Below, piece after piece: positions 1 to 49,291 of a DNA stretch of 49,291 nt. Positions within the stretch are counted from its first letter, which is position 1. Each line of letters opens with the position of its first letter. The notes beneath the pieces are model-generated. The model was not told the DNA's origin. It saw only the letters and a list, made by a program, of their open reading frames with translations, and made no database searches. Source of the DNA: Methylobacter sp. (lineage in GTDB: Bacteria > Pseudomonadota > Gammaproteobacteria > Methylococcales > Methylomonadaceae); assembly GCF_004322395.1 (NCBI RefSeq), contig NZ_SCTW01000080.1, forward strand, positions 1-49,291, written 5' to 3'. The translations under genes and the position numbers were made by a program.

Positions 1-36
1 GTTTTCTTTTTTTGCAAAACAAACCTAATTTTCATA

Positions 37-870
37 ATGATAAACTTGCCATTTTCATTGATTTTATGCTTGCTTTTTCTTATCCAGGGATGCGCCACGC
101 CCTCGGAAAAATTTATCGGCACAGCAACGAAACTAGGTTTAAGCAATCAATGGGTGGCTGGCTCCCCCTATCAACACCGGCTGTTTATCAACTCTCGGGC
201 AAGCCGTTCGGATGTTATCGATGAGTTGCACGTCTATCTGGACGGTGACGGTACACCATGGACAACGAGCAGGAAAATAGCAGACGACCCCACTCCTAGA
301 AATCCCTTGATCCTGGAAATGATGACGAAAGACCCGGCAGCCGCGGTGTTACTCGGCAGACCTTGTTATTATGGACTGAATATGTCGACCTTGTGTAATG
401 AATCCCTATGGACTTCGCATCGTTACGCCGCCGAAGTGGTCGTCAGCATGAATGCAGCGATTCAACAATGGATGTCGTCAAAAAAAGTTAAGAATTTGGT
501 TTTGATCGGCTACAGCGGTGGTGGAGCTTTGGCGACCTTGTTGGCTTCGGGCCTGAAAAAAACATCCGTTGTGATAACCATTGCCGCTAATCTGGATATT
601 GAAGCCTGGAGCCGTCACCATGGATATTCGGCGCCGGCCGCCTCTTTAAACCCAGCAAAAGATGCGCACATACCGGTAAGCGTCCGGCAAATTCACCTGA
701 CTGGTCTCAAAGATGACAATGTACCGGCCAAAATTATCGAATCGTTCAGTCGAATGCAGAAAAATGCGATATATTTACCGCTACCGGAATACGATCATGT
801 CTGCTGCTGGCTTGACATATGGCCGGATATTTTGAGAACCAAGCTAGGCAGTGAGAAAGTGTTTCAATGA
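37..870 (+). CDS. Lipoprotein with alpha/beta-hydrolase fold
   Basis: A 277-residue protein that starts with a lipoprotein signal peptide (hydrophobic run ending LIQGC, lipid-anchor Cys at residue 19), so it is probably tethered to the periplasmic face of a membrane. The nucleophile elbow GYSGGG (Ser160), an Asp in GLKDDNV (about 226) and a His in YDHVCCW (254) look like a serine-hydrolase catalytic triad; the substrate cannot be told from sequence. Its stop codon overlaps the ATG at 867, and the two following genes are tightly packed behind it, suggesting one transcript ending with the nucleotide cyclase. No strong ribosome binding site is visible before the start, but the signal peptide supports it. 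Fold confident, role unknown. Confidence 0.8.
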   Translation: MINLPFSLILCLLFLIQGCATPSEKFIGTATKLGLSNQWVAGSPYQHRLFINSRASRSDVIDELHVYLDGDGTPWTTSRKIADDPTPRNPLILEMMTKDPAAAVLLGRPCYYGLNMSTLCNESLWTSHRYAAEVVVSMNAAIQQWMSSKKVKNLVLIGYSGGGALATLLASGLKKTSVVITIAANLDIEAWSRHHGYSAPAASLNPAKDAHIPVSVRQIHLTGLKDDNVPAKIIESFSRMQKNAIYLPLPEYDHVCCWLDIWPDILRTKLGSEKVFQ

Positions 871-941
871 AGCATGACAGCGCTATCAAATGGGCTAAAA
901 TAAACTCTAAAACTTTAGTAAATAAAAAACCAGGTGTGCAT

Positions 942-1727
942 ATGCTATTAAAATTTAAAACAAATCCGCTTTTAATAAGCACTCTTTTTTTTCTGGGATA
1001 TACGAGTATTTTGCATGCCGATGAATGCGGTGTTTTACGTTATCTGGTGAACAAAAGTAATGGTATAACAATATCGGGCAACACCTGCAAAACTGCTGAC
1101 GATATTGCCTTGGGCAGCGAGTTTAACTTAATGCCCGGTGCGCGATTATGGTTCAAGTCACAGAGAAGTGCCGATACTCAGGGAATTTGTCAAAATCGTT
1201 CGCCAAACCCCATTCGGATTAGTGTTAACAGCGACCAGCCGCCCTGGATAAAACCCAGCGATTTGGCTAATTGCAGTCCATGGACGAATAACAAGATGAA
1301 TTGCGACGATGGTAAAGATGGCCTAAATGCGCTCAGTTGCGTCATTACGACTCTAAATTCCGATCCGCATCCCAAAGGACTCGAACAAAGAACCACTTCA
1401 GTCAGAATGCGTTCACTGCAGATACAAGGCGACCCTAATAAAGACGAGCCCTCGCAGAGCAATGCAGAAGCCGACAAGGAAAAAGTCATTTCAGCAATGC
1501 AACCGGACATTAGCTTATGCAGAGCCCTTAATGAGACCGATACGCATATTAAACTCACTTGGCTGGTAGATACGAATGGTCATGTGAATACGGTCATTCC
1601 TGCTGCCGATGAATACGATGAGCAAAACGATGCCGATAAACTGGTTATTGATTGCTTTACGGCTGTTATTAAGGATTTCTCCTATCCTCAATCATCCCAG
1701 GCTGTTTGGCTATCGAATCAATTCTAG
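942..1727 (+). CDS. Secreted protein of unknown function
   Basis: Not recognised. From the ATG at 942 the protein begins with a clear export signal (basic start, hydrophobic core, HA-DECG cleavage-like site). An in-frame ATG at 867, overlapping the previous stop as ATGA, would add 25 polar residues in front of that signal, so 942 is preferred. The mature part has several Cys residues (ECG, NTC, ANC, MNCDDG, LSC), a Lys/Glu/Ser-rich linker about two thirds along, and a C-terminal segment (KLTWLVDTNGHV ... CFTAVIKDFSYP) that loosely resembles the TonB/AgmX-type C-terminal fold. It lies between a lipoprotein hydrolase and a CHASE2 cyclase and may supply or relay an envelope signal; that role is inference. 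Confidence 0.65.
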   Translation: MLLKFKTNPLLISTLFFLGYTSILHADECGVLRYLVNKSNGITISGNTCKTADDIALGSEFNLMPGARLWFKSQRSADTQGICQNRSPNPIRISVNSDQPPWIKPSDLANCSPWTNNKMNCDDGKDGLNALSCVITTLNSDPHPKGLEQRTTSVRMRSLQIQGDPNKDEPSQSNAEADKEKVISAMQPDISLCRALNETDTHIKLTWLVDTNGHVNTVIPAADEYDEQNDADKLVIDCFTAVIKDFSYPQSSQAVWLSNQF

Positions 1728-1733
1728 AGAGTG

Positions 1734-3866
1734 ATGTTCAAATCGCCTCTCATTAATGTCAAGCTGCTACTGAATTTTATATGGGTAGCCGCTTTGATCG
1801 GCATAAGCCTGGATTTTACATTCGATAACAGTATTGATTATTGGATTCATGATTCGGCCGTTGTCAACAAAGCTCGCAGTCAATGGAAATACGTTGCGGT
1901 CGTTGTCTTGGATGAAAAAATACCGATGGATGTGTCGCGTATCCAGGCACTTCCTCTTTTTGCCTTGGCTACAGAGCGTCTGGTTGCTGCGGGCACCAAA
2001 GGCATTTTTCTGGATGCTCGTGTATCTAAACAATTGGAAGGACGTATGCCTTACGCGTCCTGTATAGAGAAGAATGGGGAAACCCGCTGGTCCATGCCTC
2101 AATGTACGGTAACGTCCGCCAATCAGTGTCAAGTATTGAGCAGTGAAGCGGGCAATGCACCATTAAGGATGACAGAGCGGGCGATATCGCAATTCAGCAT
2201 AGCTCCTTTTCCTACCGAACAAAGGGATTTACCTGATTTTTTGCTGTTTGATTTTGATGCTGCTGCGCTTATTTCCGGACAATCTGTTGAAGCATTGGAT
2301 CACTTGTTGACACGCAGCAGCTCCGTCGCACGCTGGATCGATTTAAGCGACAATCACGCCGTTTTGAGGCTTGCGGAATCAGTCGATCCTAATCTGTTGC
2401 GGTCGTCTCTGGATGATAAAAGCCAAAACGAAATTTGCGATAAAGGCTTACCCTGTAAACGCATTCGTTTGAGTAAACCGCTCTACGACGTGCAAAACAA
2501 CAATGAACGGCTGTTCCTTCCTTTAAGCGCATTGGCATCCTGCGATCAGGATACGGCAATCAAAACCGCAGCTCTTGTTAAAAATAAAGCCATCATATTT
2601 CAAGTGACAGCCCCCACAGAGACGACCGATACGATTATCACGCCGATGACTACGGCTCTTGTCGGCCCCAAGCTGTTAACGCCTGGAGCGCAGTATATTG
2701 CAGATGCCGTGGAAACTTTATTAAATCATGATTATCCGCGCAGACCCAACAAGGTTATCAACATAATCATGCTCATTGGCATAGCAATCATCAGTGTTCT
2801 GACTGGTGCCTATCTAAGTCAGTCGATGCTATGGGTTGTGGGTGGATTGATCCTTACCATTATGATTGGGTTATGTTTTATTAATCCGGTATTACAGCTC
2901 TGGCCGGTCACCGCAATCATGGCGACATATACAGCAGGAGCATTGCTGACGACAGGCGTGCACCTGTTAATAGGTCTTCGAGAAGGAAAACTGGCTAGTC
3001 AATATCTGCCCCGGCCAGTCCATAACATGCTGCTAAAATTGAAAACTAATGAAGGCTTTAAGAACACCAATTGCCAAACTGTGGTGCTAATGAGTGATCT
3101 CGAAGGCTACACCACTATAACCGGCATCTTGAAGGAACCTGAAAGTCTTCTCGATCTAATGAACGATTATCTTAATGAAACGTCATTAATGTTACAGGAC
3201 AAATATCACGGCTGGCTCGAAGCATACGTCGCCGATATGGTCTGCTATCACTGGCCTTTTCTCGAAAGCGAAAAGGAACAGGCTTATCGGAACGCCCTAC
3301 AGGCGGCATTAGAGCTGGCTATTTTACAGCAAAACTTTTTCGCCTCTGTACCTTTGCGGTATGCCGATAAATTTGATCCGAAAGTCCTTGAAGAAATAGG
3401 TAAAACCATTAATGCCGGCATCGCCCTGACACCCGGTCTTGTGGCAATGGGCGATTTGGGACCCAAGCGTGGAGTAAGAAAATTCGGAATACTCGGCGAT
3501 CCTTTGAACCTAGTTTCAAGAGTAGAAGGATTAACGCGAATGTTCAACACCCAGATTATCGTCACGGGGGAACTTGTGGAAACCGCAAAAAAAATGGATA
3601 TCCCAGTCAGGCGTTTAGGCTTTATCTGCGTTAAAGGCCGAAACATCCCGGCAATGCTATATGCTTTAGGCAATCGCGAGGATGAGCGTTTTACTGCCGA
3701 AAATATTAATGTTTGGGAAAATTGGCTTTCTGCGGTTGAGCAGAATCATCAGGAAACCACTTTGCCTTGCCCGGATATATATAATAAGGACATGATAACC
3801 CTAAAAAATTGGCTTAAACGAGGATTGCTGACCGAGCAAGGTATATGGCACTTACAGGAAAAGTAA
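1734..3866 (+). CDS. CHASE2-domain class III adenylate/guanylate cyclase
   Basis: A 710-residue membrane sensor. One N-terminal membrane segment is followed by a periplasmic CHASE2-type region (about residues 35-330), three closely spaced membrane helices (about 340-415) and a cytoplasmic class III nucleotide cyclase domain (about 440-660). Cyclase hallmarks are the first metal-site motif LMSDLEGYTT, a second Asp in YVADMVCYHW, and FGILGDPLNLVSRVEGL near the end of the domain. CHASE2 domains sense unknown extracytoplasmic signals; the output is presumably cAMP or cGMP. A GTG at 1731 is an alternative start just before the ATG. It begins 6 bases after the secreted-protein gene, consistent with an operon in which that protein or the lipoprotein hydrolase is part of the sensing arm. 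Confidence 0.88.
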   Translation: MFKSPLINVKLLLNFIWVAALIGISLDFTFDNSIDYWIHDSAVVNKARSQWKYVAVVVLDEKIPMDVSRIQALPLFALATERLVAAGTKGIFLDARVSKQLEGRMPYASCIEKNGETRWSMPQCTVTSANQCQVLSSEAGNAPLRMTERAISQFSIAPFPTEQRDLPDFLLFDFDAAALISGQSVEALDHLLTRSSSVARWIDLSDNHAVLRLAESVDPNLLRSSLDDKSQNEICDKGLPCKRIRLSKPLYDVQNNNERLFLPLSALASCDQDTAIKTAALVKNKAIIFQVTAPTETTDTIITPMTTALVGPKLLTPGAQYIADAVETLLNHDYPRRPNKVINIIMLIGIAIISVLTGAYLSQSMLWVVGGLILTIMIGLCFINPVLQLWPVTAIMATYTAGALLTTGVHLLIGLREGKLASQYLPRPVHNMLLKLKTNEGFKNTNCQTVVLMSDLEGYTTITGILKEPESLLDLMNDYLNETSLMLQDKYHGWLEAYVADMVCYHWPFLESEKEQAYRNALQAALELAILQQNFFASVPLRYADKFDPKVLEEIGKTINAGIALTPGLVAMGDLGPKRGVRKFGILGDPLNLVSRVEGLTRMFNTQIIVTGELVETAKKMDIPVRRLGFICVKGRNIPAMLYALGNREDERFTAENINVWENWLSAVEQNHQETTLPCPDIYNKDMITLKNWLKRGLLTEQGIWHLQEK

Positions 3867-3958
3867 GAGATTTTTGCTTTCGCTGATTTTACCCGCTTCC
3901 AATTTTTGCATGATAGTCAAGCGCTGGAAGCGGCTGGAATTAAAGGGCTGTTGAAGAC

Positions 3959-3996
3959 AAGAATGACACCGATTTATAGTAATCGGTGTCATTCTT
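3959..3996. terminator. Strong stem-loop between convergent genes
   Basis: A perfect 16-bp stem (AAGAATGACACCGATT paired with its complement) around a six-base loop, TATAGT. It lies between the end of the cyclase gene (+) and the end of grxD (-), so it probably works as a bidirectional transcription terminator. The stem ends are T-rich on both strands, although no long T-run follows. Confidence 0.75.
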
Positions 3997-4007
3997 ATCG
4001 CTATTAT

Positions 4008-4331
4008 TTAGTCCTCTACACCGCCAACCATAGCCAGCATCTTTGCCAGCTCGCCTTTCTCATACAGATCAATAACGATATCGCAACCGCCAACTAACTC
4101 ACCGCCGATATAAAGCTGGGGATAAGTCGGCCAGTTCGAGTATTCTTTAAGTGCTTCACGAAGTTCAGGATCCTCAAGAATATTAACGTGCGCATATTCG
4201 GCATGACAGGCATCCAATATCTGTACCGTTTTTCCGGAAAAGCCACATTGAGGAAAATCCGGCGATCCTTTCATATACAAAACAACCTGATTATTTTCAA
4301 TCTGGTCTTTAATTCTTTCGATAACGCTCAT
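4008..4331 (-). CDS. grxD: Monothiol glutaredoxin (Grx4 family)
   Basis: A 107-residue cytoplasmic monothiol glutaredoxin with the family active site CGFS (in QCGFSGK), the preceding Lys (YMKGSPDFPQ), the TYPQLY cis-Pro segment and the GGCDI glutathione-binding turn. Grx4 proteins bind a [2Fe-2S] cluster with glutathione and deliver or sense Fe-S clusters. Length and all core motifs are typical. The gene stands alone and converges on the cyclase gene. Confidence 0.97.
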   Translation of the reverse strand: MSVIERIKDQIENNQVVLYMKGSPDFPQCGFSGKTVQILDACHAEYAHVNILEDPELREALKEYSNWPTYPQLYIGGELVGGCDIVIDLYEKGELAKMLAMVGGVED

Positions 4332-4625
4332 GACGGTTCACCCAATAATAAAAAACCAAGTAATTTTATCAACTTTATATTTATTAAAAAAGAAAATCTT
4401 GCAATCTAAGGTCGAGAATGTAAGTTGCTGCCCTACATGCATCATTTAAATACATCCGGTTAGATCAATAACATTATTTTTATCTCCTTCTAATCCCCCC
4501 AAAATAACAAACCATTAGCTATAAAAAACATTTATACTTTTTCCTATATCGGTTGCTTGGTTACGGATGATGCCTAAGCCGCCGGATATAACTAAATAAT
4601 AAAAATAATAAAACAAGGAATTATC

Positions 4626-6134
4626 ATGTCCCTATTTATCCGTCCCAGCAGCCTTGCACTGCCTTTTGTATTAACCATAACCCTGTCCGGCTGCTCCGTA
4701 ATGCGCAGCTACGATGATGAACTCAAACAAACCATCGATCTGGCCGGGCAAGGCCAGCTGGACCAAGCTATAACTCAACACGAATCCAACAATACCGGCG
4801 GCGATTATGATTTGCTTTACTACCTGGAAAAAGGCGAATTATTACGTTTGAAAAGCCAATACAAAGACAGCGCAGGCGCATGGCTTTTGGCTGATCAAAA
4901 GGTCAATGAATGGGAAAATGAAGCTAAAATCAGAGCCGGCGCCATTTTGGAAAACGCAGGCGCGGTGGTTTTAAATGATAAAACCCGCCGCTACGATGGT
5001 CATGATTATGAAAAAGTCATGCTGTCTACCCGACTGGCACTTGATCACTTATTGTCCGGAGACTGGAACGCCGCCAGAACCGAGATTAAGAAAACTCACG
5101 AGCGGGAAGCCATTATCGCGGAGATTAATGCGAAAGATACCGAGGCGCTGGAACAGGAGAGTAAAGAAAAAGGCATCACCACGACCTTTAAAGACCTGAA
5201 CGGTTATCCGGTCGAAACGCTAAACTCGGCCGAAGTCACTACGCTAAAAAATGGTTACCAAAGCGCTTTCAGTCATTATTTGGCCGGTTTTGTATACGAA
5301 GCCCTAAATGAACAGGGGCTTGCCTCTCCAGGTTATCGGCAAGCGATTGAACTACAGCCGAATATAAAAATCCTGGAAGACGGCTTAGCTGCATTAGAAG
5401 CGCGTCCCAACCTTCGTAAACCATCGGAAACCGATGTGTTATTTGTAGTCGAATCCGGCGTTGCGCCTGCACTAAGCTCTGTCACCATTCCAGTTCCGGT
5501 TATCGTCAGCAATTTAGGGGTTATCCCTATTTCGTTTCCGGTGCTGCATTCAGACCCAAGCCGCACTCTGCAGCCCAGCACCATCAGCATTGACGGTAAG
5601 GACACGCTGCCGTTAGCCGGAATCACCAGTCTTGATACGATGTCCAAGCGTGCATTAAAGGATGATATGCCGGGGATTATTGTTCGGGGTATTCTTCGCG
5701 CCGCTGCAAAAACCATGTCTCAAAAAGCCCTGATGGATCAAGGCGGCGGTGCGGCGATTGCAGGCATTGCATTAAATGTCGCCAATGTCGTTACTGAATC
5801 TGCGGATGAGCGCACTTGGCGCACCTTGCCTGCTACCATCAGCATTGCCCGTATGACATTGCCTTCCGGCAAACATGACATCGCTATTGGCGGCAGCAAG
5901 CAACCCATCGATATTCAAGGATCTCACGCTATAGTGCTTACCCGGCTGCTGGGTAACCAGGTTTATTGGTCGCAACCTGCTTATGGGCCGCAAATGCCGG
6001 TTTATGCCGCCCCCGCTGTGATTGAACCCTCTCACAATACTGAAAACACGGCAATAACCGAACCTGAGAAGAAAGCCTCGGCAAAATCGAAAAAGAAAAA
6101 AGCCAAAAAACCTATTCAACAAGCAAAAGGATAA
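4626..6134 (+). CDS. COG3014-type outer-membrane lipoprotein
   Basis: A 502-residue lipoprotein (signal ending LSGC, anchor Cys23) with an N-terminal half rich in TPR-like helices (for example AITQHESN and YLAGFVYEALNEQG), a central beta-rich region and a Lys-rich tail (KKASAKSKKKKAKK). The arrangement matches the COG3014 family that sits next to YcfL and LpoB in several gammaproteobacteria. It starts four cistrons: the YcfL-like gene follows after 3 bases, then lpoB and an LpoB-like gene. The site AAGGA lies just before the ATG. Probably an envelope assembly or peptidoglycan-related accessory factor; the precise role of the family is not established. Confidence 0.82.
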   Translation: MSLFIRPSSLALPFVLTITLSGCSVMRSYDDELKQTIDLAGQGQLDQAITQHESNNTGGDYDLLYYLEKGELLRLKSQYKDSAGAWLLADQKVNEWENEAKIRAGAILENAGAVVLNDKTRRYDGHDYEKVMLSTRLALDHLLSGDWNAARTEIKKTHEREAIIAEINAKDTEALEQESKEKGITTTFKDLNGYPVETLNSAEVTTLKNGYQSAFSHYLAGFVYEALNEQGLASPGYRQAIELQPNIKILEDGLAALEARPNLRKPSETDVLFVVESGVAPALSSVTIPVPVIVSNLGVIPISFPVLHSDPSRTLQPSTISIDGKDTLPLAGITSLDTMSKRALKDDMPGIIVRGILRAAAKTMSQKALMDQGGGAAIAGIALNVANVVTESADERTWRTLPATISIARMTLPSGKHDIAIGGSKQPIDIQGSHAIVLTRLLGNQVYWSQPAYGPQMPVYAAPAVIEPSHNTENTAITEPEKKASAKSKKKKAKKPIQQAKG

Positions 6135-6137
6135 ACC

Positions 6138-6539
6138 ATGCCTTCCTTTAAAAGTATACCGTTAGCTATCGCTTTATTGCTGCTCAGCGCCTGCGCCAGC
6201 CACAAGCCGCCACCGCGACCCGGCAGCATCAATGCCAAGGTAGAGCAACTGAGTGAAATGTCGTATCTACAGGTGACTGACCTGCGTGCCTTAAAACGCA
6301 ATCATCTTTTGACTGTACAGGCTGAGATCAATAATCCCGACTCGGATAACCGACAACTTTACTATCGTTTTAAGTGGATGGATACCAATGGTTTTGTGGT
6401 CGGAAACGAAGAGGCCTGGAAGCCGGTACTTGTTTATGCTTACCAGAAACAAACGATAACAGCTGTTGCGCCGTCGCCTCAAGTTACGGATTTCAGGCTT
6501 GTTGTGCAAAGCCCGGATAACACGGGTCAACTACCTTAA
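6138..6539 (+). CDS. YcfL-like lipoprotein (DUF1425)
   Basis: A 133-residue lipoprotein (signal ending LSAC, anchor Cys19). The mature part, with NPDSDNRQLYYRFKWMD, NGFVVGNEEAWKPV and a segment near TAVAPSPQVTDFRL, matches the YcfL/DUF1425 beta-sandwich that in E. coli lies directly before lpoB. It starts 3 bases after the COG3014 gene and is presumably co-translated with it. Function of the family is unknown; the conserved link with LpoB suggests a part in peptidoglycan synthesis control. Confidence 0.85.
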   Translation: MPSFKSIPLAIALLLLSACASHKPPPRPGSINAKVEQLSEMSYLQVTDLRALKRNHLLTVQAEINNPDSDNRQLYYRFKWMDTNGFVVGNEEAWKPVLVYAYQKQTITAVAPSPQVTDFRLVVQSPDNTGQLP

Positions 6540-6571
6540 GATGATTTCCCCAAAAGGCTATTTTACTAACA

Positions 6572-6615
6572 GGAGTGCAAGCTTTGCTTGCGCTTGCAGA
6601 CGAAGCCCGCACTCC
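6572..6615. repeat. Palindromic repeat in the ycfL-lpoB gap
   Basis: GGAGTGC at 6572 is matched by GCACTCC ending at 6615, with further GC-rich internal pairing (AAGC, GCTTGC). It looks like a REP-type extragenic palindrome. Sitting inside an otherwise tight gene cluster, it may attenuate transcription or protect the upstream mRNA. No second copy was seen in this window. Confidence 0.5.
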
Positions 6616-6692
6616 GAGATAGCTAAAAACAATAATTTTCTGTAGAGACGGCTTGAAGTCGTCCATTAATTTACTTAAAGAGAGATAAACCC

Positions 6693-7301
6693 ATGTATAA
6701 ATCAAATAATGCCCTCAAAGCTGCGACGGTAGCGCTACTTTTAAGCGGCTGCGCAACGCAATCGCCAACGCTCAGTTCGGGCAATGTTGAGTACGGCGAC
6801 AGTAAAGCCGTTGAAACGTTAACTAACGAGTTTGGTTCTACCGACCTGCAAACCATAGCGGAATCGATGGCCAACTCGCTGTTGCAATCCCCTGCCCTGT
6901 TTGCAAAATCGCGTCCTTTAGTGACCGTTGCGGAAGTAAAAAACAGAACCAGCGAATATATAGACACCAAATCAATCACCGATTCAATACGCTCTAAAAT
7001 TGTAAAAAGCGGCATGGTTCGCTTTGCGGTAGACACCAGCGCGATGCAAACCCAAGTCGATGAATTGACCCGGCAAAACCAAACCGGCCTGTACAAGAAA
7101 AGCAAATCTAAAAAAATGGGCAACATGGAGGGAGCGGATTTCCGCATCGAAGGCACTATCACTTCCATCGTAAAACGAGCGGACGATGTTAAAGACGTGT
7201 ATTACAAATTCAGCTTACAACTGGTGGATATTGAATCCGGCACTATGGAATGGGCGGATGAAAAAGAAATCCGCAAAACATCTAATAGATCTATGTTCTA
7301 G
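6693..7301 (+). CDS. lpoB: Penicillin-binding protein activator LpoB
   Basis: A 202-residue outer-membrane lipoprotein (LLLSGC, anchor Cys20). The core, with TLTNEFGSTDLQTIAESM, VAEVKNRTSEYIDT, GADFRIEGTITSI and FSLQLVDIESGTMEWADE, is the LpoB fold, which reaches through the periplasm to stimulate a class A PBP (PBP1B in E. coli). The proline-rich flexible linker of enterobacterial LpoB is much reduced. An AGAGAGA ribosome binding site precedes the ATG. The following LpoB-like gene begins 11 bases after its stop. Confidence 0.87.
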   Translation: MYKSNNALKAATVALLLSGCATQSPTLSSGNVEYGDSKAVETLTNEFGSTDLQTIAESMANSLLQSPALFAKSRPLVTVAEVKNRTSEYIDTKSITDSIRSKIVKSGMVRFAVDTSAMQTQVDELTRQNQTGLYKKSKSKKMGNMEGADFRIEGTITSIVKRADDVKDVYYKFSLQLVDIESGTMEWADEKEIRKTSNRSMF

Positions 7302-7312
7302 CAGGAAATAAA

Positions 7313-8116
7313 ATGAAACTATTACGTTTGTTATTTCTTGTGTCGTTGTTGCTTGGGGCATTCGCTGCCCAAGCAGCCAAAATTGCGGTAACCGACCTGG
7401 CTTATGCCGAGCGGGTCAGCGGTTATTTTCATCTGGTTGATTATCACAATAAGTCATCGGCGCGCGGCAGCCAGAGCGACCGTGAACGTGATAGTTTTGA
7501 AAGCTCTTCGGCATCGAGCCGTTCATCGTATAGCGAAAACTCAAAGACTGATTACACCGAAGTCGAAAGCAGTTACAGCTATATCGAATATGGAGAGTTG
7601 CGTAAATTTGTCGGCGATATTAAGGGGGAAATCCTTAGATCCGGTGACTTTCAGGTAACGCAGGCCAAACCTTATACCGCCAAAGGCAGCGAAAAAGTCT
7701 ACGACATAATCAGCCGCATCAAAAAAGGCGCTTATCCAGGGGCAGATTATGTGCTGTTCGGCACGGTCAGCGAGCTTGATTTTCGCGATGAGGTTAATCC
7801 CATTATCGGCACCGACACGCTGTCCAACACCTTCAGTCTGATGTTGGTGGCCGAATTCAGCCTGATCAACACACGCACTTACGAAGTAAAAGCCGCATTT
7901 AGTGCAACCGGTGAAGGGCAAGATGTGCGCGTTGTTACCGGCGGAAGCCGTGTCGTGCCGAGCCGCGGCAAAGTTGTTTCGGAAGTGTCTAAAAGCTTGG
8001 GAATAGATGTAGCAAGGCAAATTAGTGAACAACTGGGCGGCGGCAGTTATCGAAATGCCGACCCCTCAACCGGCAGTAGCATGCAGGAAGGAGAAGTCAT
8101 ACATTTTAGCCAGTAA
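7313..8116 (+). CDS. LpoB/CsgG-like periplasmic protein with Ser-rich insert
   Basis: A 267-residue exported protein with a cleavable signal peptide ending AQAA and no lipobox, so soluble in the periplasm rather than lipid-anchored. After one beta strand (KIAVTDLAYAERV) comes a low-complexity Ser/Arg/Asp stretch (about residues 45-85), then a core with LRKFVGDIKGEILRSGDF, GADYVLFGTVSELDF and AEFSLINTRTYEVKAAFSA that resembles LpoB and the CsgG-related fold. It is the last gene of the cluster. Gene duplication of lpoB followed by loss of the anchor is a plausible origin. A partner PBP is not known. Confidence 0.7.
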   Translation: MKLLRLLFLVSLLLGAFAAQAAKIAVTDLAYAERVSGYFHLVDYHNKSSARGSQSDRERDSFESSSASSRSSYSENSKTDYTEVESSYSYIEYGELRKFVGDIKGEILRSGDFQVTQAKPYTAKGSEKVYDIISRIKKGAYPGADYVLFGTVSELDFRDEVNPIIGTDTLSNTFSLMLVAEFSLINTRTYEVKAAFSATGEGQDVRVVTGGSRVVPSRGKVVSEVSKSLGIDVARQISEQLGGGSYRNADPSTGSSMQEGEVIHFSQ

Positions 8117-8186
8117 GAAACCGGTTTGCGCCTATTGTGCAGGTTCTGAATTCCAGAGACGGCGAAAGCATTAAGCCTGTTAATCC

Positions 8187-8370
8187 TAAAAAACGCAGTT
8201 CGTCCACGAAAAGCACGAAAGCCAAAAGTAGGCGCCTCTAGGCGACACGAAAGAAATCAATATGTTCCATTGATTTAGTTATTCACTCTTTAGGTGACTA
8301 CCTTCAATTGGGTATCTATTTGAATTTTTTCGTGCTTTTTGTGCTTTTCGTGGACTAACTGCGTTTTTTA
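8187..8370. mobile_element. MITE-like element with long terminal inverted repeats
   Basis: The ends 8187-8220 and 8337-8370 are inverted copies of each other: TAAAAAACGCAGTT, one mismatch, GTCCACGAAAAGCAC, one mismatch, AAA. The roughly 115-base interior has no open reading frame. The size, the terminal inverted repeats and a related left end at about 25376 point to a non-autonomous mobile element or an old repeat family. It lies between convergent genes and may also act as a terminator. Confidence 0.6.
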
Positions 8371-8384
8371 AAATTAAGTGATTG

Positions 8385-9104
8385 TTAACCGAATATTTCC
8401 GTCAAAAAATTTTGCATCGCTATCCATGATCGCCGATCTGCATCGGGCTGATAGACGGTGCCGAATGTCGGATCATTGGCGACTGGATTGGTGAACGCAT
8501 GCATGGTATTGCCGTAAGTGTGCAACTGCCAATCGGCGCCCGCTTCGGTCATTTCCTGCTCAAAAGCCAGCATTTGCTCAACCGGAACCATCGGATCATC
8601 CCGTCCATGCAAAGCCAGGATTTTTGCTTTGATGGTGTTACCCTGCGTATTATCAGGCGCAGCCAACAAGCCATGAAAGCTGACCACGCCTTTAATGTCG
8701 ACGCCGGTTCTGGCCAAGTCAAGCGAACACAAGCCGCCAAAACAAAAACCAATCGCGGCGATTTTACCGTCGTCAACCCAAGGCATCAATTTCACTGCCG
8801 CCAAAGCCGCTTTCATGCGTTTTTGCAGCATGGCCCGATCAGCCATAAAAGGCTGCATGAGCTTCATGTTTTCTTCAGGATTTGAGCCTAAAATACCTTT
8901 GCCATACATATCAACTGCAAAACCGACATAACCTAAGGCAGCAAGTTTTTTGGCTTTTTCGGCAACAAAGTCATCCCGGCCAACCCAGGTATGGTTGATT
9001 AAAACCGCAGGCCTGCGACCTGAAAACTCGTCATCGAAAGCAAAAAAAGCTTCCAGTAATACATCGCCATCCAGATAAGTTACGGTATTAGATACAATCG
9101 CCAT
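8385..9104 (-). CDS. Dienelactone hydrolase family protein
   Basis: A 239-residue cytoplasmic alpha/beta hydrolase. The Cys nucleophile sits in GFCFGG (about residue 120), the Asp in LHGRDDP and the His in TMHAFTNP, which together form the dienelactone-hydrolase triad. Length is typical. It starts 13 bases after the stop of the phosphatase gene, so the two are likely co-transcribed, with a clear GGAG site before the ATG. The true substrate is unknown, since many members of this family do not act on dienelactone. Confidence 0.9.
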   Translation of the reverse strand: MAIVSNTVTYLDGDVLLEAFFAFDDEFSGRRPAVLINHTWVGRDDFVAEKAKKLAALGYVGFAVDMYGKGILGSNPEENMKLMQPFMADRAMLQKRMKAALAAVKLMPWVDDGKIAAIGFCFGGLCSLDLARTGVDIKGVVSFHGLLAAPDNTQGNTIKAKILALHGRDDPMVPVEQMLAFEQEMTEAGADWQLHTYGNTMHAFTNPVANDPTFGTVYQPDADRRSWIAMQNFLTEIFG

Positions 9105-9117
9105 AATATTCTCCTTA

Positions 9118-9615
9118 TTATTTTATCTTGCCCGATTCTTGTAGCTTTTTTAAAAAACCGGCGGAGGCTTCTTCTACCATATCCAGCACCCGCTCAAAAC
9201 CGTATTGGCCGCCGTAATAAGGATCAGGAACCTCACGCTCATTGAGATGCGGCGCATAATCGAGAAAATATTTGATTTTGGACCTGTATTGCTCGGGACA
9301 GGCATTGATTAGTATCGAATAATTTTCATCATCCATCGCCAGCAAAAAATCGAAGTCTTCAAAATCTCCATTAATGACTTGCCGGGCTCGCAAATTAGAT
9401 AAATCAATGCCCCGTTCACGGGCGGCCGATTGTGAACGCAAGTCAGGTCCATTGCCGACATGATAGGCATGAGTACCGGCTGAATCGATCGCAAAATGCG
9501 CTTCCAGGTTATGATCCTTGACTAATTTAGTAAAAACGCCTTCAGCCGTAGGTGAACGGCAAATATTGCCCATACAAACGAAAAGAACCTTAATTTTATC
9601 TTTATTTTTTAACAT
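9118..9615 (-). CDS. Low-molecular-weight protein-tyrosine phosphatase
   Basis: The P-loop CMGNICRSP near the N-terminus and the late acid motif DPYYGG are the two catalytic signatures of the family; Cys attacks phosphotyrosine and Asp protonates the leaving group. Starting at the ATG at 9615 gives a 165-residue protein of normal family length; a GTG at 9669 would add 18 Lys-rich residues not expected in the family. It is cytoplasmic and heads a probable two-gene unit with the dienelactone hydrolase. Whether it acts on signalling proteins or small phospho-esters is not visible. Confidence 0.9.
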   Translation of the reverse strand: MLKNKDKIKVLFVCMGNICRSPTAEGVFTKLVKDHNLEAHFAIDSAGTHAYHVGNGPDLRSQSAARERGIDLSNLRARQVINGDFEDFDFLLAMDDENYSILINACPEQYRSKIKYFLDYAPHLNEREVPDPYYGGQYGFERVLDMVEEASAGFLKKLQESGKIK

Positions 9616-9845
9616 CTTGTGCCATTTAAATTGAAAATTTTTGACCTGTTTTTTTATTTTTAAACTCACTTAATATCATATACTTATGATTTTATTTTGG
9701 GGAATAAAGTATTTCATGATCGCTGAAATCATATCTCCGGCGTAACATCATTAATCGCTTTGATATTGTGTCGCATATTATGGATGCTTGAGTTTTTCGA
9801 GGCGGATCGTTCGCCAATTGCTCTACCGGCTGTGCTGCATCAAGC

Positions 9846-10175
9846 TTATTTTTTATAAAAGTTAGTAGTGTAGCAAGACATAAGCAAGCCCTTAACCTTT
9901 GCTATATCATTTTGTTTGTATAGTTTACTGTCCTTATCGCTCATGGTGGGCATGAGATTTTTGGTTTCATCGGAAATACTGCTATTGCTAAAAACCGAAT
10001 CGGCTGCGCAGTTACAGTAAGTTTGGGCTTGTTCCGTTGAGCGTGTGGAACTTTCCTGTTTTATGCAGTTGTTAATGAAAGCTGATTTAACACTGCGTCC
10101 ATTACCTTTCTCCCCACTACATGCTGATAAGCCGATGCATATAGCCACTAAAAACATTGAGGTTTTCTTATTCAT
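9846..10175 (-). CDS. Small Cys-containing lipoprotein, unknown function
   Basis: A 109-residue protein not recognised by family. The signal peptide ends LSAC (anchor Cys19). The short mature part has four more Cys residues (NNCIKQ, YCNC, SCYT), which could form disulfides in the periplasm or bind a metal. It is monocistronic, with more than 170 AT-rich bases on each side. Probably real because of the well-formed lipobox and its regular N-terminal codon use. Confidence 0.6.
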   Translation of the reverse strand: MNKKTSMFLVAICIGLSACSGEKGNGRSVKSAFINNCIKQESSTRSTEQAQTYCNCAADSVFSNSSISDETKNLMPTMSDKDSKLYKQNDIAKVKGLLMSCYTTNFYKK

Positions 10176-10394
10176 ATTATTCCTTAAATTATTAATTATT
10201 GTTATGGAGTAGCTGTATCACTTATTAAATTAAGCACGCTGGGCAACGGTTGACCATATAAAGCAGATCGTTATAAATATTAAAATTCTAGTGTAACCCT
10301 GTGTTAAGACAAACTTATTTTCTATTGGTTTGGAAATACGACCTCAAGCCGCTTAGCCCATATGAAGCTTGTTGTTTCTAAACAGCGTCTTCTC

Positions 10395-12002
10395 TCAAGA
10401 ACTACATGATAGCATTGAACACCCCGGCCGTTGCCTTGCCCAATCGGGACGTTTTAAGGCAAATTCTTCCTTGCCGGGTTGTTCATCATAAGGATGGCGC
10501 AATACTTCCAGTAACTCATTAACCATCGAAAAATCACCCTGCTCTGCTTTGTCTATCGCAAGTTGAGCCATGTAGTTCCTCAGCACGTATTTGGGATTGG
10601 AAGCGTTCATGCTTTTTTGCCGCTCAGCATCGGTGATGCCGGAATTTTGAACTCGCTTTATGTAAAGCCTGAGCCAGTTGCCAAGACGTGCTTTGTAGTC
10701 ATCGGTTAATTGCTCCGTTACATAATAAGCATCCATCAGCGGCGTCATCAAAGCCTCATTGCTGAGCTCAACGTCCATAACCAGCTTAGCAAGCTTGCGA
10801 TAAAATATGGTCATGTCCGTTTCAACCGATTGCAACAGGATCAACAGCTCGGTATTTAGTTCGTTATCAATGGACGGATCATAAGCACTCAGTCCCAGCT
10901 TACCGGCGACCATAATTTGCCAGCCTCGCTCAAAAGTTTCCTTGTAGGCGTCGATCGCTTGTTGCAAAGGTTCAACCTGTTCAATCAGCGGATAAATGGC
11001 ATTGGCTAATTGTCCCAGATTCCAAAAAGCGATTTGGGGCTGGTGGCCGAAACGATACCGACGCTCAGCCGCATCGGTAGTGTTGGGCGTCCAGTTGGGA
11101 TCGTAATTTTCCAGCCAGCCGTAAGGGCCGTAATCTATAGTAAGGCCGAGTATCGACATATTATCGGTATTCATTACTCCATGAACAAAGCCGACACGCT
11201 GCCAGTGCACGATCATCTCCGCTGTTCTGCGGCAGACTTCTTCAAACCATTTAAGATAAACGTCCAGCGACGGCTCGCCCAAATGCGGAAAGTCGGTGCG
11301 AATGGTGTAGTCCAGCAGTTTTTTCAGCAGCTCAAGCTCTCCCCTGGCGGTGAAGATCTGGAAATTGCCAAAACGGGTAAACGATGGCGCAACCCGGCAC
11401 ACCACTGCGCCCGGCTCGGGTCTGGGATTGCCATTGTAAAACATATCCCTGATAACTTCCTCGCCGGTCAGTATCAGGCTCAATGCTCGCGTAGTCGGCA
11501 CACCCAGATGATACATGGCTTCGCTGCATAAAAATTCGCGCACCGAGGAGCGCAATACCGCCAAACCGTCAGCAGTCCTTGAGTAAGGTGTTTCGCCTGC
11601 GCCTTTCAGCTGTAATGTCCAATGCTCGCCTAGACGATTGAGTACTTCGCCCAGATTAATAGCTCGACCGTCACCAAGCTGTCCCGCCCAATTACCGAAC
11701 TGGTGGCCGCCGTAACAAGTTGCATAAGGATCCATGCCGGATAACAGACGATTGCCGACAAATACCTGAGTAAAGTAATCCGATTCACAATCTTCGGCGC
11801 TCAAATCCAAAAGCTCAGCAACTTCTCTGGAATAAGCGACCATTTGCGGATTGGCAACTTTAGTCGGCATTACTCGCGAATAACAAGCTCCGAATACTTG
11901 GCGACGACTATTGACGGTTTGTGGATCGGCTGGTAACTCGCGAATAAAACGGTTATCGAAGATCAACTTGTTAAGTCCGGAAATTTTTGTTTGGGAATTC
12001 AT
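10395..12002 (-). CDS. selO: Protein adenylyltransferase SelO (YdiU)
   Basis: A pseudokinase-fold enzyme that transfers AMP to protein Ser/Thr/Tyr residues during redox stress. Family landmarks are RELPADP and GACYSRV at the N-terminus, YGGHQFGNWAGQLGDGRA, LKGAGETPYSR, the metal-binding HGVMNTDNMSILG and the DFG-like DYGPYGWLE. The C-terminus ends LSCSS: bacterial enzymes carry Cys where animal SelO has selenocysteine. An ATG at 12092 would add 30 residues; the ATG at 12002 puts the conserved LIFDNRFIRELP close to the N-terminus as in relatives, so it is preferred. Single gene, divergent from the multicopper oxidase. Confidence 0.93.
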   Translation of the reverse strand: MNSQTKISGLNKLIFDNRFIRELPADPQTVNSRRQVFGACYSRVMPTKVANPQMVAYSREVAELLDLSAEDCESDYFTQVFVGNRLLSGMDPYATCYGGHQFGNWAGQLGDGRAINLGEVLNRLGEHWTLQLKGAGETPYSRTADGLAVLRSSVREFLCSEAMYHLGVPTTRALSLILTGEEVIRDMFYNGNPRPEPGAVVCRVAPSFTRFGNFQIFTARGELELLKKLLDYTIRTDFPHLGEPSLDVYLKWFEEVCRRTAEMIVHWQRVGFVHGVMNTDNMSILGLTIDYGPYGWLENYDPNWTPNTTDAAERRYRFGHQPQIAFWNLGQLANAIYPLIEQVEPLQQAIDAYKETFERGWQIMVAGKLGLSAYDPSIDNELNTELLILLQSVETDMTIFYRKLAKLVMDVELSNEALMTPLMDAYYVTEQLTDDYKARLGNWLRLYIKRVQNSGITDAERQKSMNASNPKYVLRNYMAQLAIDKAEQGDFSMVNELLEVLRHPYDEQPGKEEFALKRPDWARQRPGCSMLSCSS

Positions 12003-12220
12003 CTGTTCTGCTCTTTTCATTTGCAAGTAATTACTGACTGTTTTGGGTTGATGATGATCCTTCCGCATAGTCATAAAATCTTTAAATGACATTTTAAGCT
12101 TAATCTAGCGTTAAAAATGAATTTTCCTTGATATTCAGTTAAAATAGCCAAGTTAAAGAACCTCCGCTTTGGTTTGGCGTTGTGCGTTTTTATTTAGTTG
12201 TATTTTTTTGAGGTCGTTGT

Positions 12221-13960
12221 ATGCATAAAAATTTTCTTACCTTCATGTGCGGCGCCACTCTGCTCCTTGTACATTCTTGGAGTCAAGCGGCCAGCGATTT
12301 ACCCCCTACGTCCAAGGTAGATATGGGGCCGGTTGAAGAAGTTTGTTCCGATTTCACTTCTCCCGAATGGCGCAAAGAACAAGTTGTTGATGGTGTAAAA
12401 ATACAGGCTTCACGACTATGTAATCCCGACAATCCGGCTGATGTCGCCGCCTTTGTGAAAGGTACTAACGGCATCTCAATGAAAACGCTGATGGAAACCC
12501 AGCTTGCCGCGGACGCCGTTACCATGTCCGACGATGTCGACGGCGACGGCGATCCGGATAAAATTATTATCAAACTTGAAGTTGCGGAACTCAATGGTCA
12601 TTCGCCGGACATGAAAGACCCCACCACCACTTTCGATATAGCGCCGGGCATCCAGCCGACTTTTTGGGTCTTTGCGCCAAAAACGCGTGATATGTCTACG
12701 CTGAGTATTTATGAGCCGATAGCTAATCCACTGCTGCGCTTACCGTCACCTGTAATTCGCGTCGAACAGGATGACGTGGTCTGGCTGGTTCTGGAAAACA
12801 CCCATTATTTGCCGCATTCGATACATTTGCATGGTATCGATCATCCGTACATGGATCATAGCGGTGGCGGTAATGACGGCGTTGGGCAAACCAGCAACAT
12901 GGATACGATGCCGGGCCAAAGCAAGACTTATGTGATTAAGCCTCGTCAACCGGGCACTATGTATTACCATTGCCATGTTCAGCCACACACTCATATCCCA
13001 ATGGGCTTACAGGGTATTTTTATTGTTGAGGAAAACCGCCCCAACAACTGGGTGCAAACTCTGAATGTGGGCGCTGGTCAAGTACGCCATCCATCGGTGG
13101 CAGTGCTTGAAAAATATGCACGGGAATATGACCTGCATTATCAATCGGCCGATAAAGAATTACATGAGCTTGTGGCCAGGTCAGCTAATGATCCTCGTCT
13201 GATTGCCAAGCATATGAACATGGAATACGACACGACCGATGCCACCGACGATTATTTCATGCTGAATGGTCGCTCTTTCCCTTATACCCTAAGGGAATCG
13301 TTGATTGAAATGAAGCAGGATGAAAAAGTTAAACTGCGTGTCCTGAACGGTCACACGGAAGCCATGGCTGTGCATATCCATGGCCACAAGCCGACTATAA
13401 CTCATTATGACGGTGTCGATAACGGTCCCAGCTCTTATATCACCCGTGATGTACACGGCATGGTGCCTGCACAACGTATGGACCTCGAATTAAGCGGTGT
13501 CGATGATGGCTTGCATAGCTTTGGTCAAGGTATCTGGATGTTCCATGATCATGTTGAAAAATCGTTTACCACAAACGGCGTTGGTGAAGGCGGCGACATC
13601 AGTCTGGTCGTCTATGACGGCTTCCTTGATGAAAAAGGCATTCCCAAAGCACACGGCATGAGCCTTGCGCCCTATTTCACCAAAGGACTCTGGAAACGCA
13701 ATTATCCTATCTGGCAGGATTATGATGAGTGGCGCAGTTTAGGTCTGCCTGACCTGAAAGCGGAATACCAACCGTCTAAAGTTGCGGTACAAAACGTACA
13801 ACCTCAATGGACGCCGGCAACAACTCAGCCAGCAGCCGATCAGGAAAGTTCTGCTTTTGGAAAATTATTATTCGGCTTCATACTGGGCTTATTAAGCTAT
13901 GTGCTGATAATTAACCGGCAGATGATTTATGACCGTATACTGAAACTGCTTAATAAATAA
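12221..13960 (+). CDS. Membrane-tethered two-domain multicopper oxidase
   Basis: 579 residues: signal peptide (about 1-23), an extra N-terminal region with an EF-hand-like DDVDGDGDPDKI, cupredoxin domain 1, cupredoxin domain 2, and a C-terminal membrane anchor (about 550-570). Copper motifs are HSIHLHG and HCHVQPHTHIPMGL in domain 1 and VHIHGH plus FHDHVEKSF in domain 2. The type 1 copper Cys and Met occur only in domain 1, and domain 2 has HDH instead of HCH. That pattern fits two-domain oxidases with the mononuclear site in the first domain, which usually trimerise. It presumably oxidises copper(I), another metal or a phenolic compound in the periplasm. Confidence 0.9.
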   Translation: MHKNFLTFMCGATLLLVHSWSQAASDLPPTSKVDMGPVEEVCSDFTSPEWRKEQVVDGVKIQASRLCNPDNPADVAAFVKGTNGISMKTLMETQLAADAVTMSDDVDGDGDPDKIIIKLEVAELNGHSPDMKDPTTTFDIAPGIQPTFWVFAPKTRDMSTLSIYEPIANPLLRLPSPVIRVEQDDVVWLVLENTHYLPHSIHLHGIDHPYMDHSGGGNDGVGQTSNMDTMPGQSKTYVIKPRQPGTMYYHCHVQPHTHIPMGLQGIFIVEENRPNNWVQTLNVGAGQVRHPSVAVLEKYAREYDLHYQSADKELHELVARSANDPRLIAKHMNMEYDTTDATDDYFMLNGRSFPYTLRESLIEMKQDEKVKLRVLNGHTEAMAVHIHGHKPTITHYDGVDNGPSSYITRDVHGMVPAQRMDLELSGVDDGLHSFGQGIWMFHDHVEKSFTTNGVGEGGDISLVVYDGFLDEKGIPKAHGMSLAPYFTKGLWKRNYPIWQDYDEWRSLGLPDLKAEYQPSKVAVQNVQPQWTPATTQPAADQESSAFGKLLFGFILGLLSYVLIINRQMIYDRILKLLNK

Positions 13961-13980
13961 CTTAACTCGTCGCAAATAGA

Positions 13981-14010
13981 GGCCTTGCTTACATGAATGT
14001 AAGCAAGGCC
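13981..14010. terminator. Near-perfect hairpin after the multicopper oxidase gene
   Basis: GGCCTTGCTTACAT is followed by two bases and its exact reverse complement, giving a very stable stem. It lies 20 bases after the oxidase stop and before the sensor gene. No T-run follows on either strand, so it may terminate inefficiently or act as a processing or attenuation structure. Confidence 0.6.
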
Positions 14011-14135
14011 AGTGAGCAAAAATGCAGGAGCAATCCCAAAGCTTCGCATTGCAATTTCTACATTTATTTCCAATCTTAATCCACGAACATTCAGGCAGAG
14101 GCCACCGGATTTTGCCTATGCGTTGCGCAAAAAAA

Positions 14136-17100
14136 ATGATTAAGCGTAAAAAGTGGATTACTCCAAACATGATGCAAATCCGTGCCACGCTTTTTATGGC
14201 ATTGCTATGTCCATGCTTTTTGGCATTGGCGGAACCTATCCACTTACAGTTACGCTGGCATCATCAGTTTCAATTTGCCGGATATTATGCCGCACTGGAA
14301 AAAGGTTATTATAAAGCTGCGGGACTCGACGTAATTATCCACGAAGGAAGTCCGGCAAAAAAGCCGCTACAGGAAGTTCTTCAAGGACATGCCCAATACG
14401 GTGAAGCCAATAGCGAATTATTACTGGAACGGCTACGCGGCGCACCACTCGTCGCCTTGGCTGCGGTATATCAGCATTCTCCTTCGGTGTTAATCGCCCG
14501 AAAAGATGCCGGAATTTTTTCGCCTGACGGTTTAGTCGGAAAAAAAATCATGTTGCTGGATAAAACCGTCGATGCTGATTTCGTCGCGATGTTCAATAAT
14601 GAGGGCATAGACATAAGCCGCCTTCATGTCATCCCCAGTAGTTATGAAATTCGCGATTTAGTTGACGGCAAAGTCGACGCATTTAATTCTTACCTAAGCA
14701 ACGAACCTTATTTTCTAAAGCAGCAAGGCGTTGAGTTCACCGTGCTCAACCCCCGCAATTATGGTGTCGACTTCTACAGCGATATTCTGTTTACCACGGA
14801 AGAAGAACTAAAACAGCATCCCGAACGCGTGAAAGCGTTTCGTCAGGCCAGTCTTGAAGGATGGTATTACGCAATGGATCATCCGCAGGAAATTATCGAT
14901 CTGCTGCTCAATAAATATAAAGTCAACAAATCCAGAGACCATCTTGAATTTGAAGCCGATGCAATCCGTTCATTGATAATACCGGATGTCATCGATCTGG
15001 GGCACATGAATCCCTGGCGCTGGCGGCACATGGCTGAAACGTTCGTCAAGGCAGGTATGGTTGAAAACGATAAGCTTCTACAAGATTTCAGCTATGATCC
15101 CAACCCCAAAGCCGACCAAGACAAGCTGCGCCAATATATCAAAATTGCCGCCGTTATTACCCTATTAACCAGCGTTATTGCCTTAATTCTATTAGCTGCC
15201 TATAGGTCGCTAAAACGAAAAAATAAAATAGCCGCCCGTAACGAAAAGCTTTTACGTTTGGCGCATGAGGCGGCAGGTATAGGTTACTACGTGACCGACT
15301 TAGCGACCGGTCAGTGGGAAAGCTCACCTCTTCTTGATCAGATTTTCGGTATCGATGCTCACTATGAACGGAACATTCAGAATTGGAAAAAATTGATTGA
15401 TCCTGAATACCGTCAGCATGTGCTTGATCACTATCGGGAAATAATCAATAACCGCGAACGCTTCACGATGGAGTATGCGGTTATTCGTCCAAGCGACGGC
15501 AAAATACGCTGGGTAATCGATTATGGCGATATCGAATACGACAAAACCGGCAATCCCGTACAACTAGTGGGTACCATTCAGGATATTACTGAGCGCAAAC
15601 AAGCCGAAGCTGCGCTACGTGAAAGCGAGGACGCATTTCGACACCTGTTTGAAGATTCCAGCGACCCCATTTTACTCCTCAAACAAGGTGTGTTCATTGA
15701 TTGCAATGTAGCCGCATTAACCCAACTCGGCTATCACTCAAAATCGGAACTAATCAATTGCAGACCCGCTGAAATATCGCCTGACCATCAACCCGATGGA
15801 CGAAACTCAGTAGAGAAAGAGGCTGAAATGATAGCCACTGCCCTTCGGGTGGGCTACCACAGGTTCGAATGGCTACATGTCAGGGCCAATGGCTCACTGC
15901 TTCCTGTCGAGGTATCTCTAACACCTATGACAGTGCATGGCGAGCTTATTATCCATGTCTGTTGGCGAGACATTACCGAGCGCAAAGTCGTCGAAAATAA
16001 ATTACGTAGCCGCACCGATGAACTGGCGCTACAGAATCAAATTCTTCAACAAATTAATCAAGGGGCCGACCTAACCAACGTACTGAATGAGTTAACACAT
16101 CAAATTGAAGTGCTGCATCCCAACATGTTGTGCTCAATTTTATTGTTGGATGAAGACAATAAGCATCTGCGCCATGGCGCAGCTCCCAGCTTACCCGATT
16201 TTTACAATCAAGCCATTGATGGCCTGGCAATTGGCAATGGCGTCGGATCTTGCGGCACGGCAGCGTATCTCGGTGAAAGTGTCATCATTGAAGATGTGCA
16301 AGCTCATCCTTATTGGGAACCGTTTCGCGATCTCGCCAGACAAGCCAATCTGCAAGCCTGCTGGTCGCGGCCGATTAAAAATAATCAAGGCCGCGTACTC
16401 GGGACTTTCGCCATCTATCATCGACAGCCGGCACAACCAACGGATGCCGAAATCAGCTTGATTGACCACTATACCAATCTAGCGCAACTGGCTATTGAAC
16501 GAAATCAGTCAATGATACAAATAGCGGAATCTTTATCAATACTGAAAGCCACCTTAGAATCCGCCGATGAAGCCATTCTGTCTGTGGATATGAACAACAA
16601 TTGGCTGTTGCATAACCAAAAGTTTCTTGATTTATGGCAAATTCCTAATGAAACCGCCGCTAACGAAATAGGCACTGAAAAACTGCCGTACGAGTCCAGC
16701 TACATTAAAAATCAACTTAAAGATGCTGAAGCTTTCTCCAGCAAAGTCAAGGAATTGTATGCAACCCCGGAAGCTCAATCTTTCGATGTTATTGAGTTTA
16801 AGGATGGAAGAATCGTTGAGCGGAATTCCATCCCACAAATGATTAATAATAAAGTAGTAGGTAGAGTTTGGAGCTTTCGCAACGTTACTGAGCAAAAACT
16901 GGCCGAGGCAGAGCTTCGCATCGCCGCAACCGCTTTCGAATCGCAGGAAGCCATGTCCATCTCCGATGCCAATCAGGTAATTCTGAAAGTCAACAAGGCA
17001 TTCATACGCATCACCGGCTATAGTCCGGAGGATGTCATTGGACAAACTCACGCTGTGCTTAAGTCGGGGCGGCAGAACGTCTATTTCTACCAAGCATTGC

Positions 17101-18599
17101 AGCATAGCCTAAAACAGAATGGCTACTGGGAGGGCGAAATATGGAACCGGCGCAAAAACGGGGACGTCTATCCCGCATGGCTTAGCATTACCACGGTTAC
17201 CGATTCGAATAACCGGATTACTAACTACGTTGCCTCTTTTGCCGACATTACCAAGGACAAGGAAGCTGAAGAAACCATTCATAACTTGGCTTATTACGAC
17301 CCGCTCACCTCACTCCCCAATCGTCGCTTACTATGGGAGCGATTGAAACATGGCATTGAACTAGAGCGGCGTGACAGCAAACACCTGGCGTTGCTGATGC
17401 TTGACCTGGACCGTTTCAAAATAGTTAACGACAGTATGGGACATTTGGCCGGTGACGAGTTGCTTCAACAAGTTGCCGCCCGTATCAAAACAAAATTGCG
17501 TGAAGTTGACATGGTCGCTCGTTTAGGAGGCGATGAGTTTGTTGTGCTGTTGGAAGATATCGCTCATCCGGAAGACGCGGCGCGCGTCGCAGAAGCTATT
17601 GTTTCCGACTTAAGTAAGCCTTTTCAATTACTGCAAAGCAACAATGCTCATCCTGAATTAAGCCGAAAGGTGAGAATTGGAGCCAGTATAGGCATTAGCT
17701 TGTTTCCGCAACATGGCGACAGCCCTGAAACACTGATGGATAACGCTGACATTGCGCTCTATCGGGCTAAAGACGAAGGGCGCGGCTGTTTTGCCTATTT
17801 TTCCGAGGAATTTACCCTTATTGCTCGTGAGCGTATCGCAATGGAAGCCCGTCTACGGCGCGCCACTGAACAACAGGAATTATGCGTTTATTACCAGGCG
17901 CAAATTGACATCGACAGTGACCGGATAATCGGCGCCGAAGCGTTGGTACGCTGGAAAGATCCCTCCGAAGGACTGATTTCGCCAAGCAGCTTTATCCCCA
18001 TTGCCGAAGAAACCGGCCTTATTGTAGAAATTGGCGCCTGGGTGCTACGCGAGACTTGCCTACAAGGCCGACGCTGGATAGATGCCGGTTTGCCGCCACT
18101 AACTTTAGCGGTCAACGTTTCTCCTCATCAGTTCCGTCGAAGCGACATCAGTGCTCTCGTAGCCGAGGTGTTGCACGAAACCGGCTTCCCTGCTGAGCTA
18201 TTAGAGCTGGAATTAACTGAAAGCGGCTTAATGGAAAACGAAGAAAAAACTGTCGAAGTACTCAATAATCTTCGTGCTCAAGGCGTCCGTCTTGCTATTG
18301 ACGACTTCGGCACCGGTTATTCGTCGCTAGCCAATCTCAAGCGTTTCCCTTTAGATGTGCTGAAAATAGATAAGAGCTTCATTGATGATATTCCTTCGCT
18401 GCAAGACGATATGGAAATTACCGCGACGATTGTTGCAATGGGACATATTTTAGGATTCAAAGTGCTAGCCGAAGGCGTAGAAACGCTTGAACAATTGGCA
18501 TTTTTGCGGGAAAAAGGCTGCGACACTTATCAGGGTTTTATTAAAAGTAAACCCCTGCCGGCCGAAGAATTTGTCCGATTACTGCGCGAGCAAGTCTAA
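14136..18599 (+). CDS. Periplasmic-binding-domain PAS/GAF GGDEF-EAL c-di-GMP protein
   Basis: About 1490 residues in one chain: a signal peptide, an NMT1/THI5-like substrate-binding domain (LRWHHQFQFAGYYAALEKGY onward, some 230 residues), a membrane helix (AAVITLLTSVIALILLAA), two PAS domains, a GAF domain (ILQQINQGADLTNVLNELTH onward), two more PAS domains, then GGDEF and EAL. The GGDEF motif (RLGGDEFVVLL) is intact, as are the EAL catalytic segments (AEALVRW, ELTESGLM, DDFGTGYSSL, EGVETLEQ), so both synthesis and breakdown of c-di-GMP look possible. The outer domain resembles binders of thiamine precursors or sulfonates and probably senses a small nutrient. The ATG at 14136 places the signal peptide near the N-terminus; ATGs at 14022 and 14172 are alternatives. 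Confidence 0.92.
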   Translation: MIKRKKWITPNMMQIRATLFMALLCPCFLALAEPIHLQLRWHHQFQFAGYYAALEKGYYKAAGLDVIIHEGSPAKKPLQEVLQGHAQYGEANSELLLERLRGAPLVALAAVYQHSPSVLIARKDAGIFSPDGLVGKKIMLLDKTVDADFVAMFNNEGIDISRLHVIPSSYEIRDLVDGKVDAFNSYLSNEPYFLKQQGVEFTVLNPRNYGVDFYSDILFTTEEELKQHPERVKAFRQASLEGWYYAMDHPQEIIDLLLNKYKVNKSRDHLEFEADAIRSLIIPDVIDLGHMNPWRWRHMAETFVKAGMVENDKLLQDFSYDPNPKADQDKLRQYIKIAAVITLLTSVIALILLAAYRSLKRKNKIAARNEKLLRLAHEAAGIGYYVTDLATGQWESSPLLDQIFGIDAHYERNIQNWKKLIDPEYRQHVLDHYREIINNRERFTMEYAVIRPSDGKIRWVIDYGDIEYDKTGNPVQLVGTIQDITERKQAEAALRESEDAFRHLFEDSSDPILLLKQGVFIDCNVAALTQLGYHSKSELINCRPAEISPDHQPDGRNSVEKEAEMIATALRVGYHRFEWLHVRANGSLLPVEVSLTPMTVHGELIIHVCWRDITERKVVENKLRSRTDELALQNQILQQINQGADLTNVLNELTHQIEVLHPNMLCSILLLDEDNKHLRHGAAPSLPDFYNQAIDGLAIGNGVGSCGTAAYLGESVIIEDVQAHPYWEPFRDLARQANLQACWSRPIKNNQGRVLGTFAIYHRQPAQPTDAEISLIDHYTNLAQLAIERNQSMIQIAESLSILKATLESADEAILSVDMNNNWLLHNQKFLDLWQIPNETAANEIGTEKLPYESSYIKNQLKDAEAFSSKVKELYATPEAQSFDVIEFKDGRIVERNSIPQMINNKVVGRVWSFRNVTEQKLAEAELRIAATAFESQEAMSISDANQVILKVNKAFIRITGYSPEDVIGQTHAVLKSGRQNVYFYQALQHSLKQNGYWEGEIWNRRKNGDVYPAWLSITTVTDSNNRITNYVASFADITKDKEAEETIHNLAYYDPLTSLPNRRLLWERLKHGIELERRDSKHLALLMLDLDRFKIVNDSMGHLAGDELLQQVAARIKTKLREVDMVARLGGDEFVVLLEDIAHPEDAARVAEAIVSDLSKPFQLLQSNNAHPELSRKVRIGASIGISLFPQHGDSPETLMDNADIALYRAKDEGRGCFAYFSEEFTLIARERIAMEARLRRATEQQELCVYYQAQIDIDSDRIIGAEALVRWKDPSEGLISPSSFIPIAEETGLIVEIGAWVLRETCLQGRRWIDAGLPPLTLAVNVSPHQFRRSDISALVAEVLHETGFPAELLELELTESGLMENEEKTVEVLNNLRAQGVRLAIDDFGTGYSSLANLKRFPLDVLKIDKSFIDDIPSLQDDMEITATIVAMGHILGFKVLAEGVETLEQLAFLREKGCDTYQGFIKSKPLPAEEFVRLLREQV

Positions 18600-18721
18600 A
18601 TATTAGCCGTTGATCCTAAAAATCGGTTAACTAAAGTGAATCCCGGAATCCGGACAGCAGTTTAAGCTATGCTCTGTTGAAAAATAAGAGCCAGGAAAAA
18701 AGCGAAAGCAACTGCAATCCA

Positions 18722-19225
18722 TTATAAGGGGGGCGGCAAAATCGGTTCGACGCCTTCAAACTCTGCCTCGGGATGATGTTTTATTACAAGTTGCTTAATA
18801 GTTTCTATACGCTCCGTAGGGATATCAACCAGGACCAAAAGTTCGCCTTGTTCGATGGCCTCTTCAAACTGCTTTAATCTTGTATTGCCTGAATTCATAC
18901 CCATTAAACCGTTCATCATGGATCCGATGGTTGCGCCTGCCATAATAATCCCTAAAAGCGGCCCTCCCGCAATTGCAAATCCCGCAAGGCGCAAACCGAC
19001 TAATCCGGCCAATAATCCGGTGGTGCCGCCTAATGCGACTCCTCGCTCAAGTGCGGGAATAAAATCGGTTTTTATGCTTACCCCGGCTTCAGGTAGACCT
19101 TCAAGCGGCGTGTCTCTTTTCGCCAGAACATGAATATCGTTTTCTTCTATTCCTTCAGATCGGAGTTCGTCGACAATTTTATGGGTCATAGCAATATTGG
19201 GAACTAAAAAATAGATTCTACTCAT
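18722..19225 (-). CDS. DUF1269-type glycine-rich membrane protein
   Basis: 167 residues from the ATG at 19225, which follows a good ribosome binding site (AAGGAG, 6 bases before the start); an upstream in-frame ATG at 19270 has none. A ferredoxin-like N-terminal half (MSRIYFLVPNIAMTHKIVDE) leads into a Gly/Ala-rich hydrophobic stretch (about 75-120) and a second alpha/beta segment (EQGELLVLVDIPTERIETI). This is the layout of DUF1269/general-stress proteins. Function unknown; probably membrane-associated. Convergent with the c-di-GMP gene. Confidence 0.75.
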   Translation of the reverse strand: MSRIYFLVPNIAMTHKIVDELRSEGIEENDIHVLAKRDTPLEGLPEAGVSIKTDFIPALERGVALGGTTGLLAGLVGLRLAGFAIAGGPLLGIIMAGATIGSMMNGLMGMNSGNTRLKQFEEAIEQGELLVLVDIPTERIETIKQLVIKHHPEAEFEGVEPILPPPL

Positions 19226-19508
19226 GGCGTTCTCCTTTTTAGCGATATTCGGATTGACGATAAAGTCCAAAGAAAGGTTATTTACAGGTTGTCAGAAAAA
19301 ACAAATCAATACAGCATCATAAAGCTATTTCATTATATTTCAATAAGTTGAACTACGTATTTATCTGGGTCCGCTGATAGTATAGTCTCATTATTCAGCT
19401 ACATCTCCGACATAAGCACTTTTTCCGTCTGCGCAATTTTTGCCCAACATAAGGAATCGTTACTCTGCAAAATATTATTATTGCACCAATAAAAGTGAGG
19501 CAGGCCCA

Positions 19509-19943
19509 TTGAAAAATAAATCGATAACACCCCGCTGGGAACATTTTGAACATGAAGCGGACATCGGCATACGCGGCATTGCACCTACGCTTGAGCAAGC
19601 GTTCGAGCAAGCCGCTATCGCGATGACCGCAACAGTCACCCATCTTGACTCGGTTTCGACATCGAAAGTCATCTCCATCTATTGTGAAGCGCCCGATACT
19701 GAACTGCTGCTGGTCAGCTGGCTTAATGAATTGATTTATGAAATGTCTGCGCAGGGCGTGCTGTTCAATCGTTTTGAGGTCGTTATCGATGACGACACGT
19801 TATCGGCGATGGCCTATGGCGAAGCCGTTGATCGGCAAAAACACCATCCTGCCGTAGAAATCAAAGGCGCCACTTTTACCGAACTGCGTGTCTATCAGCA
19901 AGCTGATGACACGTGGGTTGCCCAATGTGTTATCGATGTTTAG
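19509..19943 (+). CDS. Archease, RtcB activator
   Basis: A SHS2-fold protein of 144 residues from the TTG at 19509, which has a GTGAGG ribosome binding site 8 bases upstream. An earlier in-frame TTG at 19440 would add a sequence unlike archease. Conserved family features are FEHEADIGIRG with its metal-binding Asp, AFEQAAIAM, LLVSWLNELIYEM and EIKGATFTEL. Archease speeds guanylylation of RtcB and allows multiple turnovers. RtcB follows after 12 bases with its own strong AGGAGG site, so the pair is one operon. Confidence 0.92.
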   Translation: MKNKSITPRWEHFEHEADIGIRGIAPTLEQAFEQAAIAMTATVTHLDSVSTSKVISIYCEAPDTELLLVSWLNELIYEMSAQGVLFNRFEVVIDDDTLSAMAYGEAVDRQKHHPAVEIKGATFTELRVYQQADDTWVAQCVIDV

Positions 19944-19955
19944 AGGAGGTATTCA

Positions 19956-21386
19956 ATGGATACCCGTCAATTTATACAACGAGACGAAACGTGCTGGGAA
20001 ATTCAACCTAAAGGCCCTATGCGTGTTCCAGCAGTGATTTATGCCGACGCGCAATTACTGGAGGCTATGGACCAGAAAGTTTACGAGCAGCTTACCAATG
20101 TCGCGACCTTGCCGGGTATTGTTGAAGCCGCCTATGCAATGCCCGATGCACATTGGGGCTACGGTTTTCCGATCGGCGGCGTCGCTGCTTTCGATCCTGA
20201 TCAAGGCGGCGTTGTATCGGCCGGCGGTGTAGGTTTCGATATCTCCTGCGGTGTGCGCACCTTGCATACCGGTCTTACTATGGATCAATTGCAGCCGCAT
20301 AAACAGGCGCTTGCCGATGTGTTATACCGCACAGTTCCAGCCGGTGTCGGCAGCAAAGGCCGAATACACTTGAATCATGAAAACATGCACGGCATGCTGA
20401 TAGGGGGCGCAAAATGGGCGCTTGAACAGGGATTTGGCGAAGAACAGGATATGGAACGTATTGAAGAACACGGCTGCATGGCCGGTGCTGAGCCCCACTA
20501 CGTTTCTGCTAAAGCCCGTGAGCGGCAAAAAGATGAAATGGGCACTCTGGGTTCCGGCAATCATTACCTTGAAGTGCAGCGGGTCGCAGAGATTTTCGAC
20601 CGGGATGCCGCCAAAACTTTCGGCTTACGCGTTGATGATGTGGTGATCACCATTCACTGCGGTTCCAGAGGCTTGGGACATCAAATCGGCACCGAGTTTT
20701 TGAAAGAAATGGCGATGTCGGCGGCTCAATATAATATCGTTTTGCCGGATCGCGAACTGGCTTGCGCGCCATTGAATTCGCCTTTAGGCAAAAAATATTT
20801 GGGAGCGATGCGGGCCGCTATTAACTGCGCATTAGCGAACCGGCAAATTATCACTCATATAGCCCGGCAAGCTGTTGCAACGGTATTTCCCGGTATCCAT
20901 CTCGGCCTGCTCTATGATGTCTCGCACAACACCTGCAAGGTGGAACAGCATACGATCGATGGCCATAAAAAAGAGCTATATGTGCATCGCAAAGGCGCAA
21001 CCCGCGCTTTCGGCCCCGGCCATCCCGATTTGCCGCCCGCATTCAAAGAAGTCGGACAACCGGTGCTGATCGGCGGCTCCATGGGTACCAGCTCTTATGT
21101 GCTGTGCGGCACCAAAGAAAGCGAGCAACGCTCGTTCAGCTCGGCCTGTCACGGCGCGGGGCGGGCAATGAGCCGCACTCAAGCGTCTAAGCATTGGCAA
21201 GGCAGAACGCTGGTCGATCAGTTGGCGGCTCGAGGCATTATCATTCGCAGCCCGTCGATGCGCGGCGTGGCCGAAGAAGCGCCCGAAGCTTATAAAGATG
21301 TCAGTATAGTGGTGGATGTTGCAGACCGGGCCGGATTAGCCCGAAAAGTCGCCAAACTGGAACCGGTGATTTGTATCAAAGGCTAA
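19956..21386 (+). CDS. rtcB: RNA-splicing ligase RtcB
   Basis: A 476-residue GTP- and Mn-dependent ligase that joins 2',3'-cyclic phosphate (or 3'-phosphate) and 5'-hydroxyl RNA ends in tRNA or rRNA repair. Signatures in order: DAHWGYGFPIGGVAAF, GVGFDISCGVR (metal Cys), LGSGNHYLEVQ, HCGSRGLGHQIG, HRKGATRAFGPGHPDLP, IGGSMGTSSYVL and SACHGAGRAMSR, which contains the catalytic His that carries GMP. Complete and typical in length. No rtcA is nearby and no RtcR regulator is seen, so this follows the archease-RtcB rather than the rtcBA layout. Confidence 0.97.
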   Translation: MDTRQFIQRDETCWEIQPKGPMRVPAVIYADAQLLEAMDQKVYEQLTNVATLPGIVEAAYAMPDAHWGYGFPIGGVAAFDPDQGGVVSAGGVGFDISCGVRTLHTGLTMDQLQPHKQALADVLYRTVPAGVGSKGRIHLNHENMHGMLIGGAKWALEQGFGEEQDMERIEEHGCMAGAEPHYVSAKARERQKDEMGTLGSGNHYLEVQRVAEIFDRDAAKTFGLRVDDVVITIHCGSRGLGHQIGTEFLKEMAMSAAQYNIVLPDRELACAPLNSPLGKKYLGAMRAAINCALANRQIITHIARQAVATVFPGIHLGLLYDVSHNTCKVEQHTIDGHKKELYVHRKGATRAFGPGHPDLPPAFKEVGQPVLIGGSMGTSSYVLCGTKESEQRSFSSACHGAGRAMSRTQASKHWQGRTLVDQLAARGIIIRSPSMRGVAEEAPEAYKDVSIVVDVADRAGLARKVAKLEPVICIKG

Positions 21387-21573
21387 AGCCGTAGACCGGT
21401 ACACGATACTGACTTGTATCGTGGAAACAGACCAATTCGCTGGTTGTGGTGATTCTCCGGCAATGGCGTCGAACGTCTTCGTCCGGCCGTAGTTCTTCGA
21501 TCAGTTTACGATCGGCGTCTTCGTGCTTGCGTTGGGCCGCTTCCGCATGACTATCGGTTCGATGGCATAACAT
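21376..21573 (-). CDS. Possible small protein opposite the rtcB end
   Basis: A 65-residue frame rich in Asp, Glu, His and Arg (for example HEDADRKLIEELRPDEDVRR) fills the gap between rtcB and the lipid transport operon on the opposite strand. Its codons look reasonable for a gene, but it is unrecognised, has no clear ribosome binding site and overlaps the last 11 bases of rtcB. It could be a decayed gene fragment. Confidence 0.25.
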   Translation of the reverse strand: MLCHRTDSHAEAAQRKHEDADRKLIEELRPDEDVRRHCRRITTTSELVCFHDTSQYRVPVYGFSL

Positions 21574-21693
21574 TTACAAAAAGATTTTTTGGACTGTTAT
21601 TAAAGAGGAACGGTTTATGTTTAAGACAGGAATTACACAAATCCAGTGTTCCGTATCTGTAAACCTTGGCAACAAGGCTTGCAGGAAAAAGCC

Positions 21694-22839
21694 ATGAGCG
21701 TTGCCGAAACAGTATCGGGCCAAGTCAGCTTCATACCTGTCGACGGTTCGACTGTGGCTATGCAGTTGACCGGCAGTTGGAGTAATGAAGCTTCAATCAA
21801 ACCGGTCGAACAGGTGCTAGAGGATTTGAGCGCCTTTAAAAACCTGAAGTTGGTTTTGTTACGAGCGCAAGATCTTGCAGGATGGGACAGCCGGTTGCCG
21901 GCTTATCTGCTCAAGATATTCAATTATTGCCAGACCCAGCATATCGAAGTCGATATGTCCGGGCTGCCCGAAGGCGCACAGGCATTGCTCAAACTGGCGC
22001 GCGCAGTGCCCGAACGGGCCGGTGCGCGCCGCACGGCGCAACAAAAATCCACGCTGGCCGAAATTGGCAAGGCGGTCCTGAACGGCCTTAAGGACGCGAA
22101 GGGGCTGCTCGCTTTTATCGGCGAAACCTTGCTGGCTTTCATCGCGTTGATTCAAGCCAAAGCGCGCTTTCGAACCATCGATATATTTTTATGCATACAA
22201 GACGCAGGCCCCGCGGCCCTGCCGATCGTGACGCTGATCAGCTTGCTGGTGGGATTGATTCTGGCTTTTGTCGGCGCCGTGCAGCTGGCCATGTTCGGTG
22301 CTCAAATCTATATCGCCGATCTGGTCGGCCTAGGCACAGTCCGCGAGATGGGCGCGCTGATGACAGCCGTGATCATGTCGGGACGCACCGGGGCCGCCTA
22401 TGCCGCACAACTCGGCACCATGAATGTCAACAGCGAGATAGACGCGCTCAAGACCATGGGCATATCGCCGATGCAGTTCCTGGTGCTGCCGCGCATGCTG
22501 GCGTTGATCCTGATGATGCCGCTACTCTGTCTTTATGCCGACTTGATGGGCATGCTGGGCGGGGCGATGGTCACAGTCAGCGCCTTCGATGTGTCCTTGA
22601 TCCAGTACTACAATGAAACCCAAAAAGCCGTAGACCTGACCGATTTCGGTATCGGACTGTTCAAAAGCCTGGTGTTTGCGGCGCTGATCGCGACAGCGGG
22701 TTGCATGCGCGGCATGCAGTGCGGACGCAGTGCCTCCGCTGTCGGCGATGCCGCAACGGCAGCCGTGGTAAACAGCATCGTCTACATCGTGGTCGCCGAC
22801 TCGGTGATTACGTTAATTTGCGATCGGCTCGGTATATGA
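21694..22839 (+). CDS. mlaE: STAS-MlaE lipid ABC transporter permease
   Basis: 381 residues from the ATG at 21694, which is preceded by AGGAAAAA; an ATG at 21646 lacks a site. The first 100 residues form a STAS-like domain (MlaB-type); the rest is the MlaE permease with five or six membrane helices and the family segments VREMGALMTAVIMSGRTGAA and GTMNVNSEIDAL. MlaFEDB complexes move phospholipids between inner and outer membranes. Here MlaB function is fused to MlaE. The stop overlaps the mlaF start as ATGA, giving translational coupling. This gene and mlaF look more GC-rich than the surroundings. Confidence 0.92.
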   Translation: MSVAETVSGQVSFIPVDGSTVAMQLTGSWSNEASIKPVEQVLEDLSAFKNLKLVLLRAQDLAGWDSRLPAYLLKIFNYCQTQHIEVDMSGLPEGAQALLKLARAVPERAGARRTAQQKSTLAEIGKAVLNGLKDAKGLLAFIGETLLAFIALIQAKARFRTIDIFLCIQDAGPAALPIVTLISLLVGLILAFVGAVQLAMFGAQIYIADLVGLGTVREMGALMTAVIMSGRTGAAYAAQLGTMNVNSEIDALKTMGISPMQFLVLPRMLALILMMPLLCLYADLMGMLGGAMVTVSAFDVSLIQYYNETQKAVDLTDFGIGLFKSLVFAALIATAGCMRGMQCGRSASAVGDAATAAVVNSIVYIVVADSVITLICDRLGI

Positions 22840-23615
22840 CTTCCGCCATGAATACGCCGCATATCACCGTAACAAACCTGACCATGGCTTACGGCGATTT
22901 CCTGATTCAGCGGGATTTGAATTTCACCATCGATCATGGCGACATCTTCATCATCATGGGCGGCAGCGGCTGCGGCAAAAGCACGTTGCTCAGGCATTTG
23001 ATCGGCCTGCAGCGCCCTGCCCAAGGCGATGTGTTTTACGACCAGCAAGACTTCTGGCATGCCAGCGACGAGGAGCGTGTCCGCATCATCCGGCGCATCG
23101 GGGTTCTGTACCAGAGCGGCGCTTTGTTCAGTTCCCTGACGCTGGCCGAAAATATCGCCCTGCCGCTGGGCGAGTTCACCCATATGAACGGCCGTGAAAT
23201 CGGCGACATCGTGTCCTACAAGCTCGCCCTGGTCGGTCTGGCGGGGTTCGAGGATTATTACCCATCCGAAATCAGCGGCGGCATGCAAAAACGCGCCGGC
23301 CTGGCCAGGGCCATGGCGCTCGATCCCGAGATTCTGTTCTTCGACGAGCCGTCGGCCGGGCTCGACCCGGTCAGCGCCAGGCTGTTGGATGATCTGATTG
23401 TCAGCCTGCGCGACACATTGGGCACGACCATTGTTGTCGTCACCCACGAATTGGCGAGCATCTTCGCGATCGGCACCAATTCGGTTTTTCTCGATCCCGA
23501 TACTAAAACCATGCTGGCGACCGGTTCGCCCAAAAAACTGCTGGCCGAATCCAGCGATGCCAAGATCATTCAATTTCTGACCCGAGGCGAAAGCAATGCC
23601 AATAAGTCTGCTTAG
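22836..23615 (+). CDS. mlaF: MlaF-type lipid ABC transporter ATPase
   Basis: 259 residues, cytoplasmic. Walker A GGSGCGKST, Q-loop LYQSGALFSSLT, signature EISGGMQKRAGLARAM, Walker B ILFFDEPSAGLDP and the switch His in VVVTHEL are all present. The SGGMQKR form of the signature is typical for MCE-transporter ATPases. The start overlaps the mlaE stop (ATGA); a second ATG at 22848 is possible. It drives lipid movement by the complex with MlaE and MlaD. Confidence 0.93.
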   Translation: MTSAMNTPHITVTNLTMAYGDFLIQRDLNFTIDHGDIFIIMGGSGCGKSTLLRHLIGLQRPAQGDVFYDQQDFWHASDEERVRIIRRIGVLYQSGALFSSLTLAENIALPLGEFTHMNGREIGDIVSYKLALVGLAGFEDYYPSEISGGMQKRAGLARAMALDPEILFFDEPSAGLDPVSARLLDDLIVSLRDTLGTTIVVVTHELASIFAIGTNSVFLDPDTKTMLATGSPKKLLAESSDAKIIQFLTRGESNANKSA

Positions 23616-23632
23616 AAAGGAGTAATGTTGCC

Positions 23633-24625
23633 ATGAGTAAACCTATCAGTCCTGTCGCTATCGGCGGTTTTACGGTCGGCGCCTTGGCGCTTTTGCTGGT
23701 TGCGGCGTTCATATTCGGCGGCGGACAGTTTTTGCGTGCCGATAAAGTCCGCTTCGTGATCTTTTTTGATTCCTCGCTCAATGGGCTTGATATAGGTGCG
23801 CCGGTAAAAATGCAGGGCGTCAAGGTCGGTGAAGTCACGAAAATCGTTCTACAGCTTGACCCGAAAACCAGCAAAATATACAAACCGGTAGTGATAGAGA
23901 TCGACCGCAAAACTTTAACCACTTCAGAAGGCACACCTTTTCCCAGAGCGATGACGCGCAAAGAGCGGGAGGCAAACCGGGACGGTCTCGTTGCCGCAGG
24001 TTTCCGTGCCCGCCTCGAGATGCAAAGCCTGTTGACGGGTTTGCTTTACATAGATTTCGATGTGCACCGTGATAAACCGCCGGTGTTTACCGGCCTTGAA
24101 TATCAGGGATTGCTTGAACTGCCCGCCATTCCGACAACCGTCGACGAAATCCGCAATACGGTCGAACAAGTGGTAAAAAAAATAAACGAATTGCCGCTGG
24201 AAGACATCGTCCAGAACTTATCGGCCAGCTTGCGCGAAATTAATAATTTTTTGGCTTCCGAAGACGTCAAAAAGTCCAAAGTTGCCTTAGCCAAAACCCT
24301 TGAGGAAATGGAGAAAACGGTAAAGACGCTCAATCATAATCTGGAACCGTTACTGGTCCATACGAACAATACAATGGTTAGCACCAATGCCTTGATCAAG
24401 GATTTTAAGCCTATCGTCGCCAACACTGACAAGACATTGACAGCCGCAACCGCTGCTCTTGACAGATCGCGGGATTCGATGGCGAAACTGGACGGCGCAG
24501 TCGGGCCTGAATCGGATTTAACCGAGACCCTGGAAGCGCTCAAAGATACGGCTCGCTCGATCAGAAATCTGACCGATTATCTGGAACGCCATCCGGAAGC
24601 AGTGCTTACTGGAAAAGATAACTAG
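23633..24625 (+). CDS. mlaD: MlaD-type MCE substrate-binding protein
   Basis: 330 residues: one N-terminal membrane helix (about 10-30), a single MCE domain (about 40-120, with GLDIGAPVKMQGVKVGEV and LLTGLLYIDFD) and a long alpha-helical region (about 165-320). MCE rings bind lipid in the periplasm. It is longer than E. coli MlaD (183 residues) because of the helical tail, which in relatives can form a tunnel or needle. A GAAAGGAG site precedes the ATG. Third gene of the operon; the auxiliary lipoprotein follows 12 bases after the stop. Confidence 0.92.
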   Translation: MSKPISPVAIGGFTVGALALLLVAAFIFGGGQFLRADKVRFVIFFDSSLNGLDIGAPVKMQGVKVGEVTKIVLQLDPKTSKIYKPVVIEIDRKTLTTSEGTPFPRAMTRKEREANRDGLVAAGFRARLEMQSLLTGLLYIDFDVHRDKPPVFTGLEYQGLLELPAIPTTVDEIRNTVEQVVKKINELPLEDIVQNLSASLREINNFLASEDVKKSKVALAKTLEEMEKTVKTLNHNLEPLLVHTNNTMVSTNALIKDFKPIVANTDKTLTAATAALDRSRDSMAKLDGAVGPESDLTETLEALKDTARSIRNLTDYLERHPEAVLTGKDN

Positions 24626-24637
24626 AGGAGATTGACC

Positions 24638-25270
24638 ATGTATATAATCCGGCTCGTTTTTATTCCGCTGCTGTCTGTTTTGCTGCTGTCTTTGGCGGCC
24701 TGTACAACATCTTCATCACAATTCTATATGCTGGAGCCGATCACTGGCATTGAGCACAAAAGCCCAACCGGAATCACCCAAAAACCGGTTATTATCCTTT
24801 CGCCGGTCCGCATTCCACACTATGTGGACAGACCCCAGATCGTGACCGCGAACGGTAAAAACGCCTATCAACTGAACGAGCTCAATCGCTGGGCCGAGGC
24901 ATTGGATCACAATATCGGCCGCGTGTTGGCTCAAAATCTTACGATTATGGTGCCGGCGGAGGTAGGGTTTTCCAGTACTTCAACTACGGCAGAACGGGCG
25001 AACTTCCGGGTATCCGTCAATATTCTCGAGTTTCATGCAGACCCGCAAGGACAGGCCGGTTTGACTGCACAATGGCAGATAACCCGCAGCGACGGAGCAT
25101 TAGTGAATCGGCAAGTATCGTACCGTGCGCCGGCTTCGACCTCCGACTACCGTATTATCGTGGAAGCGCTCAACGATTGTCTCAATCGTTTGAGCCGCGA
25201 CTTGGCCGATGAAGTACGGAGATTGGCAGATGACAAATCCGCCATAAACAAAGCCGACCGCCGATTTTAA
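24638..25270 (+). CDS. PqiC-like auxiliary lipoprotein (ABC transport)
   Basis: 210 residues from the ATG at 24638, with GAGGAG seven bases before it (a TTG at 24632 is less likely). Lipobox LAAC (Cys22). The mature part carries FYMLEP, PVRIPHYVDRPQIV, LNRWAEALDHNIGRVLAQNL and ISRDLA-like C-terminal helices of the PqiC/YmbA family. Such lipoproteins dock MCE transporters at the outer membrane. The operon therefore has PqiC rather than MlaA/MlaC as its distal partner, a hybrid of Mla and Pqi types common in some proteobacteria. Confidence 0.9.
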   Translation: MYIIRLVFIPLLSVLLLSLAACTTSSSQFYMLEPITGIEHKSPTGITQKPVIILSPVRIPHYVDRPQIVTANGKNAYQLNELNRWAEALDHNIGRVLAQNLTIMVPAEVGFSSTSTTAERANFRVSVNILEFHADPQGQAGLTAQWQITRSDGALVNRQVSYRAPASTSDYRIIVEALNDCLNRLSRDLADEVRRLADDKSAINKADRRF

Positions 25271-25375
25271 TAAGGATATTCCCAAGCGAGAATTTTGATG
25301 TCTGTTTCTCTTACCTCCGCCAAGGGCTTATTTTTCATTCCTACCCGACTGTGCAGCCGGTGATTTGTATCAATC

Positions 25376-25420
25376 TAAAAACCGCAGTCAGTCCACGAAA
25401 AGCACGAAGTCACGAAAAAA
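25376..25420 (+). repeat. Partial copy of the MITE-like element end
   Basis: CTAAAAACCGCAGTCAGTCC and the following CACGAAAAGCACGAA match the left end of the element at 8187, and the similarity continues through AAATCAGTATGTT (AAATCAATATGTT in the first copy). The opposite inverted end is not found nearby, so this is a truncated copy. Confidence 0.6.
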
Positions 25421-25542
25421 ATCAGTATGTTTTATTATATAGCCATTCACCTTTTTAATGATGATTCTCGGCAACTGCTCCTGCATAACCCAGATGGACG
25501 TATCATCGTTATACACAAGTGTCTGGGAAGCACGACGGTTTT

Positions 25543-25735
25543 CGTCATCCCGGCAGGGATTGCCAGAATCCACGACTGCAAGGATGCAGGAGGTAGAGCA
25601 ATGCATGGAGCAATTGCCGAGAAGCCATGGATGGCAATACCGAAGCAGGCACAAGCCTTGCGACGCGGAATTGCTTAGTTAATCAGGCATTCACATCCTG
25701 TGCTCTGGATTCCGGCAATCCCTGCCGGAATGACG
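25543..25735. repeat. Inverted-repeat pair of a GTCATTCCGGC-type repeat
   Basis: The 30-base arm at 25543-25572 and the arm at 25706-25735 are inverted copies with two mismatches (shared core CCGGCAGGGATTGCC). The right arm also folds alone: ATTCCGGCA, loop ATCCC, TGCCGGAAT. Together with the neighbouring repeats they fill the 564-base gap between the lipid operon and the DUF72 gene, where no gene was found. Confidence 0.65.
25580..25624 (+). repeat. Dispersed repeat, copy 1 (GGAGGTAGAGCAATGC)
   Basis: This 45-base stretch recurs at 44915-44958 with only a few changes; the exactly shared core is GGAGGTAGAGCAATGCA, then GGAGCA and TTGCCG. A weak third relative is seen at about 25767-25800. 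It is an intergenic repeat with no coding sense. Confidence 0.65.
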
Positions 25736-25834
25736 TGCTTTTAAATACTTGTGCATAACGACGAGGATGGACATGGGGAATGCATAAGCAATTGCCAAAA
25801 GGGTTTAAGAGAAGAGATTTAAAATGAACTTTAT

Positions 25835-26572
25835 ATGCAATCACTATACATAGGCACTAGCGGCTGGAGTTATCCAGACTGGCAAGACTGCTTTTACACC
25901 GGCGTCACCAGAAAAGGCTGGCTGAAATTCTACGCCGAGCGTTTTTCTGCGGTAGAAATCAACGGCACTTTTTATCGTTTGCAAAGTCCCGACACTTTTA
26001 AAAAATGGTTCGACGAAACCCCGGCCACATTCAGATTCGCATTAAAAGGCAATCGCTACTTAACGCATAATAAAAAACTACTTGATCCCTTGCCGTCGGT
26101 ACTTATCGAGAAAAATCATGCCGGTGCGCTCGGAGAAAAGCTGGCCTTGGTATTGTGGCAACTGCCCGGCTTATTGAAAAAAGACTTGAACCGGTTAAAA
26201 AATTTTATAGATGCCTTACAACAATGGCCTGAAGCGCGCCACAGCATAGAATTCAGGCACAATTCCTGGTTTGACGATGAAACGGCGGATTGTATGACTG
26301 AGGCTAATATTGCTGTTTGCCTGTCGGACGCAGAGGCTTGGCCGATGTGGGATCGTACTACCACAAACCTAGTTTATATTCGTTTGCATGGACATACACA
26401 AACTTATGTCTCTCCCTACAGTAAACCCGAACTGGCCTATTGGGCCGAGCGCATTGCTCAATGGACTCAACAAGGCAAAGAAGTACATGTTTATTTCGAC
26501 AATACCGCCGAATGCGCCGCACCTTTTAATGCCTATACTTTGCAAGCTCTGGTAGAAGATTACGGAAGATAA
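25835..26572 (+). CDS. DUF72 family protein (YecE-like)
   Basis: A 245-residue cytoplasmic protein of the DUF72 TIM-barrel family. Seen: the opening IGTSGWSYPDW, the segment SAVEINGTFYRLQSP, FALKGNRYLTH, IEFRHNSW, YIRLHGH and the late YFDNTAECAAPFNA. Length is normal. Biochemical role unknown; a phosphoesterase-like or nuclease activity has been suggested from the fold but cannot be confirmed here. It is a single gene after a repeat-rich gap. Confidence 0.88.
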   Translation: MQSLYIGTSGWSYPDWQDCFYTGVTRKGWLKFYAERFSAVEINGTFYRLQSPDTFKKWFDETPATFRFALKGNRYLTHNKKLLDPLPSVLIEKNHAGALGEKLALVLWQLPGLLKKDLNRLKNFIDALQQWPEARHSIEFRHNSWFDDETADCMTEANIAVCLSDAEAWPMWDRTTTNLVYIRLHGHTQTYVSPYSKPELAYWAERIAQWTQQGKEVHVYFDNTAECAAPFNAYTLQALVEDYGR

Positions 26573-26623
26573 GGCTTTTCAGGAGCGATTGCCGCCTTCC
26601 TTAGTGCCGTAATTGCCCACCGA

Positions 26624-27313
26624 TTATTGAAAACCTCCTGCCCGCCGCTCTTGCACCTGACCATTAACCCCAATCAAAACCGTCGTTGCCAGCCCATAAA
26701 AAATACCATGCTCAACAATGCCGGGGATGCTATTTAAAATATCGTTAAGTGTTTCAGCATCGATATGTTCATCAAAGCTCATATCCAAGATTAAACTGCC
26801 GTAAGAGCTCATCGCAAAGCCGTTTTTATTGGCATTTTGGCGTAAATCGCCACGCCCACCGCTTGCTTCCAGCTGCTTTTTAATCAGTTGCCACGCAAAA
26901 GGCATCACTTCAATAGGGATCGCAAAATTCTGACCGATTTGCTCAACCAACTTGCTGGGTTCAACCAACACTAAAAATTGCTCGCTGGCGACTGCCAGCA
27001 GTTTTTCGCGTACCAGATCGGCCCCCTGCCCTTTAAGCAGGGTTAGTTCCGGCGACACTTCATCAGCGCCATCGACATACATATCAACGTGACTGACCTG
27101 CTCGAAACCGAGCACGGGCAAGCCAAGCTGTTGTGCCTTGATCGCACTCACAACCGAGCTGGCGACGGTAGTCACTTTAAGCCCCTGCTCACGGCTGCGC
27201 TGCGCCAGTTCCTCAATAAAGCAATTTGCAGTCGAACCGGTACCCAGGCCGACCAGCATGCCATCTGTCACTTGGTTGGCTGCATGTTTGGCAACCCGTT
27301 CTTTATCGTTCAT
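26624..27313 (-). CDS. rpiA: Ribose-5-phosphate isomerase A
   Basis: A 229-residue cytoplasmic enzyme interconverting ribose 5-phosphate and ribulose 5-phosphate in the pentose phosphate pathway. Motifs: VGLGTGSTAN (phosphate loop), DMYVDGADEV (catalytic Asp), LLKGQGAD (Lys) and GGRGDLRQN. Complete. The site AAGGAG precedes the ATG. Its first codons and ribosome binding site are repeated at 35236-35272, just behind yedI, implying that an insertion moved this gene away from its former upstream partner. Confidence 0.97.
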   Translation of the reverse strand: MNDKERVAKHAANQVTDGMLVGLGTGSTANCFIEELAQRSREQGLKVTTVASSVVSAIKAQQLGLPVLGFEQVSHVDMYVDGADEVSPELTLLKGQGADLVREKLLAVASEQFLVLVEPSKLVEQIGQNFAIPIEVMPFAWQLIKKQLEASGGRGDLRQNANKNGFAMSSYGSLILDMSFDEHIDAETLNDILNSIPGIVEHGIFYGLATTVLIGVNGQVQERRAGGFQ

Positions 27314-27325
27314 GGTTTGCTCCTT
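27289..27325. repeat. Direct repeat, left flank of inserted island
   Basis: 37 bases covering the rpiA ribosome binding site and first eight codons, identical to 35236-35272 in the same orientation. It marks the left edge of an island of roughly 7.9 kb. Matching bases continue (ATG, two mismatches) a little further into rpiA. Confidence 0.85.
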
Positions 27326-27471
27326 AATGTAGACAGGACTGAATTAATACTACAACAATCCTTGTAATGCCGATTTCCACGCGTCGGAAACAATGCCTCC
27401 CGCCTGCCGAAGTAGACACCGCGTTGGCGATTTATGCAAGGCGCTTGATCAAACTCATCGCATAGTCGACA

Positions 27472-28290
27472 CTAATAGCCGGCCTCCAAGATGACTCTTT
27501 GTACATCCGGCGGCAGCCGTAGCGGCAACTGGGGAAATAAAGGGGAAATCCTGTATTTGCCCTGATTACCCAGCTTTGGTTCAGAAGCGTATATCCAAGC
27601 CTGCTCCACCTTATCGTTCGGTGCCGCCTGATTAGGCCATTGCCCTGTAAACGAACTGATGACACCGGGGGTATTGTCAAAATCCAACGTGTAGTAATAC
27701 ACAGCCTTGCTCTGCATGTAGGTGACCAATTGCACGGAAAAATCGGTGTCCGGCCAAAACCAGCCGGGGTTGGTAACTGCACTGCGAATAGGGCAGCCGC
27801 ACATCATCGTCACTTTGGCAAAACAGCTTACCTCAGAGCTTTGCCAATCGGCCTGCACGTTGCTGATGCATAATCCCGGCACTTCAATCACCAAGCCTTC
27901 GGGGTTCTGTGGGCTAGCTCCAATGTTCACGCCCGGCAGCACTGTAATATCCGCTTGCGCTATCCGCGCTTGATCGGGATGGCTCAAAGGGCCGAACACC
28001 AGCACCCTAAAATCGGTCGGCTCTGAAATATCAACGCTCAATTGTACCTGGACTGTTTTGTTATCGGTCGCAAAAGGCGCACTCCGGCTCACGGGGCTCA
28101 TTAAATCCGCCGGCCCGGCACTCAGCGGGTTTGAAGCATCGGCAACCCCATAGGCGACCAGCTCTTCCGTTACCGGATTCAACAGAAACACCAGCGCACT
28201 CTGATGGCTCGCATTGGCCGCATCGGGGCCAAGGTATTTACCTCCGCGGGCTGCCGGACGGACAAGAAGGGTTGTAAGCTGTTTTTTCAT
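27472..28290 (-). CDS. Unrecognised protein with MCGC motif (island)
   Basis: A 272-residue protein I cannot assign. It lacks an obvious signal peptide (starts MKKQLTTLLVRPAARGGK). Predicted mostly beta, with a short Cys-rich motif in the middle (CFAKVTMMCGCPI) that could bind a metal or form a redox pair, and aromatic strands later (YYYTLDFDNTPGVISSF). It is the last of three minus-strand genes in the inserted island, 219 bases after the CxxCH protein. GC-rich like its neighbours. Start chosen at 28290, preceded by a GGAGAA site. Confidence 0.7.
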   Translation of the reverse strand: MKKQLTTLLVRPAARGGKYLGPDAANASHQSALVFLLNPVTEELVAYGVADASNPLSAGPADLMSPVSRSAPFATDNKTVQVQLSVDISEPTDFRVLVFGPLSHPDQARIAQADITVLPGVNIGASPQNPEGLVIEVPGLCISNVQADWQSSEVSCFAKVTMMCGCPIRSAVTNPGWFWPDTDFSVQLVTYMQSKAVYYYTLDFDNTPGVISSFTGQWPNQAAPNDKVEQAWIYASEPKLGNQGKYRISPLFPQLPLRLPPDVQRVILEAGY

Positions 28291-28449
28291 TGTATATTTT
28301 CTCCGTTCATTGAAGCTTTTGATCTAATGCTGGAAATTCTAAATAGCTAAGGTCAGGCTTGATTTATCCCGTCGGAAGTTAACCCGACGGAACAGAGGGT
28401 TGAACGGCAGCGCGTTAATTCGAGCCGCCCCATTTTTCTTGACGCATTT

Positions 28450-28475
28450 CCCTCTTCCGCCTTTGCAGAAGAGGG
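28450..28475. terminator. Hairpin between island genes
   Basis: CCCTCTTC, ten-base loop, GAAGAGGG. It lies 35 bases beyond the stop of the CxxCH protein gene on the minus strand. A second hairpin (CCGTCGG ... CCGACGG, about 28371-28391) follows. Neither has a T-run, so these are possible terminators or mRNA-stability elements. Confidence 0.4.
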
Positions 28476-28509
28476 GCTGCGCGCTTCCGGCATTTCTAAT
28501 GCAATGCGC

Positions 28510-29940
28510 TTATTTGGCGTGTTGCAACAGGAAGCTGAAGTCGGCCGGTTTACCGGCGGTGGTGGTAGCCATATTATGACAACTGATACAAGACGCCGAT
28601 GCCTGGTCGTAAGTCTCCATGGTCATATTGGAAAGCGCGTGGGGGACGCCGAAAGTGGAGTTCGGTGCAGGTGTGTTCTCTGTCCCTCCGAGCCACTGGC
28701 TACCGATCAACTGGTAGTTGGCCCAAACCGTTCCGCTGAGGTTATACTGCCAGAGTGCGTTGATCGCCTGGGTATAATCGGGGATCGGAACCATCCGTAC
28801 CGTCTGAGTGCCGAAGGCGTTGCCTTTTCCATCGTTGAAGGCTGCCGTTGCCGCATACGGTGCCGTGGCGGACCATTTATAGGTCTTTTGCTTGTTGAGG
28901 ATATTCTGGAAGCAGGTCGACGAGGAGCAATCGTGGTTATAGAGATTCTTGCCCGCATAGTTGGTATTAGCGCTCAGGTCGTTGATGTCTGGAGCGTTGT
29001 TTACCTGCTCGAAGGTCGACCATATCCAGCCGAAGCTGGAGGGTTTATAGAGGATGTGCATGCCGACTAGACCGACGGTGACGTTCTTGATGCTAAAAGC
29101 CTTGCCCGAAACGCTGTGGGCTTTATCCACATTGATCGTCGCTTGACGGGTATAAAACTGTGAGACTTGGTCATTTCCCGAAAGAATTTTCCACGCGGCC
29201 TTGATCTCCATGGAACCGGGGGCGCCCGGTGCCGTTTGTGTCGGCAGGACGCTGGTCGGAAAAAACACTGCGGGCGCAGTCTGCTGGCCTTTCTTGGTGT
29301 TCAGCCCATTCTGCATGATGTAGCTGACTTCGGTAGGATTGAGCCGGACTTCATACACCAGATAATTGAGATTGTTATCCACCATCGGCTGCCCCGATGC
29401 TTCGATAAACTCCGAAAGGGGACTTCCCGGAGAACCGTCCACCTTCGAGAGTTTGCCCATGATCTTCACGCCGCCGGGAAATTTCTCCGCCGTGGCGCTT
29501 CCTTTCTTAGCTGTTGAGGAGGAACCGAAGACATTCGCCGTGTCGTCAAAATACTCCCAGACCCGGAAATTGCCGGGATCGGTGCCGATGTTAACGTTAG
29601 CTCCTGATTCGGGATTTCCGTTGCTATCCGCAGGCCAATTGAGAGCGGCGAAGACCTGCCAGGAGAACATATCGAAGCAAGGCTGATCCTGCACATTGAA
29701 TGCCTGATAACCTTGCGGGAAGGTATTCGCTACAGAAAGGGGAAGCGTGGAACTGACGGTAACCGTTGACGGACAGTCCATCTGCGGCGGCGTGGGCGGA
29801 GTGCTTTCCTTGGTATTTTGCGCCTGAGGAGCCGTCCCCGTAGTTTCGGCCTGCTTGTCTGCCTCGGAGTCTTCTGCGAAAACAGCCGCAGAAACTAATA
29901 ATGCCCCGGTTAAAAGTGCTATGTCTATACGCTTTATCAT
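28510..29940 (-). CDS. Exported CxxCH (cytochrome c-like) protein (island)
   Basis: A 476-residue exported protein: signal peptide ending FAED (about residue 22), a low-complexity Thr/Gln/Pro linker (about 25-55), then a large globular region with PCFDMFSWQVFAALNWP, VGLVGMHILYKPSSFGWIWSTF and a C-terminal CISCHN at about residue 450. The single CxxCH would carry one covalently bound haem c if the cell has a maturation system. The rest is not a known small cytochrome fold. The middle gene of the island trio, it may be an oxidoreductase partner of the beta-helix protein; that is inference. Confidence 0.75.
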   Translation of the reverse strand: MIKRIDIALLTGALLVSAAVFAEDSEADKQAETTGTAPQAQNTKESTPPTPPQMDCPSTVTVSSTLPLSVANTFPQGYQAFNVQDQPCFDMFSWQVFAALNWPADSNGNPESGANVNIGTDPGNFRVWEYFDDTANVFGSSSTAKKGSATAEKFPGGVKIMGKLSKVDGSPGSPLSEFIEASGQPMVDNNLNYLVYEVRLNPTEVSYIMQNGLNTKKGQQTAPAVFFPTSVLPTQTAPGAPGSMEIKAAWKILSGNDQVSQFYTRQATINVDKAHSVSGKAFSIKNVTVGLVGMHILYKPSSFGWIWSTFEQVNNAPDINDLSANTNYAGKNLYNHDCSSSTCFQNILNKQKTYKWSATAPYAATAAFNDGKGNAFGTQTVRMVPIPDYTQAINALWQYNLSGTVWANYQLIGSQWLGGTENTPAPNSTFGVPHALSNMTMETYDQASASCISCHNMATTTAGKPADFSFLLQHAK

Positions 29941-30049
29941 AGTTTCTCTCTGAATTAAGGTAATTAAAAAAGTTATTAGGGCCGGATTTTATTTATCCCC
30001 TCGTTTCTCGTTCCGGCCCAATGCTTAACTACTAACGGAAGCGATAGTT

Positions 30050-30083
30050 GGAGGGCGGCAAGACTGCCCTCCTTTTTATTTTT
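30050..30083 (+). terminator. Stem-loop with T-run at the end of the beta-helix gene
   Basis: GGAGGGC, nine-base loop, GCCCTCC, then TTTTTATTTTT on the plus strand. It is 12 bases beyond the stop of the minus-strand beta-helix gene; as a classical terminator it would face plus-strand transcription into that gene, while on the minus strand it is only a hairpin. Confidence 0.5.
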
Positions 30084-30094
30084 ACCGATAGGCG

Positions 30095-33000
30095 CTAAGG
30101 CCCCTCACAACTATAGGGTCCAGCCCCAGGGCCGATGTTGTTGGTCGGGGAACTCGTCCCCATTTGACAGCAATTATTACTGCTGCTGGTAAAACCAATT
30201 CCGTTTGCAGAGACTGTAAATTTCTGGCTGCATGAGCTGGCCGGCGGATTGGTGCTGGTTGCGGACAGCAAGTACGTTTGCCCCGGCGATAACAGGACAT
30301 ACGAGGTTTTGGGATTCACCGTCACGCCCTTGATGGTAGCCGTTACGTTCGCCGGGAGGCTCAAGGTAAAACGGGATTGATAAGGCCCCTGCCCAGGGCT
30401 GAGGATGGTGTTCCCGCTCGTACCCATCTGACACAAATTACTGCCAGCACTGGTAAAGCCGTTTCCGTCCTGATTAATCGTGAAGTTCTGGCTGCATGAA
30501 CTGGATGGATTGCTTTTTTTACTGGTTGCGGACAGCGTGTATGTTTGTCCCGGAGACAACAGGAACGATTGGGTTCTGGAGTCCATCGTTACGCCCTGGA
30601 TGGTGGCTGTTACCTTAGACGGGAGCTTCAAGGTAAAACTCCCGTCATAAGGGCCCGCAGCAGGACTGATGGTGGTATTACCACTCGCCCCCAACTGACA
30701 CCAATTAGCGCCAGTGCTGGTGAAGCCTGTTCCGTCCTGGTTAACCGTGAAATTTTGGCTGCATGAACTGCCCGAATTGCTGTTGGTTGCGGACAGCAGA
30801 TATGTTGTACCCGGAGTTAACAGGACAAAAGAGGTTCCTGGGATCACCGCTACGCCCTGAATGGTGGCTGTTACGTTCGCCGGGAGGGCCAAGGTGAACA
30901 CCTCTTCCCCATTTTTGGGTGCTGGCGGCCAATCCGGCTGCGTCGGTGCATTGGTGGGGCAGAAATCCTTCGGTGCTTTAGTGAGCTCATTGTGCGGAAA
31001 ACCTCCATTGGCTCCATGGAGCGCCGTCTGGATGGGTGTTTTATTGCTGTAGGCCAATTGGTTCAGATCGCTCGGATAGGGTTGCTTGTAATCAACCGCA
31101 CCGCCGCTACCGCCATAAGGCGTGCATGCCGACGGGGATCCAGGCGCGTAGCTGCTGTCCACTTGGATCGTGTAGAGCTCGCAACCTGGACCAGGGCAGG
31201 AATAGAAACTCTTATCCGCGCAGATTCCGTCTGCATCCTTGGTCCCGGCGCAGCTCCCAAGCGGGGACGAATATGGCCCGCCGGCGTTAGGTTGTTCCTG
31301 AACGACATTGAGAAACAACAGGCCGCTGGTTGAGTCGTAGAAATAGCACTCGCCATTCGGACATTGCGCCGGATCGTCCAGGTCGGCGATTGTGGAAACG
31401 CTAGGCAGCGGGGGAGGCAGCACAGGCGTTGGCGCGAGAGTTGGCGCGTATGGACAGAGTGTCGTGTAGCAGAACGGAGTTGCTGTTGTTCCACTGCCAC
31501 ACATGACGTTGTCCAGGCCGGCGCACTGAAGTTCGCTGGAGAAATAGGCTGACAGAGTACTAAGATTGTTGTTGGGAGAAGCGAACGACTTGCCGCCCTT
31601 GTAGACCTTGAACGCCGATGCATCGGGCGTCGCCGTCATATTCTCATTCTTATAGCAGATGCCTACCCGTGTATGGAAAGGGTTCGTCGCAGAAATCCCA
31701 TTTGGCAGCTTCGCATCGGTGTACATCAACGAGACGAAGTTGGGTATACCCGCTGATGCACCGACGGTGTAACCGAGTCCGTTTACCACCTTGGGTTCGT
31801 AAATGCCATTGCCATTGCGGCCGGAAAGCGCCACGCAAGCGTGCCCGGGAACGCCGGGGTCACTTGCGCCCGCGGTTCCGCCGCAGTTCACCGCATACAT
31901 AGTGTTGCCGCTGTCGATCGCAGTATCGGTGAACTGAATGTTGCCGCCGTAGTCCTTCTGATCCTTGGTGAAAACCAGGACGTTATTGTTCTGACAGTTC
32001 GGTTGTCCGGGTGTCACGACACCGTTGCAAGGCGCCGTCAGCGCGGAGAACTCGAGCGTGGCATAGCTGTATGGGCTGATCAGCGATGTCGGACGCCCCT
32101 CAAGCGCCTGATCCTGCTGCCCGGTCGAAAGACACTCGTCAACGGTACCCGGCCCGGCCAGGAACGGGAGATTGTTCAGCGAGATCGGATAGGCATCCGG
32201 CACTGAAGACGGATTTGTGCCGCTCGAAACCACTTGGAGGCCGGTGAGACTCTGGTCGCGGTCAAGGATGACCGTGAATTTATCGCCGTCGCGGAAGTTG
32301 CTTCCCGTACCCGACGGGGCTGCAGTTGGCCCGACATCCTGCGTGTATACCTGATGGCGCAGATCGACGTTGACGTAGCTGAGTTCCTTGACGTACTGCG
32401 TCGGCGGATAGCTATTAACGTTGGATTGGAACCAACCCATGGCGGCATCGCCCTCGTATACGAACGGCTTGTTAGGCTGCCCCGGAATTGTGTTGCCGGA
32501 CGACGAGTAATAATTAAGGTAACTGAGATCCGCAGCCGTCAGGTAAGGAGTAATATCCTTGTTGAAGTTGACGAATTTAACGTTTTCGAGTCGTGCAGGC
32601 CCATCGTAGAACATCATACCGGCGAAATTCCAGCTTGGCGCCGGGTAACCGTTGCCTTGCACCGGCTCATAGCAACCGGCGCTGCCGCCGAAGCTGTTCT
32701 GGTTGGAATAAGGGCAAGGACCGAAGCGTAACGGGTTGTTGGCGCTGATCCCCACGATGATCGCGTCTTTGAGCAGGCTCCACTCGCCCGGAGGAGAACC
32801 TTCGGTGCCGCCGCTGGAAACCAATGAAACGCTATCGCGGTTAGTCGCGAGCCGCGCTTGCTTGATGGCATACCAGCTTGCCCGTACCCAGATGCCGCGG
32901 TTACGGTTGCGGGTGGCGGTAAGGCCGTCGAATTCGGCCACTATATCGCAATTTGCACCCGTGGCCCCGCTTCCTGCAAGACATGCTCCTTGCGGAGTGT

Positions 33001-34633
33001 AATTAAGCGCCCCCGTTACTCCGTTATCTGAAGCGGTATCGAAGCCGGTGTAGCAACCGTGGGCGCGGTTGTTGGCAAAGCCGCCGGGCGGAATGGCGGC
33101 GGTCACTGCGGGCGTATTATTCCCCGGAAGTATCCAAAAACCGCGTCCGACCGCTTGGCATCCGGCGATGGAATTGCCGGTAAAGGTATTGCCGCCGAGA
33201 TTGGTGATCCAGAAGCCTGATGCCGTGTTTGCTGCTCCATTCACCGGGCTGGTTCCTTCTGTATCGGTAAAAGCCACGTTGAAACCGTTGTAACCGTTGT
33301 CATTCGCAAGATAGTCGCCGCTCCAAAACGCGGCGATTGCAGCGGCGTTTGGAACGAGGTTTGGAGGGGTGCCTATCTGGGGAATAAGGAATGCATTGCT
33401 CATCGCGCCGATGCCGAGGTTATTGATGAATGCATCGTTTGTCTCGGTGCCCATCTCCAGGAAATACAGGTGCCCGACAGCACGGGCGCAGACGTTGTTG
33501 GAGATCGTCACGCCATTCGTCGCATGCAGGGTGACGCACTTGTTGTAGCTGTGGTGGATGCTATTGCTGTCGACCAGCACCGTCCCCGCTGTCACCGTAC
33601 CGGCCTCGTGGAAGTGTATCGGATAGCTACCCACTTTATCCTTGCCGAACTTCTCGATTTCCACCCCCTGGATCGACACTTCGTTGAAGCCCTTCATGAT
33701 TTTGATTTCGCCGCCGTTGGCGGTGTCGCTGCCGGTAATCGTTGCGGTAAGCTTGATGTTGCGGCTCACCAGCCCCACCTCGGCCCGCTCGTCGACACCG
33801 TAATTCTGGGTTACGCCGTCGTTGAAGGCCGCAGCGCCGCTATCGGGGGCCGGGCCGCCGTAGTGGTAAGTCACCAGCGGCGTCTTGGCGTCGAGAGTGA
33901 CGGTGCAGGCACCCGTAGTGGGGTTCTGGCAATTGACCGTCGAGATGCGGACGAACTCGGCGCTATCGGGAGAGAAATCGGTACCCGCGACGACAATCCA
34001 CTGGCCCGGCTGCCAATCGACCGTATCGCTGAGCTGGAGCGTTGTCGCTGCACCTGCCGCCACGGGACTGGCGACGCCAAGATTCGTGCCGTATAGCTTC
34101 GACGGACCGGCCGGGGCGGCCAAGTAAGTCCAGCTTGGCGCCTGGGGATTGCTGCCTACTGGCGGTTGCGCGGGGACGACGCCGGTCTTGCCAAAAAGCA
34201 TCAAACTGCCGCCGGCGTTGACGGTGATGCCCTTGGTTACGGTTGCTACCGCGCGCGCATCGGTGAAATTAATCGTGACGGCGTTATTGCTTGCGATCGG
34301 GTGCGCGGAAGAACCGGCTTTGAGCGTTCCGTTAACAACAATTCCCGAAGTATCCAGCTTTCTTCTACCGTTCTTGTTATCAAAAACGAGCGTGCCTCCT
34401 GATGCAATAGTGATGACGCCTAAGCCACCGGTACCGGTGTACGATTGATCGACGTAGACGTCTGGCCCACAGCCGCCGGAGCCGCCGATGGTGACGTTGC
34501 GGTTGCTGTCAAATGTGCACATAGAGAGCGACACGGGAGCCGCGGCTCTTGCCTCGCGATCCGGCACGAGAAGCCCCGTAGCAGCCAGCAAGACGCTCAG
34601 GAAAACCGAGGTTGATCGTAATGAAGTTAGCAT
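30095..34633 (-). CDS. Giant secreted G8/CEMIP-like beta-helix protein (island)
   Basis: About 1512 residues. Signal peptide, then a G8-like region (about 45-160, glycine-rich short strands), then a segment very close in style to animal CEMIP/TMEM2: VDWQPGQWIVVAGTDF, RAEVGLVSRNI, SYPIHFHEAG (about residue 340), NSIHHSYNKCVTLHATNG and GHLYFLEMGTE, followed by right-handed beta-helix turns. The C-terminal quarter holds three tandem modules of about 87 residues, each with FTL-LP--VTATI-GV, a CSQ-FT segment and a final Cys. The ATG at 34633 has GGAAA in front; one at 34645 has no site. CEMIP and TMEM2 act on hyaluronan; a polysaccharide target here is inference. Confidence 0.85.
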   Translation of the reverse strand: MLTSLRSTSVFLSVLLAATGLLVPDREARAAAPVSLSMCTFDSNRNVTIGGSGGCGPDVYVDQSYTGTGGLGVITIASGGTLVFDNKNGRRKLDTSGIVVNGTLKAGSSAHPIASNNAVTINFTDARAVATVTKGITVNAGGSLMLFGKTGVVPAQPPVGSNPQAPSWTYLAAPAGPSKLYGTNLGVASPVAAGAATTLQLSDTVDWQPGQWIVVAGTDFSPDSAEFVRISTVNCQNPTTGACTVTLDAKTPLVTYHYGGPAPDSGAAAFNDGVTQNYGVDERAEVGLVSRNIKLTATITGSDTANGGEIKIMKGFNEVSIQGVEIEKFGKDKVGSYPIHFHEAGTVTAGTVLVDSNSIHHSYNKCVTLHATNGVTISNNVCARAVGHLYFLEMGTETNDAFINNLGIGAMSNAFLIPQIGTPPNLVPNAAAIAAFWSGDYLANDNGYNGFNVAFTDTEGTSPVNGAANTASGFWITNLGGNTFTGNSIAGCQAVGRGFWILPGNNTPAVTAAIPPGGFANNRAHGCYTGFDTASDNGVTGALNYTPQGACLAGSGATGANCDIVAEFDGLTATRNRNRGIWVRASWYAIKQARLATNRDSVSLVSSGGTEGSPPGEWSLLKDAIIVGISANNPLRFGPCPYSNQNSFGGSAGCYEPVQGNGYPAPSWNFAGMMFYDGPARLENVKFVNFNKDITPYLTAADLSYLNYYSSSGNTIPGQPNKPFVYEGDAAMGWFQSNVNSYPPTQYVKELSYVNVDLRHQVYTQDVGPTAAPSGTGSNFRDGDKFTVILDRDQSLTGLQVVSSGTNPSSVPDAYPISLNNLPFLAGPGTVDECLSTGQQDQALEGRPTSLISPYSYATLEFSALTAPCNGVVTPGQPNCQNNNVLVFTKDQKDYGGNIQFTDTAIDSGNTMYAVNCGGTAGASDPGVPGHACVALSGRNGNGIYEPKVVNGLGYTVGASAGIPNFVSLMYTDAKLPNGISATNPFHTRVGICYKNENMTATPDASAFKVYKGGKSFASPNNNLSTLSAYFSSELQCAGLDNVMCGSGTTATPFCYTTLCPYAPTLAPTPVLPPPLPSVSTIADLDDPAQCPNGECYFYDSTSGLLFLNVVQEQPNAGGPYSSPLGSCAGTKDADGICADKSFYSCPGPGCELYTIQVDSSYAPGSPSACTPYGGSGGAVDYKQPYPSDLNQLAYSNKTPIQTALHGANGGFPHNELTKAPKDFCPTNAPTQPDWPPAPKNGEEVFTLALPANVTATIQGVAVIPGTSFVLLTPGTTYLLSATNSNSGSSCSQNFTVNQDGTGFTSTGANWCQLGASGNTTISPAAGPYDGSFTLKLPSKVTATIQGVTMDSRTQSFLLSPGQTYTLSATSKKSNPSSSCSQNFTINQDGNGFTSAGSNLCQMGTSGNTILSPGQGPYQSRFTLSLPANVTATIKGVTVNPKTSYVLLSPGQTYLLSATSTNPPASSCSQKFTVSANGIGFTSSSNNCCQMGTSSPTNNIGPGAGPYSCEGP
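30110..30897 (-). repeat. Three tandem coding repeats of about 262 bases
   Basis: The C-terminal modules of the beta-helix protein begin near 30897, 30637 and 30371 (minus strand). Each encodes an Ig-like or carbohydrate-binding-like unit with the conserved pieces PANVTATI, LLSPGQTYLLSAT, SSCSQ and GFTS. DNA identity is still visible, for example GTCCCCGG-type spacers and CTGCATGAACTG, implying fairly recent duplication or gene conversion. Confidence 0.75.
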
Positions 34634-34645
34634 GATGATTTCCAT

Positions 34646-35212
34646 TTTTTTATTATTATTCCGGTAAGAGTGCCTAAGTCATTTTAGGGGAGCGCTGAAC
34701 AAGTCATTTTTGCTGATGGCCTGACAAGCGCATAACAAACGGAATCAATACGTTACCGTTCATTCTAAGCTCGTCGAAGGATTTAATCAGCGCGTCCTTG
34801 CGTCCTTAGGTAAGACTCTTAAAGTATTTCTTGGTTTCCGCAGGCTCCACAGGAACCCGGGCAGACTAGGCTGTAGAGGCCGTCATCGGGCACAGTGCAA
34901 TTCTAACATTAGAACACTTTCTTTTAATCTACTTTAATCTTTCGCGCCCTGCGATTTATCGTCGTTATGCAAGCCATTTAGTATGCATACCTACGTGGAT
35001 GAATCATTCACCCTGCGGCTTAATCCAGTCAATCCAGGAAAACGCGCTGCAACAGCACGGTAATGCACACTAACACACGGACAACCGACTTACGATGAAT
35101 GATAAGGATCGTTTCAGGCGTTGAAAATTCTTTTCGGCAAGATTGCAAACATCTACCGGCCAATATTCGTAACAAGCTCAAAGACTGGAAGAGGTTTTGC
35201 GCTTCAAATATC
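34646..35212. other. Upstream non-coding region of the island
   Basis: Non-coding stretch before the beta-helix gene. I see a degenerate copy of the common TTCATTCTAAGCTCGTCGAA repeat near 34758-34782, two direct TTTAATCT pieces near 34922-34943, and no convincing gene, integrase or tRNA. The promoter of the beta-helix gene must be here but cannot be pinned down. Confidence 0.4.
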
Positions 35213-35260
35213 TCACGTTATTTTTTCTTGATGCCTGGCAACCCGTTCTTTATCGTTCAT
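35213..35260 (-). pseudogene. Truncated 5' copy of rpiA
   Basis: Begins MNDKERVA exactly as RpiA, continues RHQEKIT and stops after 15 codons. It has the same AAGGAG ribosome binding site and lies 19 bases after the yedI stop, just where rpiA would sit in an operon. It is the abandoned start of the original rpiA locus or an insertion-generated duplicate. Confidence 0.8.
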
Positions 35261-35272
35261 GGTTTGCTCCTT
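35236..35272. repeat. Direct repeat, right flank of inserted island
   Basis: 37 bases identical to 27289-27325, in the same orientation. It marks the right edge of the island and is the functional-looking start region of the rpiA fragment. Confidence 0.85.
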
Positions 35273-35279
35273 TATAAAG

Positions 35280-36260
35280 TCAATGCGGTACATTTTCCTT
35301 CTTGAGATACTGATATTTGAATCGATTATAAACTTGTCCCGCCATGGTCACACCAGCTAACGCAAGCGCCCCGGCAACGACGCCTGCCAATGCATTGAGC
35401 AATGAGGAAACCAACACTTCCAGCACGCCGCCGATGCCGGGCGCGACGTTGACGCTTTGTGCAAGGTGCTCTATGTACTGGTGCGCTACAGGAATGCCGT
35501 GCATCAATATCCCGCCGCCCACCATAAACATCGCCGCAGTGCCGACAATCGCCAGCATCTTCATTAGGTAAGGCGCGCTGTGCAAAAAGACCTGGCCGAC
35601 CTGATGCTGGATTTTCGTCCACAGACCCTGACCCGGCTTTTGGCACAGGTAAAGTCCCGCATCATCCAGTTTCACGATGACTGCTACTAGGCCATATACA
35701 CCCGCAGTCATAATCAGTGCAATGCCGGCAATCACGGCCACTTTGGTTGCAAAAGCCGAAGTTGCGACAGCTCCTAATGTAATGACGATGATTTCTGCCG
35801 ACAGCACAAAGTCGGTACGAACGGCGCCCTTGATCTTATCTCGTTCGAATGCCACCAGATCGGTCTCGGGATTGGCGATTGCCATAGCCAGTTCGGCACG
35901 GTGGGCTTCATCTTCAGCATGCGTATGCAGCCATGGGTGCGCCAGTTTTTCAAAACCCTCGAAACACAGATAAGCGCCGCCCAGCATCAGCAACGGTGTG
36001 ATCAGCCAAGATGCCAGCCAGCTGATTGTCAGCGCTGTCGGCACTAAGATCAGTTTATTTTTTAATGAGCCTTTCGCCACTGCCCACACCACCGGCAGCT
36101 CCCGCTCCGCCCTGATACCGGACACCTGCTCGGCATTCAGCGCCAAATCATCGCCCAAAACGCCGGCTGTTTTCTTCGCCGCCATTTTGGTCATCAAGGC
36201 CACGTCATCCAGGACTGAGGCGATATCGTCAAGTAAAACTAAAAGGCTGGTGCCGGCCAT
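35280..36260 (-). CDS. DUF808 inner-membrane protein (YedI-like)
   Basis: A 326-residue integral membrane protein. It opens with MAGTSLLVLLDDIASVLDDVA and has KNKLILVPTALTISWLA, a soluble middle segment containing HPWLHTHAEDEAHRAEL, then four to five further hydrophobic segments. This matches the DUF808/YedI family in length and order. Function unknown; some members are described as transporters without firm evidence. It ends just upstream of the rpiA fragment and was probably once the first gene of a yedI-rpiA unit. Confidence 0.88.
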   Translation of the reverse strand: MAGTSLLVLLDDIASVLDDVALMTKMAAKKTAGVLGDDLALNAEQVSGIRAERELPVVWAVAKGSLKNKLILVPTALTISWLASWLITPLLMLGGAYLCFEGFEKLAHPWLHTHAEDEAHRAELAMAIANPETDLVAFERDKIKGAVRTDFVLSAEIIVITLGAVATSAFATKVAVIAGIALIMTAGVYGLVAVIVKLDDAGLYLCQKPGQGLWTKIQHQVGQVFLHSAPYLMKMLAIVGTAAMFMVGGGILMHGIPVAHQYIEHLAQSVNVAPGIGGVLEVLVSSLLNALAGVVAGALALAGVTMAGQVYNRFKYQYLKKENVPH

Positions 36261-36407
36261 ATTGGGCTCTTTGGGATAGAGGTTGAAGAAGAGATAGCGG
36301 ATTTTTATGGCTCAGTTATCTCGATTTAAAATATTAGTTTATTTTACGCCTTTAATTATGAGCTGAGATATCCGGCTCAAAAGCTTTGTTTATAGGTTCA
36401 ACCACAA

Positions 36408-37808
36408 TTAAATAACAATCTTTTCCCCTACCCGAGGAATATTAGCGCTCCATCCAATCCGCTTTAAACAGGTTTGTAACGATAGCGTGGCCGTTTTTTC
36501 GCCATGAATCAGGTAAACTCTCGGCTTGGGTTCTTTAAAATGCCCCACCCATTGCAGCAATTGGCTTTGATCGGCATGAGCGCTTAATGCACCCAATGTA
36601 TGCACTTTGGCGGCGACATTGACTTCAGCGCCCAGAATTTTTAAATGCGATTTTTTACCTTCAACAATAGCCCGCCCTAATGTACCTTCGGCCTGAAAGC
36701 CTGCAATGATGATATGTGCATTGCGCCGCCACAAATTGTATTTAAGATGATGACGGATGCGCCCGCCGGTACACATGCCGCTGCCGGCAATAATAATGAT
36801 GCCACCGTTTATACGGTTGACGGCCATGGACTCTTCGGCTGTCTCTGAATAGATCAGCCCCGGTAACCAGGCTTGCCAGCCGTCGGGCGCGACCTTGGTA
36901 AATTCGGGATCGTCGATATTGAATAAATGCGCATTCTCAGCGTAGATGTTGCTGGCGCTGATCGCCATCGGGCTGTCCAGGTAAATCTGCTGTTGCGGCA
37001 GTCCGCCATTGCGCTGAATTTTACCCAGCCAATAAATCAAATCCTGGGTTCTGCCTACCGCGAAAGCCGGAATGATCACATTTCCGCCGCTTTGTGCGGC
37101 TTCCGCCAATGCTTCGCGCAATTCATCCAGGGTATTTTCCAGCGGCTTGTGGTCACGGTCGCCGTAAGTGGATTCAAGCAATACTACATCGGCTTCGGTT
37201 AAAACAGCTGGATCGCGTAGTAACGGCGAATTCGGGTTACCCAAATCCCCGGAAAAAACCAATGTCTTAGTTTTATCTTTGTCCTTAATACGCAAGCGCA
37301 CGATGGATGAACCGAGTATATGCCCTGCCTCATGAAAAGAGACGCTCAGCTCGGGACGTATTTGGGTTTCCGCACCGTAGGCTATCGGCTGACGCAATGC
37401 CAGTAACGCCTTTACATCGGCTTCTGTGTATAAAGGTTCAATCAGCGGTTTACCGGCACGTTCCCGACGCTTGTTTTCCCATTCGGTATCCCTTAACTGA
37501 AGATGGGCGGCGTCCATCAACATCAATTCCAATAGCGGAAAACTGGCCTCAGTTAAGAATACAGAACCTTTGAAGCCGCCTTTAATCAGCTTCGGCAAGC
37601 GTCCACAGTGGTCGAGATGGGCATGGGACAAAACCACGGCGTCAATGCCGGCCGGATCAAACGGAAAGTCGGCTTCATTTTGTTTTTCCGTTTCCGTTGA
37701 ACCTTGAAACAGCCCGCAATCAAGCAGTATGCGGCTGGAACCGGTTTCCAATAAATAACAAGAACCGGTAACCTGCCCCGTTGCGCCTAGAAAAGTCAGA
37801 CTTGTCAT
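36408..37808 (-). CDS. MBL-fold beta-CASP metallo-hydrolase (RNase type)
   Basis: A 466-residue cytoplasmic protein combining a metallo-beta-lactamase domain with a beta-CASP domain and a C-terminal RNA-specificity motif. Seen: TFLGATGQVTGSCYLLE, the zinc motif SHAHLDHCG, HEAGHILGSS, FSGDLGNPNSPLL, the beta-CASP pieces PAFAVGRTQDL and GSGMCTGGRIRHHL, FQAEGTLGRAI and LSAHADQSQLLQW. Family members are endo- or exoribonucleases related to CPSF73. Complete. A small gene ends 15 bases upstream and may be co-transcribed. Confidence 0.92.
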   Translation of the reverse strand: MTSLTFLGATGQVTGSCYLLETGSSRILLDCGLFQGSTETEKQNEADFPFDPAGIDAVVLSHAHLDHCGRLPKLIKGGFKGSVFLTEASFPLLELMLMDAAHLQLRDTEWENKRRERAGKPLIEPLYTEADVKALLALRQPIAYGAETQIRPELSVSFHEAGHILGSSIVRLRIKDKDKTKTLVFSGDLGNPNSPLLRDPAVLTEADVVLLESTYGDRDHKPLENTLDELREALAEAAQSGGNVIIPAFAVGRTQDLIYWLGKIQRNGGLPQQQIYLDSPMAISASNIYAENAHLFNIDDPEFTKVAPDGWQAWLPGLIYSETAEESMAVNRINGGIIIIAGSGMCTGGRIRHHLKYNLWRRNAHIIIAGFQAEGTLGRAIVEGKKSHLKILGAEVNVAAKVHTLGALSAHADQSQLLQWVGHFKEPKPRVYLIHGEKTATLSLQTCLKRIGWSANIPRVGEKIVI

Positions 37809-37823
37809 TGCAATTCCTTACAG

Positions 37824-38165
37824 TTAATTAGAGCTTAATATACGATGCGCCATACTAATGACCAACTTTGATTTGTGCTCTTTCATTTCATTATTCAGGA
37901 TGAAAGAGTACATGCGGCCATAATTCCTGCGCAGCCTACAGAGGGAACCGAAGCTTCGCTTAAAAACACCAATTTTTAGCGCTATCAGCAATTGCTCCAT
38001 GCTTTTAATCTCGATCATTGGTACCGACCCTTCCCATCCTTGGAGTCGTAATTCCTGCATCGGATGAAGTTGCCAAATTTCCTCGAACGATGTGTTAATG
38101 TTAAAATTGCCTATCGCCAAGTTGCCCGGTAAAAAACTGATTATCCTATTAATAAGGTTTGTCAT
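37824..38165 (-). CDS. Small hypothetical protein upstream of the beta-CASP gene
   Basis: 113 residues from the ATG at 38165 (another start at 38183 would overlap the promoter region of the divergent transpeptidase gene). It is not recognised. It is rich in Leu, Ile and Arg with the pieces MQELRLQGWEGSVPMIEI and MEQLLIALKIGVFKRSF, and has no signal peptide. The 15-base gap to the beta-CASP gene supports a shared transcript. Confidence 0.45.
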   Translation of the reverse strand: MTNLINRIISFLPGNLAIGNFNINTSFEEIWQLHPMQELRLQGWEGSVPMIEIKSMEQLLIALKIGVFKRSFGSLCRLRRNYGRMYSFILNNEMKEHKSKLVISMAHRILSSN

Positions 38166-38199
38166 AACATCCAACCGCCACACTTGATACTACGAACAT

Positions 38200-39969
38200 T
38201 TGCGAAGAAATAAATTGAAAACATATATAAAACACTCCGTTTCCCGATTCCTGATATTTCTTTTCTTGAGCCTGCCCATGCCGGCTCTGCTCGCAGAAGA
38301 AACCATCAATCAGGAACCCGGCGCAGCTCAGGAAATTTCCGCCATTATTGCGGCAAAACAGCATCCTTACCTGATGCTGTCCAATTTTCCAAACCGGATC
38401 GACGATCTTGAATCTCTCTATAAGATGTCGAACCATCAGTTGCTGTGGCTAGGCAACAATAATTCAGCAAAAAATATCAACGCTGCTCTTGATCTGTTGT
38501 CGAACGCGGCTGTTCACGGCTTAAATTCTAAAAATTATGATACTGAAACACTACGGCAAAAACTTGAGCTTGCATTAAAACTCAAGCCGGATTCATACAA
38601 AGAATTGGCGCTATACGATACGGCGCTCAGTATATCGATTCTGCGCTTTGTGCATGATTTGCATTATGGCCGGGTAAATCCGCAGGGCATAAATTTTAAC
38701 TTAAAATTAAGAGAAAAAAAGCTGATCGATTTGCCTTTGCTGGTTAAAAACAGTCTGACGCAAAGCACTTTGGCTGAATTGCCTCTATCGATTGAGCCCA
38801 AGTTAAAACAATATCAAAAGCTAAAACAAGCATTGGCTAATTACCGCCAGTTGGCTGTAAACGCACCGCCTTTCAAACTGCTCATCCAAAAGACCTTACG
38901 CCCAGGTGAATCTCATCCGCAGATTGCCGAGCTACGCCGATTCTTAATTACTGTAGGCGATCTGCCGGAAGATAAGACGGTTAGCAGCGCGGAAAGGTTT
39001 CCTCTATATACTGACGCTATTGTTACCGGGGTTAAAAAGTTTCAAAATCGGCATGGGCTTACTGCTGACGGTCATATCGGAAAAAGTTCTGTGGCCGCGC
39101 TTAACGTACCTTTAAGCGAGCGGGTAACACAAATCGAATTGGCGATGGAAAGACTGCGCTGGCTACCTGAACTGAACACCGGCCCATCGGTTCTCGTTAA
39201 TATTCCCGCTTTCCAATTATGGGCGACTGATGCAACCGATCAAGACGATGCCAATATTATTAATATGAGGGTCGTTGTCGGTAATGCGCTGAAAACCCAA
39301 ACCCCGGTGTTGATGGCGGAAATGCACTTCATCGATTTCATGCCCTACTGGAATGTGCCTTACAGCATTATAAAAAAAGAAATACTGCCTAAGTTGATTC
39401 AGAATAGTGGTTATCTTGATAAGGAAAATATGGAATTAGTTTCTGTTTTTCGCGACGGAGAAAAACCTACAGCGCTTAACAACGAAGCAATGAATATGCT
39501 TAAAGAAGGCAAGTTAAGGATCAGACAGCGGCCAGGAGGAAAGAACGCCTTGGGTAGAGTGAAATTTATTTTCCCCAATAAGAATGACGTGTATCTGCAT
39601 GATACTCCGGCAAATGCCTTATTTAGCAAATCACGCAGGGATTTCAGCCATGGCTGTGTGCGGGTTGCAAACCCTCAAAAATTGGCGGAGTTTGCGCTTA
39701 AAGATCAGGACAACTGGAATCCGGAGACCATCCAACTCGCCATGAACACGCCAAAAACACAGCGAGTCATACTGAAAAAACCGATACCGGTGTTGTTTTT
39801 TTACATTACAGCTTTTTTTGACCAAAATGATAATTTAGAATTTTACCCTGATATTTATGGTCATGACGCTGTGTTAATAGGAGCTCTAAGCAGACCGGAC
39901 GACCTGTCCGATCAGTCGCTTTTTGTCGGTATCAGTGCAGCACCTGCACCGGAAACACTAATTAAATAG
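38200..39969 (+). CDS. ldtD: L,D-transpeptidase, YcbB/LdtD family
   Basis: 589 residues: an N-terminal signal or anchor (FLIFLFLSLPMPALLA), a long helical scaffold region, a peptidoglycan-binding domain (about 235-300, KKFQNRHGLTADGHIGKSS) and a C-terminal YkuD catalytic domain with FSHGCVRVANPQKLA carrying the active Cys. It forms 3-3 crosslinks in peptidoglycan and is periplasmic. The start is TTG at 38200 or 38215; both follow a weak GAAG site. In E. coli ycbB lies beside ycbK; here a YcbK-like gene converges on its 3' end. Confidence 0.92.
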   Translation: MRRNKLKTYIKHSVSRFLIFLFLSLPMPALLAEETINQEPGAAQEISAIIAAKQHPYLMLSNFPNRIDDLESLYKMSNHQLLWLGNNNSAKNINAALDLLSNAAVHGLNSKNYDTETLRQKLELALKLKPDSYKELALYDTALSISILRFVHDLHYGRVNPQGINFNLKLREKKLIDLPLLVKNSLTQSTLAELPLSIEPKLKQYQKLKQALANYRQLAVNAPPFKLLIQKTLRPGESHPQIAELRRFLITVGDLPEDKTVSSAERFPLYTDAIVTGVKKFQNRHGLTADGHIGKSSVAALNVPLSERVTQIELAMERLRWLPELNTGPSVLVNIPAFQLWATDATDQDDANIINMRVVVGNALKTQTPVLMAEMHFIDFMPYWNVPYSIIKKEILPKLIQNSGYLDKENMELVSVFRDGEKPTALNNEAMNMLKEGKLRIRQRPGGKNALGRVKFIFPNKNDVYLHDTPANALFSKSRRDFSHGCVRVANPQKLAEFALKDQDNWNPETIQLAMNTPKTQRVILKKPIPVLFFYITAFFDQNDNLEFYPDIYGHDAVLIGALSRPDDLSDQSLFVGISAAPAPETLIK

Positions 39970-40092
39970 TTGATATTTAATGTTGACAAAATACCGTAGA
40001 GACCTGCCAACGACAGGATAAAGATAGAATCAACGCATGGAACAGTTGCTGAAACTACGGATATAGGTTTTATATTTTAAATTGACGTGAAG

Positions 40093-40812
40093 TTAGCCGG
40101 TCCAGGTTCTTACGCTACCGGTATCCAAATGCACAAAATCGGATTTCGCGTAATAGCCGACACCGCCGCGCTGCATGGCCATTGCTGCATTTCTAATCCT
40201 TCTGGTATCTAAACCCTCAATGCGTATATCAATCGCCCTGCCCTGCATGTGCAGACTGTTTTTGGCGACCCCGTCACTGTGTTTGCGCAAGTCAGCATTG
40301 GTAGCCGGTGACCGATAACCGGAAACGATATGAAAAGGCTTTCTGACTTCGAGAGTATGTTTTAAATCATACAACTGATCCAGCAATGCGGGATCAATGG
40401 GGTGGACGCTACCATCATGATAGTCACGAAACAAATGATTAATTTCATGAAGTGCGTCTTTGATATATCGGCCTTGTTCAAAATAAGTCAGCTTTAGCTG
40501 ATCGCCGGTATGAGTATTATGAAAGGCCAACACCTTGTGCGAAGGTGAGTTGCGATCAAATATGTTATAATTATTTAAATGGGATGAAGGTCTATATGAG
40601 GACACATGCTGATGCAGCATGTCATGGACACGTGTTTTATGGCTAGACGAGTGTAGTGTAAGCACTGTATGCGAAGCTATATGTTTGACTCTAGCATTTG
40701 CTACCCCGATCCCCGCCCCCATCAGCAATGATCCATAAGCTATATTTTTCAAGAACTTGCGTCGCGATGAAATAATGTCTCTTTCATTCATGTCGGTTGT
40801 ACTCGCGTTCAT
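40093..40812 (-). CDS. mepK: YcbK/MepK-like murein endopeptidase (DUF882)
   Basis: 239 residues with a twin-arginine signal (SRRKFLKN followed by a hydrophobic stretch) and a C-terminal M15-type zinc peptidase core: HIVSGYRSPATNADL, SLHMQGRAIDI (His and Asp ligands) and DFVHLDTG (third ligand). MepK cleaves 3-3 and 3-4 crosslinks, the opposite of LdtD, whose gene converges here. It is longer than the E. coli protein because of a His- and Ser-rich spacer (about 45-110) after the signal. Confidence 0.9.
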   Translation of the reverse strand: MNASTTDMNERDIISSRRKFLKNIAYGSLLMGAGIGVANARVKHIASHTVLTLHSSSHKTRVHDMLHQHVSSYRPSSHLNNYNIFDRNSPSHKVLAFHNTHTGDQLKLTYFEQGRYIKDALHEINHLFRDYHDGSVHPIDPALLDQLYDLKHTLEVRKPFHIVSGYRSPATNADLRKHSDGVAKNSLHMQGRAIDIRIEGLDTRRIRNAAMAMQRGGVGYYAKSDFVHLDTGSVRTWTG

Positions 40813-41170
40813 ACTCTAAAAATGTATTAATTAAGTTTAATGTCATTCTCATCAATTAGTCTTAAATTAATCTTAATTAACTTTAACTATTCCATATAAA
40901 ATGCTTTTTTATAAGTAAATACGTGAATTATTAATTAGTTACTTACAGCTAGACTGTAAATTAACCCGACTTCATCCATCTTCAATGACAAAATGAACAG
41001 GTCGGCACTCACGCTGACTAAGATATTTGACTCGCATTGTTCTTCGTGCGTAACATCGACAACTTTATTATCAGTATCAGGCCTTCGATAGCCGATGATA
41101 ATGATGACCGGCGAGAGATTAGCAGGTTAAAGGCTATAGATATTTTTGAGCCCGCCCTGATTGGATTTTC
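40813..41170. other. AT-rich non-coding region
   Basis: No supported gene. It has alternating TTAATTAA-like tracts (about 40850-40940) that are likely to hold the mepK promoter. A 64-codon plus-strand frame at 41037 has no ribosome binding site or recognisable protein and was rejected. Confidence 0.4.
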
Positions 41171-41198
41171 TTGGGGCCTGTCAATCTGTTGTTATACT
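41171..41198 (+). promoter_or_regulatory. Likely sigma-70-type promoter
   Basis: TTGGGG at 41171, a 16-base spacer and TATACT at 41193, some 70 bases before the QEGLA-protein start. The -10 box is good and the -35 box moderate. No operator-like repeat was noticed. Confidence 0.4.
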
Positions 41199-41270
41199 GG
41201 GCGTGGTTTCGCTGCTGATACGGCTAACTGATTTTCCCTTTAAACCTTGTACCGCTAATAAACGACACAT

Positions 41271-42563
41271 ATGCGCAAAAAAGCCCTTAAGCCTTCCGCT
41301 TATCTGACCGAAGTCAAAGCATTATCGGATCGGATCGTCAAAGCGCAACAGCCAATCCGCATACTCGACGCGATTAAATGGGATGATCAAATTAAGCAGG
41401 CTTTTTTTGAGGGCAACTGCAAAAATCCGCCGATAGTCACGCCGGATTATTACCAAAAACGCCCATTAGGCTTTGATCCGAACGAAAAAAAACACGAGTT
41501 TTACCAAATTGAGCGGGATTTAATGCGCAAGTTAGGCCAGCTCAACCCGCTCAGTGTGATCATGCGTCGAATTTGCAAGGAGTATCTGGATGTAGTGCGT
41601 ATGCTGGAAGCCAGGGGCAAACCGACCTTCGCCAATATTTCCCAGGAGTTATACGGCTCATCCCAGGATGTTTTCCATGTCGGCGATCCGACCATTGCCA
41701 ATTTGGGCAGCATGATGGAAGCAACCCTATCGCAGCTGCTGAAGCTGGATTTCCTGGTCGAAGAACCTAAAACCATCAATGCTAAGGATGCTGTAGCCAT
41801 CTTAAACGAAAAAATTCAAGCCGTGCTTCCCGGTGAAGGCCTACGCGCCATGCTCAGCGATGGTATCGTCGCCGACGCAGCTGCCGGCACCGACTACATC
41901 AAATTGCGCGCCGATGCATTGTTCAATATGCGCGATCTGCGTGTGCTTGAAGTTCACGAGATATGGGTGCATCTAGGCACTACCCTGAACGGCTTAGCCC
42001 AACCATATTGCACTTTTCTCGGCAAAGGGCCGCCGTCTGCAACCGTCACTCAGGAAGGGTTGGCGGTTTTGATGGAAATATTGACCTTCAGCTCCACGCC
42101 GAACAGGCTGATGCGCCTGATCAACCGGGTGCGCGCGATCACGCTGGCCGAAGAAGGCGCGGATTTCTTGGACATATTCGATTTCTTTAGGGATAAAGGA
42201 TTGGATAAGGAAGAAAGCTATACCCTTAGCAGCCGGGTATTTAGGGGCAGCAGTTCCGACGGCATGCCGTTCACCAAAGACCTAACCTATATCAAAGGCT
42301 TTGTACTGACTTATAATTTCATGCGTTTGGCGGTCAACAAAGGTAAGCCTGATCGTATCCCATTGCTGTTTTGCGGTAAAACCATGATCGAAGATATGAA
42401 AGTATTAGTCGATCTTGTTGAAGAAGGCACCGTAATAGCGCCACGCTTTCTGCCGCCGCAGTTCAAAGACCTGATGGGGCTTTCTTCCTGGCTGAGTTTC
42501 AGCCGCTTTATGTCGACAATGAACTTTCGGCAACTGGAACAGGATTATGCCAATGTTTTATGA
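41271..42563 (+). CDS. QEGLA-motif protein, DUF1704/MATCAP-like metallopeptidase
   Basis: A 430-residue cytoplasmic protein of the DUF1704 family, named in bacteria for the QEGLA motif (here VTQEGLAVLME). The HExxxH zinc motif (VHEIWVHLGTTLNG) and the downstream Glu of QEGLA are the expected zinc ligands. Animal members (MATCAP) remove the C-terminal tyrosine of tubulin; bacterial members were first noted as affecting flavohaemoglobin expression. The bacterial substrate is unknown. Complete and typical in length. Confidence 0.88.
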   Translation: MRKKALKPSAYLTEVKALSDRIVKAQQPIRILDAIKWDDQIKQAFFEGNCKNPPIVTPDYYQKRPLGFDPNEKKHEFYQIERDLMRKLGQLNPLSVIMRRICKEYLDVVRMLEARGKPTFANISQELYGSSQDVFHVGDPTIANLGSMMEATLSQLLKLDFLVEEPKTINAKDAVAILNEKIQAVLPGEGLRAMLSDGIVADAAAGTDYIKLRADALFNMRDLRVLEVHEIWVHLGTTLNGLAQPYCTFLGKGPPSATVTQEGLAVLMEILTFSSTPNRLMRLINRVRAITLAEEGADFLDIFDFFRDKGLDKEESYTLSSRVFRGSSSDGMPFTKDLTYIKGFVLTYNFMRLAVNKGKPDRIPLLFCGKTMIEDMKVLVDLVEEGTVIAPRFLPPQFKDLMGLSSWLSFSRFMSTMNFRQLEQDYANVL

Positions 42564-42682
42564 TGAAACGTTATTTATGAATATAATGCCGGCAGACTTT
42601 CCAGCTTTAACCCTACTTTAATAAAGCGTAATGGGAGTCCGCTTTATACCGATCACGACAAAAATAATCAAAAGGTAAATAC

Positions 42683-43105
42683 ATGAAAACACCAAGATTA
42701 CTCGGCATTCTTTTTATGGTTTCTTGTTTTAATGCCAGCCTAGTCAATGCCACAGAACACCATAGCGGACATAATATGGCAAGCGGCGGTGGCGGCGGTG
42801 GCGAGAATGCCTGTTTGAAACCGCAGCTAACCAAATTTTTACCAGCCAATTTGGCAACGGTTGCACCGGGATCGGCGTTTTCTTTTTATGCTTTTAATGT
42901 GGAAAAACCTGAGCAAATTAAAGTCACCGTAAAAACAATTCCTGTTGAAGTAACTGCGGAAAATAAGGAGTCTTTTTTTGTGGTAAAAGGAAAATTACCT
43001 GCCGATTTAGTTAACACAACCGCGAGAATCAACATCAAGGTTAATGCCAAAATTCCAAGATGTAACGGTGAAAATGGCTGGCTGGTGAAGATTGCAGAAC
43101 AATAG
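42683..43105 (+). CDS. Small secreted protein with His/Gly-rich N-terminus
   Basis: A 140-residue protein not recognised by family. Signal peptide (cleavage near VNATE), then a short HHSGHNMASGGGGGG stretch that might bind a metal, and a beta-rich C-terminal domain with one Cys pair (CLKP, RCNGENG). An AAGGTAAAT site precedes the ATG. The second half resembles a periplasmic Ig-like domain (FYAFNVEKPEQIKVTV). Single gene. Confidence 0.7.
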   Translation: MKTPRLLGILFMVSCFNASLVNATEHHSGHNMASGGGGGGENACLKPQLTKFLPANLATVAPGSAFSFYAFNVEKPEQIKVTVKTIPVEVTAENKESFFVVKGKLPADLVNTTARINIKVNAKIPRCNGENGWLVKIAEQ

Positions 43106-43236
43106 CAGCTGTTTTTTTTCAGTTGTAACGGGCACATATCCGACAGCACCCTGTCGATACATCAATTGTGAGGAGTAGAATAAAAGCTCATCAATATTCC
43201 AGCGCTATGGCAGCTATTAACTCTTGAGGGCACTTT

Positions 43237-44031
43237 ATGTCTGAAGATCAGTCTATTAAAAAATGTGTAGCTTATTGTTTGGCTCAAAGTTTTGATATCA
43301 GTGCATTGGCCGGACTAATGTCAGCCTCAACACTGATACGGATCATTAAAGGCGCATTACTGCTTGAGGATAACCAATCCTGGTCGATAGTCTTTGCTTA
43401 TGGAGCTGTTGTGCATTGGAATGTCAATTTAGAACAACAGTCTAAGCTGCATCTTTTATTATTGGAACACGCAGAAAATCCGCTGGCTTCACCGGAAGAA
43501 GACAACTTCACTTTTGCTCTCGATTGCCCAAGCACACGGATCATTGAAGATCATATTGAAATCGAGTCTTCGGATCCCATCTTGATCTTTGCATTATCCC
43601 AAGGCATGGCGCAATCGATTAAGCTGGCCTCTTTTGAAACCAACGCAATAACAACCATCAACAACACCAGCTACATCCCAAAATCATTAGCTGAAAACGG
43701 AACAATCAGATTAAGCCGGAATAAAATCGCAAAAATTCGTGGACAATTATTTCTAACCAAAAGCGATATTATTTTAAATTACGACTTGCTGGATACGCCT
43801 GATTTCTTTTGGGAATATCCTGAATATGAAGTTTTTTACGGGGTTACTGCAAAATACCTGGAAATAGCCCAACGAACAGGCGTATTGTCAAAAAAGCTGG
43901 AAACCATCCATGAATTATTTGAAATGCTGGCAGATGAGCAAAAACATAGACATTCAACAATACTCGAATGGATCATTATCTGGCTGATTGCTTTTGAAAT
44001 AGGCATGACCATATTCGACAAAGTACTTTAA
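43237..44031 (+). CDS. RMD1 family (DUF155) membrane-anchored protein
   Basis: 264 residues of the RMD1/YagE (DUF155) family, with FAYGAVVHWN, IALSQGMAQS-type helices (FALSQGMAQSIKL) and the terminal STILEWIIIWLIAFEIGM, a membrane anchor. In yeast mitochondria Rmd1-type proteins help anchor translation; the bacterial role is unknown. rlmJ starts 14 bases after its stop, so the two are probably co-transcribed. Confidence 0.85.
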   Translation: MSEDQSIKKCVAYCLAQSFDISALAGLMSASTLIRIIKGALLLEDNQSWSIVFAYGAVVHWNVNLEQQSKLHLLLLEHAENPLASPEEDNFTFALDCPSTRIIEDHIEIESSDPILIFALSQGMAQSIKLASFETNAITTINNTSYIPKSLAENGTIRLSRNKIAKIRGQLFLTKSDIILNYDLLDTPDFFWEYPEYEVFYGVTAKYLEIAQRTGVLSKKLETIHELFEMLADEQKHRHSTILEWIIIWLIAFEIGMTIFDKVL

Positions 44032-44045
44032 ACAATTAAACCTTC

Positions 44046-44891
44046 ATGCTTAGCTACCGACACTCTTTCCATGCCGGCAATTTTGCCGACGTTCTAAAAC
44101 ATATTATCCTGATTCAAATCCTTGAATACTTAAAACGAAAAGACAAACCTTTCAGCTACATCGACACCCATGCAGGCCCCGGGAAATACGACCTAAGTAG
44201 TGACTATGCATTAAAAAACCGGGAATTCGACAGCGGTATCGCTAAGCTGTTAAAACGCAGTGACTTGCCGGAATGCGTTGCCCACTATGTCAGCCTTGTC
44301 AAACGCTTTAACAGCCCCGGCAAGTTAATCCGTTACCCGGGCTCACCGTTGATTGCCAAACAGTTGCTGCGCGACAAAGATCACTTGTATTTATTCGAAT
44401 TGCATAACACTGAAATAGAAATATTAAAAACTGTGGCTGACAAAGATAAGCGCATCAAAGTATTTCATGCCGACGGCTTAAAAAACTGGTTGGGCCTGTT
44501 GCCGCCGACCGAACGCCGTGGGCTGGTGCTAATCGACCCTTCTTATGAAATAAAAAGCGATTACCAACAAGTTGTTGAAACACTCGCCGCGATGTATAAA
44601 CGCTTCGCCATAGGCACTTATGCGCTTTGGTATCCGGTAATTGACCGCAGCCGTAACCAGAAGCTGGAACACGCTATTCAAGCAAGCGGTATCAAAAATG
44701 TACAACTATTTGAGCTGGGTATAAATGCGGACAGCAATGCACACGGCATGACCGCCAGCGGCGTGATCGTAATTAATCCGCCGTGGACTTTAGCAGCTGA
44801 AATGAAACTGGTTTTGCCTTGGTTGGCAGGTGTTCTGGGCGATAATGGCGAGGGCTTTTACCGGATACTGACACTGGTTTCCGATGACTGA
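44046..44891 (+). CDS. rlmJ: 23S rRNA A2030 N6-methyltransferase
   Basis: A 281-residue methyltransferase that uses SAM to methylate A2030 of 23S rRNA. Starts LSYRHSFHAGNFADVLKH; HAGPGKYD is the SAM-binding region and LIDPSYE the catalytic N6-methyltransferase motif (DPPY class). All family segments are present and length is normal. It follows the RMD1 gene closely. Confidence 0.96.
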   Translation: MLSYRHSFHAGNFADVLKHIILIQILEYLKRKDKPFSYIDTHAGPGKYDLSSDYALKNREFDSGIAKLLKRSDLPECVAHYVSLVKRFNSPGKLIRYPGSPLIAKQLLRDKDHLYLFELHNTEIEILKTVADKDKRIKVFHADGLKNWLGLLPPTERRGLVLIDPSYEIKSDYQQVVETLAAMYKRFAIGTYALWYPVIDRSRNQKLEHAIQASGIKNVQLFELGINADSNAHGMTASGVIVINPPWTLAAEMKLVLPWLAGVLGDNGEGFYRILTLVSDD

Positions 44892-44914
44892 ATGAACTCG
44901 GGAGGTATGGCCCC

Positions 44915-44958
44915 AAGGACGGGGGAGGTAGAGCAATGCAGGAGCAGTTGCCGGATAG
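44915..44958 (+). repeat. Dispersed repeat, copy 2 (GGAGGTAGAGCAATGC)
   Basis: Second copy of the element at 25580-25624, in the same orientation, in the rlmJ-glnS gap. A TATAAT at 44980 follows it, but no -35 box at proper spacing was seen. Confidence 0.65.
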
Positions 44959-45015
44959 CTCCACAGCGGCCATTCAATGTATAATTGACACAAATTCACT
45001 TCACTTACAAACCCA

Positions 45016-46680
45016 ATGTCCACAACCGATAACCAACCTGCGTCAAACTTTATCCGCCAGATCATTGCCACTGATCTCAAAGACAACAAAAACAACGGCA
45101 AAGTCGTCACCCGCTTTCCTCCCGAACCTAACGGTTATCTGCATATCGGTCATGCAAAATCGATCTGCCTGAATTTCGGTATTGCCGCAGAAAACAACGG
45201 CCGCTGCAATCTGCGTTTTGATGACACCAATCCCGAAAAAGAAAGCGACGAATATGTGGAATCAATCAAGCGCGACGTACACTGGCTGGGTTTTGAATGG
45301 TCGGAATTGCGTCACGCATCGGATTATTTCGAACAACTTTACGATTACGCCGTACAACTGATCGAACAAGGACAGGCTTATGTCGACAGCTTGTCCGCCG
45401 AACAGATCAGGGCCTATCGCGGCACGTTGACCGAACCCGGCAAGGAAAGTCCGGACCGGAATCGATCCATAGAAGAAAACCTCGATTTGTTTAAACGCAT
45501 GCGCGCCGGCGAATTTGCCGACGGCCAATACGTGTTGCGCGCCAAAATCGACATGGCCTCACCGAACATCAACATGCGCGACCCTGCGCTGTACCGGATT
45601 CGCCGCGTACACCACCAACGCACCGGCAACGACTGGTGCATCTATCCGATGTACGATTACACCCACTGTATTTCCGATATGTTGGAAGGCATCACCCATT
45701 CACTGTGTACGCTGGAATTTGAAGACCACCGCCCGCTTTACGACTGGGTTCTGGATCAGCTCAAAACGCCCTGTCATCCGCAACAAATCGAATTTGCGCG
45801 CTTGCAGTTGGAATACACCATCGTCAGTAAACGCAAGCTCAACCAGCTAGTCATGGAAAAACACGTCAACGGCTGGGACGATCCGCGGATGCCGACTATA
45901 GCCGGTTTGCGCCGCGCAGGCTTTACACCTAAAGCGCTACGCGACTTTTGCGAGCGCATCGGCCTGACCAAACAAAACTCATGGATAGAAATGGGGGTGC
46001 TGGAATACTGCATCCGTGAAGATTTAAACGAAAATGCACTACGAGCCATGGCGGTTTTACAGCCGTTGCGCGTAGTCATCGACAATTACCCTGAAGGCCA
46101 AACAGAACAGTTGGAAGTCAGCAATCATCCGCAAAAACCTGAGCTTGGCAAACGCATAGTGCCGTTTTCCAAAGTCATTTTGATCGAACAGGATGATTTT
46201 GCCGAAGTACCGCCGCCAAAATTCAAGCGTTTGGTAGAAGGCGGGGAAGTTCGTTTGCGCGGTTCCTACGTAATCCAGTGCAACGAAGTCATCAAGGATG
46301 CTGACGGCAATATCACCGAACTGCGTTGCAGCTATGATCCCGACACGCTGGGCAAAAACCCCGAAGGCCGCAAAGTCAAAGGCGTAATCCACTGGGTTTC
46401 CGAACAGCACTCGCACCCGGCCGAACTGCGCTTGTACAATCGCTTATTCACTGTGCCCAATCCGGACAACGAAGAGAACTTTCTCGATGTGATAAATCCC
46501 GATTCGTTGGAAGTCCTGACCGATTGCCGAGTGGAGGCCAGTCTGGCTAATCCGCAACCGGAAAGCCGCTATCAATTCGAACGCACCGGTTATTTTTGCT
46601 TTGATGCGATAGACAGCGTCGATGGCAAGCTGGTGTTTAACCGCACCGTGACGCTACGGGATAACTGGGAAAAAGACTAA
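45016..46680 (+). CDS. glnS: Glutaminyl-tRNA synthetase
   Basis: A 554-residue class I synthetase that charges tRNA-Gln. The HIGH-type motif is in [16 protein letters not shown] and the KMSKS equivalent is [10 protein letters not shown]. The N-terminal catalytic domain is followed by the beta-barrel anticodon-binding domains (from about residue 340). Complete; length equals the E. coli enzyme. Weak ribosome binding site. Its presence supports a gammaproteobacterium that charges tRNA-Gln directly. Confidence 0.98.
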
Positions 46681-46721
46681 TCAAATTTTACTACTTAACT
46701 TAAATTAACCACGAAATCATT

Positions 46722-47129
46722 ATGAACCAAGACAGCATCAACCTGATAGAACAATACTACGCCGCATTCAACGGTGGTGACATGGATACCTTCCTTAACT
46801 TGCTGACCGACGATGTCATCCACGACATCAACCAAGGCAGACGCGAAATCGGCAAGGACGCATTCACCCAGTTCATGGCCTGCATGAACAACAATTACAA
46901 AGAACAGCTGGTCGACATGGTCATCATGGCGACAGCTGACGGCAAACGCGCGGCAGCGGAATTTGTAGTATTGGGTGAATATATTAAAACCGACGAAGGT
47001 TTGCCTGCCGCACAAGGGCAAAAATACCGCCTGCCAGCCGGCGCCTTTTTTGAAATCCGCGACAACAAAGTGGCCCGCATTACCAATTATTACAACTTGC
47101 AAGATTGGATTGCCCAGGTTAGCGAATAG
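46722..47129 (+). CDS. NTF2-like/ketosteroid isomerase-related protein
   Basis: A 135-residue protein with the NTF2 cone fold: ALEQYYAAF-type helix (LIEQYYAAFNGGD), FLNLLTDDVIHDIN, EYIKTDEGLPAAQGQ and the strand FFEIRDNKVARITNYYN. It matches the ketosteroid-isomerase-related subfamily. Its ligand is unknown. It is 41 bases after glnS with no obvious promoter between, and may be co-transcribed. Confidence 0.85.
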   Translation: MNQDSINLIEQYYAAFNGGDMDTFLNLLTDDVIHDINQGRREIGKDAFTQFMACMNNNYKEQLVDMVIMATADGKRAAAEFVVLGEYIKTDEGLPAAQGQKYRLPAGAFFEIRDNKVARITNYYNLQDWIAQVSE

Positions 47130-47138
47130 TTAAGCCTC

Positions 47139-47168
47139 AGGTTGGGTTGCAAAGATGCGACCCAACCT
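47139..47168. terminator. Hairpin after the NTF2-like gene
   Basis: AGGTTGGGTTGC, loop AAAGAT, GCGACCCAACCT: a 12-bp stem with one wobble pair. It lies 10 bases after the stop. No T-run follows, so termination strength is uncertain. Confidence 0.55.
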
Positions 47169-47176
47169 ACTTAAAT

Positions 47177-47316
47177 CTATAACCCGACAGTTTCCTGATC
47201 GTCAAACTCGAATGGAAATACCGAAACTTCCTTCGACCATGTGGCCATTCGGCTACGCCCAGCTCGCTCAAACGGGCTTCATCAGAGTTATGTTCAATTA
47301 TAATGCTGCTGCTCAC
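47177..47316 (-). pseudogene. Cupin-domain protein remnant, frameshifted and truncated
   Basis: Starting at GTG 47316 (AAAGGA ribosome binding site) the frame reads IIIEHNSDEARLSELGVAEWP, the usual opening of a small cupin protein. It then loses one base after the WP codons; the next frame continues WSKEVSVFPFEFDDQETV, again as expected of the family, before a stop at 47177. The rest of the beta-barrel is missing. The decayed gene is opposite in strand to its neighbours. Confidence 0.7.
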
Positions 47317-47489
47317 GTTTTAATCCTTTCAGTACATAATCCTGCAAGCGGGGCCATATCAATAATGTGTTGAGTTATAAAGTCGGACAACGCTTTGACA
47401 CCCTGCCCCAAGAGGTGCGTATGGTAAAGGGTTTCAGTATCGCCTTCCAGTTCTTTGTCGAATGAATCTTTTTCATAAGAATTTAATGT
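47313..47489 (-). pseudogene. Remnant of an unknown gene upstream of the cupin
   Basis: A frame without start codon reads NSYEKDSFDKELEGDTETL, then YHTHLLGQGVKALSDFIT and IIDMAPLAGLCTERIKT, and stops in a TGA overlapping the cupin GTG. This is protein-like and looks like the C-terminal end of a lost gene that was translationally coupled to the cupin. Family not recognised. Confidence 0.45.
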
Positions 47490-47584
47490 TTATCGTATAT
47501 CATAGCGTTTGGATAGCAATTGTCTTTCCAATCATTTATTTTCAGGCATAGCCTGGAAATCACACCAAAACACCTCATAGGTAT

Positions 47585-47917
47585 ATGATGAATTTAATCA
47601 AACAAGCAGTACTCACTTTCTCTATGGCTATCTCTTTTGGTGCAAGCACCGTTGCTTTAGCTGAAGATGCAAAAGCCAATGAAGTTATTGCACATATTGA
47701 AGAAGCTATAGCTGAAATCAACAAACATGATTTCAATGCCGCTTATATACATGAAAAAGCAGCACGTAGCGCTTCTGATGAAATCGTAGGCAACGAAGCT
47801 ACTGTAAAACAAGGACTCGACAGCCTTATTAAAGCGCAAATAATCGGTAAAAGCGCAGATGAGCCAAAAGCTATTGCTGAATTAAACAAAGCATTAAGCA
47901 TTTACAAGTCAATCTAA
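47585..47917 (+). CDS. Small periplasmic helical protein
   Basis: 110 residues with a signal peptide (cleavage after ALA, about residue 26) and a mature part of short helices (ANEVIAHIEEAIAEINKHDF and AIAELNKALSIYKSI). It is reminiscent of small periplasmic four-helix proteins but not assigned. No ribosome binding site of strength. A terminator-like hairpin follows. The upstream ~95 bases are AT-rich. Confidence 0.7.
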   Translation: MMNLIKQAVLTFSMAISFGASTVALAEDAKANEVIAHIEEAIAEINKHDFNAAYIHEKAARSASDEIVGNEATVKQGLDSLIKAQIIGKSADEPKAIAELNKALSIYKSI

Positions 47918-47941
47918 TCATTAGATCCGACTTTTAACTGG

Positions 47942-47969
47942 GACGGGGTTAACTTAAGTTGATCCTGTC
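47942..47969 (+). terminator. Rho-independent terminator
   Basis: A stem of 14 pairs (several G-T wobbles) from GACGGGGTTAACTT to AAGTTGATCCTGTC, followed by TTTCATTT. It is placed 24 bases after the small periplasmic protein gene. Confidence 0.55.
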
Positions 47970-48039
47970 TTTCATTTAAAACGACCGTTTACCCATCGAA
48001 AACTTTTCGCGGCCTAGCCGAGAAAAAGTCCCTGTTTAC

Positions 48040-48888
48040 ATGCACCCAATCCAGCATTCAGTCTCCTGTTATTTATGCCCTATTTGCTCGGCCTCGCTAC
48101 AACTGATTCCGTTAACTAAAAGCTATGTTTGCGATAACAACCATCATTTCGATCTTGCAAAGGAAGGCTATTTAAATCTTTTGCCGGTGCAATTCAAACA
48201 CTCATCAGAACCCGGTGATAACAAGCAAATGATGCAGGCCAGACGCGAGTTTTTGGAAGCCGGCTATTATGAACCGATGGCCAAAGCGGTGGCGATGATG
48301 ATCGATGCAAATCAACCCAAGCATCTGCTGGACCTGGGGTGTGGCGAGGGCTATTACAGCCGGGCAATTGAAGCCTTTTGCACCAACCCGATGATGTTGC
48401 ACGGCGTCGATATTGCTAAATTTGCGGTCGCTGCTGCTGCCAAAAAACAGCCTAATGCACGTTTCATAGTCGCCAGCTCAAACCGGCTGCCTTATGCAGC
48501 CCAGTATTTTGATTTTGTGCTAAGAGTCTTTGCCCCGTCAAATGACGACGAACTGGGGCGGGTGCTAAAACCGTCAGGGCTTTTGCTAACCGTAACACCG
48601 GGACCGAAACATCTATGGCAGTTAAAAGAATTTATCTATGCCGAGGTAAAAGAACATGCGTTGGAAAGCGAACTGCCGCTTGGCTTTGAGCGTATCGACA
48701 TACAACGCATCAGCTATAAAATCGCACCAACTCCACAACAAAGAATCGCGTTGTTACAGATGACGCCTTTTGCTTGGCGTGCCAATGAAAGCACTCAGCA
48801 AGCCATTAAAGATGTTGCTGAACTTGAAATAGAAACCGATTTTATTTTGACGCTAGCGGTAAAAACGGTTTTGATCGGATCAGGGTAA
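48040..48888 (+). CDS. rlmA: 23S rRNA G745 N1-methyltransferase
   Basis: A 282-residue SAM-dependent methyltransferase. The N-terminal zinc ribbon (CPICSASL ... YVCDNNHHFDLAKEGYLNLL) holds Cys and His ligands; the SAM site is LLDLGCGEGYYSRA; the later VFAPSNDDELGRVLKPSG is a family segment. It methylates G745 in helix 35 of 23S rRNA. Complete and typical in length. Second rRNA methyltransferase in this window after rlmJ. Confidence 0.93.
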   Translation: MHPIQHSVSCYLCPICSASLQLIPLTKSYVCDNNHHFDLAKEGYLNLLPVQFKHSSEPGDNKQMMQARREFLEAGYYEPMAKAVAMMIDANQPKHLLDLGCGEGYYSRAIEAFCTNPMMLHGVDIAKFAVAAAAKKQPNARFIVASSNRLPYAAQYFDFVLRVFAPSNDDELGRVLKPSGLLLTVTPGPKHLWQLKEFIYAEVKEHALESELPLGFERIDIQRISYKIAPTPQQRIALLQMTPFAWRANESTQQAIKDVAELEIETDFILTLAVKTVLIGSG

Positions 48889-49057
48889 CGGGACTGCGCC
48901 CGCTACTTCTCCCACACATCGGCAATACGGTTTTCCGCAGCGGCGGCTGAATCCAACAGCTTATGCCGTAGAGAGTTTTGAGGGCACATTAAAAAGCAGG
49001 CTGGACCGAGTATCGCTCTGGCCAATGCTCTTGTTGTTTAGAACCATTACAATGCCG

Positions 49058-49207
49058 CTACACAGCGCTTCGTCCTTGAATGATGCGCAATATGACTACG
49101 ATAATCGCAATAACCAACAGAATGTGAATGAACCCGCCCAATGTGTACGACGAGACCAGACCCAGTATCCAAAGAATAATTAGGAGGATTGCAAAAGTTT
49201 CTAGCAT
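49058..49207 (-). CDS. Tiny lmo0937-family membrane protein
   Basis: 49 residues from the ATG at 49207, which has GGAG nine bases before it; a longer frame from 49285 would add a non-homologous extension. Almost the entire protein is two membrane helices (TFAILLIILWILGLVSSY and GFIHILLVIAIIVVILRI) joined by TLGG. This is the lmo0937 type, widespread and of unknown, perhaps stress-related, function. Confidence 0.85.
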   Translation of the reverse strand: MLETFAILLIILWILGLVSSYTLGGFIHILLVIAIIVVILRIIQGRSAV

Positions 49208-49291
49208 TTGGGCTTCTCCGTAAGAGGCCGTCAAGTGACGGCGATATAAACCATAAACAAACAGATGAAGTATGTCCGAAATCAACCTATA

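Follow-up and report, generated by a model that had tools for sequence, protein, structure and literature searches.

The window analysed here, a stretch of 49,291 nucleotides from a Methylobacter sp. genome, contains three genes that interrupt a yedI-rpiA junction and are flanked by an exact 37-base direct repeat, which is best read as a stretch where two rpiA starts are identical, one of them cut off and the other complete. yedI, the cut-off start (a 15-codon stub), the three island genes and rpiA are all encoded on the minus strand, and on this strand the order is a beta-CASP-like gene, yedI (DUF808), the repeat with the stub, a G8/CEMIP protein, a cytochrome-c-like protein, a 272-aa protein, the repeat again and rpiA (Table 1). 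The locus is a well-preserved scar of gene acquisition, and no mobile-element gene was found in the insert.

Table 1. Coordinates of the features at the yedI-rpiA locus, given as positions in the window.
Feature	Position	Strand	Remarks
Intact rpiA, 229 aa	26624..27313	-	PF06026, TIGR00021
37-base repeat, copy at intact rpiA	27289..27325	-	12 bases 5' of the ATG and first 25 coding bases
Leader of intact rpiA beyond the repeat	27326..27353	-	Resembles leaders of rpiA genes not directly behind yedI
Island gene, 272 aa	27472..28290	-	Unassigned; without a match in Pfam, NCBIfam or PHROGs at the limits used
Island gene, 476 aa, cytochrome-c-like	28510..29940	-	Single CxxCH close to the C-terminal end; signal peptide apparent by eye
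Island gene, 1516 aa, G8 domain and CEMIP beta-helix	30095..34645	-	PF24606, PF10162; apparent signal peptide (by eye)
Palindromic repeat of ~115 bases, MITE-like, inverted ends	34683..34797	-	Inside the yedI-side end of the island; recurs in the genus
rpiA stub, 15 codons	35213..35260	-	Similar to rpiA over its initial 25 coding bases only
37-base repeat, copy behind yedI	35236..35272	-	Exact match to the copy at intact rpiA
yedI (DUF808)	35280..36260	-	PF05661
yedI last codons	35282..35307	-	Resemble the yedI-rpiA spacer of G007 and G015

The two copies of the repeat were found to be identical over all 37 bases and in direct orientation, as stated in a preliminary description of this DNA, and the three genes that it placed between them were likewise confirmed. 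The bases adjoining the copies are unlike each other on both sides, and the number of exact 37-mer pairs expected by chance is ~1e-9, assuming equal base frequencies. When the whole genome (157 contigs, 4.59 Mb) was searched with the 35-base core of the repeat, allowing up to 3 mismatches, exactly these two places were found, and the reversed core pattern gave 0 matches under the same limits; an abundant repeat unrelated to rpiA, which the preliminary description had named as the finding that would speak against an insertion, is thereby ruled out. The copy behind yedI starts 7 bases past the yedI stop codon, with the stub ATG at 35260 fitting the claimed distance of 19 bases, and the frame that it opens reads MNDKERVARHQEKIT followed by a stop, i.e. 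the 15-codon rpiA stub that had been proposed. The similarity of the stub to rpiA stops at the edge of the repeat, beyond which 673 of 3000 random sequences were as good, and the stub side thus shows a non-homologous junction, with an abrupt boundary after coding base 25. A second rpiA in the genome, on contig C19, is only distantly related (38% identity).

The assembly is a draft of 157 contigs, and 37 bases lie within the range where short-read assemblers can misjoin, so a separate circle or contig could have been joined to this locus via the repeat. Even so, the 37 bases would have to exist twice, in different surroundings, for such a misjoin to arise, and the yedI-side end of the island holds a repeat family found elsewhere in the genome and the genus, the MITE-like palindrome having whole or partial matches at at least 7 other places in this genome and at least 26 in G018. 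We therefore consider an artefact very improbable. A partial match to the same palindrome was also seen on a Methylotuvimicrobium plasmid.

The locus was compared with a genus sample of 23 genomes (this one and 22 others), 14 of which, including this one, contain a match to yedI. Four of the relatives (G002, G007, G013 and G015) have an intact rpiA directly behind yedI and in the same direction, which represents the empty site. In G009, alone among the 14, a trhO gene in the opposite direction lies between yedI and rpiA (locus L033, 1848-2825), and eight of the 14 have no rpiA start within ~220 bases behind yedI. A trace of an rpiA start behind yedI was sought in the nine genomes without adjacency (G009, G008, G006, G021, G001, G019, G022, G011 and G018), and the best local score of each fell within the random range (384-1460 of 1500 random sequences as good). 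Adjacency of yedI and rpiA is thus a minority arrangement, one of several in the genus: the neighbours of rpiA vary between nifJ, yedI and trhO, with rpiA facing nifJ in G010, G019 and G021 and lying beside trhO in G004. In the present genome, the sequence shared upstream of nifJ is preserved over ~90 bases and an adjacent rpiA was not found, a state that counts in favour of the rpiA-anchored recombination proposed below; a trhO ortholog seems to be absent, as only partial matches of 27-30% identity were obtained. In G011, a stray 3' fragment of rpiA (approximately codons 194-228) was observed on contig C42 (L049, 9791-9894), flanked by genes for an efflux outer-membrane protein and an AAA-type ATPase, and the same genome has a full rpiA elsewhere.

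None of the island genes has a close copy in the 22 other genomes of the genus. The 272-aa protein was matched in its own genome only (1 of 23), the G8 protein additionally by one partial match of 35% identity in G018 (2 of 23), and the cytochrome-like protein by matches of 33-36% identity in G009 and G012, one of them nearly full length (3 of 23). Taken together, the four empty sites and the lack of close copies in the genus indicate that the yedI-rpiA junction was interrupted here. This agrees with the earlier claim of a unit split by inserted DNA, for which an empty site in relatives had been suggested as the check and island genes between yedI and rpiA in all close relatives as the contrary outcome, which did not occur. 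The "original yedI-rpiA unit" of that claim holds for this locus and not for the genus, since adjacency is only one of several arrangements.

The preliminary description had also regarded the DNA between the repeat copies as more GC-rich, which turned out to be a weak point when GC content and codon usage were compared over 28 genes. The three island genes have a GC content of 0.54-0.57 and a GC3 of 0.60-0.67, and the other 25 genes range from 0.39 to 0.56 and from 0.38 to 0.68, respectively, with yedI at 0.54 (GC3 0.61) and mlaE at 0.56 (GC3 0.68). The codon usage of the island genes also overlaps that of the other genes, so the island is not set apart from host genes, and composition was dropped as proof of foreignness.

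The 40 bases before each repeat copy were compared with the rpiA leaders of relatives, divided into seven not directly behind yedI (G021, G019, G011, G009, G001, G003 and G010) and four that are yedI-linked (G002, G007, G013 and G015), with 3000 random 40-mers as reference. None of the random sequences equalled the leader of the intact rpiA in summed similarity to the seven non-yedI-linked leaders, whereas 858 did so for the four yedI-linked ones. Against single leaders, the numbers of random sequences reaching the same score were 1 (G021), 9 (G019), 13 (G011), 16 (G009), 53 (G001), 104 (G003) and 314 (G010), the last two not being significant, and the match is short (~25-28 bases) and located next to the ribosome binding site, a region under sequence constraint. 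The pattern common to the intact rpiA leader and that of G021 includes TATTAA, GTCC and TACATT. Among 189 leaders consisting of a ribosome binding site and ATG, only the intact rpiA leader itself and three of the four comparison leaders were as good against G009, G019, G021 and G011, these four having been selected after an earlier leader comparison. At 13 sites that separate this group of genomes from the four yedI-linked ones, the intact rpiA follows the former at 10, the latter at 2 and neither at 1, a count that is biased as the group includes G009, the genome with the nearest rpiA. The 40 bases before the stub copy, on the other hand, lean weakly towards the yedI-linked leaders (155 of 3000 random sequences as good, anchored comparison) rather than towards the others (1176 of 3000).

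On the yedI side, the C terminus of YedI is longer here than in relatives, and the last codons of the gene resemble the yedI-rpiA spacers of G007 and G015 (8 of 2000 random 48-mers as good in each case), which counts as approximately one observation because the two genomes are near relatives. No such match was obtained in unanchored comparisons with the spacers of G002 (661 of 2000) and G013 (1310 of 2000). A longer spacer match in G009 (1 of 2000) was set aside, as it consists mostly of the yedI end and the rest allows two competing alignments.

Since the leaders differ on one side of the repeat and a sharp join lies 25 bases into the coding sequence on the other, the two copies are read as two different rpiA starts. 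With moderate confidence, we attribute them to recombination that was anchored in rpiA at one end of the incoming DNA and illegitimate at the other. The locus would originally have been arranged as yedI, spacer and rpiA. Incoming DNA of ~7.9 kb would have ended in a differently wired rpiA, comprising at least its leader and start and perhaps the whole gene. One end would have recombined by homology within rpiA, yielding a complete gene with its own leader, which may serve as the active promoter, and the other end would have been attached by a non-homologous join after coding base 25 of the resident rpiA, whose start would have been left as a stub behind yedI. That both ends were resolved in a single event, and in this order, is presumed. 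The identity of the two starts over 37 bases would follow from conservation of the stretch: rpiA of G009, 88% identical overall (i.e. ~12% different), carries the same 37 bases. It counts against the model that, for two independently inherited alleles ~12% apart, an identity of 37/37 would have a chance of ~1% if the stretch were unconstrained. The leader evidence is in line with the earlier proposal that the inserted DNA brought an rpiA start of its own.

A history in two steps accounts for the two leaders equally well. Another rpiA, together with its leader, would have become linked behind the yedI-linked one, by duplication or by single crossover of a circle, and the first copy would later have been deleted from codon 9, with the foreign genes arriving in either step. 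This sequence of events fits nearly as well overall and is in keeping with the varying neighbours of rpiA in the genus (nifJ, yedI, trhO) and with the occurrence of an rpiA 3' fragment besides the full gene in G011. It requires more events, though, and a duplicate full-length gene of this rpiA type was seen in none of 41 genomes; where a further full copy exists, it is of the distant kind (35-41% identity), and the remaining additional matches, in G011 and G017 (the latter at the end of a contig), are fragments. We consider it unlikely.

Site-specific integration explains the identity of the copies most directly, as it is expected without any extra assumption. The rpiA start would be the attachment core, expression of rpiA would be maintained from a leader supplied by the element, and the integrase would have been lost or would act from elsewhere. 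Exact 37-base direct repeats do flank DNA that is absent from relatives, and an empty site exists. The preliminary description had noted that no integrase is inside, and indeed none of the three island proteins matched an integrase, phage-type or transposase model, two of them also being without a PHROGs match. A decayed integrase was sought at 34650-35240, where 17 stop-to-stop frames are present, and no match was found for the 4 compared with Pfam, 3 of which were also compared with PHROGs; these left-end frames likewise gave no transposase match. Furthermore, a degenerate pattern of the rpiA start had 0 matches in viral contigs, and the sequence 5' of the intact rpiA resembles the rpiA leaders of relatives, which the inner end of an integrating element need not do. 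Integration at an attachment site is therefore judged rather improbable. The mechanism had been left open between a lost integrase, mobilisation in trans and homologous recombination; of these, recombination by homology, at one end, is now favoured, and the lost-integrase reading is less supported, because the rpiA-side copy appears to sit within a more extended leader of rpiA type. Homology-anchored insertion is thus preferred to duplication of an attachment site, and overall the locus represents gene transfer of an ordinary kind that has left an unusually clear scar.

Searches with the three island proteins did not identify a donor, nor another genome with the island beside an rpiA. The nearest relatives of the G8 protein are encoded at two loci, in a Ramlibacter MAG and a Proteobacteria MAG (59-63% identity), where the other two island genes are absent from the 22-24 kb compared; three weaker matches are in plasmid records. 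Of 369 genomes of the class, 8 contain a match to the cytochrome-like protein, this one among them; the best of the others have 36-40% identity, and the match in G009, at 33%, is therefore little further removed than any of these. Nineteen plasmid records contain relatives of less than 60% identity, and no relative was found in the genome contig collection searched. The 272-aa protein is matched at 26-28% identity in six plasmid records of Sphingomonadales-type hosts. The three genes were not found together in the compared loci, those from the class search reaching ~1500 bases to either side. In single-gene trees, this genome groups with G010 and G001 for rpoB, with G009 for rpiA and with G009/G008 for yedI, a conflict that fits exchange within the genus. 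A broader and rather doubtful extension would make the rpiA start a recurrent landing point in the genus, at which repeated rpiA-anchored gene capture would swap promoter and neighbours of rpiA, a sugar-phosphate gene, while keeping it intact, as exemplified by the present three-gene insert, trhO in G009 and the stray 3' piece in G011.

The G8/CEMIP and cytochrome-like proteins are probably exported, judging from apparent signal sequences at their starts. The 3' part of the G8 gene contains three tandem units of ~264 bases (30245-30898), corresponding to C-terminal units of the protein, and a CBM_4_9 match to them lies just under the curated cut-off. A C-terminal CxxCH is also seen in relatives of the cytochrome-like protein. 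A relative annotated as cytochrome C in Azospirillum ramasamyi adjoins genes annotated as sorbitol dehydrogenase and GMC family oxidoreductase, and by analogy a role in electron transfer from an oxidation outside the cytoplasm is suggested; no partner of either type is encoded within the insert.

Genomic islands that carry an integrase have flanking att repeats at both ends, empty sites in relatives and an intact target gene. The present insert is similar in its flanking direct repeats, the empty site in relatives and the intact target gene, but differs in that no integrase was found and that the rpiA-side repeat appears to be embedded in a more extended leader of rpiA type. The locus serves as a caution that exact direct repeats bracketing inserted DNA need not be attachment sites, and comparing the leaders on both sides with those of relatives can separate two gene starts from a duplicated target. 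Unlike a transposon with target-site duplication, the insert has neither a transposase match nor inverted repeats at its ends, as none of the three inverted repeat pairs of at least 18 nt in 25000-38000 is located at the two island ends. At 25543-25735, 3' of Mla-type transporter genes, two 30-base arms of 93% complementarity form an inverted repeat with 133 bases between them. In a limited literature search for islands at rpiA, the sole match was a different kind of locus, the variable region of Streptococcus suis with defence genes between rpiA and trmE (PMC5398294). Variable genes adjoin an rpiA there as well, but the organism and the gene content are unrelated, and a repeated rpiA start is not mentioned in the parts of that report consulted. 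The closest parallel is homology-facilitated illegitimate recombination, a process described in transformation and conjugation that has also been put forward as a model of how Vibrio secretion clusters arose (PMC3240628; PMC5361080), the fate of displaced genes being treated in the latter (PMC5361080). Whereas the present case is deduced from one genome alone, it shares with those accounts a probable homology at one end, the non-homologous join at the other, the addition of genes and the retained remnant of a displaced gene (PMC3240628; PMC5361080).
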